Assembly (NCBI RefSeq): GCF_028532485.1
Contig: NZ_CP116942.1
Span: forward strand, 4,402,001 to 4,466,000
DNA: 64,000 nucleotides
Direction of reading: 5' to 3'
Source of the DNA: Iamia majanohamensis
GTDB taxonomy: Bacteria; Actinomycetota; Acidimicrobiia; Acidimicrobiales; Iamiaceae
Shown: positions 1-64,000 of the stretch, piece after piece
Position numbering within the stretch: position 1 is the first letter of the stretch
Layout of the letters: each line of letters opens with the position of its first letter
The notes under the pieces: model-generated
Told to the model about the DNA's origin: nothing
The model's database searches: none
Seen by the model: the letters and a program-made list of their open reading frames with translations, nothing else
Translations under genes and position numbers: made by a program

Positions 1-1191
1 GCCCGCATCATCCCCGTCTACCGGCGGGTCGACGCGGGCGGCGGCGCGGTCGACAACACGTCCACCTTCTCGGCCGCGGTCGACGCCCTGGCCGAGGACC
101 ACCTCGTCGCCATCTTCCCCGAGGGCACCACCCACGACGACCCCGCGATCCGCGAGCTGCACACCGGCGTGGCCCGCATCGCCCTCCAGGCCCTGGCCTC
201 GGGCCTGCCCGACGTCACCATCATCCCCGTCGGCATCACCTACGAGGACAAGGTGGCGGTGCGGGGCCGGGCCCTCGTGTCGTTCGGCCCGGCCATCCGC
301 CTCAGCGCGGCGGACGCCCCCACCGGTGACGACCACGAGGCGGTGCGGGCCCTCACCCGCCGCCTCACCGACGCGCTGCGCGGCGTCACCCCCGCGTTCG
401 ACTCGCTCGACGACGCCCTCGGCCTCCGGTCGGCGGCCGAGGTGACCCTGCGGCGCGACGCCCGACCGGTGCCCGTGGCCGCCACCCAGGACCTGGCCCG
501 GCGCCTGGCCGGGGCCGGGCCCGACGACAGGGAGCGGGTGGTCACCACCGCGGCCCGCTACCAGCTCCTGCTCGACCACGTGCACCTCACCGACGAGGAG
601 CTGGTCGCCGGCACCGGGCTCAAGGTGCTCACCCGGCGCCTCGTTGGCCTGGCCCTGCTGGTGGTGCTGCTCGCCCCGTTCGCCGCCGCCGGCCTCCTCG
701 TCAACCTCGTCCCCGCCGCCCTGGTGCTGGTGGCCGGGCTGGTGCCCCGGGCGCCGGTGTCGAAGGGCACCATCCGCTTCCTCGTCGCCGCCGTGGCCTT
801 CCCCCTCACCTGGCTGGCCGTGGCCGTCTGGGACGGGGGCGACGGGTGGCTGGCCGGCGCCACCCGGGGGGTGACCTTCCCGGCCGAGCCGCTGATGGAG
901 GCCACCTTCGCCGACCGCCAGGGCGTCGCCGCCGGGATCATCGTCTTCCTCGCCGCCCCCCTCTTCGGGGCCGCCACCCTGGTGCTGATCGACCGGGTCC
1001 GGACCCTCGTCGGCGACCTGGTCGTGTGGCGCACGACGCTCGACCGGCGGGGCCAGCTGCCGGCCGTGCGCGAGCGACGGGCCCAGCTCGTCGCCGTCAC
1101 CGGCGCGGTGGCGAGCGGCACCCGGCGACCCGCGGGCGCGCCCGAGCCGGCGCCGGTGCCGGCCGGGACCGCCGAGGGGGCACGGGGGTGA
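1..1191 (+). CDS. PlsC-like acyltransferase with C-terminal membrane segments, 5' truncated
   Basis: The frame is open from the first base, so the N-terminus (including the HxxxxD catalytic motif expected in this family) lies outside the window; 396 codons are visible. FPEGT at visible residues 39-43 is the substrate-binding motif III of lysophospholipid/glycerol-3-phosphate acyltransferases, and it is followed by the usual LHTGVARIALQA helix and IPVGITYED strand. After this soluble domain come hydrophobic segments at about residues 205-280 and 295-325, which are not part of a minimal PlsC protein and suggest anchoring in the cytoplasmic membrane. The likely role is transfer of an acyl chain to a lysophospholipid; the exact acceptor cannot be read. 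The stop overlaps a GTG in GTGA. Confidence 0.82.
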   Translation, partial: ARIIPVYRRVDAGGGAVDNTSTFSAAVDALAEDHLVAIFPEGTTHDDPAIRELHTGVARIALQALASGLPDVTIIPVGITYEDKVAVRGRALVSFGPAIRLSAADAPTGDDHEAVRALTRRLTDALRGVTPAFDSLDDALGLRSAAEVTLRRDARPVPVAATQDLARRLAGAGPDDRERVVTTAARYQLLLDHVHLTDEELVAGTGLKVLTRRLVGLALLVVLLAPFAAAGLLVNLVPAALVLVAGLVPRAPVSKGTIRFLVAAVAFPLTWLAVAVWDGGDGWLAGATRGVTFPAEPLMEATFADRQGVAAGIIVFLAAPLFGAATLVLIDRVRTLVGDLVVWRTTLDRRGQLPAVRERRAQLVAVTGAVASGTRRPAGAPEPAPVPAGTAEGARG

Positions 1192-1271
1192 GGACCGCAC
1201 GGCGGACCACCGCGGCCGGCACCGGCCGCCCCGCGCCACCGGCGCCGCGACCCGGCGGGGGTCCCTGGTGA
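1188..1271 (+). CDS. possible 27-codon bridging mini-ORF
   Basis: A GTG overlaps the acyltransferase stop (GTGA at 1188-1191). Its frame runs 27 codons and ends in a TGA that overlaps the GTG of the next gene (GTGA at 1268-1271), so three reading frames are chained by two 4-base overlaps. The peptide is Arg/Pro/Gly-rich with no domain. It may only be chance in GC-rich DNA, because any gene starting GTGA has a TGA in that frame. It is listed because the same arrangement recurs at 19743 and 41336. Confidence 0.25.
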   Translation: MRTARRTTAAGTGRPAPPAPRPGGGPW

Positions 1272-1918
1272 CCGAGCGGCTCCTCGCCACCTCCGACTGC
1301 GAGGCGTGCCGGCCGGGCTGGGTCAGCCAGCCGGCCAACACCCTCTCGAGCCTGGCCTACGTGGCCACCGGCGGGCTGCTGGCCCGCGACGCCCGCCGCC
1401 TCCCCCGGGCCGAGCGCACCGCCACCCGGGTCCTGGCTGGCGCCATCGCCGCGGCCGGGCTGGGCAGCGTGCTCTACCACGGCCCCGGCGGCCGGCTCAG
1501 CCGCTGGGCCCACGACGCCACCCTGGTCGCGGCGTCGGGCCTGCTGGCCCAGCGCGACCTGGCGGTGCTGGCCGACCGCCCCGCCCCCGGCCCCCTCGCC
1601 CTGGCCGCCGTCCCGCTCGCCGCCGTCGCCGCCACCACCCCCCGCACGTCGGCCCTGGCCCAGCTGGCCACCGGGGCCGTCGCCATCGGCGCCGGGGTGG
1701 CCCGCCGGGTGGACGAGCGCGAGCAGGCCCCGCCCTCGGCCCCCGTCGCCCACTCCGCCCTCGGCGCCACCTGGGCCCTGGGCGCGACCCTCCACGTCAC
1801 CGGCCGCACCGGAGGTCCCCTGTGCCGTCCCGACTCCCCGCTCCAGGCCCACGCTGCCTGGCACGTGCTCTCCGCCGTCGGCCTGTGGCTGGGCGCCCGC
1901 CCGGCGAGGCCGACGTGA
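1268..1918 (+). CDS. ceramidase-like (CREST superfamily) integral membrane hydrolase
   Basis: A 216-residue protein with several hydrophobic helices. It carries the pattern of the alkaline ceramidase/CREST superfamily: a CEACRPGWVSQPANTLSSL start, a conserved His in VLYHG (residue 71), an HD pair at 82-83 and an HxxxH motif at 195-199 near the C-terminus. In that family these residues bind a catalytic metal inside the membrane, and substrates include ceramides or related lipids; bacterial members are mostly uncharacterised. It lies between an acyltransferase and a secreted peptidase, which fits membrane-lipid metabolism. The GTG start overlaps a mini-ORF stop, and its own stop overlaps the next GTG. 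Confidence 0.7.
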   Translation: MTERLLATSDCEACRPGWVSQPANTLSSLAYVATGGLLARDARRLPRAERTATRVLAGAIAAAGLGSVLYHGPGGRLSRWAHDATLVAASGLLAQRDLAVLADRPAPGPLALAAVPLAAVAATTPRTSALAQLATGAVAIGAGVARRVDEREQAPPSAPVAHSALGATWALGATLHVTGRTGGPLCRPDSPLQAHAAWHVLSAVGLWLGARPARPT

Positions 1919-3375
1919 GGCCCCGGGGTTGGCGCCGACCGGCCGCGCTGGTGCTGGCCGCGGCCCTGGTGCTCGGCGCCTGCGGGGGCGACGACGGGGC
2001 CGACGGGCCCACCACCACCGCACCGGCCACCACCGAGGAGGCCACGACCACCACCGACGAGGACGCGCCCCCCGGTGCCCTCCCCACCGGCCTGGGGGAC
2101 CCGCTGTACCCGGACCTGGGCGCCCCCGGCCTCGACGTCCAGCACTACGACGTCGCCCTCGAGGTGGACGAGGAGCTGGCCGCCTCGGGCACGGTCACCC
2201 TCACGGTGGAGGCCACCGAGGACCTCGTCCAGGTGCCCGTCGACGCCCGCTCGCTCGCGGTGGAGGCGGTGACCCTCGACGGGGAGGAGGTCGACTTCGC
2301 CCTCGAGGAGCCCGAGCTGGTGGTCCGACCCGACGCCCCCATCGCCGCGGGCACGACCTTCGACCTCGCCGTCACCTACGTGGACGACCCCGTCATCGCC
2401 CCCGAGGCCGACCGGCTGGGGCCGGGGTGGATCATCGCCGAGGACGGCTCCTACAGCTACACGCTCAACGAGCCGGAGGCGACCCGCGACTGGCTCCCCT
2501 CGCTCGACCACCCGTCGGACAAGGCCACCTGGCGCTTCGCCATCACCCCGCCGCCGGGGACCATCGCCGTCGCCAACGGCGTCCCCACCGCCCAGCCGGC
2601 CGACGGCGAGGACGGCACCTGGGTGTGGGAGCTCGACCAGCCCATGGCCACCTACCTGGCCCAGGTCCTGGTGGGCGACTGGGAGCTGCTCGAGCGGCCG
2701 TCCGACGACGGCATCCGCCGCATCGACGCCCTGCTGGCCGACGAGGTCGGCGACCACGACGGCCTCATCGCCTCGACCGACCCCCAGCTGTCCTACCTGA
2801 CCTCCGTGCTCGGGCCCTACCCGTTCGCGGCCTACGGGGTGGCCGTGGTCGACCAGCAGATCGGCCTGGCCATCGAGCAGCAGACCCGCTCGCTGTTCTC
2901 GGCCGACGCCGCCTCGCCCGGCGTCGGCGTGCACGAGCTGGGCCACCAGTGGTTCGGCGACTCGGTGACCCCGGCGGCGTGGTCCGACATCTGGCTGGCC
3001 GAGAGCTTCGCCACCTACTGCGAGTGGCTGTGGGCCGAGGAGGACGGCGGGCCCACCACCGGCGAGCAGGCCGAGGAGGCCCTGGCCCAGCGGGACGAGG
3101 ACGGAGGGCCACCGACCGACGACCCGACCGTCGACACCCTCTTCGGGTTCAACGTCTACGAGGGCGGCGCGGTGGTGGTCGAGGCCCTCCGCCGGGAGAT
3201 GGGCGACGAGGCCTTCTTCACCCTCCTGCGCACCTGGTTGGCCGACAACGCCGGCACCAGCGTGACCACCGAGGACTTCACCGCCCTGGCCTCCGAGGTG
3301 GCCGGGCGCGACCTCGACGCCTTCTTCGCCGCCTGGCTCTCGGCCGAGGACCTGCCCGACGCCCTCCCCGCCTGA
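1915..3375 (+). CDS. M1 family zinc aminopeptidase, lipoprotein
   Basis: The 486-residue protein starts at GTG 1915, overlapping the previous stop by GTGA. That start gives an Arg-rich n-region, a hydrophobic core and an LGAC lipobox, so it is a surface lipoprotein with a Thr/Glu-rich linker. HELGH at residues 340-344 followed 18 residues later by Glu (NEAES-like WLAES) is the HExxHx18E zinc site of M1 (gluzincin) peptidases. The exopeptidase GAMEN motif is degenerate, read as GLAIEQ at about 317-322, where Glu321 would hold the substrate N-terminus. It should cleave N-terminal residues from peptides outside the cell. At 486 residues it lacks the large C-terminal helical domain of PepN. Confidence 0.87.
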   Translation: MRPRGWRRPAALVLAAALVLGACGGDDGADGPTTTAPATTEEATTTTDEDAPPGALPTGLGDPLYPDLGAPGLDVQHYDVALEVDEELAASGTVTLTVEATEDLVQVPVDARSLAVEAVTLDGEEVDFALEEPELVVRPDAPIAAGTTFDLAVTYVDDPVIAPEADRLGPGWIIAEDGSYSYTLNEPEATRDWLPSLDHPSDKATWRFAITPPPGTIAVANGVPTAQPADGEDGTWVWELDQPMATYLAQVLVGDWELLERPSDDGIRRIDALLADEVGDHDGLIASTDPQLSYLTSVLGPYPFAAYGVAVVDQQIGLAIEQQTRSLFSADAASPGVGVHELGHQWFGDSVTPAAWSDIWLAESFATYCEWLWAEEDGGPTTGEQAEEALAQRDEDGGPPTDDPTVDTLFGFNVYEGGAVVVEALRREMGDEAFFTLLRTWLADNAGTSVTTEDFTALASEVAGRDLDAFFAAWLSAEDLPDALPA

Positions 3376-3412
3376 GTGCCGACGACGTGTGCCTGGCCCA
3401 CCCCGTCGGGGG

Positions 3413-4663
3413 TCAGGCGGGGCGGAGGGCGACCGGGGTGCCCCGGTCGGCGAAGGCGAAGTCGGCGCCGGTCGAGAACCGGGTGAGGGCCACCTCGTCG
3501 ACCTCGGGGGCGGCCACGTCGTCGGCCACGACCTCGACCACCAGGGCGTCGGGGCCGTCGTCGACCACGGCGGCGCGGAGGTGGGGGTCGACGCCGCGCA
3601 GGATGGCGTCGAGCGGCGCCAGGTGGTCGGCGTCGACCAGCGAGGGCCAGGCCCCGTCGGCGTGGGCGGCGTCGCCCCGGCCCAGGCGCAGCAGCACCCG
3701 CCCGTCGTCGACGGGGCCGGCGTCGACGTAGGCCCGCGGCAGCAGGGCCGGGTGGAGGGCGAGCACGGCGGCCGCCCCGTCGAGGCCCGCCGGCAGGTCG
3801 AGGGCGGCCCGGATGCGCTCGGAGGTCAGCCCCCCGACCCCGGCCAGCTGGCGCCGGCCCATGGCGCGCACCTGCTCCTCGTCGTCGATGCGGGCGCGCA
3901 GGGCCATGAGGTGGGAGAGGGAGAGGAGGTGGCCCTGGAGGCAGACCTCCTCGGCGATGCGGACCAGGGCGGAGTGCGAGAAGTCGGCGAAGGCCAGGTC
4001 CGACAGCAGGGGTCCGGCGTAGTCGCCGACGCCGTCCTCGTCGGGGTCGATGGGGGTGAGCTCCACCCGGGCGGCGCGGGTGGCGGCCACCCGACCGGTG
4101 ATCTCGGGCAGCTCCAGGGGCTCGTGCTCGGGGGCGATGGTGACGGTCCAGGCGCAGTGCGGGTGGCGGTCGGCCGGGGTGCGGGGCGGGCGGTGCACGG
4201 GGCGGACCTGGGCGCGGGGGTCGGTGGCCACCGCGGTGGCGTCGAAGGTGGGGTCCTCGATGTCGTGGCACATGGCCACCACGTAGTCCTCGCCCATGGG
4301 CTCGACGTCCATGAGCGCGCCGCAGTGGTCGAGCCAGAACTCGCCGTGGTCGCGGTCCTCGAGCCGGTACCGGAAGTCCATGAACTGCGGGGGCGCGCCC
4401 ACGTCGAGCTGCATGCCCTTGAAGATCGTCTCCACCCCGCCCCCGGCGAAGCCCAGCGCCTCCTGCATCCGCCGGGTGTAGACGGGGCTGGCGCCCATCC
4501 ACTCCTCGATGGCCACGTCGCGCATGCCCTCCAGGCCGAAGGCGGCGGTGGCGTGGGGCATGGCCGCCCGGTCGATGAGGTGGCCGGCGAGCAGCAGCTC
4601 GGGCACCAGCACGGCCAGCTGGGCGCGGGTCAGGTCGGACAGGGCCGGGACGGATCTGGACAC
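3413..4663 (-). CDS. conserved hypothetical protein
   Basis: A 416-residue soluble protein that I cannot assign to a named family. It is rich in His and Asp in the first half (HATAAF, CHDIEDPTFDA, DRHPHCAW), with no signal peptide or membrane segment. The start is set at GTG 4663 because a perfect TATGAT hexamer sits 7 bases upstream (4676-4671), which is the leaderless arrangement seen throughout the window; the ATG at 4675 lies inside that hexamer. A 10-bp palindrome GACACGTGTC overlaps the start codon. The gene is convergent with the M1 peptidase and divergent from the glutaredoxin. Confidence 0.75.
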   Translation of the reverse strand: MSRSVPALSDLTRAQLAVLVPELLLAGHLIDRAAMPHATAAFGLEGMRDVAIEEWMGASPVYTRRMQEALGFAGGGVETIFKGMQLDVGAPPQFMDFRYRLEDRDHGEFWLDHCGALMDVEPMGEDYVVAMCHDIEDPTFDATAVATDPRAQVRPVHRPPRTPADRHPHCAWTVTIAPEHEPLELPEITGRVAATRAARVELTPIDPDEDGVGDYAGPLLSDLAFADFSHSALVRIAEEVCLQGHLLSLSHLMALRARIDDEEQVRAMGRRQLAGVGGLTSERIRAALDLPAGLDGAAAVLALHPALLPRAYVDAGPVDDGRVLLRLGRGDAAHADGAWPSLVDADHLAPLDAILRGVDPHLRAAVVDDGPDALVVEVVADDVAAPEVDEVALTRFSTGADFAFADRGTPVALRPA

Positions 4664-4670
4664 GTGTCTG

Positions 4671-4676
4671 ATCATA
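4671..4676 (-). promoter_or_regulatory. -10 box TATGAT, leaderless start at 4663
   Basis: Perfect consensus hexamer seven bases before GTG 4663. Confidence 0.7.
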
Positions 4677-4760
4677 GGTCCGGTCCCTCCCGACCTGCCC
4701 GCCGACCCGGTCGGTGCGGGGCGGGGAAGCCTCGGGGGCGGGAGGGCGTTGGACCCCCCG

Positions 4761-5117
4761 ATGGACTCCCCCACCGACCCGACCGCCCCGGACCCGCGCC
4801 CGGAGCCCACGACCGAGGCCCCGCCCGAGGTGGTCGTCTACTGGCGGCCCGGCTGCGGGTTCTGCGCCATGCTCCGCCGGGGGCTGGCCAAGGCGGGCGT
4901 CCCCACCCGCGAGGTCGACATCTGGGAGGACCCCGACGGCGCCGCCGTGGTGCGCAGCGCAGCCGGGGGCAACGAGACGGTGCCCACCGTCGCCGTCGGC
5001 GGCCAGCTCCTGGTCAACCCACGCCCCGCCGAGGTCGTCGCCCTCGCCGAGGAGGCCGGCGTGGCCGTCAGCCCGCCCGAGGGGGGCGGCCTGCTCGACC
5101 GGCTGCGCGGCCGCTGA
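4761..5117 (+). CDS. mycoredoxin-like glutaredoxin
   Basis: A 118-residue protein with an acidic/Pro-rich N-terminal tail of about 22 residues followed by a thioredoxin-fold glutaredoxin domain. The redox site is CGFC at residues 32-35 after VVYWRPG, and the cis-Pro motif is ETVPTVAVGG. In actinobacteria that use mycothiol, such proteins (mycoredoxins) reduce mycothiol-protein mixed disulfides; the assignment to mycothiol rather than another thiol is inference. ATG 4761 was chosen over far-upstream starts because coding similarity begins there. It is followed 40 bp later by a methyltransferase on the same strand. Confidence 0.85.
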   Translation: MDSPTDPTAPDPRPEPTTEAPPEVVVYWRPGCGFCAMLRRGLAKAGVPTREVDIWEDPDGAAVVRSAAGGNETVPTVAVGGQLLVNPRPAEVVALAEEAGVAVSPPEGGGLLDRLRGR

Positions 5118-5157
5118 CCCCCCGAGGCCACCCACGACGGACCCGGACGGGGCGGCG

Positions 5158-5919
5158 ATGACCGACGAGGCCGCCTGGGCCGGCTACGTCGCCCGGTTCC
5201 ACGACGAGGAGCCGGGCATCACCGAGGACCTCCTCGGGCGCACCGACCACGACGGCACCGACCCCTACGCCTGGTGCGTCGCGCCGCTGCTCGGGCGGCA
5301 CGGGACGGTCCTCGACCTGGCCTCCGGGAGCGGACCGGTCGCCGCCGCGCTGCCAGCCGGGCAGCCGTGGGTCGGCCTCGACACCTCCGCGGGCGAGCTG
5401 GACCGCGCCCGGGCCGCGGGGCGCACCGCCCTGGTGCGGGGCTCGGCCACCGCCCTGCCCGTCGCCGACGGTGCCGTGCGCGCCCTGGCCTGCGCCATGG
5501 GGCTCCAGGTCGTCGCGCCCCTCGACCCGGCCCTGGCCGAGCTGGCCCGGGTGCTCGCCCCGGGCGGACGGGCCGCCCTGCTCCTGCCCACGGGATGGCC
5601 CCTCGGACCCCGGGACCTGTGGACCTACCTCCGGCTCCAGGCCGTCCTGGGCCAGGCCATCCGCTACCCCAACGGACCCGCCCTGGCGCCCCGGCGCCTG
5701 GCCCGGCGGGCCGAGCGCCACGGGCTGGTCGTCAGCGCGGACGAGCGGCGGGCCTTCGCCCTCACCGTCGACGACGAGGCCGCCGCCCTGCTGGTGCGCT
5801 CCCTCTACCTCCCCGACACCGAGCCGGAGCGCCGGGCCCGGGGGGTGCCCGTGGTCGCGGACCGCGCCGGGGACCGCCTGGCCATCCCCATGCGGCGGGT
5901 CGTGCTCGACCGCCTCTGA
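5158..5919 (+). CDS. class I SAM-dependent methyltransferase
   Basis: A 253-residue cytosolic protein with the Rossmann-fold methyltransferase pattern: motif I VLDLASGSGP at residues 51-60, a motif II region WVGLDTSAGEL, motif IV-like LACAMGLQVV and a post-motif ELARVLAPGGR. It resembles the UbiE/Methyltransf_11 group. The substrate cannot be predicted. It starts at ATG 5158, 40 bp after the glutaredoxin, so the two are probably co-transcribed. Confidence 0.82.
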   Translation: MTDEAAWAGYVARFHDEEPGITEDLLGRTDHDGTDPYAWCVAPLLGRHGTVLDLASGSGPVAAALPAGQPWVGLDTSAGELDRARAAGRTALVRGSATALPVADGAVRALACAMGLQVVAPLDPALAELARVLAPGGRAALLLPTGWPLGPRDLWTYLRLQAVLGQAIRYPNGPALAPRRLARRAERHGLVVSADERRAFALTVDDEAAALLVRSLYLPDTEPERRARGVPVVADRAGDRLAIPMRRVVLDRL

Positions 5920-6005
5920 CCGGGGGCGGCACCGGCGCCGACTGCCTAGGGTCGCCCGGGCCGTCCCCACCGGGCGCCCCCACCCCGACCCCCAGGAGGC
6001 CCGCC

Positions 6006-6875
6006 GTGAAGCTGGGCATGATCTTCGCCAACACCATGACCTTCGCCGGGCGCGAAGGGCTCGTCGACCTGGCCCGGGGGGCGGAGGAGGCCGGGTTCGA
6101 GTCGCTGTGGACCGTGGAGCACGTCATCTACCCCGACGGCTACGGCAGCTCCTACCCCTACGACGCCTCCGGGAAGATGGCCATGGCGGCCGACACCGAC
6201 CTCCCCGACCCGCTCATCTGGCTCACCTGGGTGGCGGCGGTGACCGAGCGCATCCACCTCGGCACCGGCATCCTCATCCTCCCCCAGCGCAACCCGGTGG
6301 TCCTGGCCAAGGAGCTGGCCACCCTCGACTCGCTGTCGGAGGGGCGCCTGGAGCTGGGCATCGGCGTGGGCTGGCTGGAGGAGGAGTTCGCCGCCCTGGG
6401 CGTGCCGTTCGCCGGCCGGGGGGCGCGCACCGACGAGTACGTCGAGGTCATGCGCACCCTGTGGGACGCCGACCACGCGTCGTTCGAGGGCGAGCACATC
6501 CGGTTCTCCGGCGCCAGCGTCAACCCCAAGCCCACCCGGGGCCGGGTGCCGATCCACATCGGCGGCCACAGCCGCAAGGCGGCGGAGCGGGCCGGACGGC
6601 TGGGCGACGGCTTCTTCCCGGGCAAGGGCGACCTGGCCGAGCTGGTCGACATCACCCGCCAGACGGCGGCGGACTGCGGCCGCGACCCCGACGCCATCGA
6701 GATCACCTCGGGCGACGCCGCGGTGCTGGGCGACGACCCGGTCGGCGCGGTGGAGGAGCTGCGGGCCAAGGGCGTCGACCGGGTGGTGGTGCCGTCGTTC
6801 CTCTTCCTGAAGGACACGGCCGACGCCCTGGCCGGCTTCGGCGAGCGGGTCGTCGCCCCCTGCGCCGACATCTGA
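6006..6875 (+). CDS. LLM class F420-dependent oxidoreductase
   Basis: The 289-residue protein has the luciferase-like monooxygenase TIM barrel: MKLGMIFAN at the first strand, AEEAGFESLWTVEH, a LGTGILILPQRNPVVLAKELATLD block and the GVGWLEEEF/PIHIGGHS phosphate-binding region. Members in actinobacteria use coenzyme F420 or FMN; the TIGR03619-type look suggests F420, which is inference. The GTG start has a strong AGGAGG eight bases upstream, and a TAGGGT -10 box at 5947-5952 would give a leader of about 47 bases, so this is one of the leadered genes in the window. Confidence 0.86.
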   Translation: MKLGMIFANTMTFAGREGLVDLARGAEEAGFESLWTVEHVIYPDGYGSSYPYDASGKMAMAADTDLPDPLIWLTWVAAVTERIHLGTGILILPQRNPVVLAKELATLDSLSEGRLELGIGVGWLEEEFAALGVPFAGRGARTDEYVEVMRTLWDADHASFEGEHIRFSGASVNPKPTRGRVPIHIGGHSRKAAERAGRLGDGFFPGKGDLAELVDITRQTAADCGRDPDAIEITSGDAAVLGDDPVGAVEELRAKGVDRVVVPSFLFLKDTADALAGFGERVVAPCADI

Positions 6876-6917
6876 GCGGCGCCCGGTGCCGACGACCCCG
6901 CCGGACCCGGGCGGCCG

Positions 6918-6923
6918 TAGGCT
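6918..6923 (+). promoter_or_regulatory. -10 box TAGGCT, leaderless start at 6931 (pirin)
   Basis: Seven bases separate the hexamer from the GTG; this decides the start over GTG 6886. Confidence 0.6.
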
Positions 6924-6930
6924 CGCGCCG

Positions 6931-7851
6931 GTGAGCGGCCCGGTGCGCAGCGAGGACCTCAGCCCCGACCCCGAGGCGCCGCCCGACGAGCCCGAGGTCG
7001 AGGTCACCCCCAGCCGGGAGGCCACCATCGGGGAGCTCACGGTGCGGCGGGCCCTCCCTCACCGGGCCCGGCGCACCGTCGGGGCCTGGTGCTTCGTCGA
7101 CCACATGGGCCCCACCGAGGGCGGGCTCGACATCGGCCCCCACCCCCACATCGGCCTCCAGACCGTCACCTGGCTGCTGTCGGGCGAGGTGCTCCACACC
7201 GACAGCCTGGGCACCGAGCAGCCCATCCGCCCCGGCCAGCTCAACCTCATGACCGCGGGCCACGGCATCGCCCACGCCGAGGACGGCCGGCACGGCCCCT
7301 ACCACGGGGCCCAGCTGTGGGTGGCCCAGCCCGAGGCCACCCGGCACGGGCCGCCCGCCTTCGCGCACCACGCCGAGCTCCCCCGGGTCGACGTCGGGGC
7401 CGCCGTCGCCACCGTGCTGGTCGGCACCCTGGCCGGCGCCACCTCCCCGGCCCGCACCGACACCCCCCTGGTGGGGGCCGAGCTCGCCCTCCGACCGGGG
7501 ACCACCGAGGTCGGCCTCGACCCCTCCTTCGAGCACGCCGTGGTGGTCCTCGAGGGCCGGGCCACGGTGGCCGGCGTCGAGGTCACCCCCGGGCACCTCG
7601 CCCACCTCGGGCTCGGGCGCGACGAGGTCGCGCTGCACGCCGACGACGACGCCCGGCTGCTCCTCCTCGGCGGCGAGCCCTTCGAGGCCACCCCGCTCAT
7701 GTGGTGGAACTACGTGGCCCGCACCCCCGACGAGGTGCAGCAGGCCCACGACGACTGGGAGGCCGGCTCCGACCGCTTCGGCACCGTCCCCACCCCGCTG
7801 CCCCGGGTCCCGTCCCAGCCCCCGATCGGCCTCCGCCGCCCCCCTGGCTGA
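6931..7851 (+). CDS. pirin family protein
   Basis: A 306-residue bicupin. The N-terminal pirin domain carries the metal ligands HPHIG (His71, His73) and HAED (His115, Glu117), and PGQLNLMTAGHGIAH is the family signature. The C-terminal cupin (about 165-280) matches the pirin C-terminal domain. Bacterial pirins bind Fe or Mn and have been linked to quercetin dioxygenase activity or to modulation of central metabolism. GTG 6931 is preferred over GTG 6886 because TAGGCT lies 7 bases before it. The stop is followed at once by a run of 24 cytosines. Confidence 0.86.
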   Translation: MSGPVRSEDLSPDPEAPPDEPEVEVTPSREATIGELTVRRALPHRARRTVGAWCFVDHMGPTEGGLDIGPHPHIGLQTVTWLLSGEVLHTDSLGTEQPIRPGQLNLMTAGHGIAHAEDGRHGPYHGAQLWVAQPEATRHGPPAFAHHAELPRVDVGAAVATVLVGTLAGATSPARTDTPLVGAELALRPGTTEVGLDPSFEHAVVVLEGRATVAGVEVTPGHLAHLGLGRDEVALHADDDARLLLLGGEPFEATPLMWWNYVARTPDEVQQAHDDWEAGSDRFGTVPTPLPRVPSQPPIGLRRPPG

Positions 7852-7855
7852 CGAG

Positions 7856-7879
7856 CCCCCCCCCCCCCCCCCCCCCCCC
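7856..7879. repeat. homopolymer tract of 24 cytosines
   Basis: Twenty-four consecutive C residues lie four bases after the pirin stop codon and just before a twin stem-loop. No other homopolymer in the window approaches this length. Such tracts slip during replication and are also prone to sequencing or assembly error, so the exact length is uncertain. Confidence 0.9.
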
Positions 7880-7914
7880 GGAGCCCTCGGGCCCCGGGGC
7901 GAGCCCTCGGACCC

Positions 7915-8043
7915 GCCGAACCAGAGACCAGACGCGTCGTGGGAGCGGCGCGTCTGGTCGCTGGTTGCCCGGGGGTCGGTGGCGGCCGCCGAACCAGAGA
8001 CCGATCGCGTCGTGGGAGCAGCGCGTCTGGTCGCTGGTTGCCG
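7915..8043. repeat. twin stem-loop A
   Basis: Two direct copies of a hairpin unit, 73 bp apart. In copy 1, AACCAG (7919-7924) plus GACCAGACGCG (7926-7936) pair with CGCGTCTGGTC (7949-7959) plus CTGGTT (7961-7966), giving 17 pairs with one mismatch around a 12-base loop. Copy 2 (7992-8039) keeps the right arm exactly and has a few changes in the left arm. Both copies start with CCGAACC. They sit between two genes on the plus strand, so terminator function alone is not obvious. Confidence 0.85.
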
Positions 8044-8066
8044 GGCGAGGGGGGCGGTGGCGGCCG

Positions 8067-8072
8067 TAGCGT
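8067..8072 (+). promoter_or_regulatory. -10 box TAGCGT, leaderless start at 8080 (DUF2277)
   Basis: Seven bases separate the hexamer from the ATG. Confidence 0.6.
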
Positions 8073-8079
8073 GGACGGC

Positions 8080-8361
8080 ATGTGCCGCAACATCACCACC
8101 CTGCGAGGCCTCGAGCCGCCGGCGACGGCCGAGGAGGTCGACGCCGCCGCCCTCCAGTACGTCCGGAAGGTGAGCGGGGTGCGGGCCCCGTCGGCCGCCA
8201 CCCAGGAGGCCTTCGACGAGGCCGTCCGGGCCGTCGCCGCCGCCACCACCGAGCTGCTGGGCGACCTCCCGCCCCGCAAGCAGCCGCCCCCCACCGTCCC
8301 GCCCCTGCGCCGACCCGAGGTGCGGGCCCGCATGGCGAGGGCCCAGGGCCGGGCCCAGTAG
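8080..8361 (+). CDS. DUF2277 family protein
   Basis: A 93-residue protein beginning MCRNITTLRGLEPPAT, the diagnostic N-terminus of the DUF2277 family, followed by an AALQYVRKVSG helix. The function is unknown; the conserved Cys2 is a family feature. ATG 8080 is preceded at 7 bases by TAGCGT (8067-8072), so translation probably starts at the very 5' end of the transcript. Confidence 0.88.
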   Translation: MCRNITTLRGLEPPATAEEVDAAALQYVRKVSGVRAPSAATQEAFDEAVRAVAAATTELLGDLPPRKQPPPTVPPLRRPEVRARMARAQGRAQ

Positions 8362-8421
8362 CCCACCCGGGACCGCCGCCGGTCGCCCCGGCTGCCGCCG
8401 CGCCGGAACGGCCACCCCCGG

Positions 8422-8458
8422 GGGCGCCTGGCGCCCACCCGCGCCGCCGCTCCGGCGC
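8422..8458. terminator. candidate bidirectional terminator hairpins
   Basis: GGGCGCC (8422-8428) and GGCGCCC (8430-8436) form one inverted repeat, and GCGCCG (8441-8446) with CGGCGC (8453-8458) forms a second, between two convergent genes. There is no T run, as is usual in such GC-rich genomes. Confidence 0.45.
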
Positions 8459-8460
8459 GG

Positions 8461-9738
8461 TCAGACGGCGATGAGGACGGCGGGGACGAGGCAGAGGGCG
8501 GCGGCGAAGCCGGCCAGGCGGACGTTGGAGGCGAGGATGCGGCGGGCCACGCCGAGGAGCACCCGGCGCAGCAGCGGGTAGGCGGTCACCAGCAGGAAGA
8601 CCGTCCATGCCGAGACGACGAGGGTCACCGCCACCACCACCCGCACGCCGTCCTGGTTGCCGAGCAGGATGGCGGCCACGAGGGTGTCGGCCAGGGTCGT
8701 GATGTTGGCCCCGGCGATGTAGGGCAGCGTGTTGGCCCGGCGCAGGTGGCCCTTGGCCACCAGGGGCACCAGCAGGGTGAGCGACACCGACACCGACAGG
8801 GTGAGCAGGGTGACCAGGCAGCCCACCGCGAACATGGGCCACACCCGCCCGTACCAGCCCTCGTCGCCGTCGCGGAGCCGGTCGGGGTGGACGGCGGGCA
8901 GCACCCGGTCGATGCAGGAGAAGCCGAGGAGCAGCAGGCCCAGGCCGATGGGGAAGAGGGCCCAGCCCGGCGCCACCCGCTCGACCAGGTCGACCAGGCC
9001 CCCGAAGGCGGCGTCGGTGGCGGAGGTGAGGCCGGGGGACGTGCCGATGTCGACGCCGTCGAAGGTGCCGCGGGAGAGCAGGACGTAGCCCACCAGCGCG
9101 CCCGGGACGTAGACGACCATCGTCATCAGCAGCGAGAGGACACCGATCGACACCGGGGCGCGGGCCCGGCCCTGGCCCTTGTGGCGCACGGCGTAGACGA
9201 CCCCGACCACCAGGACCACGAAGGCGGCGCCCAGGCGGGACCCGGTGAGCATGGTGAAGGCCTGGGCCCGGTCGATGGCGCCGCCGTCGAGCAGGGTGAG
9301 GGCGGAGGCGGCCACCGGCGACCCCGACAGCACCAGGCAGGAGCCGAGCCAGCCCAGGCCGAGGGTGCTGAGCGCGTTGTCGGTGAAGACCGAGCCCTGG
9401 AGCGAGGGGATGAGGGCGGTGGCCCCCTCCTTCATGAGGCCCAGGGCGGTGACGAAGAGGGCCAGGCCGGCGACCCCGTAGGCGATCCGGGCCGGGAGGG
9501 GGCGGGGCGGGGGCTCCTCGTCGGGGACGAGGATGTCCTCGTCGGGCAGCTCCCGCCCGGCGACGTGGGCCAGGTGCGCGGGGAGGTCGCGGGGCGCGCC
9601 CCGGGGGTGAGGGCCGGCGTCGGGGGCCTCGCCCGCCGGCGCGCCGGCGGGGTGGGTCAGCGCCGCCCCCGCGGCTGCGGCCTCGGGGCGGGGGTCGCGC
9701 CCGGGCCCGGGCGTCTCCCCGACCTCCATGTCGGTCAT
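8461..9738 (-). CDS. Na/Pi-cotransporter II-like membrane protein
   Basis: The 425-residue protein has about eight hydrophobic helices and two related inverted segments typical of the PF02690 Na+/phosphate symporter fold: SPVAASALTLLDGGAIDRAQ near 110-145 and SLTLLVPLVAKGHL...PYIAGANITT near 310-345. The first 60 residues are a hydrophilic Pro/Asp-rich cytoplasmic tail. The expected role is sodium-coupled uptake of phosphate or a related anion, but the usual QSSSA motifs are altered, so the substrate is open. ATG 9738 follows an operator-like CTACC/GGTAG inverted repeat. Confidence 0.75.
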   Translation of the reverse strand: MTDMEVGETPGPGRDPRPEAAAAGAALTHPAGAPAGEAPDAGPHPRGAPRDLPAHLAHVAGRELPDEDILVPDEEPPPRPLPARIAYGVAGLALFVTALGLMKEGATALIPSLQGSVFTDNALSTLGLGWLGSCLVLSGSPVAASALTLLDGGAIDRAQAFTMLTGSRLGAAFVVLVVGVVYAVRHKGQGRARAPVSIGVLSLLMTMVVYVPGALVGYVLLSRGTFDGVDIGTSPGLTSATDAAFGGLVDLVERVAPGWALFPIGLGLLLLGFSCIDRVLPAVHPDRLRDGDEGWYGRVWPMFAVGCLVTLLTLSVSVSLTLLVPLVAKGHLRRANTLPYIAGANITTLADTLVAAILLGNQDGVRVVVAVTLVVSAWTVFLLVTAYPLLRRVLLGVARRILASNVRLAGFAAALCLVPAVLIAV

Positions 9739-9740
9739 GT

Positions 9741-9755
9741 CTACCAGACAGGTAG
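9741..9755. promoter_or_regulatory. inverted repeat CTACC-N5-GGTAG before the Na/Pi-like gene
   Basis: Arms CTACC (9741-9745) and GGTAG (9751-9755) flank AGACA immediately upstream of the minus-strand ATG at 9738. The size and position suit a dimeric repressor site overlapping the promoter; no cognate regulator is adjacent. Confidence 0.4.
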
Positions 9756-9799
9756 GAATGGGGGAAGTGCGACCCGCCCGGGTCGCCGACCCGCCGCGC

Positions 9800-11449
9800 T
9801 CAGCCGCCGCCGACGCTCGCCGGCGCCACCTCCACCCCGGTCCCCATCCCGTAGCGCTCGCGCACCGCGCTGGCGACGCAGGCACCGTCGTTGTCGCCCG
9901 ACGCCTCGCCCGTCGCCTCCTCGAGCAGCGGCGTCGCCGCGCTGAACAGCCCCCAGGGGCTCTCGCAGCCGGGGACGACCCAGGCGTGGCTCATCCACCC
10001 CTTGCTCCCGTTGGCCTTGACGCCGCCCCGGGCCGCGCACTCCTCCTCGGTGGTGGTGCTGTCGCCGATGACCCCGCCCGGGCCCTGGCACAGCCCGACG
10101 TGGCGGTGGTAGTGGTCGTTGTCGCCGGTGAAGCCCTGGGTGGGCTCGGCGTCGCCGTCCTGGATCACGTAGTAGCTGAGGCCGACCACGTGGGCGTCGG
10201 GGCCGTCGCCGTCGTAGAGGATCATCTCGGGCTCGTCCACCGCGAACTCGCCGTCGACCAGGGCGAAGTTCATGTAGTGGGCGGCGATGCCGGGGACGTA
10301 GCCGGTGACCCGCACCCACCCCGCCTCGGTGGCGTCGGCCGCGGTCGGGTACGCCAGCGCCGTCTCCCGGGCCAGGGCGACCTCCTCCTCGAGGCGCGCG
10401 CACTGGGCCGGGTCGGTCATGGCCGTCCACGGCTGGGGCCCGGCGTGGCCGCCGTGGCCGCCGGCGTCGTCGGGCGCGGCGGCCGAGTGGTCCCCGTGGC
10501 CCCCGCCCACCGCACCGCTCGTGCGGGCCCACCACCGCCACGCGTCGTAGTCCGCCTCGCTGGCCTCTCCCAGCCCGGTGACGAGCGCGGCGGCCGCCCC
10601 CTCGCCGTCGCCGGACGCCGAGGTCAGCGCGACCAGCTCGTCGAGGCCGGCCGACCCCCGTCCGCCGGTGGGGTCGGGCTCGGTCGCCGCCGGGCCGGCG
10701 GCGGAGGCGCCGCCGCCGTGGTCGTGGCCGCCGGCGGCCGACATGTCTATGGCGCCGCCCTGGTAGGTGTCGATGCCGAAGTAGTCGGTCTCCTCCCAGT
10801 AGGCGTCGATGTTGAAGCCGGTGTCGCAGCGGGCCTCGTCGACGTCGGCCATCCAGGTGGCGTGGCGGTCGGCGTCGTCGGCCCCGTGGCCGTGGTCGCC
10901 GGCCGCGGCCTCCTCGCCGTGGGCGTGGCCGGACCCGCCGTGCTCGGCCGCGTCGGCGGAGGTGATGACCGTGGTGGCCAGGCCCAGGGCCCCGACGGCG
11001 AGCAGGGCCGGCGCCAGCCGCCCGGCGGCGACGCGGCCGGGCGCGAGCAGCACCCAGGCGGCGGCGACGACCGCCACCAGCTGGAGGGCGACGGCCGAGC
11101 CGTCGACGACGGTGACCTCCTCGGCCACCCCGGCGTGCTCCCCGACCGGGAGCCCGGCGGTGCGGCTCCACAGCCACAGGCCGGTCACGGCCAGGTTCCC
11201 GACGACCGCGACCTTGTACACGGACCGCCCGCCCCGGTCGGCCAGGACGATGCCCGCCACCAGGAGCTGGAACCAGCCCACCAGGGCGAAGCCGAGGGGG
11301 TCGAGCAGCGAGCCCCCGGCGTGGCCCGGCACCATCGCCAGGTGGATGGCCCCTGCGGCGGCAGAGGCCCCGGCCACGACCCAGCCGAGGTGGGTGCGGC
11401 CCACCGGCGACGAGGTGTGGTCGGGAGGGGCGGGGGCGACGGCGGTCAT
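9800..11449 (-). CDS. His-rich membrane protein with C-terminal extracytoplasmic domain
   Basis: A 549-residue protein. The first ~190 residues contain five to six hydrophobic helices. The rest is a large soluble region interrupted by His-rich stretches (HAHGEEAAAGDHGHG, GGHDHGGG, GGHGGHAG), then a well-ordered domain with YMNFALVDG, MILYDGDGP, DNDHYHRHVGLCQG and several Cys. The His clusters suggest metal binding outside the cell; the function is unknown. ATG 11449 has GAGGAG at good spacing. A perfect 20-bp inverted repeat occupies the predicted 5' end of the mRNA (11466-11485). Confidence 0.72.
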   Translation of the reverse strand: MTAVAPAPPDHTSSPVGRTHLGWVVAGASAAAGAIHLAMVPGHAGGSLLDPLGFALVGWFQLLVAGIVLADRGGRSVYKVAVVGNLAVTGLWLWSRTAGLPVGEHAGVAEEVTVVDGSAVALQLVAVVAAAWVLLAPGRVAAGRLAPALLAVGALGLATTVITSADAAEHGGSGHAHGEEAAAGDHGHGADDADRHATWMADVDEARCDTGFNIDAYWEETDYFGIDTYQGGAIDMSAAGGHDHGGGASAAGPAATEPDPTGGRGSAGLDELVALTSASGDGEGAAAALVTGLGEASEADYDAWRWWARTSGAVGGGHGDHSAAAPDDAGGHGGHAGPQPWTAMTDPAQCARLEEEVALARETALAYPTAADATEAGWVRVTGYVPGIAAHYMNFALVDGEFAVDEPEMILYDGDGPDAHVVGLSYYVIQDGDAEPTQGFTGDNDHYHRHVGLCQGPGGVIGDSTTTEEECAARGGVKANGSKGWMSHAWVVPGCESPWGLFSAATPLLEEATGEASGDNDGACVASAVRERYGMGTGVEVAPASVGGG

Positions 11450-11465
11450 GGCTGCTCCTCGGCGA

Positions 11466-11485
11466 CGTGTGCCCGGCGGCACACG
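11466..11485 (-). promoter_or_regulatory. perfect inverted repeat at the predicted 5' end of the His-rich protein mRNA
   Basis: CGTGTGCC (11466-11473) and GGCACACG (11478-11485) are exact inverted repeats with a 4-base spacer. A CAAGAT -10-like hexamer lies at 11497-11492 on the minus strand, so transcription would start at about the first base of the palindrome. It could be an operator at +1 or a 5' hairpin. Confidence 0.5.
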
Positions 11486-11535
11486 GCTCTCATCTTGCAC
11501 CACCCGTGCGAGGAGGGCCAGGGGTCAGGCGCCGT

Positions 11536-12363
11536 TCAGGCCACGGCGACGCCCACCCGGCGGCCGAGGTCGGCGGCCGCCGCGGGCCAGTCCGGGTGCT
11601 CGGTGCGCACCGCCTCGCCCGCCCCCTGCGCCCCGTCGCGCCGCCACTCCCGCACCGCAGCCCCGCCCTCGCGGTGCACGAAGGCGTCGACGGCCACCGG
11701 GGTGCGCCAGAACGCGGCGCACGGCCCGGGGGGCACCCCGGTGTGGGTGACCGACACCGCGCAGAGGGCGGCCACGTCGTCCCGGTCGCACGTGGGGGCG
11801 AGCACGCGGTACCGCAGCGGGCCGGTCCACCAGCCCCGGGTGACCTCGTAGGTCCACCGGCCGTCGGCCTCGTCGCCCCGCACGGCCCGCGCCCCCCGGT
11901 GCACGCCCTCCCGCCCCTCCTCGCCGGGGCCGGGCATGGCGGTGGCGAAGTAGGGGTCGCAGACCACGGGGCCGTCGTCGTCGACGGTCAGGACCACCGA
12001 GTGCAGGTCGACCGCCGGGGCCCGGTCGTCGACGCGCCGCAGGGCCGCGACGACGGCGGGGCGGCCCCCGAGGTCGAGGAGGGCGGCCATCACCGTCGAG
12101 AGGGCCCAGCACGACCACGACGGCGACGGCCGGGCCGCGGCCCGGTCGCCGAGGATGCGCGCCGCCACGGCCGCCGGGTCCGCGCCCGGCGGGACCGCGC
12201 CGGCGGCCACGGCCTCCAGCTTCGCCGTGGTGCCGGCCGGCACCTGGTCGGCCAGCGCGCCGAGCAGGTCCCGCACCCCGCCGGTCGGGTCCCAGCCGAC
12301 CAGGTCCGCCAGGTCCCGGGCCGGGCCCGGGTCGATGCGCCAGGGGTGCGACGAGGGGGCCAC
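11536..12363 (-). CDS. conserved protein with Cys-His-Asp triad (NAT/transglutaminase-like fold)
   Basis: A 275-residue cytosolic protein. PSWSCWALSTVMAALL places Cys85 at the head of a helix, DLHSVVL gives His121 on a strand, and VVCDPYF gives Asp136. This order and spacing is the catalytic triad of arylamine N-acetyltransferases and transglutaminase-like proteases. The rest is too diverged to name the substrate. GTG 12363 is preceded at 6 bases by CACACT. Confidence is high for the gene and moderate for the fold. Confidence 0.65.
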   Translation of the reverse strand: MAPSSHPWRIDPGPARDLADLVGWDPTGGVRDLLGALADQVPAGTTAKLEAVAAGAVPPGADPAAVAARILGDRAAARPSPSWSCWALSTVMAALLDLGGRPAVVAALRRVDDRAPAVDLHSVVLTVDDDGPVVCDPYFATAMPGPGEEGREGVHRGARAVRGDEADGRWTYEVTRGWWTGPLRYRVLAPTCDRDDVAALCAVSVTHTGVPPGPCAAFWRTPVAVDAFVHREGGAAVREWRRDGAQGAGEAVRTEHPDWPAAAADLGRRVGVAVA

Positions 12364-12413
12364 CGGGCCAGTGTGGCGCGCCGCCGACCGGGGCCCGCCC
12401 GCCGGGAGGGTGC

Positions 12414-12758
12414 TCAGCAGGTGGCGGCGTCGTCCCCCGGGCGGGAGCGGTGGAGGATGGCGCTGACGGGGACCACGGCGATGGTCGCGGCGTCGTCGTC
12501 GACCGTGGCCGTGCCGTCGACGAGGAGGCTGTGCTCGGGGTGGGCGCCACCGGCCGGCCACAGCAGGGTCACCTCGGGCCGGGCGGCCACGTTGGCGGCC
12601 GTGCGGCGCCCGGCCCCGACCACCACGGCCCCGTCGACCCACGAGGCCGCCACCGACACCACCCGGGGCCGGACCTCGCCCGTGCTCACCAGGTAGGCCG
12701 CCGGTCCCCGCGCCGCCACCGCCGCGGGCAGGTCCTCCAGGGCCACCTCGACGCTCAT
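12414..12758 (-). CDS. pyridoxamine 5'-phosphate oxidase-like family protein
   Basis: A 114-residue single-domain protein with the split-barrel flavin-binding pattern: YLVSTGEVRPRVVSV, GAVVVGAGRRTAANVAARPEVTLLW and LLVDGTATVDDD. It matches small PNPOx-like proteins that bind FMN or F420; the substrate is unknown. ATG 12758 has GGTGGAG seven bases upstream. It is divergent from the aldo/keto reductase at 12897. Confidence 0.8.
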   Translation of the reverse strand: MSVEVALEDLPAAVAARGPAAYLVSTGEVRPRVVSVAASWVDGAVVVGAGRRTAANVAARPEVTLLWPAGGAHPEHSLLVDGTATVDDDAATIAVVPVSAILHRSRPGDDAATC

Positions 12759-12896
12759 CGGCACTCCACCGGGCCATCGTCGCGCCGTCCCGTGGCCGCT
12801 GCCGACGGTCGCCCGCCCACCCCGCACGCGGCCGGCGCCGCCCGGTCGGTCCCGGGAGGCGGCACACTCACCGGGACCACCACCGAGGAGGCACCC

Positions 12897-13886
12897 GTGG
12901 ACCACGTGAAGCTGGGCGGCACCGGGCTCGACGTCTCGCCCCTCTGCCTGGGCACCATGAGCTACGGCGTGCCGTCGCGCGGCACCCACCCCTGGAGCCT
13001 CGACGAGGAGGCGGCCCGCCCCTTCGTCCGCCAGGCGCTCGAGGCCGGCATCACCTTCTTCGACACCGCCGACGTCTACTCCGACGGCACGAGCGAGGAG
13101 ATCGTGGGCCGGGCCCTCGCCGACATGGCCCGCCGCGAGGAGGTCGTGGTGGCGACCAAGGTCAACGGGCGGATGCGCCCCGGCGCCAACGGGGCCGGGC
13201 TGTCGCGCAAGGCGATCCTCACCGCCATCGACGCCAGCCTGACCCGCCTGGGCATGGACCACGTGGACCTCTACCAGATCCACCGGTGGGACCCGACGGT
13301 GCCGATCGAGGAGACCATGGAGGCCCTCCACGACGTGGTCAAGGCGGGCAAGGCCCTCCACATCGGCGCCTCCTCCATGGACGCCTGGCAGCTGGCCAAG
13401 GCCCAGCACACAGCCGAGCGCCACGGCTGGACCCGCTTCGCCACCATGCAGGACCACTACAACCTGCTCTACCGCGAGGAGGAGCGCGAGATGCTGCCGC
13501 TCTGCCTCGACCAGGGCCTGGGCGTCATCCCCTGGAGCCCGCTGGCGCGGGGCCGCCTGGCCCGGCCCTGGGGCGAGACCACCACCCGCTCCGAGAGCGA
13601 CGGCTTCGGCGGGATGCTCTACCAGGAGGGCGACCGCGCCATCGTGGAGCGGGTGGCCCGCGTGGCCGAGGACCGGGGCGTGCCCATGGCCCAGGTCGCG
13701 CTGGCGTGGGTGTCGTCGCACCCCGCCGTGTCGGCCCCGATCGTGGGGGCGACCAGGCCGGCGCACCTCGACGACGCCGTGGCCTCGCTGGACATCACCC
13801 TCACCCCCGAGGAGATCGCCACCCTGGAGGAGCCGTACACGGCCCGCCCCGTGTCCGGCCACCAGCGGGCCAAGACCCCCCGCTGA
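12897..13886 (+). CDS. aldo/keto reductase
   Basis: The 329-residue TIM-barrel protein has the catalytic tetrad of the AKR family: Asp56 and Tyr61 in FFDTADVYS, Lys88 in VVVATKV and His129 in YQIHRWD. The C-terminal NADP(H)-binding region has PIVGATRPAHLDDAV. The length matches the AKR11/YhdN-like group, cytosolic NADPH-dependent reductases of aldehydes or ketones with broad substrates. The GTG start has GAGGAGG at suitable spacing. Confidence 0.9.
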   Translation: MDHVKLGGTGLDVSPLCLGTMSYGVPSRGTHPWSLDEEAARPFVRQALEAGITFFDTADVYSDGTSEEIVGRALADMARREEVVVATKVNGRMRPGANGAGLSRKAILTAIDASLTRLGMDHVDLYQIHRWDPTVPIEETMEALHDVVKAGKALHIGASSMDAWQLAKAQHTAERHGWTRFATMQDHYNLLYREEEREMLPLCLDQGLGVIPWSPLARGRLARPWGETTTRSESDGFGGMLYQEGDRAIVERVARVAEDRGVPMAQVALAWVSSHPAVSAPIVGATRPAHLDDAVASLDITLTPEEIATLEEPYTARPVSGHQRAKTPR

Positions 13887-13989
13887 CGGGCCCGACGTCG
13901 ACGACGCACCTGGCATCGGCGGCCGTACCGGTGGTAGCCCGGAGCGGTCCCCCGGGCGACCGCCCGGGGTCCGCACGACAGGAGACCGC

Positions 13990-14823
13990 GTGAAGCACTT
14001 CGACGGCAGGGTGGCGGCGATCACGGGGGCGGCCTCCGGCATCGGCCGCAGCCTCGCCCTGGAGATGGCCCGCCGGGGCGCCCACCTGGCGCTCTCCGAC
14101 GTCGACGACGAGGGCCTGGCCGAGACGGCCCGGCGGGCCCAGCGCACCGGGCTCACCGTCACCACCGCTCGCGTCGACGTCGCCGACCGCGGCGAGGTGG
14201 AGGCGTGGGCCGAGGCCGTGGTGGGCGACCACGGCGGGGTCAACCTCATCTTCAACAACGCCGGCGTGGCCCTCGGGGCGCCGGTCGAGACGATGGCCTA
14301 CGAGGACCTCGAGTGGCTCATGGGCATCAACTTCTGGGGCGTCGTCCACGGCACCAAGACGTTCCTCCCCCACCTGAAGGCCGCCGGCGAGGGCCACGTG
14401 GTCAACATCTCCAGCATCTTCGGGCTGGCCGGCATCCCGTCGCAGTCGGCGTACAACGCGGCCAAGTTCGCGGTGCGGGGCTTCACCGAGGCCCTGCGGG
14501 TCGAGCTCGACATCGAGCGCTGCGGGGTGTCGGCCACGTCGATCCACCCGGGCGGCATCAAGACGAACATCGCCCGCAACGCCCGGATGGGCGCGGGCAT
14601 GGAGGACCTGGGCGACACCGACCCGGAGCAGGCCCGCCGCGACTTCGAGAAGATGTTCATCACCAGCGCCGAGAAGGCGGCCGGGGAGATCGTCCGGGCC
14701 GTGCAGCTCGACCGCCGCCGGGCCCTGGTCGGCCCCGACGCCAAGGCCTTCGACCTGCTGGTGCGGGCCTCGCCCACCCTGGCCCAGCGGATCATCGCCC
14801 GGGGCGGGGCGCGCGCCCTGTAG
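13990..14823 (+). CDS. short-chain dehydrogenase/reductase
   Basis: A 277-residue classical SDR. The cofactor motif TGAASGIG is at residues 12-19, NNAG near 91-94, and the catalytic Ser142, Tyr155 and Lys159 are in NISSIFG and YNAAK. An Asp (LSDVD) after the second strand favours NAD(H). The C-terminal part with MFITSAEKAAGEIVRAV matches a group of actinobacterial SDRs of unknown substrate. GTG 13990 has an AGGAG box. It probably follows the aldo/keto reductase on one transcript or has its own promoter in the 103-bp gap. Confidence 0.9.
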   Translation: MKHFDGRVAAITGAASGIGRSLALEMARRGAHLALSDVDDEGLAETARRAQRTGLTVTTARVDVADRGEVEAWAEAVVGDHGGVNLIFNNAGVALGAPVETMAYEDLEWLMGINFWGVVHGTKTFLPHLKAAGEGHVVNISSIFGLAGIPSQSAYNAAKFAVRGFTEALRVELDIERCGVSATSIHPGGIKTNIARNARMGAGMEDLGDTDPEQARRDFEKMFITSAEKAAGEIVRAVQLDRRRALVGPDAKAFDLLVRASPTLAQRIIARGGARAL

Positions 14824-14858
14824 CGGCCGGGAGGCGGTGCCCCCGGCGCCGGCCCGGG

Positions 14859-16169
14859 TCAGGGCCGGCGGAGCACCACCAGGGCGACGTCGTCCTTCCA
14901 CCCACCACCCGGGCGCATCCCGGCGAGGAGGAGGTCGGCCAGCGGGTCGGGCGCGGTGCCCGGGGCCGCGGTGGAGGCGAGGGCCCGGAGCTGCTCCAGG
15001 CCGTCCTCCAGGTCGGCGCCGCTGGCCTCGTAGAGGCCGTCGGTGAAGGCGATGAGGGTGTCGCCCGGGTCGAGGGTGACCATGCCGGGCTCGGCGTCGT
15101 CGGGCGAGGCCAGGCCGATGTTGACCGGCGGGCGCCGACCCTCCTCGAGGTAGCGGGCGGTGCCGTCGGCCCGGACCAGGAGGGGCGGGGGGTGGCCGGC
15201 GCTCACGAAGGTGAGCCCGGCGGTGGAGGCGTCCCAGGAGAGGAAGGCCACCGTGGCGAAGCGGTCGAAGTCGTTCTCCAGCATGAGCCCGTCGAGCTCG
15301 GACAGGGCGTCGATGGGGTGGGCCTGGCGCAGGGCGAGGAGGTGCAGCGAGTGGCGGACCTGGGCCATGACCGCCACCGCGCCCACGTCGTGGCCGCACA
15401 CGTCGCCGATGATGAAGCTGGTCTCCGACGCCCCCTGGCGGATGACGTCGTACCAGTCGCCCCCCATGTCGGAGGCCTCGTTGCTGGCGTCGAAGCGCAC
15501 CGCGGTGGCCAGGCCCGGGACCTCGGGCAGGACCCGGGGCAGCAGGGAGCGCTGGATGACCTCGACGACCTCGTGCTCGCGGGCCCGGGCCCGCTGCAGG
15601 TCGGCCCGGGCCACCTCGGCCTCGATCCAGGCCTGCTCGGCCTCGGCGCGCACCCGCCGCTCGCCCTGGAGCGCCTGGCGCAGGTGGACCTGGTCGGTGG
15701 CCGCCTGGGCCAGCACCCGGAGGGCCTCGATCTGGGTCGCCGTCCAGTCGCGGGGCACGGTGTCGACGACGCAGAACGAGCCCAGCACCTCGCCCGAGGC
15801 GTCGCGCACCGGGAACCCGGCCCACGCCACCACGCCCATGGCCTCGATGGCCGGGTTGCCCGTGGTCCGGGGGTCGGTGCGGGCGTCGCTGACGAGGAGG
15901 GGGGCGTCGGTGGCCACCACGTACTTGCAGAAGGAGCCGTCGACGGTCCCGTTGCGGTCGGTGCCGGTCGGCAGGCCGGTGGCGCCGGCGTACCAGCAGC
16001 GGACCTCGTCGAGGACGGTGAAGAAGGCGAGGGGGGTCTCGAGGAGGCGGGCCGCGGCCGAGGTCAGGTCGTCGAAGCCGGACTCGCCGGTCGAGCCGGC
16101 CAGCCCGGTCTCCGAGACGGCGCGCAGCCTCTCCGGGGAGTGGATCTCTGCGGGGACGCCCAGGGCCAT
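14859..16169 (-). CDS. GAF domain-containing PP2C (SpoIIE-type) phosphatase
   Basis: A 436-residue signalling protein. Residues about 25-165 form a GAF domain (SFCKYVV, LGSFCVVDT), 170-215 a charged coiled-coil linker, and 215-436 a SpoIIE/RsbU-type PP2C domain with metal-binding GGDWYDV, DVCGHD, FTDGLYEA and KDDVALVVL. Such phosphatases dephosphorylate STAS anti-sigma antagonists; a STAS protein is divergent 161 bp away, a likely partner-switching pair. The start is ATG 16169, seven bases after TAGGGT, rather than the GTG that overlaps that hexamer. Confidence 0.88.
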   Translation of the reverse strand: MALGVPAEIHSPERLRAVSETGLAGSTGESGFDDLTSAAARLLETPLAFFTVLDEVRCWYAGATGLPTGTDRNGTVDGSFCKYVVATDAPLLVSDARTDPRTTGNPAIEAMGVVAWAGFPVRDASGEVLGSFCVVDTVPRDWTATQIEALRVLAQAATDQVHLRQALQGERRVRAEAEQAWIEAEVARADLQRARAREHEVVEVIQRSLLPRVLPEVPGLATAVRFDASNEASDMGGDWYDVIRQGASETSFIIGDVCGHDVGAVAVMAQVRHSLHLLALRQAHPIDALSELDGLMLENDFDRFATVAFLSWDASTAGLTFVSAGHPPPLLVRADGTARYLEEGRRPPVNIGLASPDDAEPGMVTLDPGDTLIAFTDGLYEASGADLEDGLEQLRALASTAAPGTAPDPLADLLLAGMRPGGGWKDDVALVVLRRP

Positions 16170-16176
16170 GGCCCGC

Positions 16177-16182
16177 ACCCTA
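16177..16182 (-). promoter_or_regulatory. -10 box TAGGGT, leaderless start at 16169 (PP2C phosphatase)
   Basis: Seven bases separate the hexamer from the ATG; the upstream GTG at 16178 overlaps the hexamer and is rejected. Confidence 0.6.
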
Positions 16183-16219
16183 GGGGGGCTCGGGGCGACG
16201 GTCCCGGGCGGCCGCCCTC

Positions 16220-16237
16220 TTCACCCCCACGGGTGAA
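16220..16237. promoter_or_regulatory. TTCACCC-CCAC-GGGTGAA inverted repeat between phosphatase and STAS genes
   Basis: Perfect 7-base arms (16220-16226 and 16231-16237) lie midway between two divergent promoters, TAGGGT at 16182-16177 on the minus strand and TAGGTT at 16286-16291 on the plus strand. It is a candidate shared operator or alternative sigma -35 site. Confidence 0.45.
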
Positions 16238-16330
16238 GGTCGAGGCGCCGGGGCGTCGGAGGCGACCCGCCCCCGGGCCCCCGGGTAGGTTCACCCCCCG
16301 CACCGCCGGCCGCCGACCCCAAGGGCCCTC

Positions 16331-16669
16331 ATGACCCTCACCGTCTCCGTCGACACCATCCGCAAGGACCTCGCCCTCGTCTCCCTCGACGGGAGCGTGG
16401 ATGCCGCCAGCGCGCCCCAGGTCAAGGAGGCGATCGAGCCCTTCCTCGCCGGCCACGGGGTCATCGTGGTGCTCGACCTGGGCTCCCTGTCGTTCATCGA
16501 CTCGGCCGGCCTCGGGGTGCTCATCGGGGCCCAGCGGCGCCTGCGGGAGCGCGACAGCGAGCTGCGCCTCACCCGGGTGCCGTCGCACGTGCAGAAGCTG
16601 CTGCACATCACCGCCCTCGACCAGGCCCTGCCCATCCACTCCACCGGCGAGGACGACGAGGAGGAGTAG
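16331..16669 (+). CDS. STAS domain anti-sigma factor antagonist
   Basis: A 112-residue single-domain STAS protein. The phosphorylation loop FIDSAGLG places the regulatory Ser at 58, followed by the usual LGVLIGAQRRLRE helix. In SpoIIAA/RsbV-type systems the unphosphorylated protein binds an anti-sigma kinase and frees a sigma factor. The GAF-PP2C phosphatase encoded divergently would be the enzyme that dephosphorylates it; no anti-sigma kinase is visible nearby. The C-terminus is acidic. Confidence 0.9.
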   Translation: MTLTVSVDTIRKDLALVSLDGSVDAASAPQVKEAIEPFLAGHGVIVVLDLGSLSFIDSAGLGVLIGAQRRLRERDSELRLTRVPSHVQKLLHITALDQALPIHSTGEDDEEE

Positions 16670-16704
16670 GGCGGGCCCGGGGGCGGCGGCGTCGCCCTCC
16701 CGGG

Positions 16705-17208
16705 TCAGCCCCGCAGGCCCCGGGCGTAGGCGGCCTGGCCCACGTGCTGGAGGGAGTCGTCGGCCACGCTGACCAGGCGCACGCCGAGGGTGACGGGCGG
16801 GTCCCAGCGGTCGTCGACCACCCGGTCCAGGTCGCCCCCCGACAGGGTGCGCAGGTAGGCCTCGGTGCGCTCCTGCACCGCACCCAGGTACCCCGTGCAG
16901 GCCTCGGGGCCGTCGGGTCGGACGGCGGCCACCTCCTCGGCGTCGTGGCCGTAGCCGGTGTTCCCCGGGTCGGCCTCGAGCCCGAAGCGGGCGGCCCAGT
17001 CCCCCGTGACCCAGAGCTGGTCCTCGTCGAGCAGCTCGGCCACGTGGTGGTCCTGCACGCGGGCCAGGTGCCACACCAGCCAGCCGACGGTGTTGGCCCC
17101 CGGTCCCGGCGGCGTGGCCAGGGCGTCGGCGTCGAGGCCGTCGACGGCCGCCTCCACCAGCGGGGGGATGCGGCCGTAGGCCTCGATCAGCAGGTCGCTC
17201 ACGTCCAC
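16705..17208 (-). CDS. DinB family (DUF664-like) protein
   Basis: A 167-residue four-helix protein with the DinB/YfiT pattern: PGANTVGWLVWHLARVQDHHVAEL carries the metal-binding His residues, and SVADDSLQHVGQAAYARG gives the third His. Family members in mycothiol-producing actinobacteria act as thiol-dependent transferases or isomerases, or are uncharacterised. GTG 17208 is taken because GGAGG lies ten bases before it; GTG 17202 is an alternative. Confidence 0.8.
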   Translation of the reverse strand: MDVSDLLIEAYGRIPPLVEAAVDGLDADALATPPGPGANTVGWLVWHLARVQDHHVAELLDEDQLWVTGDWAARFGLEADPGNTGYGHDAEEVAAVRPDGPEACTGYLGAVQERTEAYLRTLSGGDLDRVVDDRWDPPVTLGVRLVSVADDSLQHVGQAAYARGLRG

Positions 17209-17390
17209 GGCGTCGCCGCCTCCAGGGGTGTCGGGTCCGGTCCCCACCCTGCCCCCTGGTCGGTGCCCCACGCAGCCCGCCACCTCGGACCCGAGGAGGG
17301 CGCCGGGGTGGGCCGGACCGCGCCGCCGCCGGTGGGCGTCGACCCCCCGCCCGCGGTCAAGATGGGCGCCTGCGACCGAAAGGGGGCCCG

Positions 17391-18545
17391 ATGGACCTCA
17401 CCGTGGGCGCCATCCCGTTCTACTTCGGGAGCATGGGCGCCGAGCACCTCTACCTGAAGCGCCGGGCCGAGCGCACCGGCGCGCCCGCCCCCACCGACTA
17501 CGAGCGCCGGGACACCCTGGCCAGCCTGGCCATGGGCGTCGGCTCGCTGGTGGTGCCCATGGCCCTCGACCGGGTGCTGTCGCCGCTCACCCCGGGGAGG
17601 GGCCGGTGGGGGAAGGTCCTCGTCGGCGCCGCCCTGGGCGCGGCGGCGATCACCACCGCAGCCGACGTCGCCATCCGGCGGGGCACGCCAGCGGTCGACG
17701 ACACGCCGGGCACCGCCCCCGAGGCGTCCGTCCCCGCCCCCCGTCGCGAGCGGCGCCGGCGGGCCGCCGAGCTGGGCCGCCGCGTGGTCGCGTCGGCGGC
17801 GGTCACGAGCGTCGCCGCCGGGGTCACGGCCGGGGCGACCACGTGGGCGTCGCGCACCGCCATCCGGCGCCTGTGGGAGCGCCGCCCGGGCGGCCGCGAC
17901 CTCGGCACCGGTGCCCTCGCCACGGTCGGCGCCATCCTCGCCTGGGACGCCATCTACTACTGGAACCACCGGCTCATGCACGAGAGCCGCCTCATGTGGG
18001 CCATCCACGTGGTCCACCACTCGAGCGAGCGCTACAACCTCTCCACCGCCCTGCGCCAGCCCGTGGCCGACGCCTTCGGCATGTTCGTCCCCGTCGGGGC
18101 CATGGCCCTGCTCGGCTTCCGGCCCGCCCTCATCGAGACCGCCCGGGGCGTGAACCTGCTGTACCAGTTCTGGATCCACACCGACGCCATCCCGAAGCTG
18201 GGCCGCCTGGAGGAGGTGCTCAACACGCCGTCGCACCACCGCGTCCACCACGGCAGCAACCCGCAGTACCTCGACCGCAACCACGGCAGCATCCTCATCG
18301 TGTGGGACCGGCTCTTCGGCACCTTCGCCCGAGAGGAGGAGCCCGTCCGCTACGGGCTCACCAAGAACATCGACACCTTCAACCCGCTGCGCATCGCCAC
18401 CCACGAGCACGCCGACATCCTGCGCGACGTGGCCCACGCCGAGGACTGGCCCGACCGCCTCGGCTTCGTGTTCCGGGGCCCGGGCTGGGCCTACGCCCGC
18501 CACGCCGAGCGCCACGAGCCCCAGCCCCTCGCCGGGGTCTCCTGA
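17391..18545 (+). CDS. sterol desaturase/fatty acid hydroxylase family membrane enzyme
   Basis: A 384-residue membrane protein with the three His boxes of the di-iron ERG3/fatty-acid-hydroxylase superfamily: HRLMH, HVVHH and HHRVHH, plus NLLYQFWIHTDAI between them. The N-terminal 150 residues add extra hydrophobic segments and a basic linker. It should hydroxylate or desaturate a lipid in the cytoplasmic membrane. ATG 17391 has an AAGGGGG box. It is divergent from the DinB-like gene. Confidence 0.87.
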   Translation: MDLTVGAIPFYFGSMGAEHLYLKRRAERTGAPAPTDYERRDTLASLAMGVGSLVVPMALDRVLSPLTPGRGRWGKVLVGAALGAAAITTAADVAIRRGTPAVDDTPGTAPEASVPAPRRERRRRAAELGRRVVASAAVTSVAAGVTAGATTWASRTAIRRLWERRPGGRDLGTGALATVGAILAWDAIYYWNHRLMHESRLMWAIHVVHHSSERYNLSTALRQPVADAFGMFVPVGAMALLGFRPALIETARGVNLLYQFWIHTDAIPKLGRLEEVLNTPSHHRVHHGSNPQYLDRNHGSILIVWDRLFGTFAREEEPVRYGLTKNIDTFNPLRIATHEHADILRDVAHAEDWPDRLGFVFRGPGWAYARHAERHEPQPLAGVS

Positions 18546-18562
18546 GCGAGGCCGGCGCCGCC

Positions 18563-18736
18563 TCAGCGGCGCCGGCGCGGTGGTCGCCCGGCCGCCCGTC
18601 GAGCGGCCCACCACGCCCGGAGCTGCGCCCAGGCGATCGCCCAGGCGATCGCCCACCCGCCGTGACCGGGTCGGGGCGGCTCGCCCTCGACGACGGCCGA
18701 CGGCACGGGGCCGCTCCTCTCGTCGGCGCCGTCCAC
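18563..18736 (-). CDS. novel 57-residue small protein with Trp/Ala helix
   Basis: A short minus-strand frame with almost every codon ending in G or C. The GTG start at 18736 is preceded six bases upstream by CAGGCT (18748-18743), the leaderless pattern of this genome. The acidic first half leads into WAIAWAIAWAQLRAWWAARR, a probable amphipathic or membrane-interacting helix with a tandem WAIA unit, and an Arg/Pro-rich tail. The tandem CCAGGCGATCGC in the DNA encodes the repeated unit. No known family is recognised. It is divergent from the poly-gamma-glutamate hydrolase gene. Confidence 0.6.
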   Translation of the reverse strand: MDGADERSGPVPSAVVEGEPPRPGHGGWAIAWAIAWAQLRAWWAARRAAGRPPRRRR

Positions 18737-18822
18737 CGGTCCAGCCTGCCCGAGCGGCGGGCGCCGGGCGAGCGCCGCCGTCCGACCCCGGCGGGGCTCG
18801 GGGGCCGTGCCACGATGCGGAG

Positions 18823-19470
18823 GTGGGAGCAGCGGAGCGGCGCATCCTCGACGCCGCCGACCCCTTCGCCGCCCTGCTCGCCCACCCCGACGTCGAGGAG
18901 CGGGTCGCGCTGCGGTCGCGGTTCGGGTTCATGGCGTTCCACGGCGGGCACCTGGAGGCGGTGACCGACGTGGTGGCCGAAGCCGCGTCGGCGCAGGCCG
19001 GCGCCTCGTACTACGGCGTGCTCCACCCCCGAGGCCTCGACGTGCACCTGCCCTCGACGCGCGTCGACCCCGCGGCGTCGCCGGCCCTGGCCGCCTTCCT
19101 CGCCCACGTCGAGGTCGTCGTGACGGTGCACGGCTACGGGCGTCGTGGCCTGTGGACGTCGCTGCTGGCCGGTGGGGCGAACCGGGCCCTGGCCGCCCAC
19201 GTGGCCGCCCACCTGCGCCCGGCCCTCGCCGGCTACGAGGTGGTCACCGACCTCGACGCCATCCCGGCCGGCCTCCGGGGGCTCCACGCCGCCAACCCGG
19301 TGAACCTGCCCCGCGGCGGGGGCGTCCAGCTCGAGCTCCCGCCGCGGGTGCGCGGCCGCTCGCCCCGCTCCCCCCGCCCCGGGCCCGACGGCCTCAGCCC
19401 GCCGACCCGGGCGCTCATCGACGCCCTGGCCGCGGCGGCCGACACCTGGGAGGCGACGACCGACCGCTGA
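18823..19470 (+). CDS. poly-gamma-glutamate hydrolase family protein
   Basis: A 215-residue protein resembling PF05908 zinc-dependent poly-gamma-glutamate hydrolases (phage PghP type): RFGFMAFHGGHLE holds the first zinc ligands, VVVTVHGYGRRGLWTSLL the second His, and GLHAANPVNLPRGGGVQLELPP is the conserved C-terminal block. It should hydrolyse gamma-glutamyl bonds; no capsule genes are visible here. GTG 18823 lies six bases after CACGAT. Confidence 0.78.
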   Translation: MGAAERRILDAADPFAALLAHPDVEERVALRSRFGFMAFHGGHLEAVTDVVAEAASAQAGASYYGVLHPRGLDVHLPSTRVDPAASPALAAFLAHVEVVVTVHGYGRRGLWTSLLAGGANRALAAHVAAHLRPALAGYEVVTDLDAIPAGLRGLHAANPVNLPRGGGVQLELPPRVRGRSPRSPRPGPDGLSPPTRALIDALAAAADTWEATTDR

Positions 19471-19728
19471 TGGGCGCTCGCGCCCCGCCCCGCCGGGGCC
19501 CGACCCGCAGCCGGGGGCCCCGGCCCCGGACGGCGTCCCCTCGGCCGTCCTCGTCCCCCGCAGGACCGACGCGGGGCGGCCCGCGCCGGGAGGGGCCCCT
19601 GGCGTCGGAGGCCCGCGCGACGGTCCCTCCCGGCACCGCGGCAGGACCGAGGGCGGCCCCGCCCACGGCCGGACCCGCCCGGCGCGCGGCGTCCGTGGAC
19701 CGGCCCGGCGGGCGCCCGGGGCGCCGGG

Positions 19729-19734
19729 TACCGT
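19729..19734 (+). promoter_or_regulatory. -10 box TACCGT of the mini-ORF/DUF1214 transcript
   Basis: Eight bases before GTG 19743, the start of the 8-codon leader ORF. Confidence 0.6.
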
Positions 19735-19742
19735 CCCGCGCC

Positions 19743-19769
19743 GTGACCGGACCGGACGCCGCCCGATGA
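19743..19769 (+). CDS. leaderless 8-codon leader mini-ORF
   Basis: TACCGT at 19729-19734 places the transcription start at GTG 19743. That frame encodes VTGPDAAR and stops with a TGA overlapping the ATG of the next gene (ATGA, 19766-19769). No Shine-Dalgarno sequence precedes ATG 19766, so the main gene would depend on ribosomes arriving from the mini-ORF. The expression of the peptide is inferred. Confidence 0.45.
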   Translation: MTGPDAAR

Positions 19770-20872
19770 CCGAGAGCCGGGACGCCTTCGCCGACCTGCT
19801 CGCCACCCTCCAGGAGGTCGGCGACCGCTTCGCCGGCGAGGAGTGGGGCCTCACCGACCCGACCGACCAGGCCGAGGGCCTGCGGGTCGTGCTCCACCAC
19901 CTGGGCATCGGCATCGAGACCCAGCTGGAGCAGGACCCGGCCCACCCCACCTTCCGGGCCATCGTGACCCCGTGGCGCAAGGCCCTGGGCGACAACGCCG
20001 ACGCCCTGTACCACGACGCACCGGTCAGCCCGGCGGGCACCTACCGGGTGCGGGGCCGCACCGGCGGCGCGGTGTACGTGTCGTTCACGGTGGAGGCCTC
20101 GGCCGAGGAGGGGGCCTTCCCGTCGGGCACGGTCGGCGTGCTCAACGACACCGACTTCGACGTGGCCGCCGACGGCAGCTTCGAGATCACCGTCGGGGGC
20201 CCGCCCCGGGGGCGGGGCTGGCTCCCGCTGGCCGAGGACGCCTCCCGGCTCACCGTCCGCCACTACTGGGAGGACGTCGAGCCGCCGGCCACCCCTCCGG
20301 CCCCGGACCTGGCCCTCACCATCGACCTCGTCGACGGCGACGTCCCCGAGGGCCCGGCCGCCCCCACCGACGCCACCGTCGCCCGCTCGCTGCGGCGCAT
20401 GGCCACCTACGTCCGCAGCCGGACCCTCGACACCATCCCCCGCCCCGGCGAGCGGGAGCCGGCCCCGTTCGTGTCCCAGGTGCCCCACGAGTTCCCGCCG
20501 CCGGTGCCGCCCGGCGCCCACGCCCTGGCCGCCGCCGACGCCGCCTACTCCATGGCCCCCTACCTCCTCGGGCCGGACCAGGCCCTCGTCATCCGGGCCC
20601 GGTGGCCCGAGTGCCGCTGCGCCAGCGTGTCGCTCTGGACCCGCCAGATGCAGACCTTCGACTACCTGCGGGGCCGGGTCAGCCTCAACCGGGCCCAGGC
20701 CGAGGTCGGCCCCGACGGGGAGGTGGAGGTGGTGATCGCCCACCGCGACCCGGGACGCCCCAACTGGCTGACCACCGAGGGGCGCCCCTTCGGCATCGTC
20801 TTCTGGCGCTTCATGCTCCCCGAGGGCGCCGTCGCCACCCCCACCGCCGAGGTCGTCGACCTCCCCACCTGA
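19766..20872 (+). CDS. DUF1214 domain-containing protein
   Basis: A 368-residue protein. The C-terminal block with RARWPECRCASVSLW, LNRAQAEVG and RPFGIVFWRFMLPE matches DUF1214, a beta-sandwich found alone or after DUF1254. The function is unknown. There is no clear signal peptide. A second DUF1214 protein is encoded at 60151. Translation appears coupled to an 8-codon mini-ORF. Confidence 0.75.
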   Translation: MTESRDAFADLLATLQEVGDRFAGEEWGLTDPTDQAEGLRVVLHHLGIGIETQLEQDPAHPTFRAIVTPWRKALGDNADALYHDAPVSPAGTYRVRGRTGGAVYVSFTVEASAEEGAFPSGTVGVLNDTDFDVAADGSFEITVGGPPRGRGWLPLAEDASRLTVRHYWEDVEPPATPPAPDLALTIDLVDGDVPEGPAAPTDATVARSLRRMATYVRSRTLDTIPRPGEREPAPFVSQVPHEFPPPVPPGAHALAAADAAYSMAPYLLGPDQALVIRARWPECRCASVSLWTRQMQTFDYLRGRVSLNRAQAEVGPDGEVEVVIAHRDPGRPNWLTTEGRPFGIVFWRFMLPEGAVATPTAEVVDLPT

Positions 20873-20885
20873 CCGCCGACGGCTC

Positions 20886-20927
20886 GTGCCCGGCCCACCC
20901 CGCGGGTCGACGGGTCGGGCCAGGCAC
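20886..20927 (+). terminator. candidate hairpin after the DUF1214 gene
   Basis: GTGCC and GGCCC (20886-20896) pair with GGGCC and GGCAC (20917-20927) with one mismatch between the blocks. No T run follows. It separates two co-directional genes. Confidence 0.4.
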
Positions 20928-20993
20928 ACCCCGTCGAGCGATGAGCGGGGGCGGTCGGCGGCGTCCCCCTGGCACCGACCCGAGGAGGACCCG

Positions 20994-21560
20994 ATGCCCG
21001 CCGACGACATCGCCGCCCGCACCCGCGCCGTCGCCACCGCCCTGACCCGGACCGTCGAGGCCGTGCCCGACGACGCGTGGGACCGCCCGGCCCCGTGCGA
21101 GGGGTGGGTGGCGCGCGACGTCGTCGACCACCTCGTGGGCTGGATGCCGCCGTTCTTCCTCGAGGGGTGGGGCCGCCCGGTGCCGGACGGGCCGTCGGCC
21201 CAGGTCGACCCCGCCGGCGCCTGGCTCGCCCTGCGCGACGCGCTGCTCGCCGCCCTCGACGACCCGGCGGCGGACGTCGCCCGACCCACGCCGATGGGCG
21301 AGGTCACCCTGGCCGGCGCGTGGGAGACGGCCGGGCTGCCCGACCTGCTCGTGCACACCTGGGACCTGGCCCGGGCGACCGGGCTGGACGAGCGCCTCGA
21401 CCCCGACGAGGTCGCACGGGTGGCCGAGGGCATCGACGCCGTCGACCCGGCGACCGACGCGGCCATGCGCGACAGCGGGCACTACGGCCCCCGGGTGGAG
21501 GTGCCCGCCGGGGCCGACCCCCAGACCCGCGTGCTCGCCTTCATGGGCCGCACCCCCTGA
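20994..21560 (+). CDS. TIGR03086-type mycothiol-dependent isomerase-like protein
   Basis: A 188-residue helical-bundle protein of the maleylpyruvate isomerase/TIGR03086 metal-binding family: WDRPAPCEGWVARDVVDHLVGWMP carries the first metal His, and LPDLLVHTWDLARATG the second. Family members bind a divalent metal and use mycothiol in related enzymes. The substrate is unknown. ATG 20994 has GAGGAGG at good spacing. Confidence 0.83.
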   Translation: MPADDIAARTRAVATALTRTVEAVPDDAWDRPAPCEGWVARDVVDHLVGWMPPFFLEGWGRPVPDGPSAQVDPAGAWLALRDALLAALDDPAADVARPTPMGEVTLAGAWETAGLPDLLVHTWDLARATGLDERLDPDEVARVAEGIDAVDPATDAAMRDSGHYGPRVEVPAGADPQTRVLAFMGRTP

Positions 21561-21603
21561 CCCCTCCGACCTCGCGAGGAGCAGGCCAGGGGGCCATGAG
21601 CGG

Positions 21604-22839
21604 TCAGTCCTCGACGGCGACCTCGAACCGGGCCATGTACTCGCCCAGCTCGGCGCGCAGCGCGTCCGCGTCGAAGCCCCAGTCCTCGGCCGTGTAGCGG
21701 TGGGCGCCGTGCTTGCCGCGGGGCTTGTCCCGCAGGTAGGCGGCCACCGCGTCGCGGTGGGCGGGCACCATCTCCCGCCCGATGCCGGCGTAGGCCCCGG
21801 CGATGGCGTCGGCCGGGCTGGCCATGAGGTCGGTGAAGCGGAGGTCGCCGAAGCGGTCGGGCAGCGACCCGTCGAGGCGGCGGCGGCCCACGGTGGTGAG
21901 GGCGTCGCCGAAGACGGCGCCGATCAGCGGGGCGATGGCGTCGAGCTCGACGTGGTCGGTGCGCAGCCACTGGATCATGGCCACCGTGCTCACCGTCGAC
22001 GGCATGGTCTTGGCCGGGTCGCGGTGGGTCTGGATGATGCACACGTCGGGGTAGGCGGCGAAGAGGTCGTCGAGCATGGTGAGGTAGCCCGGCGTCTTGA
22101 GCAGCCAGCGCCTGGGCTCGCGACCCCGCTGCACCGTCTGCAGGACGGCCCGGTGGAAGGCCAGGTCGGCGGCCACGTCGGGGACCCAGGAGCCGAGGTC
22201 GGCCAGGAGCATGGGCCAGTGGCTGCCGGCGAAGGAGGGCACGCCGATGGTGATGCACTCGACGGGAAGGTCCGACCGCAGCTCGTGGATCGAGGCGAAC
22301 TCCGGCTGCACGTCGGCCCACAGCTCCTGCTCGGCCTCGGTCATGGCCGTGACCTCCTCCGGCGTGGTGCCGGGTGGGGGCGCGGGGTGGAGGACGTCGG
22401 TGGCGATCGGTGTGCGCACCCCGGGGTCGAGGCCCAGCAGCTCGAACAGGATCGTCGTGCCTGACCGAGCCGGGCCGGTGACCACGATCGGGGCCTCGAT
22501 GACCTCCTCGGCGATGCCGGGGTCGCGCCGGCGGGCGTCGGCCATGAGGAGGCGGGTGCGCAGCGAGCGCAGCAGCTCCTCGCGGGTGAGCATCCGCCCC
22601 ACCACGTGGAGGTCGCTGGCGTCGACCGCCTCGACCAGGGCCCGGAGCCGGCCCTCCCAGTCGCCGTCGCCCAGGTCCCCGGGGTCGTCGACGCCGGTCG
22701 AGGCCCGAGCGTGGTCGACCAGGTGGCCGGCGACCAGCGGCACCATCCGCTCGGCACCCCCCGCCGCCGGTCCCATGGCGTTGAGGCGCCGGACCCAGTC
22801 CGGCCGGGTGTAGCGCTGCTCCATCGGGGTGAGGCCCAC
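21604..22839 (-). CDS. sulfotransferase family protein
   Basis: The 411-residue protein has the PAPS-binding loop IVVTGPARSGTTILFELL near residue 125 and the 3'-phosphate region IIQTHRDPAKTMPS near 275, as in sulfotransferases of the PF13469 group common in Acidimicrobiia and mycobacteria. It should transfer sulfate from PAPS to a small molecule or lipid; the acceptor is unknown. GTG 22839 follows TAGATC by seven bases. Confidence 0.87.
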   Translation of the reverse strand: MGLTPMEQRYTRPDWVRRLNAMGPAAGGAERMVPLVAGHLVDHARASTGVDDPGDLGDGDWEGRLRALVEAVDASDLHVVGRMLTREELLRSLRTRLLMADARRRDPGIAEEVIEAPIVVTGPARSGTTILFELLGLDPGVRTPIATDVLHPAPPPGTTPEEVTAMTEAEQELWADVQPEFASIHELRSDLPVECITIGVPSFAGSHWPMLLADLGSWVPDVAADLAFHRAVLQTVQRGREPRRWLLKTPGYLTMLDDLFAAYPDVCIIQTHRDPAKTMPSTVSTVAMIQWLRTDHVELDAIAPLIGAVFGDALTTVGRRRLDGSLPDRFGDLRFTDLMASPADAIAGAYAGIGREMVPAHRDAVAAYLRDKPRGKHGAHRYTAEDWGFDADALRAELGEYMARFEVAVED

Positions 22840-22931
22840 GCCGGGTGATCTACCAGAGCCCCCGCCGCCCCGCCCGACCTCCGGGTCCCACCCACGGGCG
22901 GGCGGGGCGGTGCGGTGGCAGGCTCGGGGCG

Positions 22932-23801
22932 ATGCACACCTGGGAGCGCTGGCGCGCCACCGCCGTCCACCTCGAGGTGGGGGGCCGGGCCGTGGCCACC
23001 TACGAGCACGGCGACCCGGAGGGCACGCCGTTCACCTTCCTCCACGGCTACCCCTCGTCGTCGCTCGACCTGGCCCCCGTCCTCGACCACCTGGGCGACG
23101 GCTGGCGGGCGCTGGCCCTCGACCTCCCCGGGTTCGGGGCGTCGGAGAGCACGCCGGGCCAGCCGCCGACCGTCGCCGGGGCGGCCGACGCGGTGGAGGC
23201 GCTGTGGGCCGACCGGGGCGTGACCTCCACCGTGCTGGTGGCCCACGACTACGGGGCCACCGTGGGCCAGGAGCTGGTGGCCCGGCACGCCGACGGCGCC
23301 CTGCCGATCGCCCTGTCCGCCGTGCTGTGGATGAACGGCGGCCTCTACCCGGACCTGCACCGCCCCACCGCCGGCCAGCAGCTGCTGCTCGACCCCGAGC
23401 ACGGCGCCGAGATCGCTGCGGCCATCACCTGCGACACCTTCGTCGACGCCATCGTGGCCACCTGGGGGAGCCGGGTCCGGCCCGACCGCGACGAGCTGGC
23501 CGAGATGCACGCCGCCCTGGCCGACGGCGGCGGCGACGTCCTCATGCACGAGCTCCTCAGCTACATCCCCCAGCGGGTGCGGTTCGCCGACCGCTGGGCC
23601 GCCGCGCTCACCACCGACCTGCCCACCACCTACGTGTGGGGCGACGCCGACCCCGTCTCCGGCGCCCACATGATCGAGGGCGTGGAGCAGCGGGCGGGGG
23701 GCACGCCCCGCATCGTGCGCATGGCCGACGTGGGCCACTGGCCCCCGCTCGAGGCCCCCGACGTGGTGGCCGCCGAGATCGGCGCCCTCGACCCCGGCTG
23801 A
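22932..23801 (+). CDS. alpha/beta hydrolase, epoxide hydrolase-like
   Basis: A 289-residue alpha/beta-hydrolase. The oxyanion segment is FLHGYPSS, the nucleophile elbow is LVAHDYGA with Asp in place of Ser, and the terminal His is in VGHWPPLEAP. An Asp nucleophile with HGYP places it with epoxide hydrolases or haloalkane dehalogenases rather than esterases. ATG 22932 lies seven bases after CAGGCT. It is divergent from the sulfotransferase. Confidence 0.83.
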   Translation: MHTWERWRATAVHLEVGGRAVATYEHGDPEGTPFTFLHGYPSSSLDLAPVLDHLGDGWRALALDLPGFGASESTPGQPPTVAGAADAVEALWADRGVTSTVLVAHDYGATVGQELVARHADGALPIALSAVLWMNGGLYPDLHRPTAGQQLLLDPEHGAEIAAAITCDTFVDAIVATWGSRVRPDRDELAEMHAALADGGGDVLMHELLSYIPQRVRFADRWAAALTTDLPTTYVWGDADPVSGAHMIEGVEQRAGGTPRIVRMADVGHWPPLEAPDVVAAEIGALDPG

Positions 23802-23982
23802 GGGTGCGCGCTCGCCCCCGAGGCGAGGCCGCAGAGCGCGCGGCGATGGTGGGGTGCCCGGCGCCCTGGGTGCGGACGGGCGGCGGTGCGCACGCCCTCG
23901 TCGCCGAGCCGTCGGTGACGCAGTCCTCCTGCACGACGTCGCCCGCGACCGGAGGACCGGGCCCGTGGGGAGGGGGCGTCCC

Positions 23983-23988
23983 TAGCCT
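23983..23988 (+). promoter_or_regulatory. -10 box TAGCCT, start at 23995 (lipoprotein)
   Basis: Six bases before the ATG. Confidence 0.55.
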
Positions 23989-23994
23989 GGGGCC

Positions 23995-24486
23995 ATGCGC
24001 CTCGTGCCCGCCCTCGTCGCCGGGGCGCTGCTCGTCGGCTCGGTGCTGGCCGGGTGCGGGCGCGAGCCCGCGTTCGAGGACCGCACCGCCCGGGTGACCG
24101 TCGACGGCGACGCCACCACCTACCAGGTCGACGGCTGCGTGCTCGACGGCCAGACCGCCTACGTGGTCGGGCGCTCCGACGACGGAGCCGTCGTCCAGGC
24201 CGTGGTCGGCGTGGAGGCCGACGGCGAGACCGGCGTGCCCACCTCCACCGGCCTGACCGTCACCGAGGACGAGGTCCCGGTGACCGCCTTCGGCGACGAG
24301 GCCTGGGCCCGGCGGGGCGAGACCGGCGACGCCCCCGGCTCCATCGACTCGGCCCGCATCAGGGGCGCCCGCATCCAGGCCTCGGGCCAGGCCCAGCCCA
24401 TGGCCGTCGACGGCAGCCCGACCTCGGCCGACCCGGTCCCCGTCTCCTTCGACGCCCGCTGCGACGACCCCGACACCGACGGCTGA
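23995..24486 (+). CDS. small lipoprotein of unknown function
   Basis: A 163-residue protein with a clear lipoprotein signal (MRLVPALVAGALLVGSVLAGC, Cys20 or nearby). The mature part is beta-rich and acidic with an internal Cys that could pair with a C-terminal Cys (DARCDDP). It loosely resembles the LpqH 19-kDa antigen type, but this is a weak match. TAGCCT sits six bases before ATG 23995. Confidence 0.75.
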   Translation: MRLVPALVAGALLVGSVLAGCGREPAFEDRTARVTVDGDATTYQVDGCVLDGQTAYVVGRSDDGAVVQAVVGVEADGETGVPTSTGLTVTEDEVPVTAFGDEAWARRGETGDAPGSIDSARIRGARIQASGQAQPMAVDGSPTSADPVPVSFDARCDDPDTDG

Positions 24487-24569
24487 CCTCCGCCCCCATC
24501 CCGACCCACCGGAGCTGCGGTGGTCCCGGCCGCCACGCGCCCACCACGGGTGCCGTTTCCACGACGCCG

Positions 24570-25439
24570 TCAGGCGAAGGTGAAGAGGCAGACCTGGGTG
24601 GCGTAGGCCAGCAGGCGGGGCGGGTCGTCGAGGCCGGGGCCGAGGTCCCAGAGGGCCATGTCGACCGAGGCGTAGCCGTCGCCGGCGTGGCGGGCGGTGT
24701 TGTGGCCCAGCACCCACGGCGACCGCCACGGCTCGCCGAGGAGGTGCACGGTGAGGTCGACGCTGGGGGCGAACCACATCTCGTCGGACGGCCCGACCCG
24801 CTCGCCCACCGCGCCGGGCATGACGTCGGCCAGCACCACCAGGCCCAGCGGGTCGAGGGTGCCGTCGGCCCGCACCGGCGGCTCGTCGAAGCGGTACCAC
24901 TGGCACCGCTCGGCCCGCTCCCGGGGCGAGCTGGCGTCCCACGGCGGGAGCCCCGCAGCCAGCCGTCCCTCGACCCGACCGGCCCAGAAGGGCATGGGGT
25001 CGAAGGTGGGCACCCCCGGCGGGGGCGGGTCCCGGAACGAGGGGCACGCGTCGGGTGGCGGGACGTCGGTGGGCGGGGCCAGGTCGGTGAAGGCGAACCC
25101 CCGCCGGCCGGCGCCGAAGACCGCGGTGGTCAGGTGCCCGCGCGCCGCCCCGGGGTTCCGGAGCTCTCCCCGCACCTGCGACATGGTGCGGCCGTGGCGC
25201 AGCACCTCGGCCTCCACCTCCACCGGGCCCGACGCGACCTGGGCCGCGAAGGTGGTGTGGAGGGTCCGGAGGCGCTGGGTCGGGTCGTCGAGCTCGGCGG
25301 CCAGGGCCCGCAGGGCGACCGCGGTGACGACGCCGCCCTGGGGCACCGGGCGCAGGTCCCACCCCGGGTCGACGTCGGCCGCCCACCGGCCGGGCCCGAC
25401 GGCGCGCACCGTCGTGGTCTCCTCGAACGGCGTGCCCAC
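24570..25439 (-). CDS. acyl-CoA thioesterase family protein (double hotdog)
   Basis: A 289-residue protein with two hotdog halves: WDLRPVPQGGVVTAVALRALAAEL with LRTLHTTFAAQV in the first and APSVDLTVHLL with GYASVDMALWD in the second. This is the TesB-like/4HBT_3 group that cleaves acyl-CoA thioesters in the cytosol. The chain length preference cannot be read. A GAACCT hexamer lies seven bases before GTG 25439. Confidence 0.82.
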   Translation of the reverse strand: MGTPFEETTTVRAVGPGRWAADVDPGWDLRPVPQGGVVTAVALRALAAELDDPTQRLRTLHTTFAAQVASGPVEVEAEVLRHGRTMSQVRGELRNPGAARGHLTTAVFGAGRRGFAFTDLAPPTDVPPPDACPSFRDPPPPGVPTFDPMPFWAGRVEGRLAAGLPPWDASSPRERAERCQWYRFDEPPVRADGTLDPLGLVVLADVMPGAVGERVGPSDEMWFAPSVDLTVHLLGEPWRSPWVLGHNTARHAGDGYASVDMALWDLGPGLDDPPRLLAYATQVCLFTFA

Positions 25440-25512
25440 GGCCGGCAGGTTCTCGTCTCCCCCGACGACCGGTCAACCGGTTTCGGCCGGCGCGCCCCGT
25501 CGGCACGCCACC

Positions 25513-25645
25513 CCGACCGACGCCGAACGCCGGTGCTCCTGGGCGCCCCGCGCCCAGGAGGGTGACCGTTCCCACCCACACCCCCGACCGACGCCGAACG
25601 GCGGTGACCTCGGGCGCGATGCGCCCACCAGGGTGGCCGTTCCCG
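25513..25645. repeat. twin stem-loop B
   Basis: Two direct copies starting CCGACCGACGCCGAACG, 71 bp apart. Copy 1 has a perfect 11-bp stem, CTCCTGGGCGC (25536-25546) with GCGCCCAGGAG (25550-25560) around CCC. Copy 2 has GGGCGC (25612-25617) with GCGCCC (25621-25626) around GAT, and outer arms GAACGGC (25596-25602) with GCCGTTC (25636-25642). It lies between two minus-strand genes. Confidence 0.85.
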
Positions 25646-25688
25646 GGAGGGGCAGGAGGGGGCAGCCGAGGGCCGGCCGTGGGGCGTG

Positions 25689-27104
25689 TCAGAGGCCCAG
25701 GTGGCGGAGGGCCGAGCGGGCCGCGCCGGCGCCGCACATGCCGTGCACCCCGCCCCCGGGCGGGGTGGCGGCCGAGCACAGGTACACACCGGGGATGCCG
25801 GTGGCGTAGGGGTCGGGGGCGAGGCGGGGGCGGACCACCACCTGCCACGGGTCGTTGGCCCCGGTGGCGATGTCGCCTCCGGTGAAGTTGGCGTTGTCCG
25901 CCTCCACCTGGGCCGGACCCCGGGTGTGGATCCCGACGATGCGCTCCCGCAGGCCGGGGGCGAAGCGCTCCAGCTGGCCCAGCACGGCCTCGGTGCCGTC
26001 GCCGTCCCAGCCGTGGGGGACGTGGGCGTAGGCCCAGACCGGGTGGACGTCGCCGACGGCGCGGGACGGGTCGGGCAGCGACTGCTGGGCCACCAGGACG
26101 AAGGGGCGCTCGGGCATCCGGCCCCGGTGGACCTCGGCCTCGGCCGTCGCCACGTCCTCCAGGGTGCCCCCGAGGTGCACGGTGCCGGCCCGGCGGGCCG
26201 CCTCGGCGATCCACGGCACCCCGCCCTCGACGGCGAGGTCGACCTTCCACGCCCCCGGTCCCCGCCGGTAGCGGCGGTAGGCCCGGCGCACCCGGTCGGG
26301 CAGGGCGTCGCCGGCGATGGTGGCGAAGGGCCCCGGTGCGAGGTCGCACAGGGTCACCTCGGCCGGGGGCAGGTCGCCCAGCGACCGGACGGTCACGCCG
26401 GTCTCGATGGTGCCGCCGCGGGCCCGCAGCAGCGAGGCCAGGGCGTCGGTGATGGCGGCCGACCCGCCCCGGGCCACGGGCCAGCCCACGTGGTGGCACG
26501 AGGCGGTGAGCATGAGGCCGATGGCGGCGGTGGTGGGGCGGGTGAGGGGGTGGATGGCGTGGGCGGCCACGCCGGCGAAGAGCGCACGGGCCTCGGCGGT
26601 GTGCCACCGCCGGGCCAGGAGGGTGGCCGGCTGCAGGGCCCGGGGCCCGAAGGCGGCGAGGAGCAGGGGGTGGCGGGGCAGGTGCTGGAGCGGACGCATC
26701 AGGTCCTCGGCGGCGGCCGCGAAGCGGCGCGACAGGGTGGCGAAGGTGCGCCGCCAGGCGTCGCCGTCGGGGCCGAGGCCGGCCACGGTGTCGTCGAGGG
26801 AGCGCCGCAGCACGCCGGCCCGCCCGCCGTCGAGGGGGTGGACGAGGTCGACCTCGGGCCAGCACCACTCCAGGCCGTGGTCGGCGAGGGGCAGGGACGA
26901 GAGGAGGGGCGAGGCCACGCCGAAGGGGTGGACGGCCGAGCACACGTCGTGGCGGAGGCCGGGGAGGGTCAGCTCCTCGGTGCGGGTGCCGCCGCCGATG
27001 GTGTCGGCCGCCTCGAGCACGGTGACCGCGCACCCGGCCCCGGCCAGCACCACCGCGGCGGCCAGGCCGTTGGGCCCGGACCCGACCACCACCGCGTCGA
27101 CCAC
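25689..27104 (-). CDS. FAD-dependent oxidoreductase, phytoene desaturase (CrtI)-like
   Basis: A 471-residue protein with the dinucleotide-binding motif VVVGSGPNGLAAAVVLAGAG at the N-terminus, followed by VLEAADTIGGGTRTEE, as in CrtI/PYROXD2-type amine-oxidase-like flavoproteins. The C-terminal PGVYLCSAATPPGGGVHGMCG is the second FAD-contact block of that family. The substrate is not evident; no carotenoid genes are near. GTG 27104 is chosen because GGAGG lies five bases before it; GTG 27110 overlaps that box. Confidence 0.86.
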   Translation of the reverse strand: MVDAVVVGSGPNGLAAAVVLAGAGCAVTVLEAADTIGGGTRTEELTLPGLRHDVCSAVHPFGVASPLLSSLPLADHGLEWCWPEVDLVHPLDGGRAGVLRRSLDDTVAGLGPDGDAWRRTFATLSRRFAAAAEDLMRPLQHLPRHPLLLAAFGPRALQPATLLARRWHTAEARALFAGVAAHAIHPLTRPTTAAIGLMLTASCHHVGWPVARGGSAAITDALASLLRARGGTIETGVTVRSLGDLPPAEVTLCDLAPGPFATIAGDALPDRVRRAYRRYRRGPGAWKVDLAVEGGVPWIAEAARRAGTVHLGGTLEDVATAEAEVHRGRMPERPFVLVAQQSLPDPSRAVGDVHPVWAYAHVPHGWDGDGTEAVLGQLERFAPGLRERIVGIHTRGPAQVEADNANFTGGDIATGANDPWQVVVRPRLAPDPYATGIPGVYLCSAATPPGGGVHGMCGAGAARSALRHLGL

Positions 27105-27201
27105 GTGCACCTCCGTCGGCCGCGCCCGGTGCCCGGCCCGGCGTCGACGCTACCGGCCGCCCGGTGCGCCCCGACGGGGAGCCGGGGCCGTCCCGGACCC
27201 C

Positions 27202-27864
27202 TCAGCCGTCGTCGTCGGTGAGCTCGTGGACCTGCACCTCGAGGGTGTCGAAGGGGTCCGAGCCGTCCACGAAGCCGGCCAGCACACCGCTCGCCTCGCC
27301 CGGGCCCGGGGCCTCCACCAGGCCCCGCTCGACGAGGACCGCGACCAGCTGCTCGCGGGACTCGTCGGCCACCTGGGCCGCGACCGCGGCCCCGCTGCGC
27401 GGCAGGTCGGCCGCCTCCGCGCCCCGGCGCAGCCCGGCCAGGACCGGCGCCGCCTCCTCGACCAGGGCGTCGAAGGAGGGGCCGTCGGGCGCGGCGTCGA
27501 CGACGGCGACCGCATCGGCCCCCACCCACGCCGAGAGGCGGCCGACGACGGCGTCGACCGCGCCGGCCTCGGCGACCGCCTCGAAGAAGGCGCCCAGCTC
27601 GGCGTCGGTGAGGTCGGAGGCCGGGGCGGCGGCGACGGCGTCGAGGGCCTCGGGGTCGAGGAGCGCGACCACCCCGTCGGCCTGGTCGTCGCCGACGCCC
27701 TCGGCCGCGACCACCTCGACGACCTCGACCACCTGCTCGGGCGCACCGCCTCGCGCCTGGGCCACCGCGTCGTCGACCGCAGCGCGGTCGCCACCGTCGT
27801 CGGTGCAGGCCGCTGCCACGAGCAGGGCGGCGGCGAGGGCGAGGGTGCGCACCGTCGGGCTCAC
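27202..27864 (-). CDS. lipoprotein sharing a C-terminal module with its neighbour
   Basis: A 220-residue lipoprotein (hydrophobic ALAAALLVAAAC signal), Asp/Ala/Val-rich and probably helical. Its last 35 residues, starting PGPGEASG at 186, match the last 39 residues of the upstream 667-residue protein (PGxGEASGxLAGxVDGxDPFDxL), although the rest is unrelated. The GTG overlaps that gene's stop by GTGA, so the two are translationally coupled. By position it could be a surface partner or immunity-like factor for the WXG100-type protein; this is inference. Confidence 0.7.
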   Translation of the reverse strand: MSPTVRTLALAAALLVAAACTDDGGDRAAVDDAVAQARGGAPEQVVEVVEVVAAEGVGDDQADGVVALLDPEALDAVAAAPASDLTDAELGAFFEAVAEAGAVDAVVGRLSAWVGADAVAVVDAAPDGPSFDALVEEAAPVLAGLRRGAEAADLPRSGAAVAAQVADESREQLVAVLVERGLVEAPGPGEASGVLAGFVDGSDPFDTLEVQVHELTDDDG

Positions 27865-29864
27865 CACGCGTCCTCGGCGTCGCCGTCGGCCTCGGCGAGG
27901 GTGGACTGGGCCAGCTCGTCGAAGGGGTCGTCGCCGTCGACGTAGCCGGCCAGGCGACCGCTGGCCTCGCCGTCGCCGGGGCGCTCGATCTCGCCGTCGG
28001 CCACCAGCTGGTCGACCGCACGCTCCCGCCAGAGGTCCTCCATCTGGCCGGCCAGGTCGTCGGAGTCGGTCTCGGGGGCGGCGTCGCGGCCCTCGATGGC
28101 GTCGGCGCCGAACCCGCCGAGGGTGCGGATGACGAGCCCACCCCCTCCGATGGCCGCCGCCGCGCCGACCCCCAGGGGGCCGCCGGCGAGCAGGGGGGCG
28201 AGGGTGGCGCCCCCGGTGGTCACCAGGCCCAGGCCCGACTCGAGCCCGGCCGCGAGGGCGGCGTTGGCCTCCTCGTTGGACCGCTCGGTCTCGGCCAGGC
28301 CCCGGTAGGTGGCCCCGAGCACGGGGGTGACGTGGTCCATGTCGATGGCCAGGCCCTCGCGGTCGTAGGCCCCGTCGGCGAAGGCCCCGGTGACGACCGA
28401 GTCGCCGTACTCCCGCAGCTGGGCCCCGAGGATGGTGACCGCCTCGTCGTCGTAGCCGAGCTCCTCCACGAAGGCCACGTAGGTCTGGCGGCTGAAGCGT
28501 CCGTCCTCGACCTCGCTGGTCAGCGACTCCGTGGCCGCCACGTCGCCGATCTCGGGCAGGTAGGGCAGCAGGGTGCGCGCGGCGTCGCGCTTGATGCCGT
28601 CGGGGACGTCGCCCTGGCCGACGAGGCCCATCAGGTCATCGTAGGAGTCGAGCAGGCGGCCCTCGTCGGTGACGACGTCGAGGGTCTCGCCCGGGTGGGC
28701 CGGGTCGGGGGCGCCGTAGGGGGCCTCGAGGAAGGCGTTGACGACGACGCCGCCGGCCCGGTCGTGGAGGTCGGCGATCATGTCCTCCTGCTCGTAGGGC
28801 AGCCAGAGGTGGTCGTCGGGGCGGACCAGGACGTCGCGCTGGTCGGTGCCCCGGGTGGCGAAGTCGTAGGAGGCGGCCACGTTGTCCTCCAGGGCCCGCA
28901 GGGCGACGAGGCCGGGCGAGGCCAGGTCGTGGTCCTGGTAGCGGAACCCGAACCCGCCGGTGCCGGGGTACCAGGTCTCGGACTCGAAGGGGTCGCCCGC
29001 CCCGGAGTCGAGGGACCCGGTGGGCCCGACGTAGCGGCCGCCCTCGCCCGCCACGAGCAGGGCGTCGGCCCCGTCGGCCAGCCAGCGGGGGTCGTAGAGC
29101 GACCCGTCCCCGGACATGAGCAGGGCCAGCTGGTGCTGCTCCCACCACACGTCCTCGTCGGGGTGGCCCAGGGCCTCCATCTCCTCCTCCAGGTCGACCC
29201 CGTTGGTGGCCCGGGCCCAGCCGTCGGCGTAGCGGTGGACCACGTCGCTCAGGTCGCTCTCGTCGCGGTCCACCTCGGCCATGCGGTCGATGCTGCCGAG
29301 CAGGGCCCGGATGCCGTCCTCGCCGAGCACGTCGTAGTAGCCGGTGGCGTAGTCCGCGTCGCCCATGCGCTCGGACTGCGCCTCGATGAGGGCCCGCAGC
29401 TCGTCGTAGCCGTCCATGTGGGAGTCGAGGAAGACGAGGTCGTGAGCGTCGAACGCCTCCGGGTCGATGCCCATCTCCCGGAGCTGGTCGGCCAGCTCCC
29501 GGGCCCCGGCCTGGCCGTCGGCGGCCTCCTCGGCCTCGGCGATGGTGGGCTCGCCGACCAGCTTGGACAGGGCGGTGTCGTCGACGGTGAAGGACCCGCC
29601 GCCCTCGGCCGACCCCGCCTCGCGGAAGCCCCGGGCCACCGAGGTCACCCACGTGGCGAGGTGGTCGGTCTCCGCCGCCAGCTCCTCGACGTCGTCGGCG
29701 GCGGCGTCGACGTCGAGCGACACCGCCACCTCGCCGGCCCCGTCGACGAAGGCCCCGAGGACCCGACGGGCGTCGGCCGCCAGGGTGCGGAGGTCGTCGG
29801 CCATGGGCCCCACGGTGCGGGCGTAGGCATCCAGGGCGGCGGGACGGGCGGAGCTGGTGGGCAC
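27861..29864 (-). CDS. large WXG100/DUF6571-like protein
   Basis: A 667-residue protein without a signal peptide. Residues 1-90 are helical and resemble the N-terminal WXG100/LXG-like domains of type VII-linked proteins. The middle (about 95-530) resembles the long DUF6571-type proteins of actinobacteria, with FVEELGYDDEAV and DVAATESLTSEVEDGRFS. A Gly/Ala-rich hydrophobic stretch spans about 540-585. The C-terminus (from 629) shares a PGxGEASGxLAGxVDG module with the downstream lipoprotein. GTG 29864 has CGAGG upstream. Export by a type VII-like system is inferred; no EccC-type ATPase is in this window. Confidence 0.65.
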   Translation of the reverse strand: MPTSSARPAALDAYARTVGPMADDLRTLAADARRVLGAFVDGAGEVAVSLDVDAAADDVEELAAETDHLATWVTSVARGFREAGSAEGGGSFTVDDTALSKLVGEPTIAEAEEAADGQAGARELADQLREMGIDPEAFDAHDLVFLDSHMDGYDELRALIEAQSERMGDADYATGYYDVLGEDGIRALLGSIDRMAEVDRDESDLSDVVHRYADGWARATNGVDLEEEMEALGHPDEDVWWEQHQLALLMSGDGSLYDPRWLADGADALLVAGEGGRYVGPTGSLDSGAGDPFESETWYPGTGGFGFRYQDHDLASPGLVALRALEDNVAASYDFATRGTDQRDVLVRPDDHLWLPYEQEDMIADLHDRAGGVVVNAFLEAPYGAPDPAHPGETLDVVTDEGRLLDSYDDLMGLVGQGDVPDGIKRDAARTLLPYLPEIGDVAATESLTSEVEDGRFSRQTYVAFVEELGYDDEAVTILGAQLREYGDSVVTGAFADGAYDREGLAIDMDHVTPVLGATYRGLAETERSNEEANAALAAGLESGLGLVTTGGATLAPLLAGGPLGVGAAAAIGGGGLVIRTLGGFGADAIEGRDAAPETDSDDLAGQMEDLWRERAVDQLVADGEIERPGDGEASGRLAGYVDGDDPFDELAQSTLAEADGDAEDAW

Positions 29865-29969
29865 GGGGGACCTCGGGGCGCCGGGCGGACCCGGCGGTGC
29901 GGGGGAAGGTGTGCATGTTCTTACCCCTCGTGCTGTTTCGTTCACACCTGCCCGGGGAACGAGGGACCC

Positions 29970-30356
29970 ATGCCCATCGAGCGCGTCAGCCCCGTCGAGG
30001 GGGCCCGGGTGGTCGACTTCGACTACGCCGCCGCGGAGCACGCCCACGCCTGGGCCACTCGCACCCTGCCCCGCTCGCTGTCGGACCAGGCCGCCCCCCG
30101 CCGCCAGGCCGCCCGCGACGCCGGCGACGGGTGGGAGGGCCACTTCCGCGAGGAGTTCGACCGGGCCGAGGCCGATCTGGCCACGCGGGTGTCCACCGCC
30201 GGGGGCCTGGGCTCGGTCACCCTCGCCGGCACCATCACCCGCGCCGTCGACGACGCCAACGAGCGCCAGCGCCGCTACAACCGCGAGCACCGGGCGGCCG
30301 AGGAGGCGGCCTCGGCGCCGACGTCGGTGCCGGGCCCCACTCGCCCGGGTCCGTAG
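29970..30356 (+). CDS. small WXG100-like protein
   Basis: A 128-residue helical protein with a WEG turn at 55-57 (DGWEGHFREEFDRAEADL) between two helices, the layout of WXG100/ESAT-6-like proteins, and a Pro/Ser/Thr tail. It is divergent from the 667-residue protein over a 105-bp spacer that is AT-richer than its surroundings (TTCTTACCCC and TGTTTCGTTC), so the two are likely co-regulated and may form a heterodimer. ATG 29970 has GAGGGA seven bases upstream. Confidence 0.65.
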   Translation: MPIERVSPVEGARVVDFDYAAAEHAHAWATRTLPRSLSDQAAPRRQAARDAGDGWEGHFREEFDRAEADLATRVSTAGGLGSVTLAGTITRAVDDANERQRRYNREHRAAEEAASAPTSVPGPTRPGP

Positions 30357-30410
30357 GGACCCGGGCGGGGAGCACGGTCACCGGGCGGACCCGGGCGGGC
30401 CCGCCGCCGC

Positions 30411-32771
<2,361 letters not shown>

Positions 32772-32792
32772 GGTCGCCTCCCTAGTGACTTG

Positions 32793-32807
32793 CGATGTGC
32801 AAGCAAC
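32793..32807 (-). promoter_or_regulatory. CTTGC-N5-GCAAG inverted repeat in the lon promoter
   Basis: The palindrome lies in an AT-richer patch (TTGTTGCTTGC) about 20 bases upstream of the lon ribosome-binding site. In other actinobacteria lon and clp genes are controlled by HspR or ClgR through inverted repeats of comparable size; this one does not match the HAIR consensus fully. Confidence 0.45.
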
Positions 32808-32872
32808 AACCTAGGACCGGGCCCGGCGATTCCCACCGGGGCGCCCCGGGCTCGTGGCGGTCGCCACACGCC

Positions 32873-32878
32873 TACCGT
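32873..32878 (+). promoter_or_regulatory. -10 box TACCGT, start at 32887 (MFS)
   Basis: Eight bases before the GTG; this decides the start over GTG 32854. Confidence 0.55.
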
Positions 32879-32886
32879 GGCGGGCC

Positions 32887-34281
32887 GTGGCGGTCAGCGA
32901 GCCCCCCGGCGCCCTGCGCCTGGCCCGGCCCTTCCTCGCGGTGGGGATGGCCCGGTTCTGCGTCCAGCTCGACTTCTTCTCGCTCAACCTGGCGCTGCCC
33001 ACCATCGCCCGCGACCTCGGGTCGTCGGTCACCGACCTGCAGTGGCTGCTGAGCGGCTACCTGCTGGCCCTCGGGTCCCTGCTGGTGCCGGCGGCGCGCG
33101 CCGCCGACGTGGTCGGGCGCCGGGTGGTGCTGCTGGTCGGGATCGCCGTGTTCGGCACCACCTCGCTGGTGTGCGGGCTGGTGTCGTCGGTGCCGGTGCT
33201 GATCGCCGCTCGCGTGGTCCAGGGCGTGGGCGCGGCCATGATCATGCCCACCGCCTTCGCCCTGGTCACCAACGCCACCGGCGAGGACGAGCGCCCGCGG
33301 ATCATGGGGATCCTCATCGGCCTGGCCGGGCTGGGCACCGCGCTGGGCCCGGTCGTGGGCGGCGTGCTGGCCGGCACCCTCGGGTGGCGGTGGGTGTTCC
33401 TCGTCAACGTGCCCATCGCGGTGGGGGCCTTCCTCGGCGTGCGCCGGATGGCCGAGTCCCGCGACGCCACCGGGCCCCGGTCCCTCGCCGGGCTGGACCG
33501 CTGGGGCGTGGTCACCGTCGTGGGCGGTCTGGCCCTGGTGAGCCTGGCCATCGACGACGTGTCGAGCCAGGGGTGGACCTCGCCCGCGACGGTGGGCCCC
33601 CTCCTCGGCGGGGTGGTGCTGCTGGCCCTCTTCGCCCGCAACGAGACCCGGGTCGCGCACCCGCTGGTGCGGCCGTCGCTGCTCCGCCACGGCCCCTACA
33701 CCGTGCTGCTCGTGGCCGGCGCCCTCGCCAACGTGGGCGCCGACGTCTTCGTGCTGGCGGCCACGCTCGACCTCCAGACCCTGCGCGACCTGTCGGCCGG
33801 CGAGGCCGGCCTCCTCTTCTTCGTGGCCTCGGCGTCGATGGCGGTCTGCGGCCCCCTGTCGGGGTGGCTGGCCCGGCGCATGCCGGCGGCCCGGGTCATG
33901 GGCCTGTCGCTCACCCTGTCCGCCCCCGTCCTGGTGCTGCTGGGCCTGGTGACCCCGCTGCCCCTCTACGTCGTGGTCATGTGCCTGTGCGGGTTCACCA
34001 CGAGCATCGGCTACTCCCTGGCCCAGCTGGCCGTGCAGACGGTGCTGCCCGCGGCCCGCTCGGCCGAGGGCACGAGCGTGCTGCTCACCGCCCTGGTCAC
34101 CCTCGGCGGCCTCGGCGTGGTGGTGGCCACCGCGGTGATCGAGGCGGTGGGCGACCAGCAGGTCACCGAGGACGGCCTCCTCGCCGCCCTCGCGGGCGTG
34201 GCCGCCCTGCTGCTGGTGGCGGGGCTCGTCACCCTGGCCCGGGCCCCCCGCCCGGGCGACCCCGCGCCGGCCGGGTCCTGA
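32887..34281 (+). CDS. MFS transporter, DHA2 (EmrB/QacA-like) drug exporter
   Basis: A 464-residue integral membrane protein with about 14 hydrophobic helices. MFS motif A is degenerate (AARAADVVGRRVVLLVG), and motif C, typical of drug/H+ antiporters, is seen in GLGTALGPVVGGVLAG. DLQWLLSGYLLALGSL is characteristic of the DHA2 family. It should export hydrophobic compounds by proton antiport. GTG 32887 follows TACCGT by eight bases. It is divergent from lon. Confidence 0.9.
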   Translation: MAVSEPPGALRLARPFLAVGMARFCVQLDFFSLNLALPTIARDLGSSVTDLQWLLSGYLLALGSLLVPAARAADVVGRRVVLLVGIAVFGTTSLVCGLVSSVPVLIAARVVQGVGAAMIMPTAFALVTNATGEDERPRIMGILIGLAGLGTALGPVVGGVLAGTLGWRWVFLVNVPIAVGAFLGVRRMAESRDATGPRSLAGLDRWGVVTVVGGLALVSLAIDDVSSQGWTSPATVGPLLGGVVLLALFARNETRVAHPLVRPSLLRHGPYTVLLVAGALANVGADVFVLAATLDLQTLRDLSAGEAGLLFFVASASMAVCGPLSGWLARRMPAARVMGLSLTLSAPVLVLLGLVTPLPLYVVVMCLCGFTTSIGYSLAQLAVQTVLPAARSAEGTSVLLTALVTLGGLGVVVATAVIEAVGDQQVTEDGLLAALAGVAALLLVAGLVTLARAPRPGDPAPAGS

Positions 34282-34288
34282 GGTCGGC

Positions 34289-34870
34289 CTAGGCCAGGTC
34301 GCCGCGGACGACCACGGCGCCGTCGGGGGCGGTGACCTCGAAGCGGGCCACCTCGGACCGCAGCACGGCGCCGTTGGTGCGGCACCGCATGAGGCCGTCG
34401 GTGCCCACGAAGCCGCCGGCCTCGACGGGGCGGTCGGACCGGTCGACGTAGGTCATGGCGTAGCCGGTGCCCGGCTCCAGGCCGGACACGTCGAGCAGCA
34501 CCTCGAGGCCCCAGGTGTGGTCGATGAGGCGGGCCTCGGCCGCCACCCCCTCGGTCGTGGTCAGGGTGCCCACCGCCTCGGTGGGCACCTCGTCGGCGCC
34601 GTCGTCGCCCACCAGCAGGACCGCGCCGGTGACCCCGGCGGCGACCCCACCGGCCGCGGCCGCGCCCATCCACAGCAGGCGGCGCCGGGAGGGGTCGGCC
34701 GGCCCCCCGGCGGCGACGGGCGCGGGCGCGGCGTCGGCGGCGAGCCGGGCCACGTGCGCGGCGCGGTCGGGGTCCGCCGGGGGCACGGGGACCGCAAGGG
34801 CCCGGCCCAGGGCGTCGAGCAGGGCCTCGTCGCCCTCGGCGCCCGGCGGTGGGGTGCGGTCGTCGCTCAC
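34289..34870 (-). CDS. membrane-anchored anti-sigma factor (RskA-like)
   Basis: A 193-residue protein with a short acidic cytoplasmic part, one membrane helix (RRRLLWMGAAAAGGVAAGVTGAVLLVG) and an extracytoplasmic domain with GYAMTYVDRSDRPVEAGGFVG, like anti-sigma-K (RskA) C-terminal domains. Its GTG overlaps the stop of the upstream ECF sigma gene (GTGA), the usual arrangement for a sigma/anti-sigma pair. No zinc-binding HxxxCxxC is present. Confidence 0.78.
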   Translation of the reverse strand: MSDDRTPPPGAEGDEALLDALGRALAVPVPPADPDRAAHVARLAADAAPAPVAAGGPADPSRRRLLWMGAAAAGGVAAGVTGAVLLVGDDGADEVPTEAVGTLTTTEGVAAEARLIDHTWGLEVLLDVSGLEPGTGYAMTYVDRSDRPVEAGGFVGTDGLMRCRTNGAVLRSEVARFEVTAPDGAVVVRGDLA

Positions 34871-35451
34871 GGCCCGGTCACCTCCCCCTGGGGCGCGGGG
34901 CCGGTCTCCTCGAGCAGGGCCCGCAGGCGACCGAGGGCGCGGGACTGGGCCATGCGGACCGCCCCGGCCCGCTTGCCCAGGGCGGCGGCGGACTCCTCGG
35001 CGTCGAGGCCCACCACCACGCGGAGGACCAGCACCTCGCGGTCGTCGGGCCCGAGGCGGTCGAAGGCGGCCCGCAGCCCCTGCTCCTCCTCGCGGTGCAG
35101 CGCGGTCTCGGCCGGCCCCGGCTCCGGGGTGGGTGCGGTGCCCAGCGACAGCAGCCCCGGGTCGGTGGTGCGCACCCGCCCGCCGGACCGGTAGGTCTCG
35201 AAGACCACGTTGCGGCAGATGCCCACCAGCCAGGCCACCGGCCCGGCGCCGGGCTGGTAGCGGTCGGCGGCCCCGATGGCCCGGGCCATCGTCTCGCTCA
35301 CCGCGTCCTCGGCCTGGTCGTCGGTGGCCAGCCGGAGCCGGGCGTACCGGAACAGGGCGGGGCGGACGAGGGCGTAGAGGTCGGCCCAGGCCTCCGAGGA
35401 GCCCGCTCGGGCGGCCGAGAAGAGCGCCTCGGCCTCCTCCCTGTCGGTCAC
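34867..35451 (-). CDS. ECF-type RNA polymerase sigma factor
   Basis: A 194-residue sigma factor from GTG 35451, seven bases after CACGCT. Region 2 is LYALVRPALFRYARLRLATDDQAEDAVSETMARAI and region 4 is LGPDDREVLVLRVVVGLDAEESAAALGKRAGAVRMAQSRAL with its helix-turn-helix. It directs RNA polymerase to a stress regulon and is held by the anti-sigma factor encoded downstream. An in-frame GTG at 35553 with GGAGG would add 34 residues and cannot be excluded. Confidence 0.88.
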   Translation of the reverse strand: MTDREEAEALFSAARAGSSEAWADLYALVRPALFRYARLRLATDDQAEDAVSETMARAIGAADRYQPGAGPVAWLVGICRNVVFETYRSGGRVRTTDPGLLSLGTAPTPEPGPAETALHREEEQGLRAAFDRLGPDDREVLVLRVVVGLDAEESAAALGKRAGAVRMAQSRALGRLRALLEETGPAPQGEVTGP

Positions 35452-35709
35452 GGGCGCCAGCGTGGCAGACGCGAGGCCCCGAGCGCGCTGCAGGGCCGCC
35501 ACCCGCGCGGCGACGGGCGGGAGGGCGACGGGGGTCGCGGCAGCGGCGAGCACGGGACGACGACCTCCTGGGTGGTGCGGGGACGGCAGGGACGTCGTCC
35601 CCCCATGGCGGCGGGGCCGACGGTGTCACACTGGGCCCCATCCGCCGGGCCCCCGGCGTCGAACGACGGGCACCCCTCCGGGGGACGACCCGCACCACGA
35701 AGGTGAGCC

Positions 35710-36190
35710 ATGACGACCCTGCACGACTTCTCCGCCGACTCCATCACCGGGGAGGAGGTCGACCTCTCGGCCTACGAGGGCAAGGCCGTCCTCGTGGTCA
35801 ACACCGCGTCGAAGTGCGGGTTCACGCCCCAGTACGAGGGCCTCGAGGAGCTCTACGCGACCTACGCCGACCAGGGGCTCGTCGTCCTCGGCTTCCCCTG
35901 CGAACCAGTTCCAGCACCAGGAGCCGGGCGACGAGGCCGAGATCCAGGAGTTCTGCCAGGTGAACTACGGGGTCACCTTCCCCATGTTCTCCAAGGTCGA
36001 GGTGAACGGCGACGGCGCCCACCCCCTCTACAAGTGGCTGCGGAGCGAGAAGGGCGGGGTCCTCGGCTCCAAGATCAAGTGGAACTTCACCAAGTTCCTG
36101 GTGGGCAAGGACGGCAAGGTGCTCAAGCGCTACGCCTCCACCACCAAGCCCGAGAAGCTGAAGGGCGACATCGAGGACGCCCTGGCCTGA
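35710..36190 (+). pseudogene. glutathione peroxidase family protein, single-base frameshift
   Basis: The first part encodes [20 protein letters not shown], the peroxidatic Cys36 in [10 protein letters not shown], and VVLGFPC. An extra G at 35902 then breaks the frame exactly where FPCNQF is expected. Reading on without that base gives [19 protein letters not shown], then [12 protein letters not shown]-like, WNFTKFLVG and the normal C-terminus, 159 residues in total, the usual length of bacterial peroxidases. Either the gene is broken or the base is a sequencing error; selection looks intact on both sides. Intact relatives reduce peroxides with thioredoxin. Confidence 0.85.
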
Positions 36191-36246
36191 GGGCGCCCCG
36201 GCCGGGCCCGGTGGCCGGGGCCGGTCCCAGCCGCGAGGCTGGCCCC

Positions 36247-36951
36247 GTGTACGCCGAGCACCCCTCCCGCCTTGCCGGGGTCGTGGTCTGGACGGCGGTG
36301 GCCTCCGGCGCCCAGCGGGTCCTGCCCGACGGGTGCATGGACGTCATCTGGCTGGGCGACGAGGTCGTGGTGGCCGGGCCCGACGAGGTGGCCCACGTCT
36401 CCGAGGCCCCGGCGGGGACCCCGTGCACGGGCCTGCGCTTCGCGCCCGGCCTGCTCCCCCCGCTGCTCGGGGTGCCGGCGGCCGCGGTCACGGGGCAGCG
36501 GGTCCCGCTCGCCGAGGTGTGGTCGTCCGCCGAGGTGGAGCGCATGGGCCACGAGGTCGCCCTCGGCGCGCCGCGCAGCGCGGTGCTCGAGGCCCGGCTG
36601 GCGGCGCGGCGGCGCCACGCCGCCCCCGTCGACCCCCGCCTGCCGACGGTGGTCGACGGCCTGGCCGCCGGGGCCCCGGTGGCCGCGGTGGCCGACGCGG
36701 TGGGGCTCAGCGCCCGCCAGCTCCACCGCCGGGCCCGGGACGCGTTCGGCTACGGCCCCAAGGTGCTGGCCCGCATCCTCCGGCTGACCCGGGCCCTCGA
36801 CCTGGCCCGGGCCGGCGTGGCCCCGGCCGCGGTCGCCGCCGCGACCGGCTACGCCGACCAGGCCCACCTGGCGCGCGAGGTGCGGGCCCTGGCCGGGGCG
36901 CCCCTGCGCGAGGTCCTCGCCCCTCAGCCGTCGGCGGGCAGCGGGGCGTAG
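36247..36951 (+). CDS. AraC family transcriptional regulator
   Basis: A 234-residue regulator. The N-terminal half has [21 protein letters not shown], typical of the DUF6597/ligand domain in this AraC subgroup. The C-terminal half has two helix-turn-helix units: [29 protein letters not shown] and [23 protein letters not shown]. The effector is unknown. GTG 36247 is preceded by GAGGCT at six bases. The last 28 bases overlap the end of the convergent VOC gene. Confidence 0.86.
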
Positions 36952-37325
36952 AGGTCGACGGCACCGCCGTCGGGGTCGGCCAGGCTGGCGTAGCGCTGGC
37001 CCCAGGGGGCGTCCCACGGGTCGAGGGTGCTGCGGTGCCCGGCGGCCACCACCGCGGCGTGGGTCGCGTCGACCTCGGCCGGATCCGCGCAGCGGAACGC
37101 CAGCGCGGTGCGGGGGTCGCCGGTGGGGGCGGTCCAGTCGGGGTCGATGGCGCGCGCCGTGTCCTCGGTGTCGAACATGAGCCGCACCCCGCCGGCGAGG
37201 TCGACCTCGACGTGGGGGGCGCCCTCGGGGTCGGCGGGGAGGTCGAGGCCGAGCAGGCGGTAGAAGGCGAGCGAGGCGGCCATGTCGGAGACGACGAGGC
37301 CGATGGCGTCGGGTGTGGGGGACAT
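36924..37325 (-). CDS. VOC (glyoxalase/bleomycin resistance) family protein
   Basis: A 133-residue vicinal-oxygen-chelate protein with paired beta-alpha-beta-beta-beta units: [20 protein letters not shown] and [44 protein letters not shown]. The [12 protein letters not shown] block is typical. It could bind a small molecule or act as a dioxygenase or glyoxalase. ATG 37325 follows TACCGT (37338-37333) by seven bases. The 3' end overlaps the AraC gene by 28 bp tail to tail. Confidence 0.85.
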
Positions 37326-37332
37326 GGCGGCG

Positions 37333-37338
37333 ACGGTA
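37333..37338 (-). promoter_or_regulatory. -10 box TACCGT, start at 37325 (VOC)
   Basis: Seven bases before the ATG. Confidence 0.6.
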
Positions 37339-37413
37339 CGCCCGGGCCGGCGGCGCCGTCTTGGACGGATCGGACACGCCCGGAGGCGCGTCCCCGGGCC
37401 GGGGGGCCGCCCC

Positions 37414-37419
37414 TATCGT
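37414..37419 (+). promoter_or_regulatory. -10 box TATCGT, start at 37426 (hydrolase lipoprotein)
   Basis: Six bases before the GTG. Confidence 0.6.
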
Positions 37420-37425
37420 GCGCCG

Positions 37426-38511
37426 GTGACCTCGGCGACCCCCCGACCCCGACCGCTCCTCGGCCCCGGAGGTCGGCTGGCGGCCCTGGTGGTGGCCGGG
37501 CTCCTGGTGGTGGTCGGCTGCAGCGGGGGCGACGACGGGCCCACCACCGCGGCGCCGACGACGGCCGAGGCCACGGCCACGACGGCGCCCACGACCACCA
37601 CGGTCCCGGTGGCGCCGGTGGCCGACCCCGGCACCTACGCGGTGGGGTCGGTGCAGGACACCGTCGTCGACGACACCCGCCCCACCCCGTCGCAGGGCGC
37701 CCAGGAGGAGCTCCCGGAGCGGACCCTGCCGGTGCTCGTCCTCTACCCCGCCGAGGGCGCCCCCGCCGACGGCGGGGCCACCCCGGACGCCACCCCCGAG
37801 CCCGGCCCCTGGCCGCTCGTGGTCTTCTCCCACGGCCTGGGCGGCACCGGTCCGGCCTACGCCACCACCCTGCGGGCGTGGGCCTCGGCCGGCTACGTGG
37901 TGGTCGCCCCCACCTACCCCCTCTCCAGCGCGGGCTCGCCCGCCGGGCCCCAGCCCGCCGACCTGGGCAACCAGCCCGCCGACGTCTCGGTGCTGATCGA
38001 CCGCTACACCGACCTGCCCGACGGCGACCCCCTCGCCGGGGCCGTCGACCCCGAGCGGGTGGGCATCGCCGGCCACTCCCTGGGCGGGTTCACCTCGCTC
38101 GCCGCCGGCTACAACCCCTGCTGCCGCGACGACCGCATCGATGCGGTGGCCGAGTGGGCGGGCGCCTACCTGCCCGCCCTCGGCGGCGCCGAGGGCGGGG
38201 ACCCCGTGGCGGACGGCCCGCCGCTGCTGATCGTCCACGGCGACAGCGACGACACCGTCCCCTACGGCCGCGCCGCGGCGGTGGCCGAGGCGGTGGGGCC
38301 GCCGCTCTGGTCGGTGACCCTCGTCGGCGGCGAGCACATCCCGCCCTACGTGACCGGCCTGGACAGCCCGGCCTCCACCGTGGTCACCGAGACCACCCTC
38401 CGCTTCTTCGACGCCTTCCTGAAGGACGACCCGGGCGGGGCCGACGGGATCGAGGAGGTCGTGGCCGAGGCCGGGCCCGACGTGGCCACCGTCGAGGTCG
38501 ACCAGGGCTGA
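37426..38511 (+). CDS. alpha/beta hydrolase lipoprotein (platelet-activating-factor acetylhydrolase/cutinase-like)
   Basis: A 361-residue protein with a lipoprotein signal ending VVVGC, a Thr-rich linker and an alpha/beta-hydrolase domain: VVFSHGLGGTGPAYATTLRAWASAGYVVV, the nucleophile elbow GHSLGG, a probable acid in LLIVHGDSDDTVP and a His in GGEHIPPY. It resembles the extracellular PAF-AH/dienelactone hydrolase-like esterases. GTG 37426 lies six bases after TATCGT. It heads a plus-strand run with a serine hydrolase and a fucosidase. Confidence 0.82.
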   Translation: MTSATPRPRPLLGPGGRLAALVVAGLLVVVGCSGGDDGPTTAAPTTAEATATTAPTTTTVPVAPVADPGTYAVGSVQDTVVDDTRPTPSQGAQEELPERTLPVLVLYPAEGAPADGGATPDATPEPGPWPLVVFSHGLGGTGPAYATTLRAWASAGYVVVAPTYPLSSAGSPAGPQPADLGNQPADVSVLIDRYTDLPDGDPLAGAVDPERVGIAGHSLGGFTSLAAGYNPCCRDDRIDAVAEWAGAYLPALGGAEGGDPVADGPPLLIVHGDSDDTVPYGRAAAVAEAVGPPLWSVTLVGGEHIPPYVTGLDSPASTVVTETTLRFFDAFLKDDPGGADGIEEVVAEAGPDVATVEVDQG

Positions 38512-38576
38512 CCGCCGAGGGGCGCGGCCCCGACGCGCCCCGGCGCGGCCCTCGGCACACCGGGCCGGGAGGGCCC

Positions 38577-38582
38577 TACGGT
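38577..38582 (+). promoter_or_regulatory. -10 box TACGGT, start at 38590 (serine hydrolase)
   Basis: Seven bases before the GTG; the in-frame GTG at 38581 overlaps the hexamer and is rejected. Confidence 0.6.
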
Positions 38583-38589
38583 GCAGCCC

Positions 38590-39843
38590 GTGAGCACGAC
38601 GACGACCGACGCGGCCGCCCTCGAGCCGGAGGTGGACCCGGGCGAGGTCGGCCTCGACGCCGAGCGCCTGGCCCGGATCGACCGCCACCTGCAGGGCTAC
38701 GTCGACGACGGCCGGCTGGCGGGGTGGCTGTTCGCCCTCACCCGCCACGGACGGCTGGCCCACGTGGCCCGGGCCGGCCACCGCGACGCCGAGGCCGGGC
38801 TGCCGATCGAGGACGACACCGTCTTCCGCATCTACTCCATGACCAAGCCCCTCACCTCGGTGGCGGCGATGATGCTCTACGAGGAGGGCGCCTTCGCCCT
38901 GAAGGACCCGATCTCGCGCTGGATCCCGTGCTTCGAGGACCTCCAGGTCTACCGGTCGGGCTCCGGCGACCAGATCGAGACCGAGCCTGCGGTCGAGCCC
39001 ATCCGGGTCTGGCACCTGCTCACCCACACCGCCGGGCTCACCTACGGCTTCCACCGGGCCGACCCCGTCGACGCGCTCTACCGCGACCACGGCTACGACT
39101 TCGGCCAGCCCCGGGGCGTCGACCTGGCCGCGGCCTGCGAGACGTGGGCCTCGCTGCCGCTGCTGTTCCAGCCCGGCTCCGAGTGGGTCTACTCGGTGGC
39201 CACCGACGTGCTCGGACACCTGGTCGAGGTGATCTCGGGCCAGAGCCTCGACGCCTTCCTCGCCGAGCGCATCCTCGGGCCGCTGGGGATGGTCGACACC
39301 CGCTTCGGCCTGCCCGACGAGCAGCGCCACCGCCTGGCCGGCCTGTACGTCCCGGGCGCCGACGGGCGGGCCGCCCGCTTCGACGAGATCGGGCCCGTGG
39401 CCCACGGCACGCCCACCTTCCTCTCCGGCGGTGGGGGCCTGGTGTCGACCGCGGCCGACTACCTCCGCTTCGCCGACATGCTGCGCCGCGGCGGGGAGGC
39501 CGACGGCGTGCGCCTGCTCTCGGACCGCACCGTCCGCTACATGACGCAGAACCACCTGCCCGGCGGGGCCGACCTGGAGCGGTACGGCCGACCCCTCTTC
39601 GCCGAGACCACCTACGACGGCGTCGGCTTCGGCCTCGGGTTCGCCGTCACCCTCGACCCGGTGGCCAACAAGGTCCTGGGCACTCCGGGCACCTACACCT
39701 GGGGCGGGGCCGCCAGCACCTCCTTCTGGGTCGACCCGGAGGAGGACGTGACCGCGGTGTTCCTCACCCAGCTCCTCCCCTCGAGCACCCACCCGCTCCG
39801 CAGCGCCCTCTCGCAGCTCGTCTCCCAGGCGCTGGTCGGGTGA
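38590..39843 (+). CDS. beta-lactamase family serine hydrolase
   Basis: A 417-residue class C/EstB-like serine hydrolase. Ser83 and Lys86 form the SxxK motif in YSMTKP, VYSVATD supplies the Tyr of the YxN-like motif, and WGGAAST replaces the KTG box. There is no signal peptide, so it is probably an intracellular esterase or amidase rather than a beta-lactamase. GTG 38590 follows TACGGT by seven bases. The stop overlaps the GTG of the fucosidase gene. Confidence 0.88.
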   Translation: MSTTTTDAAALEPEVDPGEVGLDAERLARIDRHLQGYVDDGRLAGWLFALTRHGRLAHVARAGHRDAEAGLPIEDDTVFRIYSMTKPLTSVAAMMLYEEGAFALKDPISRWIPCFEDLQVYRSGSGDQIETEPAVEPIRVWHLLTHTAGLTYGFHRADPVDALYRDHGYDFGQPRGVDLAAACETWASLPLLFQPGSEWVYSVATDVLGHLVEVISGQSLDAFLAERILGPLGMVDTRFGLPDEQRHRLAGLYVPGADGRAARFDEIGPVAHGTPTFLSGGGGLVSTAADYLRFADMLRRGGEADGVRLLSDRTVRYMTQNHLPGGADLERYGRPLFAETTYDGVGFGLGFAVTLDPVANKVLGTPGTYTWGGAASTSFWVDPEEDVTAVFLTQLLPSSTHPLRSALSQLVSQALVG

Positions 39844-41312
39844 CCACCCGGGCGGGCGGCCCCCGGCGCCGCGACCTGGCCGCCCGGGGCGGGCCTGCCG
39901 TCCCCGCCTGGTGGCGCGACGCCAAGCTCGGGATCTTCGTCCACTGGACTCCGGCGTCGGTGCCCGGCTGGGCCCCCGTCGACGTCGAGATCGGCGACCT
40001 CATGGCCTCGGGCGCACCCCACCCGATGGCCTCGTCGCCCTACACCGAGTGGTACGAGAACTCACTGCGGTTCCCCGACAGCCCGGTGGCCGTCCACCAC
40101 CGCGCCACCCACCCGGGCCGGACCTACGCCTCGTTCGCGGACGACTTCCGCGCCGGTCTCGACCAGTGGGACCCGGGCGACTGGGCCCGGCGCTTCCGGG
40201 CCACCGGCGCCCGCTACGTCGTCCTCGTGACCAAGCACCACGACGGCTTCTGCCTGTGGCCCTCGGAGGTGCGCAACCCCCACCGGGACGGGTGGACCAC
40301 CGGGCGCGACGTGGTCGGCGAGCTGGCCGAGGCGGTGCGGGGCGAGGGGCTCCGCTTCGGCGTCTACTACTCCGGCGGCCTGGACTGGACCTTCGAGGAC
40401 CACCCCATCGGCCAGCTCAGCGACCTCCTCGCCGGCCTCCCCGGCGGCGACTACCCCGCCTACGCCGCGGCCCAGGTGCGCGAGCTGGTCGCCCGCTACC
40501 GGCCCGACGTGCTGTGGAACGACATCATGTGGCCGGGCGACGTCCGCCACCTGCGCGCCGTGGTGGCCGACTACCGGCGGGCGGTCCCCGACGGCGTCAT
40601 CAACGACCGCTTCCTGCCCCGGTCGAGGGCCTGGCCGCTCGTCACCTCGGCGCCGGGGCGGCGGGCGATCGACGCCAGCGCCCGGCGGGGGGCGGCCCGG
40701 CACCGCGGCATCGTGCCGCCCCGTCCCCCGCTCTACGACGTGCGCAGCCCCGAGTACACCGTCCACCCCGACATCGAGCACGAGGCCTGGGAGTGCGTGC
40801 GGGGCCTGGACCGCAGCTTCGGGTTCAACCGGGCCTCGGACGAGGCCCACTTCCTGTCCCGGGACGAGCTCGTCTGGTCGTTCCTCGACATCGTGGCCAA
40901 GGGCGGCAACCTGCTGGTCAACGTGGGACCGCGGGGCGAGGACGCCCAGATCCCCGAGGCCCAGCTGCGCCGCCTCGACTGGCTGGCCGAGGCCGTGGGC
41001 CCCCGGTCCGAGGGCGTCGCCGGCACCCGGCCGTGGGTGGAGGCGGGGACCGAGGCCGACGGCCACGACGTCCGGCTCTGGACCGACGCCGGCGACGTGG
41101 TCGTCGCCGTGCGCGGGGCCGGCGCCGCCGGGGAGGTCACCGTCGATCGGCTCCGGGCCGGCCCGGCGGCCACCGTCGAGCTCCTCGGACCCGGCGCCGC
41201 CGAGGTCGCGGGCCTCCCCGACGGGCTGCGCCTCCGGTGGCGCGACGGCGCCGACGGCCCCGCCACCCGGTTCCGGGTGCGGGGCGCGGTCGCCGCCGGC
41301 CGACCGACCTGA
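39840..41312 (+). CDS. GH29 alpha-L-fucosidase
   Basis: A 490-residue TIM-barrel glycosidase: WWRDAKLGIFVHWTPASVPG, TGARYVVLVTKHHDGFCLWPS, GLRFGVYYSGGLDW and RPDVLWNDIMWP, where the Asp is the likely nucleophile, are GH29 hallmarks, as is VAKGGNLLVNVGPRGEDA near the C-terminus. There is no signal peptide, so it probably acts on imported fucosides or glycoconjugates. The GTG overlaps the previous stop (GTGA). The next gene is a large glycan-related fusion, so this looks like a small fucosylated-glycan locus. Confidence 0.9.
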   Translation: MTTRAGGPRRRDLAARGGPAVPAWWRDAKLGIFVHWTPASVPGWAPVDVEIGDLMASGAPHPMASSPYTEWYENSLRFPDSPVAVHHRATHPGRTYASFADDFRAGLDQWDPGDWARRFRATGARYVVLVTKHHDGFCLWPSEVRNPHRDGWTTGRDVVGELAEAVRGEGLRFGVYYSGGLDWTFEDHPIGQLSDLLAGLPGGDYPAYAAAQVRELVARYRPDVLWNDIMWPGDVRHLRAVVADYRRAVPDGVINDRFLPRSRAWPLVTSAPGRRAIDASARRGAARHRGIVPPRPPLYDVRSPEYTVHPDIEHEAWECVRGLDRSFGFNRASDEAHFLSRDELVWSFLDIVAKGGNLLVNVGPRGEDAQIPEAQLRRLDWLAEAVGPRSEGVAGTRPWVEAGTEADGHDVRLWTDAGDVVVAVRGAGAAGEVTVDRLRAGPAATVELLGPGAAEVAGLPDGLRLRWRDGADGPATRFRVRGAVAAGRPT

Positions 41313-41322
41313 CCCGCTCTCC

Positions 41323-41328
41323 TAACCT
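41323..41328 (+). promoter_or_regulatory. -10 box TAACCT of the mini-ORF/fusion-glycosyltransferase transcript
   Basis: Seven bases before GTG 41336, the start of the 16-codon leader ORF. Confidence 0.6.
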
Positions 41329-41335
41329 CCCCGCC

Positions 41336-41386
41336 GTGACCTCCCGGCGGACCTCCTCCCCCCCGACGACGGCGGCCCGACCGTGA
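41336..41386 (+). CDS. leaderless 16-codon leader mini-ORF
   Basis: TAACCT at 41323-41328 lies seven bases before GTG 41336, placing the 5' end of the transcript at this codon. The frame encodes VTSRRTSSPPTTAARP and its TGA overlaps GTG 41383 (GTGA). No Shine-Dalgarno sequence precedes 41383. The Arg/Pro-rich peptide could modulate ribosome flow into the large gene, but this is inferred from layout only. Confidence 0.45.
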   Translation: MTSRRTSSPPTTAARP

Positions 41387-44046
41387 CCACCGCGGCCGAG
41401 CTCGCCACCCGGCTCACCGAGTGGACCGTGGCCACCATGGAGGCGGCCGAGCGCCACCACCTCCCGGGCTGGCGCCTGCCCCGGGCCTTCGCCGGCCACG
41501 AGGTCGGTGCCGACGTCCGGGCCGACGTGTGCTTCACCCTCACCCACCTGGCCGAGGCCGGCGTGGCCGAGGTGGGCGGCCGCGACCTCGACGAGGTGCT
41601 GGTGGGCCTGCTGGGCGGGGTCGACGGTTCGTCGACCCACACGTTCTTCTCCTACCGGATCGCCGAGACCCTGCGGCGGGCCGGCCCCTTCGGCGGCAAC
41701 CCGCTGGTGGCGGGGCTCTCCGACGCCCAGCGCCACGAGCTGGAGGTCGCGGTCGACAGCTCCGACTGGCTCGAGCTGCTCGACGCCGGGGTGCTGCCCC
41801 GCAACTACGCCGCCGTGCTGGCCCGGTGCGAGCAGGGGCGCCTCGACCTCGGCCTCACCGACGACACCACCCGGCTCGACGCCCTCACCGGCCGGGTGGC
41901 CGAGGTGCTGGGCGAGAACCCCCGCCGGGCCCTCGACGACTCCAACGATCGCGTCGGCCGCTACGACATCTACACCGCGGACGTGTGGCTGTTCTGCCAG
42001 CCCCTCGCCCCCCGCATCGGCCCGGTGTGGGCCGACGGCCTGCGGGCCGCCCTCGACCTGGTCGCGACGGTGGGCGCCCGCGACGGCTCGGCCGTGGCGT
42101 GGGGCCGCTCGGTGGGCGACCTGGCCGCCGCCCTCACCCTCGAGCTGGGCGCCCTGGCGGTGGCCGACGGCCACGACCCCGACCGGGCCGGCCTGTGGCT
42201 GCGGAGGGCCGCCGACGCGGCGGAGACGGTCATGGCCGGGTTCGACCCCGACGGGGTGAGCACGGCCCACCGGCACCGCAACCAGGACGGCTACCGGGGG
42301 CCGGCCCGCCGGCTCCAGCTGACCTTCGACCTGCTGGGCAAGGTGGCCTGGGCCGCCGGCGCCCTGCAGCGGTGCCCGGCCGACCTGGTGGCCGCCCCCG
42401 TCGCCGAGGCCTACCCCGACGGCGAGGCGTGGGTGCCCTTCGAGGACGCCCGCCCGGCGGGGGCCTGGGCCCACCGCAGCACCGGTGCGGACCTGGTGGT
42501 GCCGTTCGTGGGCATCACCCGGAGCCACTACCTCCCCGCCCCCGTCCAGCCGGGGACCTGGGAGGTGCCCATCGACCGCGACCTGCCGACGTGGACGCCG
42601 CTGGTCACCGCCGGCCTGGGCCGGTACACGGCCGGCGGCCTCCCGACCTCGGTCGAGCACGGGCCCCGGTCGCTCACCGCCACCTGGGACGGCTACCCGG
42701 TGTCGGGCCGGGGCCTCGACGGCGATGACCCGGGTCCCCCGCTCGAGGGCACCCGCACCGCCCGCCTCACCGTCGAGGGCCGGAGCCTGGTGCTCGACGA
42801 CCACCTCACCTTCGCCCAGGCCCCCCGCACGGTGAGCCTCGCCGTCCCCGAGGTGGCCGAGCGGCCCCTCTGCGTCGAGTGGGAGTGCGGCACCGGCCAC
42901 GCCACGACCACCGTCACCGTCGACGGCCTGGCCGAGTGGCGCACCCCCACCTCCGAGCTGGCGCGGGTCCACCAGATCGACCTCGACCCCGGCACCGACC
43001 TCCGCTACCGGGCCCGGGTCACCCCGCTCCTGCGGGTCGGCTCCACCGAGCCCGACCACCACTACAGCCGGTCGCTGTACGGGCCCATGGCCGACCGGGT
43101 CGTCGTCGGGCCCCCACCCGTCGGGTGGCGGGCCCAGGGCGGGGCGACCCGGTTCCGGGACTGCGACCTGCTGCACCTCCACTGGCCCGAGTGGCTGGCC
43201 TTCGACGACCTCGCCGCCCACGAGGCGATCATCGCCGAGCTGGCCGACCACGACGTCCCGGTGGTGTGGACGGCCCACAACCTGACCCCGCACCAGAAGC
43301 GCCCGGAGGCCTTCGACGCCATCTACGCGGCGTGGGCGGCGGCGGCGCGGGGCGTCATCCACCACAGCGCCTGGGGCGAGGCCCTGATGCGGGAGCGCTA
43401 CGCGTTCTCGCCCGAGTGCCTCCACGAGGTCATCCCCCACGGCCACTTCGGCGGGCTGTGGGCCGATGCCGGCCTGCCCGACCGGGCCGAGGCCGAGCGC
43501 CGCCTGGGCCTCCCGCCCGCCCCCCTGCGCATCGGGGTGGTCGGCGCCCCCCGGGCCGAGAAGCTGGTCCAGGAGGTGCTCGACGGGGTGGCCGCCAGCG
43601 GGCGCGACGACGTCCAGCTGGTGTGCTGGTCGCTCGGCGACGACGACGTGGTCCCCGACGACCCCCGCATCGCGGTCGCCTCCCGCTACGAGATGGTGCA
43701 CCCCGCGGCCTACGCCACCCGGCTGGCGGCGTGCGACGTGCTGGCCCTCGTCTTCTCCCCCGACGGGGAGATGCTGGCCACCGGTGCCGGGGCCGACGCC
43801 GTGGGCCTGGGCCTCCCGGTGCTGCGCAGCGACTGGGGCTACCTGGTCGAGACCCTCGGCGACGCAGGCATCGCCGCCGGCCACACCGCGACCTCGATCG
43901 CGGCGACGCTCGACGGCCTCACCCCCGACGTCCTCGCCGCGGCGCGGGAGGCGGCCCTGGTGCGCCGCGAGGCCGTGGCGTGGGACCGCCTCGCCCCTCG
44001 CACCGCGGACCTCTTCGACGCCGTGGTGCTGGCCCGCCACGACTGA
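41383..44046 (+). CDS. fusion of an alpha/alpha-barrel glycan-active domain and a GT-B glycosyltransferase
   Basis: An 887-residue protein. Residues 1 to about 560 resemble the (alpha/alpha)-toroid plus beta-sandwich of heparinase II/III or DUF2264-type proteins: YDIYTADVWLFCQPLAPRIG, GSAVAWGRSVGDLAAAL and THTFFSYRIAETL. From about 590 the sequence changes to a GT4-like glycosyltransferase: DLLHLHWPEWL, VVWTAHNLTPHQKRPEAF, a second Rossmann part from LRIGVVGAPRAEK, and GLPVLRSDWGYLVE near the sugar-nucleotide site. A degrading-type fold fused to a glycosyltransferase is unusual. It follows an alpha-L-fucosidase. Either half may be non-catalytic. Confidence 0.7.
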   Translation: MTTAAELATRLTEWTVATMEAAERHHLPGWRLPRAFAGHEVGADVRADVCFTLTHLAEAGVAEVGGRDLDEVLVGLLGGVDGSSTHTFFSYRIAETLRRAGPFGGNPLVAGLSDAQRHELEVAVDSSDWLELLDAGVLPRNYAAVLARCEQGRLDLGLTDDTTRLDALTGRVAEVLGENPRRALDDSNDRVGRYDIYTADVWLFCQPLAPRIGPVWADGLRAALDLVATVGARDGSAVAWGRSVGDLAAALTLELGALAVADGHDPDRAGLWLRRAADAAETVMAGFDPDGVSTAHRHRNQDGYRGPARRLQLTFDLLGKVAWAAGALQRCPADLVAAPVAEAYPDGEAWVPFEDARPAGAWAHRSTGADLVVPFVGITRSHYLPAPVQPGTWEVPIDRDLPTWTPLVTAGLGRYTAGGLPTSVEHGPRSLTATWDGYPVSGRGLDGDDPGPPLEGTRTARLTVEGRSLVLDDHLTFAQAPRTVSLAVPEVAERPLCVEWECGTGHATTTVTVDGLAEWRTPTSELARVHQIDLDPGTDLRYRARVTPLLRVGSTEPDHHYSRSLYGPMADRVVVGPPPVGWRAQGGATRFRDCDLLHLHWPEWLAFDDLAAHEAIIAELADHDVPVVWTAHNLTPHQKRPEAFDAIYAAWAAAARGVIHHSAWGEALMRERYAFSPECLHEVIPHGHFGGLWADAGLPDRAEAERRLGLPPAPLRIGVVGAPRAEKLVQEVLDGVAASGRDDVQLVCWSLGDDDVVPDDPRIAVASRYEMVHPAAYATRLAACDVLALVFSPDGEMLATGAGADAVGLGLPVLRSDWGYLVETLGDAGIAAGHTATSIAATLDGLTPDVLAAAREAALVRREAVAWDRLAPRTADLFDAVVLARHD

Positions 44047-44074
44047 CCGGGCCGCCCGGCCGGCCCGCGCGCAC

Positions 44075-44193
44075 CGAACCTGCGACGCTCGCCAGCGGTC
44101 CTGCTCGACCAGCGTCGCAGGGGACGGACGCCCCCGCCGACGACGACGAACCTGCGACGCTCGCCAGCGGTCCTGCTCGACCGACGTCGCAGG
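44075..44193. repeat. twin stem-loop C
   Basis: Two 47-base direct copies (44075-44121 and 44147-44193), 72 bp apart, differ only in a CAG/CGA triplet. Copy 1 pairs CCTGCGACGCT (44079-44089) with AGCGTCGCAGG (44111-44121), a perfect 11-bp stem with a 21-base loop. Copy 2 keeps nine pairs. Both begin CGAACC. The pair lies between convergent genes. Confidence 0.88.
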
Positions 44194-44214
44194 AACGGTC
44201 CTCGGCGAGGACGC

Positions 44215-44832
44215 TCAGGCGCCGACCAGGTCCACCTGGCCCCGCAGGGCCCGGCCCGGGCGCGTCTGGAGCAGCCACAGGAGGGCCACCCCGGCCAGGT
44301 CGAGGACGTGGTGGGCCTCGGACAGGGCCACGGCCTGGCCCCGGACCACGTCGACCACGGCCGTGACGAGCACGGCGCCGGCGAGGGCGGCGGCGAAGGG
44401 CAGCAGCCCCGTGGCCAGGCGAGGGCGCCAGGCCGCGCTGAGCAGCCCGACGCCGAGGGCCAGCTCGAAGGCGCCCATCTCCCGGGCCACGTGCACCGGG
44501 GCGTCCACCTCGGCGCCGAGGAAGAGGGCGGGCAGGGCCAGCAGGACCTGGGCCAGGCCCACGGCGAGGAGGGCGTAGCGCACCCCCTCCCGGACGGGCC
44601 GGGGCCGCGACGCCAGGGGGACGGCGGCGAGCAGGGCCTCCGTGCGGTCGGGCTGGGGCCGCGCCGGGCGCATCCGCACCTGGCGGTGGAGGGAGGAGGC
44701 CACGTCGGCCCAGGCCAGGCAGTCGGCACAGGTCGCCAGGTGGGCGTCGAGGGCGGCCCCGGTGACGCCGTCGGGGAGGTCCTCGTGGTCGAGGCGGGCG
44801 GAGGAGGCCTCGCGGAAGTCGTCGCAGCGCAT
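44215..44832 (-). CDS. zinc-finger (zf-HC2) anti-sigma-like membrane protein
   Basis: A 205-residue protein. The N-terminal domain has HLATCADC at about residues 31-38, the HxxxCxxC of zinc-binding anti-sigma factors, after MRCDDFREASSARLD. Four hydrophobic helices follow (about 85-190), unlike the single helix of most such factors. An ECF sigma gene is divergent 88 bp away, so they are likely partners. It starts at ATG 44832. Confidence 0.8.
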   Translation of the reverse strand: MRCDDFREASSARLDHEDLPDGVTGAALDAHLATCADCLAWADVASSLHRQVRMRPARPQPDRTEALLAAVPLASRPRPVREGVRYALLAVGLAQVLLALPALFLGAEVDAPVHVAREMGAFELALGVGLLSAAWRPRLATGLLPFAAALAGAVLVTAVVDVVRGQAVALSEAHHVLDLAGVALLWLLQTRPGRALRGQVDLVGA

Positions 44833-44920
44833 GGGAGAGGGGTCGTCGCGGCCCGGGCTGTGGTTCCCGGCGGGCCTGCGGCTGGACAGCTCCGCCCGCC
44901 GGCCGCCACCCTGGCCGGTC

Positions 44921-45490
44921 GTGGACCACCTGACCGAGCTGGCGCTGGCCGCCCGCGACGGCGACGAGCCCAGCCTGGCCGGGTTCGTGCGCGCGTCCCA
45001 GGCCGACGTGCACCGCCTCGCCGCCCACCTGGTGGACCCGGCCTCGGCCGACGACGTGACCCAGGAGGTCTACCTCCGGGCCATCCCCGCCCTGGCCCGC
45101 TACCGGGGCGAGGCGCCGGCCCGGGCCTGGCTGCTCACCATCACCCGCCGCACCTGCGCCGACGTGATCCGCCGGCGGGGACGCCGCCGCCGCCTGTGGC
45201 AGCGTCTCACCGACCAGCCCGACCCGGCCCGCACGGAGGGCGCGCCCGAGGTCGGCGGCGACACCGCCCTCGAGGAGCTGCTGGGCGACCTCGACCCGGA
45301 CCGGCGGGAGGCCTTCGTGCTCACCCAGGTGCTGGGCCTGGCCTACGCCGAGGCGGCCGAGGTGTGCGGCGTCCCGGTGGGCACGATCCGCTCCCGGGTG
45401 TCGCGGGCCCGCAGCGACCTGGTGGCTGCGGTCCGCGCCGCGGAGGACGCCGAGCCCGGCGCCCGGGGGGCCGAGGGCGCCTCCTCCTGA
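44921..45490 (+). CDS. ECF-type RNA polymerase sigma factor (SigC-like)
   Basis: A 189-residue ECF sigma factor: region 2 is VHRLAAHLVDPASADDVTQEVYLRAIPALARYRGEAPARAWLLTITRRTCADVIRR, and region 4 is REAFVLTQVLGLAYAEAAEVCGVPVGTIRSRVSRARSDL. It resembles actinobacterial SigC. The zinc-finger membrane protein encoded divergently is the likely anti-sigma factor. GTG 44921 follows CACCCT by eight bases. Confidence 0.9.
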   Translation: MDHLTELALAARDGDEPSLAGFVRASQADVHRLAAHLVDPASADDVTQEVYLRAIPALARYRGEAPARAWLLTITRRTCADVIRRRGRRRRLWQRLTDQPDPARTEGAPEVGGDTALEELLGDLDPDRREAFVLTQVLGLAYAEAAEVCGVPVGTIRSRVSRARSDLVAAVRAAEDAEPGARGAEGASS

Positions 45491-45503
45491 CGGCCCGCCC
45501 CGG

Positions 45504-46517
45504 CTACTCCTCGCGGAGGTCGATGCGTTCGACGTGGGGCCAGTAGACGTCGGCGTCGGACCGCTCCTGGGGGCTCTCCACCCAGGTCGCGACGAGGACG
45601 TCGGGGCTGGAGTAGGTCTCCTGCACCCGGCCCGCGTAGCAGAGCCCGCCGCCGGTGGGCTCCGGCTCGAGGACCGGGCGGGCGTCCCACCCGTCGCCGT
45701 CCTGCACCGCGACGTCGAGCCGACCGCAGAGCTCGGGCATGGACGAGGCGCGCCAGGCCTCCTCCCCGTCGACGGTGGTCCGGCCCAGGCCCATCTCGGC
45801 CGCGGCCAGGCCCACGGCCGGCGGCGGGAGCAGTCGGCCGATCGACACGGTGTCGGTGTCGAGCAGGTGCAGCCGGCAGTCGCCCTCGTCGAGGTCGCCC
45901 CCGCACACCAGGGTGACGAGGTCCCCGTCGTGGGCCACCAGGGCCGAGGGCAGCGGGTCACCGCCGTCGACCAGCAGCGTGGCCGCGGCCCGGAACTCCA
46001 GCTCGTCGGGGTCGGCCACCGCCAGGCCGGTGCCCAGGACCTCGATGTCGAGGGCCTCGTCGCTGGCCCTCTGGACCCAGCGGAAGAGCATCCACACCTG
46101 CCCGTCCCGGACGGCCAGGTCGACGGGCCAGTAGGCCGAGCCCTCGGTCGGGGGGTCGGCCAGCAGGTCGCGCACCTCGCCACCGGGGCCGGTCAGGTAC
46201 CGGAGCTCGTCGGAGCAGATGTCCTCCCCCTCGGGGATGAGGGCGCCGGTCTGGTTGAGGAGGCCCGTGGTGGTGCGGGTGTCGCCCTCGACGGTGCCCA
46301 GGTAGGTGTCGCCGAAGGCGAACAGCACCGACCCGTCGGGCAGGCGGGTGGAGGCGGCCAGGTCGTGGCCGGCCACCCCCTGGTCGTTGCCCCGCCCGAG
46401 GTCGCAGAGGCGCTCCGAGGGCGGGAGGGCCTCGTCGTCGAACAGGCCGCAGGACGCGAGCGAGACGACCATCGCCGCCACCACCACGATCGGCACGCCG
46501 CGCCTGGCCACGGACAC
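45504..46517 (-). CDS. DUF4185-like lipoprotein
   Basis: A 337-residue lipoprotein (VVSLASC lipobox) whose mature part has beta-propeller features: GSVLFAFGDTYLGTVEGDTR is typical of DUF4185, followed by repeated strands such as GQVWMLFRWVQ and VLVATWVES. Related five-bladed propellers occur in glycoside hydrolases, but catalytic residues are not identifiable here. The gene is convergent with the ECF sigma gene and divergent from pncB over a 297-bp spacer. Confidence 0.72.
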   Translation of the reverse strand: MSVARRGVPIVVVAAMVVSLASCGLFDDEALPPSERLCDLGRGNDQGVAGHDLAASTRLPDGSVLFAFGDTYLGTVEGDTRTTTGLLNQTGALIPEGEDICSDELRYLTGPGGEVRDLLADPPTEGSAYWPVDLAVRDGQVWMLFRWVQRASDEALDIEVLGTGLAVADPDELEFRAAATLLVDGGDPLPSALVAHDGDLVTLVCGGDLDEGDCRLHLLDTDTVSIGRLLPPPAVGLAAAEMGLGRTTVDGEEAWRASSMPELCGRLDVAVQDGDGWDARPVLEPEPTGGGLCYAGRVQETYSSPDVLVATWVESPQERSDADVYWPHVERIDLREE

Positions 46518-46814
46518 GTGCTAGCCGACCGGGGGGTGGGGACGGGGCGCGGACCCCGGCCCGCACCTCGTGGGGGACCTCCCGGGCTCCTGACCAGGGC
46601 CAGCGCGGCGCGGGCCGGAGGACCCGGACGGGTGACCGACCCTTCGGGTGGAGGCTTGGGAGAGGGTGTGCCGGTGCGGCGCCGACGTCCGCATCCGACG
46701 GGCCCGTCACGCGAGCCGCCGGCACCGCCTGACGACCCGGCCTGGTCGAGGGGCCTGGCACCCGGTGAGGCCCACCCCGCGGGACGGGCCGGGTCCGGCC
46801 CTAGCGTCGGAGGG
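46518..46814. other. 297-bp spacer between divergent genes, no gene seen
   Basis: Neither strand shows a frame with the codon bias of its neighbours. It carries the pncB -10 box at its right end and a possible long-range pairing of TGCCGG/GCGGC (about 46671-46684) with GCCG/CCGGCA (about 46719-46728). No terminator or riboswitch family is recognised. Confidence 0.4.
46802..46807 (+). promoter_or_regulatory. -10 box TAGCGT, start at 46815 (pncB)
   Basis: Seven bases before the GTG. Confidence 0.6.
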
Positions 46815-48341
46815 GTGCGAGGGATCCTCTCCACCGACGAGTACCAGCTCACCATGGCCCAGCTGTACCTGCGGGCCGGGCTGGCCGACCGCCGGGTGCG
46901 CTTCGAGCACTTCTTCCGCACCAACCCCGACTACGGCACCCACCAGGCCGGCTACTGCGTGGCCGCCGGCATCGGCGACCTGGCCCGGTGGGTCCGCACC
47001 ACCCGCACCACGCCCGCCGACGTCGAGGCCCTGCGGGGCCACCGGGGCCGCACCGGCGCGCGCCTCTTCGACGACGCCTTCCTCGAGTGGTTCGCAGAGG
47101 TGGACCTCTGCGCCCTCGACGTCCACGCCGTGCCCGAGGGCCGCGTCGTGCACCCCAACACCCCGATGTCGGTGGTGGAGGGTCCCCTCGCCGCAGCCCA
47201 GCTGCTGGAGACGCCGCTGCTCAACGCCCTCAACTTCCCGACGCTGATCGCCACCAAGGCCAGCCGGGTGGCGGAGGCGGCCCGGGACCGCCCCGTGCTG
47301 GAGTTCGGCATGCGGCGAGCGGCAGGGGCCGGGGCCGACGCCGCCTCGCGCGCCGCCCTGGTGGGCGGGGCGGCCAGCACCTCCAACGCCGCCGTCGGCT
47401 ACGCCGCCGGCATCGCCCCGAGCGGCACCCACGCCCACTCGATGGTCCAGCTGTTCCTCGCCCTGGGCGAGGGCGAGCGCGACGCCTTCGCGGCCTACGC
47501 CGACGCCTACCCCGACGACTGCCTGCTGCTCGTCGACACCATCGACACCCTGGGCTCCGGGGTCCCCAACGCCATCGCCACCTTCGAGGACCTCCGTCGG
47601 CGGGGCCACCAGCCGGTCGGCATCCGCCTCGACTCCGGCGACCTTGCCCACCTGGCCGTGCGCTCGGCCCGGATGCTCGACGACGCCGGCTTCGGCGACA
47701 CCACCATCGTGCTGTCGAGCAGCCTCGACGAGCTGGCCATCTGGCAGATCGTCACCCAGGTCGCGTCGGAGGCGCCGCGGGCCGGCCTCGACGCCGACGC
47801 CGTCGTCGGCCGCCTGGTGTTCGGCGTCGGCTCCCGCCTGGCCACCAGCCACGGCGCCCCCAGCCTGGACGGCGTCTACAAGCTGGTGGCGGTGGACGAG
47901 GAGGGTGCGTGGGCTCCGGCCATCAAGCGGTCCGACACGCCCGAGAAGGTCCTCAACCCCGGGGCCAAGGGCCTGTGGCGCGTCTACGACGCCGGGGGCA
48001 CGGCCACGGCCGACGTGCTGACCACCGCCGAGGAGCACCTGGCGCCGGGCACGGAGCTCCACCTGCACCACCACGGCCGCTCCGACCTCACCCGCACCGT
48101 CGCAGCCGACGGGTGGTCGGAGGCCGAGCCCCTCCTGGAGCCGATCGTCGTCGGCGGCGAGGTGGTGGTCGACGGCGGCCAGGACGCCCTCGACGACGTG
48201 GCCGCGGCCCGGGCCCGGCGCCGGGCCGACGTCGAGCGCCTCGACCCCGGCGTCCGCCGCCTGGTGAACCCGCACGTGTACCACGTGTCGATCACCGACG
48301 ACCTGGCCGAGCTCAAGGCCGGCCTGCTGCGGACCCTCTGA
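46815..48341 (+). CDS. pncB: nicotinate phosphoribosyltransferase
   Basis: A 508-residue enzyme of NAD salvage that converts nicotinate and PRPP, with ATP, into nicotinate mononucleotide. STDEYQLTMAQLYLRAGLADRRVRFEHFFR at the N-terminus, the phosphosite SGTHAHSMVQLF with the catalytic His, RLDSGDLAHLA, and GVGSRLATS are family landmarks. GTG 46815 follows TAGCGT by seven bases, so the message is probably leaderless. The 297-bp region upstream holds no convincing gene. Confidence 0.94.
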   Translation: MRGILSTDEYQLTMAQLYLRAGLADRRVRFEHFFRTNPDYGTHQAGYCVAAGIGDLARWVRTTRTTPADVEALRGHRGRTGARLFDDAFLEWFAEVDLCALDVHAVPEGRVVHPNTPMSVVEGPLAAAQLLETPLLNALNFPTLIATKASRVAEAARDRPVLEFGMRRAAGAGADAASRAALVGGAASTSNAAVGYAAGIAPSGTHAHSMVQLFLALGEGERDAFAAYADAYPDDCLLLVDTIDTLGSGVPNAIATFEDLRRRGHQPVGIRLDSGDLAHLAVRSARMLDDAGFGDTTIVLSSSLDELAIWQIVTQVASEAPRAGLDADAVVGRLVFGVGSRLATSHGAPSLDGVYKLVAVDEEGAWAPAIKRSDTPEKVLNPGAKGLWRVYDAGGTATADVLTTAEEHLAPGTELHLHHHGRSDLTRTVAADGWSEAEPLLEPIVVGGEVVVDGGQDALDDVAAARARRRADVERLDPGVRRLVNPHVYHVSITDDLAELKAGLLRTL

Positions 48342-48356
48342 CGGTCAGGCCGGCGC

Positions 48357-49163
48357 CTACGCCCCGGCCGGGCCGGGGAAGCGGGGCGGGCGCTTCTCGG
48401 TCAGGCTGGCCAGGCCCTCGCGGGCGTCCGGGCCTGCGAAGCCCATCATCTCGTAGGCCAGGCTGGCGTCGAAGGTGGCCGTCTGGGCCCGGTACCAGTG
48501 GTTCAGCGTGTGCTTCGTGTACCGGAGCGCGGCCTGGGCCCCGCCGGCCAGCTGGGTGGCCACGGCCAACGCCCGGTCCTGCACCTCGTCGTCGTCGACG
48601 CAGAGCGACACCAGCCCGATGCGCTCGGCCTCCTCCCCGCTCAGCGGGTCGCAGGTGAGCAGCAGGTACTTGGCCTTGGCCATCCCGCAGAGCAGCGGCC
48701 AGCAGATGGCGGCGTGGTCGCCGGCGGCCACCCCGAGGCGGGTGTGGCCGTCGATGATCGTGGCCGTCCGCCCCACCACCGAGATGTCGGCCAGGAGCCC
48801 CACGGCCAGGCCCGCACCAACCGCCGGGCCGTGCAGGGCGGAGACGATGGGGGTGGAGCAGGCGATCACGTTGAGCACGAGGTCGCGCGCCTCGCGCAGC
48901 ACCCGGGCCCGGGCCTCCTCGTCCTCGACCATCTCCCGCAGGAGGTCGAAGCTGCCCCCGGCCGAGAAGCCCTTGCCCGCGCCACGGAGCAGGACCACGT
49001 GGACGTCGGGGTCACGGTCGACGACGGGCCACACGTCGGCCAGCTGGCGGTGCACCGCGGGCGACACCGCGTTGAGGCCCGGGGCGTCGAGGGTGATGCG
49101 CAGCACGTGGTCGGCGGGGCGGTCGAGGGTCAGGTCGGGGAAGTCGGCGTAGCGGTCGGGCAC
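48357..49163 (-). CDS. enoyl-CoA hydratase/isomerase family protein
   Basis: A 268-residue crotonase-fold protein. [23 protein letters not shown] is the oxyanion-hole region, [23 protein letters not shown] the second, and [21 protein letters not shown] the C-terminal helix. The Glu of classical hydratases is replaced near [14 protein letters not shown], so an isomerase or other CoA-ester activity is possible. GTG 49163 has GGAGG five to six bases upstream. It is convergent with pncB. Confidence 0.85.
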
Positions 49164-49250
49164 GGGGGCCTCCTGGTCGGGTGCGCCCCCAGGCTGGCCC
49201 ACCGGGACAGGCGCCGGCGGCGGGCCGGCGCAGACAGGCGCCGGACCCGC

Positions 49251-50537
49251 TCAGCCGAGGGGCAGCAGGTCGGGCAGGTCGCCGTCGGGACCGAGCGGGA
49301 GCGGCCCCACCGGCCCGGCGACCTCGAGGTCGGCGCGCCCGGCCGCCTCGTCGAGCACGGCCCGGGACGCCCACACCCGGTCGAGGTGGAGCGTGTCGCG
49401 GATCCAGAGGACGCGGGCGTCGGCCGGGGTCCGCAGGCCGATGAGCGAGAGGCCGGTGGTCAGCAGCTCGCCGTCGGTGCGCAGGGCGATGGGCGCCTTG
49501 GCCGCGTCGGGGTGGCCGGCCGTCAGCGCGTTGGTGCGGGTCGCGGCCCAGTCGGCGGCGTCGAGCACCCGCTGGCGGCAGAGGTCGGCCAGCCCGATGC
49601 CGAGGGCGTTGCCGTGGGTGCCCGGGCTCAGGCCCCGCACCGCGACCACGCGCACCCGCACGTCGGCGGCCACGGGTGCGTCTCCGCCGGGGGACGGGTC
49701 GTGCTTGCGCCCGACGACGTCGGTGTCGAGGCCGGCGCCGCTGATGTCCTTGCCGATGCGGTCGACCAGCAGCACATCGACCTCCGCGACGGGCAGCCGG
49801 GCCATCCACCCCCGGGCCCGCTCCAGGAGCGGCGCCTCGTCCTCGAGCACGTGGTCGGCCCGGACCGGGGCCACGAGGGCGGTGTGGTCGTCGTGGCCCT
49901 CGACCAGGGCGACCCCGCCGAGCAACCGTGTCCGCGCCTCCAGGACGGGCACCAGGTCGGCCAGCACCGCACCCCACCCGTGGTCGACCACGGCCCGGTG
50001 GGCGGCGGCCGCCCCCCGGTGCTTGCCCAGGCCGATCACCAGCATCTTGGCGATGCCGCTCTCCACCGGCCCCCGGAACATGGTGTGGGGCTTGACCCGG
50101 TTGACGAGTAGCAGGTGGTCGGCCTCGTGGGCCAGCCGGTCGGTGAGCACCGGGAGGCCGAGGGGCGAGGGACCGAGGTCGACGGTGTCCATCGATGCCC
50201 GCACCTCGCACCCCAGTGCGTCGGCGGTCATGCCGTAGCCGGCCAGCACCGCCCGCTGGCCCTCGGCCGTGGCCCCGCCGTGGCTCCCCATCGCCGGCAC
50301 GAGGAAGGGCTCGGCGCCGAGGGACCGGACCCGGTCGACGACGGCGCGCAGGGCGGGCACCGCGTCCGCGATCCCCCGGCTCCCGCCGGTGAGGGCCACG
50401 GTGTCGCCCGGACGGACCCGGCCGGCGAGGTCGAGGGCGTCGAGGGCGTCTCCCACCGCGGCGGGGACGTCGGCCACCACGGGGCTCTGGCGCCGCACCG
50501 CGAGCAGCGCGCCGTGGGGGAGGTCGCGGTCGCTCAC
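49251..50537 (-). CDS. LarA-like (DUF2088) nickel-dependent racemase family protein
   Basis: A 428-residue protein with the lactate racemase LarA pattern: TGGSRGIADAV in the N-terminal domain, then NRVKPHTMFRGPVESGIAKMLVIGLGKHRGA, the conserved block that in LarA contacts the NPN nickel cofactor and substrate. No LarB/C/E cofactor genes are nearby, so it may act on another 2-hydroxy acid using cofactor made elsewhere. GTG 50537 has GGAG six bases upstream. Confidence 0.82.
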   Translation of the reverse strand: MSDRDLPHGALLAVRRQSPVVADVPAAVGDALDALDLAGRVRPGDTVALTGGSRGIADAVPALRAVVDRVRSLGAEPFLVPAMGSHGGATAEGQRAVLAGYGMTADALGCEVRASMDTVDLGPSPLGLPVLTDRLAHEADHLLLVNRVKPHTMFRGPVESGIAKMLVIGLGKHRGAAAAHRAVVDHGWGAVLADLVPVLEARTRLLGGVALVEGHDDHTALVAPVRADHVLEDEAPLLERARGWMARLPVAEVDVLLVDRIGKDISGAGLDTDVVGRKHDPSPGGDAPVAADVRVRVVAVRGLSPGTHGNALGIGLADLCRQRVLDAADWAATRTNALTAGHPDAAKAPIALRTDGELLTTGLSLIGLRTPADARVLWIRDTLHLDRVWASRAVLDEAAGRADLEVAGPVGPLPLGPDGDLPDLLPLG

Positions 50538-50580
50538 CGTGCGCTCCGCCCCCCGTCCCGACGACGGTCGGGCCCACCGT

Positions 50581-50697
50581 CCTGGGTGCTGCGCGCGCCC
50601 GCCAGGGCGCTCCGGGCACTCAGGACCCCGCGGCGCCGGTCGGACCACCCCTCGGCGTGCTGGGCGCGCCCCGTAGGGCGCTCCTGGCACTCAGGAG
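50581..50697. repeat. twin stem-loop D
   Basis: Two hairpins with centres 71 bp apart. Copy 1 pairs CCTGGGTGC (50581-50589) with GCACTCAGG (50616-50624) and GCGCCC (50595-50600) with GGGCGC (50605-50610). Copy 2 pairs GTGC (50657-50660) with GCAC (50687-50690) and GCGCCC (50666-50671) with GGGCGC (50676-50681). The right-hand part GGCACTCAGGA is shared. It lies between divergent genes, so it cannot be a simple terminator. Unlike the others it lacks a CGAAC lead. Confidence 0.82.
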
Positions 50698-50811
50698 GGA
50701 GGGGGGCGCGGCACGGCACGGGGCGGACGGTAGCGACCGGGTGCCGTCCGCGGCCCCGGCGCCGGTCCGTGACGGGGTTCACAGCGGCGCCGACGGGGAA
50801 CACGGGGACCC

Positions 50812-51771
50812 ATGGCTCCCCCCGACGCGCGTCCGCCCGCCCCCCGCCCCACCGCCGCCCGCCGCCGATCGCTCCGCCTGCTGGTGGCCACGGCGGTGGC
50901 CGCGGTGCTGGCCCTGCTCGCCCCCGCCGCCGCGGGCGCGGCCACGGTGCGCCCCCACGCCACCACCTACTCCGGGGCCATCGCCTACAACCTCCTCCAC
51001 CCCGGCGAGGACCCGCCGGGGGCCAACGACTGGTCGTGTACCCCCACCGCCGACCACCCCCGCCCCGTCGTCCTCCTCCACGGCACCTTCGGCAACAGCA
51101 CCAACGCCTGGCAGCGGCTCTCGCCCACCCTCGCCAACGACGGCTGGTGCGTGTTCGCCCTCGACTACGGGGCCGACGCCTCCCCCTACCCCATCCGCGG
51201 TGCCGGCGACATCCCCGCGGCGGCGGCCGAGGTCGACGCCTTCGTCGACCGGGTGCTGGCCGCCACCGGGGCCCCCGAGGTCGACATCGTGGGCCACAGC
51301 CAGGGCGGCGGGATCCTGCCCCGCTGGTACCTGAGGTTCCTGGGCGGGGCCGCCGAGGTCCACACCCTCGTGGGCATGGCGCCCAGCAACCACGGCACGA
51401 CGCTGTTCGGGCTGGGCACCCTGGCCCGGGCCTTCGGCCTCACCACGGGCGTGGCCGCCGTCTCGCCCGCGGCCGAGCAGCAGATCGTCGGCTCCTCGAC
51501 CAACGCCACCCTCGACGCCGGCGGCGACACCGTGCCCGGCGTGTCCTACACGACCATCGTCAGCCGCTACGACCAGGTGGTCACCCCCTACACCAACCAG
51601 TTCCTGTCCGGCCCCGACGTCACCAACCACCTGCTCCAGGACGGCTGCCGCATCGACTACACCGAGCACCTCGGCGTGGTCTACGACCCCCGGGCCATCG
51701 CCCTGGCGGTCAACGCCCTCGACCCCGCCCGGCCCCGCCCCGTGCCCTGCACCCTCCAGCTCGTGCCCTGA
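50812..51771 (+). CDS. secreted triacylglycerol lipase (LipA/EstA-like)
   Basis: A 319-residue exported esterase. Residues 1-44 form a signal peptide (Arg-rich n-region, LLVATAVAAVLALLAPAAAGA core). The mature enzyme has VVLLHGTFGNSTNAWQRLSPTLANDGWCVF, nucleophile elbow VGHSQGG and NHGTT, as in class II lipases of PF01674. The catalytic Asp and His are probably in SRYDQVVTP and YTEHLGVV. Cys pairs near 70/120 and 275/313 may form disulfides. It should hydrolyse lipid esters outside the cell. Confidence 0.88.
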   Translation: MAPPDARPPAPRPTAARRRSLRLLVATAVAAVLALLAPAAAGAATVRPHATTYSGAIAYNLLHPGEDPPGANDWSCTPTADHPRPVVLLHGTFGNSTNAWQRLSPTLANDGWCVFALDYGADASPYPIRGAGDIPAAAAEVDAFVDRVLAATGAPEVDIVGHSQGGGILPRWYLRFLGGAAEVHTLVGMAPSNHGTTLFGLGTLARAFGLTTGVAAVSPAAEQQIVGSSTNATLDAGGDTVPGVSYTTIVSRYDQVVTPYTNQFLSGPDVTNHLLQDGCRIDYTEHLGVVYDPRAIALAVNALDPARPRPVPCTLQLVP

Positions 51772-51778
51772 CCCGGCG

Positions 51779-51811
51779 CCTCGCTGCGGTCAGGACCTGA
51801 CCGCAGCGAGG
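51779..51811. promoter_or_regulatory. perfect 33-bp palindrome upstream of the WYL regulator
   Basis: CCTCGCTGCGGTCAGG (51779-51794) is followed by a single A and then its exact reverse complement (51796-51811). It ends two bases before the CATGCT -10-like hexamer and 14 bases before ATG 51826, where a repressor would block RNA polymerase. A one-base centre is a poor hairpin loop, so an operator is more likely than a terminator. Confidence 0.7.
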
Positions 51812-51825
51812 GCCATGCTGGGGCC

Positions 51826-52803
51826 ATGACGAACGACCCCACCGGCCGGGCGCTCCAGCTGCTGTCGTTGCTCCAGACCCACCGGTCCTGGTCGGGTGGG
51901 GAGCTGGCCGACCGCCTGGAGGTCAGCGCCCGGACCCTGCGGCGCGACATCGACCGCCTCCGGACCCTCGGCTACGAGGTCGAGGCCGCGCCGGGGGTCG
52001 CCGGGGGCTACCGCCTGGCGGCCGGCTCGCACATGCCGCCGCTGCTGCTCGACGACGAGGAGGCCGTGGCCATCGCGGTGGGCCTGCGGGCCGCCGCCGG
52101 GGCGTCGGTGGCCGGCATCGAGGACACCTCGCTGCGGGCCATGGCCAAGCTGGAGCAGGTGCTGCCCGACCACCTGCGCCGGCGCGTCAGCGCGGTGCAC
52201 GGCAACGTCAGCCACCTGCGCTGGCGGGGCGACGGCCCCGTGGTCGACCCCGAGTCCCTCGCCGTGCTGGCCCAGGGCTGCCGCGACCAGGAGCAGGTGC
52301 GCTTCGACTACCAGCGGCGCGACGGGGAGGACTCCCGTCGGCTGGTCGAGCCCCACGCCCTGGTCTCGGCCGGGCGCCGCTGGTACCTGGCCGCGTGGGA
52401 CGTGCGGCGCGACGGCTGGCGCACCTTCCGCGTCGACCGCCTCACCGACGCCCGGCTGGCCGGCGCCCGCTTCCCCGTCCGCCCCCTCCCCGGGGGCGAC
52501 GCCGCCACCTACGTGGCCGACTCGCTGGGATCGCTCCCGCTCCCCCACACCGCGACCCTCGTGGCCGACGGCGCGCTCGACGACGTGCGCGCCGCGCTGC
52601 GCTGGACCGACGCCGACCTGGAGGCGGTCGACGAGGGGCGCACCCGGGTGCGGCTCAAGGCCGAGGGCCCGGGGTGGCTCGACACCCTCGTGGCCATGGT
52701 GGCCACGTGCTTCGCGGTCGAGGTCGAGGGGCCCGACGAGCTGCGGCCCCGGCTCGCCCTCCTCGCCGACCGCCTGCGGGCCGGCCTCGCTGCGCCCGCC
52801 TAG
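51826..52803 (+). CDS. HTH/WYL domain transcriptional regulator (YafY-like)
   Basis: A 325-residue regulator. The N-terminal winged helix is ALQLLSLLQTHRSWSGGELADRLEVSARTLRRDIDRLRTLGY, and the WYL ligand-binding domain is seen in RLVEPHALVSAGRRWYLAAWDVRRDGWRTFRVDRLTDARL, with a C-terminal WCX segment. WYL proteins sense nucleic-acid fragments or other ligands and often repress or activate accessory genes. A perfect 33-bp palindrome just upstream suggests autoregulation. Confidence 0.9.
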   Translation: MTNDPTGRALQLLSLLQTHRSWSGGELADRLEVSARTLRRDIDRLRTLGYEVEAAPGVAGGYRLAAGSHMPPLLLDDEEAVAIAVGLRAAAGASVAGIEDTSLRAMAKLEQVLPDHLRRRVSAVHGNVSHLRWRGDGPVVDPESLAVLAQGCRDQEQVRFDYQRRDGEDSRRLVEPHALVSAGRRWYLAAWDVRRDGWRTFRVDRLTDARLAGARFPVRPLPGGDAATYVADSLGSLPLPHTATLVADGALDDVRAALRWTDADLEAVDEGRTRVRLKAEGPGWLDTLVAMVATCFAVEVEGPDELRPRLALLADRLRAGLAAPA

Positions 52804-52806
52804 GCC

Positions 52807-53286
52807 TCAGAGGTCGAGGACCACCACCGGGGGGTCGTCGATGCCGTGCTGCTCGGCGCACAGCCCCCGGTACACCTCGAGGATGAGGTGGGCGTCGATC
52901 ACCATCTCCACGTCGCCGTCGGCGCCCAGGTTCAGGTTGGCGCCGTGGATCGTGAACCAGACGTCGGTGGGCTCGGTGTTGTCCTCGGGCACCGTCAGGG
53001 TGTGGACCGAGCCGGCCGGCTCGAAGAGGTACGAGCCCGCGGTGCTCGCCTGCTCGGGGGTCTCGGCGTAGTACCAGCGCCCGCTCTGGGTGAAGGCGTA
53101 GACGACGCCGGTGTGCTTGTGGGTCTGGACCACGGTGCCCGGGTTGAAGCGGTTGCGGATCACCCAGATCCCCTGGGCCAGGTCGACCTGGAGCACCTGG
53201 AGCAGGCCCTCGGGCCCGAGGTCGACGAAGGGCAGGTCGTCCTCGCCCCGGTGGATCGTCTGCGGTGCGTCCATGACTGCGGCCAT
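52807..53286 (-). CDS. cupin domain protein (dihydroxyacetophenone dioxygenase-like)
   Basis: A 159-residue single cupin. NRFNPGTVVQTHKHTGVVYAFTQSGRWYY carries the metal-binding His residues of cupin motif 1, and EPAGSVHTLTVPEDN the motif 2 His. It resembles the 2,4'-dihydroxyacetophenone dioxygenase-like group, Fe enzymes that cleave C-C bonds, though many members are uncharacterised. ATG 53286 has GAGGAG seven bases upstream. It is convergent with the WYL gene, three bases apart. Confidence 0.8.
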   Translation of the reverse strand: MAAVMDAPQTIHRGEDDLPFVDLGPEGLLQVLQVDLAQGIWVIRNRFNPGTVVQTHKHTGVVYAFTQSGRWYYAETPEQASTAGSYLFEPAGSVHTLTVPEDNTEPTDVWFTIHGANLNLGADGDVEMVIDAHLILEVYRGLCAEQHGIDDPPVVVLDL

Positions 53287-53358
53287 CGCCGTGCTCCTCG
53301 CGTCGGTTCGGCCGACCACCGTAGGCCCGGTGGGCGGGACCCCGCCGGGCGGCGGCCG

Positions 53359-53841
53359 TCAGCCCCGCCGGGCTCCTCGGTCGCCCGGGTCGCCACCCAG
53401 CAGCGGGCCCAGGGCCTCCAGGTAGTCGACCAGGCGGCTGCCCACCTCGAAGGCGACGTCGTCGCCGCCCAGGTCGGGCTCCAGCCACACGTCGGAGACC
53501 CGCCGCCAGTGCGGGGCGCCGAGGAAGGCCCCGGCGGTGGCCTCCGCACCGAGGCGGGGCCGCCAGCGGCCCTCGGACGCGAGCAGCCGGTCGAGGACGG
53601 CCTCGTTCTCGGCCTCGTCGCGGTGCTCGGCGTGGAAGCCGACCTCCAGGGCCACGCCGTCGCGCCCGTCGACGTGGCGGCGGCCCACCACCTGGGCCTC
53701 GTAGTGGAGCCGGGGAGGCTGGGCCGCTCCGGTCCACAGCTTGATGCCGTACCGCCGCACCCGGGCCCGGACGTCGTCGACCGAGGGTCCGCCGAGGGCC
53801 CGCACCACGTCGTGCACCTGGGCGAAGAGGTCGTCGTCCAC
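53359..53841 (-). CDS. conserved hypothetical protein
   Basis: A 160-residue soluble protein, alpha/beta in appearance, with GIKLWTGAAQPPRLHYEAQVVGRRHVDG and LEVGFHAEHRDEAENEAVLDRLLASE. The pattern of small basic and acidic residues is like proteins that are predicted DUF-type nuclease or sensor domains, but I cannot name a family. GTG 53841 has GGAGG nine bases upstream. It lies just downstream of the CBS-citrate synthase gene and may share its transcript. Confidence 0.7.
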   Translation of the reverse strand: MDDDLFAQVHDVVRALGGPSVDDVRARVRRYGIKLWTGAAQPPRLHYEAQVVGRRHVDGRDGVALEVGFHAEHRDEAENEAVLDRLLASEGRWRPRLGAEATAGAFLGAPHWRRVSDVWLEPDLGGDDVAFEVGSRLVDYLEALGPLLGGDPGDRGARRG

Positions 53842-53879
53842 CGCCCCATCCTCCCGGCTCGCCGCCGGGCGTGCACCGG

Positions 53880-55586
53880 TCAGGCCGGGTCGGGCACCGG
53901 CTGCGGGGGAGGCGGGCCGACGTAGCGGGCCGACGGGCGGATGATGCGGTTGTCGGTGGCCTGCTCGAGGACGTTGGCGCACCAGCCGATGACCCGGCTC
54001 ACCGAGAAGGTGGGGGTGAACAGCGCCGGGGGCAGGCCGGCCGCCTCCATCACCACCCCCGCGTAGTACTCGACGTTGGCGTAGAGCTCCCGGCCCGGCT
54101 TCAGCTCGGCGAGGGTGTCGACGATCAGGCGCTCGACGGCCACGGCCATGTCGACCCGGGCGCCGCCGAGGCCCTGGGCCACCTCCCGGAGCAGCACGGA
54201 CCGGGGGTCGTCGGTGCGGTAGACGGCGTGGCCGAAGCCCATGATCCGCTCGCCGCGCTCGACCGCACCCCGGATGTGGGCCGCGGCCCGGTCGGGGGAC
54301 CCGATGGCGTCGAGCAGGTCGAGGGCCCGGCTGGGGGCCCCGCCGTGCAACGGGCCCGACAGGGCGCCGAGGGCACCGACGACCGCGGCGCCCAGGTCGG
54401 CGCCGGTGGAGGCGATGACCCGGGCCGTGAACGTGGAGGCGTTGAAGCCGTGGTCGACGGTGAGCACCAGGTACTGCTCGACGGCCCGGGCCGCCTCGGG
54501 CGTGGGCGCGGTGCCGTGGACCATCCAGAGGTAGTTGGCCGCGTGGCCCAGGTCCGGGCGCGGCGCCACCGGCTCGAGGCCGGCGGCCAGGCGGTGGAGG
54601 GCGGCGACGACGGTGGGGGTGACGGCGGCGAGGCGCACCGCGTGCGCCCGCAGGGCGGCGGCGTCGACGTCGTAGGTGGGTCGGAAGCGCTCGGCCGCAG
54701 CGACCGCGGAGAGCACGGTGCGCAGGCCGTCGAGCGGGCCCGTGCCCGAGGCCCGGGCGGCCACGTCGCGCACCACGTCCTCGATCCCGTCGGGCAGCGC
54801 CCGGGCGGCCGCCACCTCGGCCGCGAACGCAGCGCGGGCCTCCCCCTCGGGCAGGGTCCCGTCGAAGAGGAGCGCCCACACGTCCTCCAGGCTCCGCCTC
54901 TCGGCCAGCTCGACCCCGGAGTGCTGGCGGTAGTGGAAGAAGCCCTCCTGGCCCCGGACGTCACCGACCTCGGTCTCGGTCACCACGACGCCGTGAAGTC
55001 CACGCGGGACATCCGGTACGACCGCTCGATCTCCTCGGCTGGCGCCTCGGAGACCACCAACCGTCCCGTCCGCTCCTGGTGCCTCCTTCGTCGGCACCGG
55101 GCCGCTCGGGCCCCGGTCTCGGCTGGCGCCTCGACCTCTCAGCCCGGTGGAGACCCCGGTCCAGACCTCGCCGGCGGGACGGATGCTGGCCACCCGCATG
55201 AGGTCGCGCATGGAGACGATGCCGACCAGGTCCTCCCCGTCGACCACCGGGAGGTGGCGGTAGCCGTGGTCGGCCAGGCGGACCAGGGCCTCGTCGATCG
55301 GGGTGCCCGGCGCAGCCAGGTCGGGGGCCGCGGTCATCCAGCGCGCCACCGGGTCCGCCTCCGGGTCGGCGTGGGCCTCGGCCGCCCGGACCACGTCGCG
55401 CTCGGTGAGGATCCCGACCGGCGGCCCGTCGTCGGCGACCACCACCACCGACCCGACGCCGGCCACCACCATGGCCCGGGCCGCGGCGGCGAGGGGCTCG
55501 TCGGCCCGGGCCGACACCACCGGTGCGCTCATGAGGTCGGCCACGGTCCGGGTCTGGGGCCGCTCCTGCACTGTCGTCTCGTCCAT
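53880..55586 (-). CDS. CBS-domain/citrate synthase fusion protein
   Basis: A 568-residue fusion. Residues 14-70 and 81-135 are two CBS motifs (TVADLMSAPVVSARADEP; LADHGYRHLPVVDGEDLVGIVSMRDLM), which usually bind adenylates and impose allosteric control. Residues 192-568 are a citrate synthase with His414 in LHGGAP, His453 in MGFGHAVY and Glu506 in YANVEYYAG replacing the usual Asp, as in some actinobacterial enzymes. The linker (about 141-191) is low-complexity, has atypical codons and contains a 16-bp direct repeat. ATG 55586 follows CAAGGT by seven bases, with TTGATC 17 bp further up. Confidence 0.82.
   Translation of the reverse strand: MDETTVQERPQTRTVADLMSAPVVSARADEPLAAAARAMVVAGVGSVVVVADDGPPVGILTERDVVRAAEAHADPEADPVARWMTAAPDLAAPGTPIDEALVRLADHGYRHLPVVDGEDLVGIVSMRDLMRVASIRPAGEVWTGVSTGLRGRGASRDRGPSGPVPTKEAPGADGTVGGLRGASRGDRAVVPDVPRGLHGVVVTETEVGDVRGQEGFFHYRQHSGVELAERRSLEDVWALLFDGTLPEGEARAAFAAEVAAARALPDGIEDVVRDVAARASGTGPLDGLRTVLSAVAAAERFRPTYDVDAAALRAHAVRLAAVTPTVVAALHRLAAGLEPVAPRPDLGHAANYLWMVHGTAPTPEAARAVEQYLVLTVDHGFNASTFTARVIASTGADLGAAVVGALGALSGPLHGGAPSRALDLLDAIGSPDRAAAHIRGAVERGERIMGFGHAVYRTDDPRSVLLREVAQGLGGARVDMAVAVERLIVDTLAELKPGRELYANVEYYAGVVMEAAGLPPALFTPTFSVSRVIGWCANVLEQATDNRIIRPSARYVGPPPPQPVPDPA
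55034..55133. repeat. 16-bp direct repeat in the CBS-citrate synthase linker
   Basis: CTCGGCTGGCGCCTCG occurs at 55034-55049 and 55118-55133, 84 bp apart and in the same codon phase. Between them lies a perfect 6-bp hairpin GGTGCC/GGCACC with a 9-base loop. The repeat delimits the stretch in which codon bias of the fusion gene is lost. Confidence 0.7.
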
Positions 55587-55654
55587 GCCGCCGACCTTGA
55601 CACCGACCCCGACATTGATCAACCTTGAGCCGTGATCAACGTCGGGCGCGCAGC
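55587..55654. promoter_or_regulatory. shared divergent promoter/operator of the two citrate synthase fusions
   Basis: The palindrome TTGATCAA (55615-55622) can act as -35 on both strands: leftward TTGATC, 17 bp, CAAGGT, 7 bp, ATG 55586; rightward TTGATC (55615-55620), 16 bp, CAACGT (55637-55642), then GTG 55655. TGATCAAC is repeated at 55616-55623 and 55633-55640. The N-terminal HTH of the right-hand gene product is the obvious candidate to bind here. Confidence 0.65.
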
Positions 55655-56902
55655 GTGAGCACCGACGACCTCCGCCTCACCACCGCGGAGGCCGCCGACC
55701 GGCTGGGCGTGAAGCCCGAGACCCTCTACGCCTACGTCAGCCGGGGCCTCATCGAACGGCGGCGCACGCCCGGCGGACCCAGCACCTTCGCGGCGCGCGA
55801 CGTCGAGCGCCTGGTGCGGGCCGGGCGCCGGACCCGGTCGCTGCCCCCGCTGGTGTTCCCCTCGTCGCTCACCCTGATCGCCGACGGGCGCTACGCGTAC
55901 CGGGGCGTCGACGCCGTCGCCGCGTCGCGGGCCCACCGCTTCGAGGAGGTGGCCGAGTGGCTGTGGCGGGGGAGCTGGCCCGACGAGGTGCGCTGGCCCT
56001 TCGACGCCGCCGCCCTCGACGACGTCCTCGCGGCCCAGGCCGCGGCCAGCGTCGAGTGCCTCCCCCTCGACCGCTACCGGATCATCGCCGCGGTGGCGGC
56101 CGCGGCCGACCCCGTGCGCCACCGCACCGAGCCCGACGTGGTCGTGCCCGCGGCCCGGCGCCTCCTGCGGCTCCTGGTCCACGGCCTGCCGCGCGCCGAC
56201 GGGCGCGAGGCGCGACGGGTCGAGCCGGCCCGGTCGATGGCCGAGGTCCTGTGGACCCGGCTCACCACCACCCCCCGGACCCCGGCGCGGGTCGGCCTGC
56301 TCGACGCCGCCCTGGTGCTGCTGGCCGACCACGAGCTGCCCAGCTCCACCCTGGCGGTGCGCACCGCGGCCATGGTGCGGGCCGACGTCTACGAGGTGGT
56401 GGGCACCGGGCTCAGCGTGTGCGGGGGGCTGCGCCACGGCGGAGCCTCGCTCGGGGTCGAGGCCCTGCTGCACGAGGCCGCCCGCGTCGGCCCGGAGCGG
56501 GCCCTGGCCGACCGCCTCGACCGGGGCGACCGCATCCCCGGCTTCGGCCACCCCCTCTACCCCGACGGCGACCCCCGGGCGCCGGTGCTGCTCGACGGGC
56601 TCGACGCCCTCGACCTCCCGGCGGAGCGGGTCTCGGTCGTCCGGGCCGTGGTCGACGGGACCACCGCCCGCACCGGCCTGGCCCCCAACGTGGACGCCGC
56701 CCTCGCGGCGCTCTCGTACGCGGCGGCGATGGCCCCCGGCGCGGGCGAGGCCACCTTCGCGCTGGCCCGCACCGCGGGCTGGGTGGCCCACGCCCTCGAG
56801 CAGTACGAGACCCCCACCTTCATGCGCACCCGGGTCGACTACGTCGGCCCTCGCGTCGACGACGTCGGCCCCCCGGTGGAGGACATCGGCCCGCCCCGGT
56901 GA
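55655..56902 (+). CDS. HTH/citrate synthase fusion protein
   Basis: A 415-residue protein. Residues about 7-54 form a MerR/excisionase-like helix-turn-helix (LTTAEAADRLGVKPETLYAYVSRGLIERRRTPGG with a wing into FAARDVERLV). The rest is a short citrate synthase with His261 in LRHGGAS, His299 in GFGHPLYP and Asp347 in APNVDAAL, so the catalytic residues are retained. Members with an N-terminal HTH may be enzymes, metabolite-sensing regulators, or both. It is divergent from the CBS-citrate synthase, with a shared operator. GTG 55655 is taken as start; TTG 55625 would run through the operator. Confidence 0.84.
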   Translation: MSTDDLRLTTAEAADRLGVKPETLYAYVSRGLIERRRTPGGPSTFAARDVERLVRAGRRTRSLPPLVFPSSLTLIADGRYAYRGVDAVAASRAHRFEEVAEWLWRGSWPDEVRWPFDAAALDDVLAAQAAASVECLPLDRYRIIAAVAAAADPVRHRTEPDVVVPAARRLLRLLVHGLPRADGREARRVEPARSMAEVLWTRLTTTPRTPARVGLLDAALVLLADHELPSSTLAVRTAAMVRADVYEVVGTGLSVCGGLRHGGASLGVEALLHEAARVGPERALADRLDRGDRIPGFGHPLYPDGDPRAPVLLDGLDALDLPAERVSVVRAVVDGTTARTGLAPNVDAALAALSYAAAMAPGAGEATFALARTAGWVAHALEQYETPTFMRTRVDYVGPRVDDVGPPVEDIGPPR

Positions 56903-57000
56903 CCGACGCGGTGGGTGCCGGCCCGCTGCGTCGCTGCGCCTCGGTCATGCCGGCGCCGGGCCCCACCCGGGCCCAGCACCGCGCTGCGGCGGGCGTGGGG

Positions 57001-58545
57001 TCAGGCGGGGGTCGGCTCCGGGACCCGCCCGGCGGACGGGGCGGACGCCCCGGGAGCACGGGGCTCCGGGTTGGAGAGCTGCATGACGTCGTCGACGACG
57101 TCGCTGCGGCGCATGGCTCGGTGGTCCTTCAGGTAGCTCTGGTACACCTTCCACGGGAACCGCGACCCCTGCTTGGGCATGAGGTGGGCGGAGCGGGTGA
57201 CGTAGCCCGAGGTGAGCGGGAGCAGCGGCTCGTGGGTGACCGTCGGGTCGTCGTTGCGGGCCGTGCACTGGCGCAGGCCCCGGTCGTGCATGTGGGTGAG
57301 CAGCCGGGTGACGTACTCGCAGGTGAGCTCGCACTTCAGCGTCCAGCTGGCGTTGGTGTAGCCGATGGCCAGGGCCAGGTTGGGCACGTCCTCGAGCATC
57401 ATGCCCTTGTAGGCCATGCGCTCGGCCGGGTCGACGGGCTCGCCGTCGACGGTGAGCTCCATCCCGCCGAGGAAGAGCAGCTCGAGGCCGGTGGCCGACA
57501 CGATGACGTCGGCGGGCAGCTCCTCGCCGGAGCGCAGCCGGATGCCGTCGGCGGTGATGGCGTCGACGTGGTCGGTGACCACCGAGGCGGAGCCGTCGCG
57601 GATCACCTTGAACAGGTCGCCGTCGGGCACCGCGCACACCCGCTGGTCCCAGGGGTCGTAGCGGGGGGAGAAGTGGGTGTCCACGTCGTAGCCGGGCGGC
57701 AGCTGACGCTCGGTGAGGCGGCGCAGCAGGCGACGCACGAGGCGGGGACGGCGGCGGCTGATGTTGTAGGAGGCGAGGGTGGTGAGGGCCTTGAACCAGC
57801 GCACGACGGGCCCGGACCAGCGGGCCGGCAGCACCTTGCGCAGCACCTCGACGACCGGGTCCTTGGCCGGGAGGGTGGCGATGTAGGTGGGCGAGCGCTG
57901 GAGCATGGTGACGTGCTCGGCGGTGCGGGCCAGGGAGGGGATGAGCGTGACGGCGGTGGCCCCGCTGCCGATGACGACGACCCGCTTCCCGGTGACGTCG
58001 AGGTCCTCGGGCCAGTGCTGGGGGTGGACCCAGGCGCCGCCGAAGTCCTCCCGCCCCGGGAACTGGGGCTGGTGGCCCTGGTCGTAGCGGTAGTAGCCGG
58101 TGCAGGAGAAGAGGAACCCGCAGGTGAGGGTGGAGCGCTCGCCGCTGTCGGTGTGCTCCACGGTCACGGTCCAGCGGGCGTCCTCGGTGGACCAGGCCGC
58201 GGCCACGATCCGCTGGTGGAAGCGGATGTGGCGGTCGATGCCCTCCTCGGCCGCGGTGTCGCGGATGTACTGGAGGATGTCGTCGCCGTCGGCGATGGTC
58301 TTGGCCCCGTCCCAGGGGCGGAAGCCGTAGCCCAGGGTGAACATGTCCGAGTCCGAGCGGATGCCCGGGTAGCGGAACAGGTCCCACGTGCCGCCGATGG
58401 CGCCCCGGGCCTCGACGATGGCGTAGGACGCCCAGGGCAGGTCGCGCTGGATGTGGTGGCCGGCGCCGATGCCGGAGAGCCCGGCGCCGACGACGAGGAC
58501 GTCGAGGTGCTCGGGGGCGGCAGGGTCCGTGGTCGCCTCGGCCAC
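57001..58545 (-). CDS. flavin-containing (Baeyer-Villiger type) monooxygenase
   Basis: A 514-residue flavoprotein. The FAD motif is VVGAGLSGIGAG near residue 20, RYPGIRSDSDMFTLGYGF follows, the Baeyer-Villiger/FMO fingerprint FGGAWVHPQHW is near 170-180, and the NADPH motif VVVIGSGATAV follows it. It should oxygenate ketones or hydrophobic substrates using NADPH and O2. The GTG is one base after the stop of the upstream metal-dependent hydrolase gene, so the two form an operon, probably controlled by the divergent TetR protein. Confidence 0.91.
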   Translation of the reverse strand: MAEATTDPAAPEHLDVLVVGAGLSGIGAGHHIQRDLPWASYAIVEARGAIGGTWDLFRYPGIRSDSDMFTLGYGFRPWDGAKTIADGDDILQYIRDTAAEEGIDRHIRFHQRIVAAAWSTEDARWTVTVEHTDSGERSTLTCGFLFSCTGYYRYDQGHQPQFPGREDFGGAWVHPQHWPEDLDVTGKRVVVIGSGATAVTLIPSLARTAEHVTMLQRSPTYIATLPAKDPVVEVLRKVLPARWSGPVVRWFKALTTLASYNISRRRPRLVRRLLRRLTERQLPPGYDVDTHFSPRYDPWDQRVCAVPDGDLFKVIRDGSASVVTDHVDAITADGIRLRSGEELPADVIVSATGLELLFLGGMELTVDGEPVDPAERMAYKGMMLEDVPNLALAIGYTNASWTLKCELTCEYVTRLLTHMHDRGLRQCTARNDDPTVTHEPLLPLTSGYVTRSAHLMPKQGSRFPWKVYQSYLKDHRAMRRSDVVDDVMQLSNPEPRAPGASAPSAGRVPEPTPA

Positions 58546-58546
58546 G

Positions 58547-59425
58547 TCAGGCCGCCGACCGGGTGGCCAGCTTGTCGTTGAGCGTGCCCTCGTCGCCGAA
58601 GAGGCGGGCCCGCCACGTGGCCACCAGCTCGGTGGTGTCGCGGTCGTCGGGGTGGAAGCCCTCCCGGTCGTACTCGCGGAGGGTGTCCCACAGCTCCCGG
58701 GACACCAGCGGCGAGGCCTTGAAGCGCTTCCAGCTCTTCCGCAGGACCCCGGGCTTGTAGGTGTCGCGGTCGCCCAGCAGGGAGATCAGGACCTGGACGC
58801 TGATGCCGACGATGAAGCTGGCCCGGATCGTCTTCATGCTCCAGATCCGCATGCGCTCGGTGCCGCCCACGGCCTGGTAGACGTCGAAGGCCACGGCCTT
58901 GTGCTCGGACTCCTCGAGGGCGTGCCAGACGAAGAGGTTGCGCACCTCGGGGTCGCCGAAGAGGTCGCGGGTCTCGCCCCCCTCGTCGAGGAGCATCTCG
59001 GCCAGGGTGGCGGTGAAGTGCTCGAGGGCCGCGGTGGTGGCCAGGTTGGCCTTGGCCGGGGCGATGCGCTCGCGGATGGCCAGGCCCTTCTTGGTCAGGC
59101 GCTCGAAGCGCTTGACCGGGTAGCCCAGCTCGGCGAAGCGGTCGTTGAGCATGCGGTGCTCGCGCCCGTGCACCGCCTCCTGGCCGATGAAGCCGGCCAC
59201 GTCGCGCTTGAGGTCCTTGTCGGTGACCTGGTCGCGGAACTGGCGCACGGAGCGGACGAAGTAGTCCTCGCCATCGGGGAAGACGGCGGAGAGCGCAGCG
59301 CCCACGTGGCTCAGGATCAGGTCGCCGTCGGCGGCGAAGTGCTTGGGCAGGTCCTGCAGCGACTCCTCGAAGGAGATGCGGCGGGTGGGGACCGGGCGGT
59401 CGGTGGGGGCAGGTGCGGGGCTCAT
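58547..59425 (-). CDS. predicted metal-dependent hydrolase (PF10118)
   Basis: A 292-residue helical protein of the PF10118 family. Three metal-binding blocks are visible: GQEAVHGREH, ALEHFTATLAE and WHALEESEHKAVAFDVY, a ferritin-like di-iron arrangement. The reaction is unknown. It is the first gene of an operon with a flavin monooxygenase and divergent from a TetR regulator, which suggests a joint role in breakdown of a hydrophobic compound. The -10 box is TACCGT at 59440-59435. Confidence 0.84.
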   Translation of the reverse strand: MSPAPAPTDRPVPTRRISFEESLQDLPKHFAADGDLILSHVGAALSAVFPDGEDYFVRSVRQFRDQVTDKDLKRDVAGFIGQEAVHGREHRMLNDRFAELGYPVKRFERLTKKGLAIRERIAPAKANLATTAALEHFTATLAEMLLDEGGETRDLFGDPEVRNLFVWHALEESEHKAVAFDVYQAVGGTERMRIWSMKTIRASFIVGISVQVLISLLGDRDTYKPGVLRKSWKRFKASPLVSRELWDTLREYDREGFHPDDRDTTELVATWRARLFGDEGTLNDKLATRSAA

Positions 59426-59433
59426 CGGTTACC

Positions 59434-59440
59434 GACGGTA
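59434..59440. promoter_or_regulatory. TACCG-A-CGGTA inverted repeat in the TetR/hydrolase intergenic region
   Basis: The arms TACCG and CGGTA around one base (about 59430-59440) overlap the minus-strand -10 box. CTCAAG is also repeated nearby (59459-59472). Either may be the operator of the TetR protein encoded at 59494. Confidence 0.4.
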
Positions 59441-59493
59441 CAGGAAATGAGAGAAGTGCTCAAGCCCTCAAGAATGTGGTACTGTTCACACCC

Positions 59494-60099
59494 ATGAGCA
59501 CGACGGTCGCCGGTCCGACCAAGGGCGAGCTCACCCGGGCCCGCATCCTCGACGCCGCCATCGCCCGGTTCGGGCGCGACGGCTTCCGCGCCACCTCGGT
59601 GGCCGACATCGCCCGCGACGCCGAGGTGGCCGGCTCGGCCCCCTACGCCTACTTCGCCGACAAGCAAGACCTCTTCCTCGAGGCCATCGACCACGACGCC
59701 GCCGCCGTCCTCGAGGCCGGCCTGGACGCCACCACCGACGGCGGCGGCGACCTCCTCGACTGGCACGGCACCCTCTTCTTCAACCTCATCGGGGCCGTCG
59801 ACCACCACCCCCTCGCCGGGCGCCTCCTCGCCGGCCGCGAGCCCGAGGTCACCCGGCGGGTGCTGGAGTCCGGTGGGCTGGGCGAGCTGCGCACCGCCTA
59901 CGCCGAGCGCCTCGTCGCGGCCCAGGACGCCGGCCAGGTCCGGTCCGACATCGACGTGAAGGCCACGGCCAGCGGCATCGTCACCATCCTGCTGTCGCTG
60001 CTCATGTCGGTGGTGCAGCTCGGCCCCGACGTGGCCGACCCCTACCGCGACGACGTCGTCGGGGTCTTCCGCGCCGCCCTCGCCCCCCGTCCCGCCTGA
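59494..60099 (+). CDS. TetR family transcriptional regulator
   Basis: A 201-residue repressor. The N-terminal HTH is ARILDAAIARFGRDGFRATSVADIARDAEVAGSAPYAYFADKQDLFLEAI, followed by a helical ligand domain. It is divergent from the metal-dependent hydrolase/monooxygenase operon with only 68 bp between starts, so it most likely represses that operon and itself. ATG 59494 follows TACTGT by eight bases. Confidence 0.92.
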   Translation: MSTTVAGPTKGELTRARILDAAIARFGRDGFRATSVADIARDAEVAGSAPYAYFADKQDLFLEAIDHDAAAVLEAGLDATTDGGGDLLDWHGTLFFNLIGAVDHHPLAGRLLAGREPEVTRRVLESGGLGELRTAYAERLVAAQDAGQVRSDIDVKATASGIVTILLSLLMSVVQLGPDVADPYRDDVVGVFRAALAPRPA

Positions 60100-60150
60100 C
60101 CCCCCCTCCCTGCGCCCGCCCGACGCCACCGGCTGCGACGACCGGCGGCG

Positions 60151-61362
60151 TCAGCCGTCGTCGAGGGGGCGCAGGGGTGGGGGCGCCCAGGTGGCGTCGA
60201 CCACCTCCGGCGCGCCCTCGTAGCAGCGCAGGGCCACCACGGCCCCGCCCTCGGGCGCCGGCAGCCACCCTGCGGGGTCGGCCGGGGGGTCGTGGCCGAC
60301 GTCGATCGACAGCGACCCGTCCGCAGCGGGCTCGACCCCGGGCGTGCGGTCGCTGATGCTCCAGCGATCGATCGGGTTGACCACGAAGAAGCCGTCGGCC
60401 CCGTAGAGGGTGAGCGACCAGAACGCCCCCACCGGCGGCAGGCCGCCGGCCGGGAAGGTGAGCCGCACCGGGCGACGCCCGTCGACGGGGTGGAGGTAGG
60501 CCCGGTTCTCGGCGGGCAGGTGGCCGGCCAGGCTCACCCGGGCGAAGGCGGCCCGGTAGGTGACGTCGTCGCCGAAGCGGGCGCCGCGCCGGCGGGTGCC
60601 CCACCCGTTGCCCCCGGCGTCGGCCCCCGCCCCGGCGGCCCGCAGCCGCTCCCTCCCCCGGTCCACGCCCCGCACCACCACGTCGTCGGGTGGGAGGTGG
60701 GCCAGCACGTCCTCGGCCGCGGGTGTCGGCGCCGGCTGCCACGGCGCCGGCGGGTCGAGGGTGCGCAGGGCGGCGAGGGCCCGCAGGGCGGGCACCGGGT
60801 CCTCGACGGACGCGACCGCGGGCAGGTCGTGCTCGGGCCCGGAGCCCTCCTGGGTGATGCGGACCCCGGCGAGGTCCCGCCGGGCCGCCTCCAGGTCGGC
60901 CGGCCCGTCGACGCCGACGCGCACCAGGACCCACACCGTCGGCGTGGCCACCGGCACCGGGTCCTGGCCGGGCGCGTCGGCCGCAGGGCGGCGCGGGTCG
61001 AGGGTCACCCGCACCGAGGTCCCCTCGCGCCCGTGCAGCCGGCGGCACACGTAGGCCACGTGGGTGTGGGCGTCGACCAGCATCACCGACCAGTAGCGGT
61101 CCGCCGGGCGCATGGGGTCGACCTCCACCCGCAGGTCGCCACCGCGCAGGTCGTAGAAGCCGGACCCGTAGAGGGTGTCGTTGTTCGGGGCGACCACGGC
61201 GCGGTCGTCCGCGGTGGCCAACCGGTCGGCGCCCACCGGTCCGGTGGGCCCCGGCGGCCGGCTCAGGCCGCGGGTCCGGTGGACCGACAGCAGCGGGTAG
61301 CCCCAGACCCACGCGTCGGCCACCGCGTCGACCACGTCGTCGTCCTCGCCCGTCACGGCCAC
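60151..61362 (-). CDS. DUF1254/DUF1214 domain-containing protein
   Basis: A 403-residue protein. The N-terminal DUF1254 has DAWVWGYPLLSVHRTRG, VVAPNNDTLYGSGFYDLRGG and RYWSVMLVDAHTHVAY; the C-terminal DUF1214 has NRAYLHPVDGRRPVRLTFPAG and FWSLTLYGADGFFVVNPIDRWSISDRT. The function is unknown. There is no signal peptide. GTG 61362 follows TACCGT by six bases. A DUF1214-only protein is encoded at 19766. Confidence 0.86.
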   Translation of the reverse strand: MAVTGEDDDVVDAVADAWVWGYPLLSVHRTRGLSRPPGPTGPVGADRLATADDRAVVAPNNDTLYGSGFYDLRGGDLRVEVDPMRPADRYWSVMLVDAHTHVAYVCRRLHGREGTSVRVTLDPRRPAADAPGQDPVPVATPTVWVLVRVGVDGPADLEAARRDLAGVRITQEGSGPEHDLPAVASVEDPVPALRALAALRTLDPPAPWQPAPTPAAEDVLAHLPPDDVVVRGVDRGRERLRAAGAGADAGGNGWGTRRRGARFGDDVTYRAAFARVSLAGHLPAENRAYLHPVDGRRPVRLTFPAGGLPPVGAFWSLTLYGADGFFVVNPIDRWSISDRTPGVEPAADGSLSIDVGHDPPADPAGWLPAPEGGAVVALRCYEGAPEVVDATWAPPPLRPLDDG

Positions 61363-61368
61363 GGGACG

Positions 61369-61374
61369 ACGGTA
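61369..61374 (-). promoter_or_regulatory. -10 box TACCGT, start at 61362 (DUF1254/1214)
   Basis: Six bases before the GTG. Confidence 0.55.
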
Positions 61375-61424
61375 CGGGGCGCCCCGGTCCGGCGCGGCGA
61401 CGGGGCCGACACCGGGCCGAGGCC

Positions 61425-61577
61425 TCAGCGAGGCGGTGGCGGGGAGGACTCGCCGGGGGGTGCGCCCCGCGTGCGGCGCCCGGCGACGAAGGCCAGCACG
61501 ATGACCACGGGGGCCACGACCGCCAGGGCCAGGATCACGAGGATGATGAGGAGCTCTGGTGCGCCGATGCCCGCCAT
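61425..61577 (-). CDS. small single-pass membrane protein (50 residues)
   Basis: A short minus-strand gene, MAGIGAPELLIILVILALAV at the start, a membrane helix of about 25 residues, then RRTRG and a Pro/Ser tail. Codon bias matches the genome, and TACCCT lies six bases before ATG 61577. The opening resembles the TatA N-terminus (GxxELLIIL), but there is no amphipathic helix after the membrane span, so it is unlikely to be a functional TatA. It is divergent from a TetR gene. Confidence 0.75.
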   Translation of the reverse strand: MAGIGAPELLIILVILALAVVAPVVIVLAFVAGRRTRGAPPGESSPPPPR

Positions 61578-61583
61578 GACCCG

Positions 61584-61589
61584 AGGGTA
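61584..61589 (-). promoter_or_regulatory. -10 box TACCCT, start at 61577 (small membrane protein)
   Basis: Six bases before the ATG; supports the reality of the 50-residue gene. Confidence 0.55.
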
Positions 61590-61641
61590 GGCACCGACGG
61601 CGCGCCCGTGCCGGCCTCGGTGCCGGGCAGGAGGCCGCTCG

Positions 61642-61647
61642 TAGGAT
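61642..61647 (+). promoter_or_regulatory. -10 box TAGGAT, start at 61654 (TetR)
   Basis: Six bases before the ATG. Confidence 0.55.
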
Positions 61648-61653
61648 CAGGCG

Positions 61654-62307
61654 ATGCCGCCGTCCGCGACCGAGACCCGGCGTAAGCTGCTCGACGCCGC
61701 CACCCGGGCCTTCGCCGACCGGGGGGTGGCCGAGGCCTCGCTCATCGACATCACCCGGCAGGCCGGCCAGCGCAACCGGGCCGCCCTCCGGTACCACTTC
61801 GGGTCCCGCGACGGCGTGCTCTGCGCCGTGCTCGAGCGCCACGTCGAGCTCCTCCACCGGCGGGAGGGCGAGCTGCTGGCCATCGCCCGGGCGGCCCCCG
61901 ACGACGCCGTGGCGCCCGTGGTCGAGGCCGTCGTCCGCCCTGCGGTCGAGCTGGCCGCCACCGGGTGGCGGGGCCGCTGCGCGCTGGTGATCCTGGCCCA
62001 GCTGGTGGAGGAGGACCAGGAGGCGCTCGACCCCCGGGTGCGCGACGTGCTCGCCCGCACCGGCGGCTACGAGGTCTACGCCCTGCTGGCCGAGCGGATG
62101 GCGCCGGTCGGCGATGCCGTGCGCGCCGAGCGCTTCGCCCTGGTCACCTCGTTCATCCTGCGGGCCGTGGCCGACCGGGCCCGGGCCGAGGAGCGCCCCG
62201 CCCCCGGGCGCCCGCAGCTCCCGCTCGACGCCTTCACCGACGAGCTGGTGACGCTCGTGACGGCCATGGTGTCGGCCCCCTCCGACCTCACCGTCCCGAC
62301 CCCGTGA
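61654..62307 (+). CDS. TetR family transcriptional regulator
   Basis: A 217-residue regulator with the HTH TRRKLLDAATRAFADRGVAEASLIDITRQAGQRNRAALRYHFGSRDGVLCAVLE and a helical effector domain. ATG 61654 follows TAGGAT by six bases. Its stop overlaps the GTG of the PhyH gene (GTGA), so it is co-transcribed with that enzyme and may control its own operon and the divergent small membrane protein. Confidence 0.92.
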   Translation: MPPSATETRRKLLDAATRAFADRGVAEASLIDITRQAGQRNRAALRYHFGSRDGVLCAVLERHVELLHRREGELLAIARAAPDDAVAPVVEAVVRPAVELAATGWRGRCALVILAQLVEEDQEALDPRVRDVLARTGGYEVYALLAERMAPVGDAVRAERFALVTSFILRAVADRARAEERPAPGRPQLPLDAFTDELVTLVTAMVSAPSDLTVPTP

Positions 62308-63107
62308 GCGCCCCGACCCCCGCCCCGTCGGGCCCGGCGGCGGGTCCGTCGGCGGACCACGACACGGTCGTCGCCGCCCTCGCCGACGACGGCTGCGCGG
62401 TGGTGCCCGACCTCCTCGGCCCCGACGAGGTGGCCCGGGCGACCGCGGCGCTGGAGGAGGTCTTCGCCTCGGAGGCCGACGTGGCCGGCGAGCGGGGCTG
62501 GCGCACCGACGCCTACCGGGTGGCCTACGCCCTGCCGGCCAAGGACCCGACGTTCCTCGACCTGTGCACCCACTCGGGCCTGGGGGGCCTGGCCGACGCC
62601 GTGCTCGGGCCCGACTGCGTGGTCGCCGGCTTCAACGGCCAGACCATGGTCCCGGGCGGGACGGGCCAGCGCCTCCACCGCGACCACCCGGTGCCCACGC
62701 CGGGCACGACGCTCTTCCTCCACCTGGTGTGCGCCCTCGACGCCTTCACCCCGTCCAACGGGGCCACGCGGGTCGTGCCCGGCACGCACCGGGAGCCGCC
62801 CGCCGACGACGCCGACCTGGCCGCGCTGGAGGACCGGGCGGTGGTGCTGGCCGCGCCCGCCGGCGCCGCGGTCGCCTTCGACGCCACCCTCGTCCACGCC
62901 GCCGGGGCCAACGCCACCGGCGCGCCCCGTCGGGCGCTGCACGTCTTCTTCGCCCGTCCGTGGGTCCAGCCCCACTGGGACCTGCTCGGCTCGCTGGCGC
63001 CGGAGGTCGCGGCCGACCTCACCGCCGACCAGCGCCGCCGCCTGGGGGGCGCCACCGGGCCCCGCCGCTTCGACCGGGCCACCCGCACCGTCCTCCGCCC
63101 CCGCTGA
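62304..63107 (+). CDS. phytanoyl-CoA dioxygenase (PhyH) family protein
   Basis: A 267-residue Fe(II)/2-oxoglutarate-dependent dioxygenase. The iron ligands are in LHRDHP (HxD) and LVHAAG (His), with the 2-oxoglutarate-binding Arg probably in RRALHVFFARPW. It should hydroxylate a small molecule or CoA ester. It is coupled to a TetR gene by a GTGA overlap. Confidence 0.88.
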   Translation: MSAPTPAPSGPAAGPSADHDTVVAALADDGCAVVPDLLGPDEVARATAALEEVFASEADVAGERGWRTDAYRVAYALPAKDPTFLDLCTHSGLGGLADAVLGPDCVVAGFNGQTMVPGGTGQRLHRDHPVPTPGTTLFLHLVCALDAFTPSNGATRVVPGTHREPPADDADLAALEDRAVVLAAPAGAAVAFDATLVHAAGANATGAPRRALHVFFARPWVQPHWDLLGSLAPEVAADLTADQRRRLGGATGPRRFDRATRTVLRPR

Positions 63108-63121
63108 GGCCTCGGCCCCAC

Positions 63122-63230
63122 CCCCGAACCGGGACGGGAACCGGTCGCCCCGACGACCACATCCCGGCCCAGGACCAGACCCACCCCGAACCGGGACGGG
63201 GACCGGTCGCCCCCACGACCACATCCCGGC
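63122..63230. repeat. twin repeat E
   Basis: Two direct copies, 62 bp apart, of a unit starting CCCCGAACCGGGACGGG and ending ACCACATCCCGGCCC. Each has CCGGGA (63129-63134; 63191-63196) pairing with TCCCGG (63162-63167; 63224-63229) and an inner GGTCG/CGACC. It lies between convergent genes. Confidence 0.85.
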
Positions 63231-63261
63231 CCGGCTCGGGGCGGGTGGGCGGCGGAGCGCG

Positions 63262-63978
63262 TCAGCGGAAGGCGGCGGGGGCCGAGGCGCCGGCGTGGGG
63301 CACCGGGTGCGACGCCACGCCGGGGGCCGTCGGGGCGTCCCGGCCGCCCACCGCCACGAGCGGTGCGGTCGCGGCATCGGCGAGGGCGCGGCGGAGGGTG
63401 CGCACCGCGGTGCGGACCTCGGGTGGGCGGGGCTGGGCCACGGTGAAGCCGCGCGCCACGTAGGCGCCCAGCCGGTCCCACTCCCCCAGCGCGGCCCGCA
63501 CGGTGCGGGGCGTCGCCGCCCACACCTCGTCGGGGTGGGCCAGGGCGGGGGCGGAGGCGACGGTGACGGTCGGGTGGTGGCGGGCCACGGTGGCCCGGCA
63601 CCGGCGGGCGACCAGGGGCCAGGACACCGCGGTGATGCGTCGCAGGCGGACGTGGACCTCCAGGCCCCGCACCCCGAAGGTGACGTTCTCGCCGGTGTTG
63701 CGGGACACCCGCTCGCGGACGATCTGCTCCGGGGGCACGCCCCGGGCCCCGAGGTCCTCGGCGAAGACGTCGGCCTCGGTCCGGTGCCCGTCGATGAGCC
63801 CGCCCCCCGACACCATCACGAGCGGGGCGACGCCGGCGGCGTGGAGCTCGGCGGCCCGGGCCGGCACGGCCCGGTCGCGGCTGCCGAAGCAGAAGATGGC
63901 GTCGCTGGGACCGGTCGGGTCGGCCACGACGAGGTGGCGCCACAGGGCCCGGAAGGCGACGTCGACCTCGCTGTCCAC
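63262..63978 (-). CDS. DUF218/YdcF-like protein
   Basis: At least 238 residues. SDAIFCFGSRDRAVPARAAELHAAG, LVMVSGGGLIDG, EADVFAEDL and ERVSRNTGENVTFGVRGL are the conserved blocks of the DUF218 family, a Rossmann-like fold found in YdcF and related proteins of unclear function. No membrane anchor is visible. The frame stays open upstream of GTG 63978 to the window edge, so the true start could lie outside. Confidence 0.78.
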   Translation of the reverse strand: MDSEVDVAFRALWRHLVVADPTGPSDAIFCFGSRDRAVPARAAELHAAGVAPLVMVSGGGLIDGHRTEADVFAEDLGARGVPPEQIVRERVSRNTGENVTFGVRGLEVHVRLRRITAVSWPLVARRCRATVARHHPTVTVASAPALAHPDEVWAATPRTVRAALGEWDRLGAYVARGFTVAQPRPPEVRTAVRTLRRALADAATAPLVAVGGRDAPTAPGVASHPVPHAGASAPAAFR

Positions 63979-64000
63979 GGGCCAGGCGGCGCGGGACGCG

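Follow-up and report, generated by a model that had tools for sequence, protein, structure and literature searches.

Twin A, a pair of palindromes, occupies the spacer between a pirin-family gene and a DUF2277 gene in the window studied here, by which we mean the whole 64-kb stretch of DNA that was analysed (bases 4,402,001-4,466,000 of the complete 4.58-Mb genome of an actinobacterium with 75-77% GC, which its named relatives place in the Acidimicrobiia). The genes that border twin A and the palindromic elements of the window are as follows, in window coordinates.

6931-7851, plus strand: pirin-family gene, upstream of twin A
7913-7972, no strand: twin A unit 1, palindrome CGAACCAGAGACCAGACGCG...CGCGTCTGGTCGCTGGTTG, orphan subfamily A
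7986-8045, no strand: twin A unit 2, a direct copy of unit 1 at a step of 73 bp, 92% identical
8071-8361, plus strand: DUF2277 gene, downstream of twin A
8405-8462, no strand: single palindrome of subfamily B, 3' of the DUF2277 gene
24500-24560, no strand: single palindrome of subfamily B in a convergent spacer
25511-25644, no strand: twin B, orphan subfamily B, units 25511-25573 and 25582-25644, step 71
44075-44193, no strand: twin C, subfamily C, units 44075-44121 and 44147-44193, step 72
50586-50696, no strand: twin D, orphan, step 71, in a divergent spacer
63122-63232, no strand: twin E, orphan subfamily E, step 62, in a convergent spacer

The palindrome of twin A is near-perfect, its arms (7919-7936 and 7949-7966) forming 17 pairs with one mismatch, and the locus is as an earlier note on this DNA had described it: a 17-pair hairpin present twice, 73 bp apart, between two genes of the same strand. 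A run of about 19 C residues (7861-7879) follows the pirin stop codon just 5' of the twin. In a congener, here G002, the pirin ortholog is inverted, with short spacers and neither palindrome nor twin alongside (6006-9738 compared with G002:C1:4862930-4865956). As a query, twin A finds about 30 relatives elsewhere in its own genome, and the exact pattern of A-type arms had 0 matches in the 84,980 other genomes scanned.

A blind offset detector, which scores ungapped self-matches at offsets of 45-120 with no knowledge of the earlier claim, finds exactly five twins in the window, with steps of 73, 71, 72, 71 and 62; these are the same five, with periods of 71-73 bp and one of 62, that had been picked out before. 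It had also been claimed that the copies are alike within a locus and not between loci. The first half stands, but the second does not, as the bodies of A, B, C and E recur genome-wide; they had been taken as non-recurring because the window holds five different subfamilies. An Rfam search of the window gave no match. The window also contains, at 53880-56902, two adjacent and divergent citrate synthase genes, one with N-terminal CBS domains and the other a fusion in which a MerR-like HTH precedes the citrate synthase domain.

To place these elements in their genome we sampled 859 kb of stretches, including the window. The earlier note had named a comparison with shuffled spacers as the test that could refute it. 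First-order shuffles yield no twins, whereas in the real sequence the detector finds 5 in the window, 15 in the evenly spaced stretches (400 kb) and 26 in those that were targeted (395 kb). Their steps are sharply bimodal across the 859 kb, at 61-63 and 70-73 bp, and clustering separates the sampled twins into at least 10 subfamilies (A, B, C, E, F, G, H, I, J and K) and singletons, most subfamilies occurring as single palindromes too. Extrapolation from the 20 evenly spaced stretches (400 kb) gives some 350 units and 90 twins per genome. With genes called by a simple home-made codon model, 114 of 118 placed units are intergenic, and the other four may reflect gaps left by the gene caller. The palindromes lie mostly downstream of genes; convergent spacers are enriched (25 of 73 loci, odds ratio 4.1, p 7e-6) and divergent spacers depleted (6 of 73, odds ratio 0.16, p 9e-7).

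Twins are the commonest array size and not the sole one, since arrays of at least three units occur at the same 61-, 62- or 70-bp step (L071 5630-5745 and L031 18554-18667 in this genome, L077 15195-15396 in G002). A 60-bp tandem array of CAGCGGCAGAGCCGG... units at L031 8510-8710, also in this genome, is unrelated to the palindromes; a similar string lies at L045 1959. Palindromes that are about 98% identical sit in unrelated flanks, which suggests that the palindrome itself is the moving unit. Inside a twin, the flanks are partially similar (about 50% compared with a 31% background over -15 to +10), and this suggests that local duplication of a unit of about 71 bp creates or renews twins. 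Two other readings of the arrays were set aside: one resembling CRISPR (repeat, fixed 23-nt unique spacer, repeat), because each spacer is similar to the sequence flanking its own locus, as tandem duplication would produce, and one based on attC sites and integrons, because by inspection the feet do not match and there are no cassettes.

A search for genes lying between elements of the same subfamily returned a single protein type, three times (twice in this genome and once in the congener), in which an AbiEi_4 winged-HTH domain is joined to a C-terminal DUF559/MTES_1575 domain of the Vsr-type PD-(D/E)XK fold. This genome has eight AbiEi-DUF559 genes. Each of the eight has palindromes of a single subfamily on either side, and the eight subfamilies are all different (C, L, M, K, G, F, H and I). 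Among 738 control genes drawn from this and related genomes, 8 pass the same flank test (about 1%), two of which are AbiEi-DUF559 genes found blind; within this genome alone the contrast is 8/8 against 2/224 other genes, with a chance of about 2e-13 (hypergeometric, our own arithmetic). A cognate gene is present for 22 of the 38 twins of this genome, twin C included (G000:C1:1946016-1946954, L197). The remaining 16, among them A, B, D, E and J, have none in the genome: profile and AbiEi_4 searches for cognates of the orphan subfamilies, that of twin A included, give only the same eight genes and a false match to citrate synthase. Twin A is thus an orphan, putatively assigned to the AbiEi-Vsr system by its shared anatomy, foot and step.

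AbiEi models, those of PADLOC among them, match residues ~3-183 of all eight proteins, with best E values of 5.7e-13 to 5e-30. In profile comparisons the N-terminus is weakly related to AbiEi 6y8q, and the C-terminus to endonuclease 3hrl (6.7e-9), to the homing endonuclease-type 3r3p and, weakly, to Vsr. Invariant D, E and H residues are present in the nuclease domain, and from the sequence we predict the C-terminal domain to be a Vsr-like PD-(D/E)XK nuclease. A different DUF559 architecture is seen at L276 (G002:C1:5032637-5032885), where the match falls in an open frame of 1609 aa to which the AbiEi-Vsr profile gives no match.

The domain content might suggest a role in defence, in which the resident palindromes would mark or titrate a nuclease directed against DNA that either lacks or carries them. 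AbiEi is part of phage-abortive TA systems, PADLOC AbiEi models match the first ~183 residues, and in Caulobacter a Vsr-like DUF559 protein causes DNA damage when its methyltransferase is missing. We regard a defence role as improbable. The ten genes neighbouring the eight loci, compared with Pfam, include no AbiEii (DUF1814) toxin and no other defence protein, one of them having no family match, and searches of phages, viral contigs and plasmids gave no relatives.

The earlier note had seen an undescribed family of paired palindromes with a REP-like layout and diverged bodies. The layout is upheld; the diverged bodies are not, as what is found are discrete repeated subfamilies in direct pairs, with no RAYT. 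There is nevertheless a resemblance to REP, BIME and REPIN elements, as in both cases short extragenic palindromes occur as singles and doublets, in several subfamilies per genome that each flank their own enzyme gene (PMC3116915, PMC3733652); both include orphan families, and for REP elements spread by the enzyme has been inferred in the literature. That these are REP/BIME elements of the classical sort, mobilised by a RAYT transposase, is hardly credible, however, and for this genome that reading is refuted, barring a highly diverged HUH gene. A search for RAYT (Y1_Tnp, HUH; PF01797) gave 0 matches here while control genomes, E. coli among them, were positive, and the enzyme at hand is an AbiEi-Vsr fusion rather than an HUH/Y1 transposase. 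The twins are direct tandem repeats at fixed 62- or 71-bp steps, unlike the inverted doublets of REPINs; alignment shows the direct orientation, which the design of the offset detector also presupposes. Finally, published REP superfamilies carry a GTAG or CGTC tetranucleotide at the foot (PMC3733652), whereas the units here, of about 50 bp, have GTTC/GAAC and resemble operators in double-stranded DNA rather than single-stranded hairpins.

The congener carries palindrome subfamilies of its own, and these are informative about anatomy. In one of them a 48-bp palindrome, GTTCTGTCGCG-N26-CGCGACAGAAC, is present at 18 loci, 14 of which are twins with steps of exactly 71 in 12 cases and 70 in two. 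The 11-bp arms of these units (11-N26-11) are near-invariant on both sides and the interior is variable, with no stem covariation above shuffles in the family, which argues for a dimeric site in double-stranded DNA and not for an RNA hairpin selected for its structure. The CGAAC start to which attention had been drawn corresponds to a GTTC/GAAC in the foot, found in 22 of the 24 palindromes that flank nuclease genes as opposed to 13% of random positions.

These features also bear on the idea that the elements are bidirectional terminators or 3'-end stabilisers whose link to the nuclease genes is incidental. The stem-loops are very stable (about -25 to -45 kcal/mol) and are found chiefly behind stop codons and in spacers between convergent genes, but there is no U tract, the stem of the G002 family shows no covariation above shuffles while the arm sequence is invariant, and twins are present in divergent spacers too, as the earlier note had remarked in holding them to be more than terminators. 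The matching of subfamilies to genes would also be left unexplained, and we judge this explanation to be very unlikely.

A closer parallel is offered by the operators of AbiEi proteins. The site bound by Streptococcus agalactiae AbiEi is an 11-N27-11 palindrome, which in its extended form comprises two half-sites of 23 bp separated by 3 bp (PMC3985639), and Mycobacterium tuberculosis Rv2827c binds tandem palindromes upstream of its gene (23-13-23, 4 bp, 23-13-23) at a step of ~63 bp (PMC7319586). Palindromes close to this ~49-bp type with ~11-bp arms, in G002 the 48-bp units of the form 11-N26-11, are likewise present in front of AbiEi-domain genes. Because the published operators have the same layout, we read the twins as probable dispersed double operators, and the palindromes are very probably sites of the AbiEi-Vsr proteins. 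The differences from the known operators are that the sites here also lie downstream of the gene and in tens of places elsewhere; and from the type IV TA systems of AbiEi, that no AbiEii toxin gene is among the tested neighbours and that the protein has an extra Vsr-like nuclease domain.

Binding need not imply mobility, and the AbiEi-Vsr proteins might instead be regulators or nucleoid proteins in a static regulatory or chromosome-organising network, with sites spread by ordinary recombination and the nuclease uninvolved in that spread. AbiEi proteins are indeed autoregulators that bind paired inverted repeats (PMC3985639, PMC7319586), and steps of ~62 and ~71 bp are close to whole helical turns, as expected for cooperative binding. 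However, the active-site residues of the nuclease are conserved, the depletion of divergent spacers leaves just six loci in promoter-only positions while convergent spacers are enriched, and no other genome scanned contains the exact A-type arms; a static network therefore seems to us unlikely, if less so than the terminator or defence explanations.

The link between AbiEi-Vsr genes and palindromes extends well beyond this genome. The 600 kb sampled from G002 contain 18 clear twins, every one of which matches a palindrome adjacent to one of that genome's own AbiEi-Vsr genes, and the three tandem pairs unmatched to gene-flanking palindromes are all weak. Of 27 genes from relatives within the order, 14 satisfy the shared-flank test in its strict form and 17 by score alone. 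AbiEi-DUF559 homologs are present in 121 of 197 sampled actinobacterial genomes, often several in each, and across Actinomycetota a flanking repeat is common to both sides of 19 of 38 genes, compared with 0 of 690 mismatched flank pairs; some of the 19 genes that fail have a one-sided palindrome or low scores. Three gene-flanking palindromes were tested in Desertimonas flava SYSU D60003. Two of them are dispersed, the first to about 30 places and the second to six loci with tandem steps of 60-65 bp, and the third exists only as its two gene-flanking copies. Cellulomonas triticagri has palindromes on both sides of an AbiEi-DUF559 gene.

The association of gene and palindrome, with one subfamily per gene, is established here, as are the dispersal of the palindromes, their fixed steps, their 3' bias and their presence or absence between congeners. 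We infer binding, cutting and copying by the AbiEi-Vsr proteins, and the reading we favour, with reasonable though far from complete confidence, is that twins are tandem double binding sites of these fusions, dispersed as non-autonomous REP-like repeats and copied by the nuclease. Each palindrome of ~48-52 bp would comprise two ~23-bp half-sites, with two AbiEi-type winged-HTH modules binding them as double-stranded DNA, so that a twin would bind four. Each nuclease gene keeps sites on both sides, the upstream ones lying where an autoregulatory operator would sit, and the protein would repress itself through that upstream pair; the same sites are scattered mainly downstream of other genes. Most likely, the Vsr-like domain would nick or cut at or beside bound sites, and repair would then copy palindromes into new spacers and duplicate them in 62- or 71-bp steps. 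Families whose gene was lost, such as A, would persist as orphans. Whether the nuclease itself drives the spread seems to us evenly balanced. The broadest form of the proposal, a new kind of miniature mobile DNA, common across Actinomycetota, in which paired AbiEi-type operators are spread by their own AbiEi-Vsr nuclease, regulating itself and cutting and copying the same sites, is put forward more tentatively, as falling a little short of that balance. If it is true, operator, target and mobile unit are one sequence.

Some other families invite comparison. The C-terminal nuclease domain is homologous to that of Vsr-like/EDxHD homing endonucleases (I-Bth0305I type, PDB 3r3p) and of DUF559 proteins such as Caulobacter VsrA, but here it is joined to a complete AbiEi module, and the gene has dispersed palindromes on either side and no intron. 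Like MITEs, the palindromes are small, dispersed, non-autonomous and intergenic; unlike them, each unit is a full palindrome, with no linked DDE/HUH transposase and no target-site duplication detected, there being no direct-repeat signal above shuffled pairs around 18 G002 elements. The system fails a defining test of every family considered and has no enzyme homologous to that of REP systems; if the REP-like layout were weighted more heavily, it could be classed as a variant of the REP kind. The paired hairpins, most families of which also bracket a nuclease gene, point to an undescribed REP-like repeat system run by an unrelated enzyme, and suggest that a REP-like mode of life has arisen twice, the second time around a nuclease of separate origin. 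We know of no report of dispersed AbiEi operators, and a search of open-access full text, with subscription literature outside its reach, returned no paper tying DUF559, MTES_1575 or AbiEi to dispersed palindromes.

AbiEi-DUF559 proteins are a hitherto unstudied type of DNA-binding nuclease, which Pfam and PADLOC read simply as antitoxins or proteins of unknown function. The link to gene-specific, dispersed, paired palindromes gives these fusions a candidate DNA target and predicts autoregulation, and the existence of several orthogonal protein-site pairs per genome makes the specificity and coevolution of DNA recognition directly testable. Protein similarity already tracks palindrome similarity (Mantel r 0.34, p 0.0002, 24 genes). 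At the same time, orthologs at what is apparently the same place can have very different palindromes, as with gene M of this genome, beside recG, and L272 of G002, and recognition must therefore change fast.
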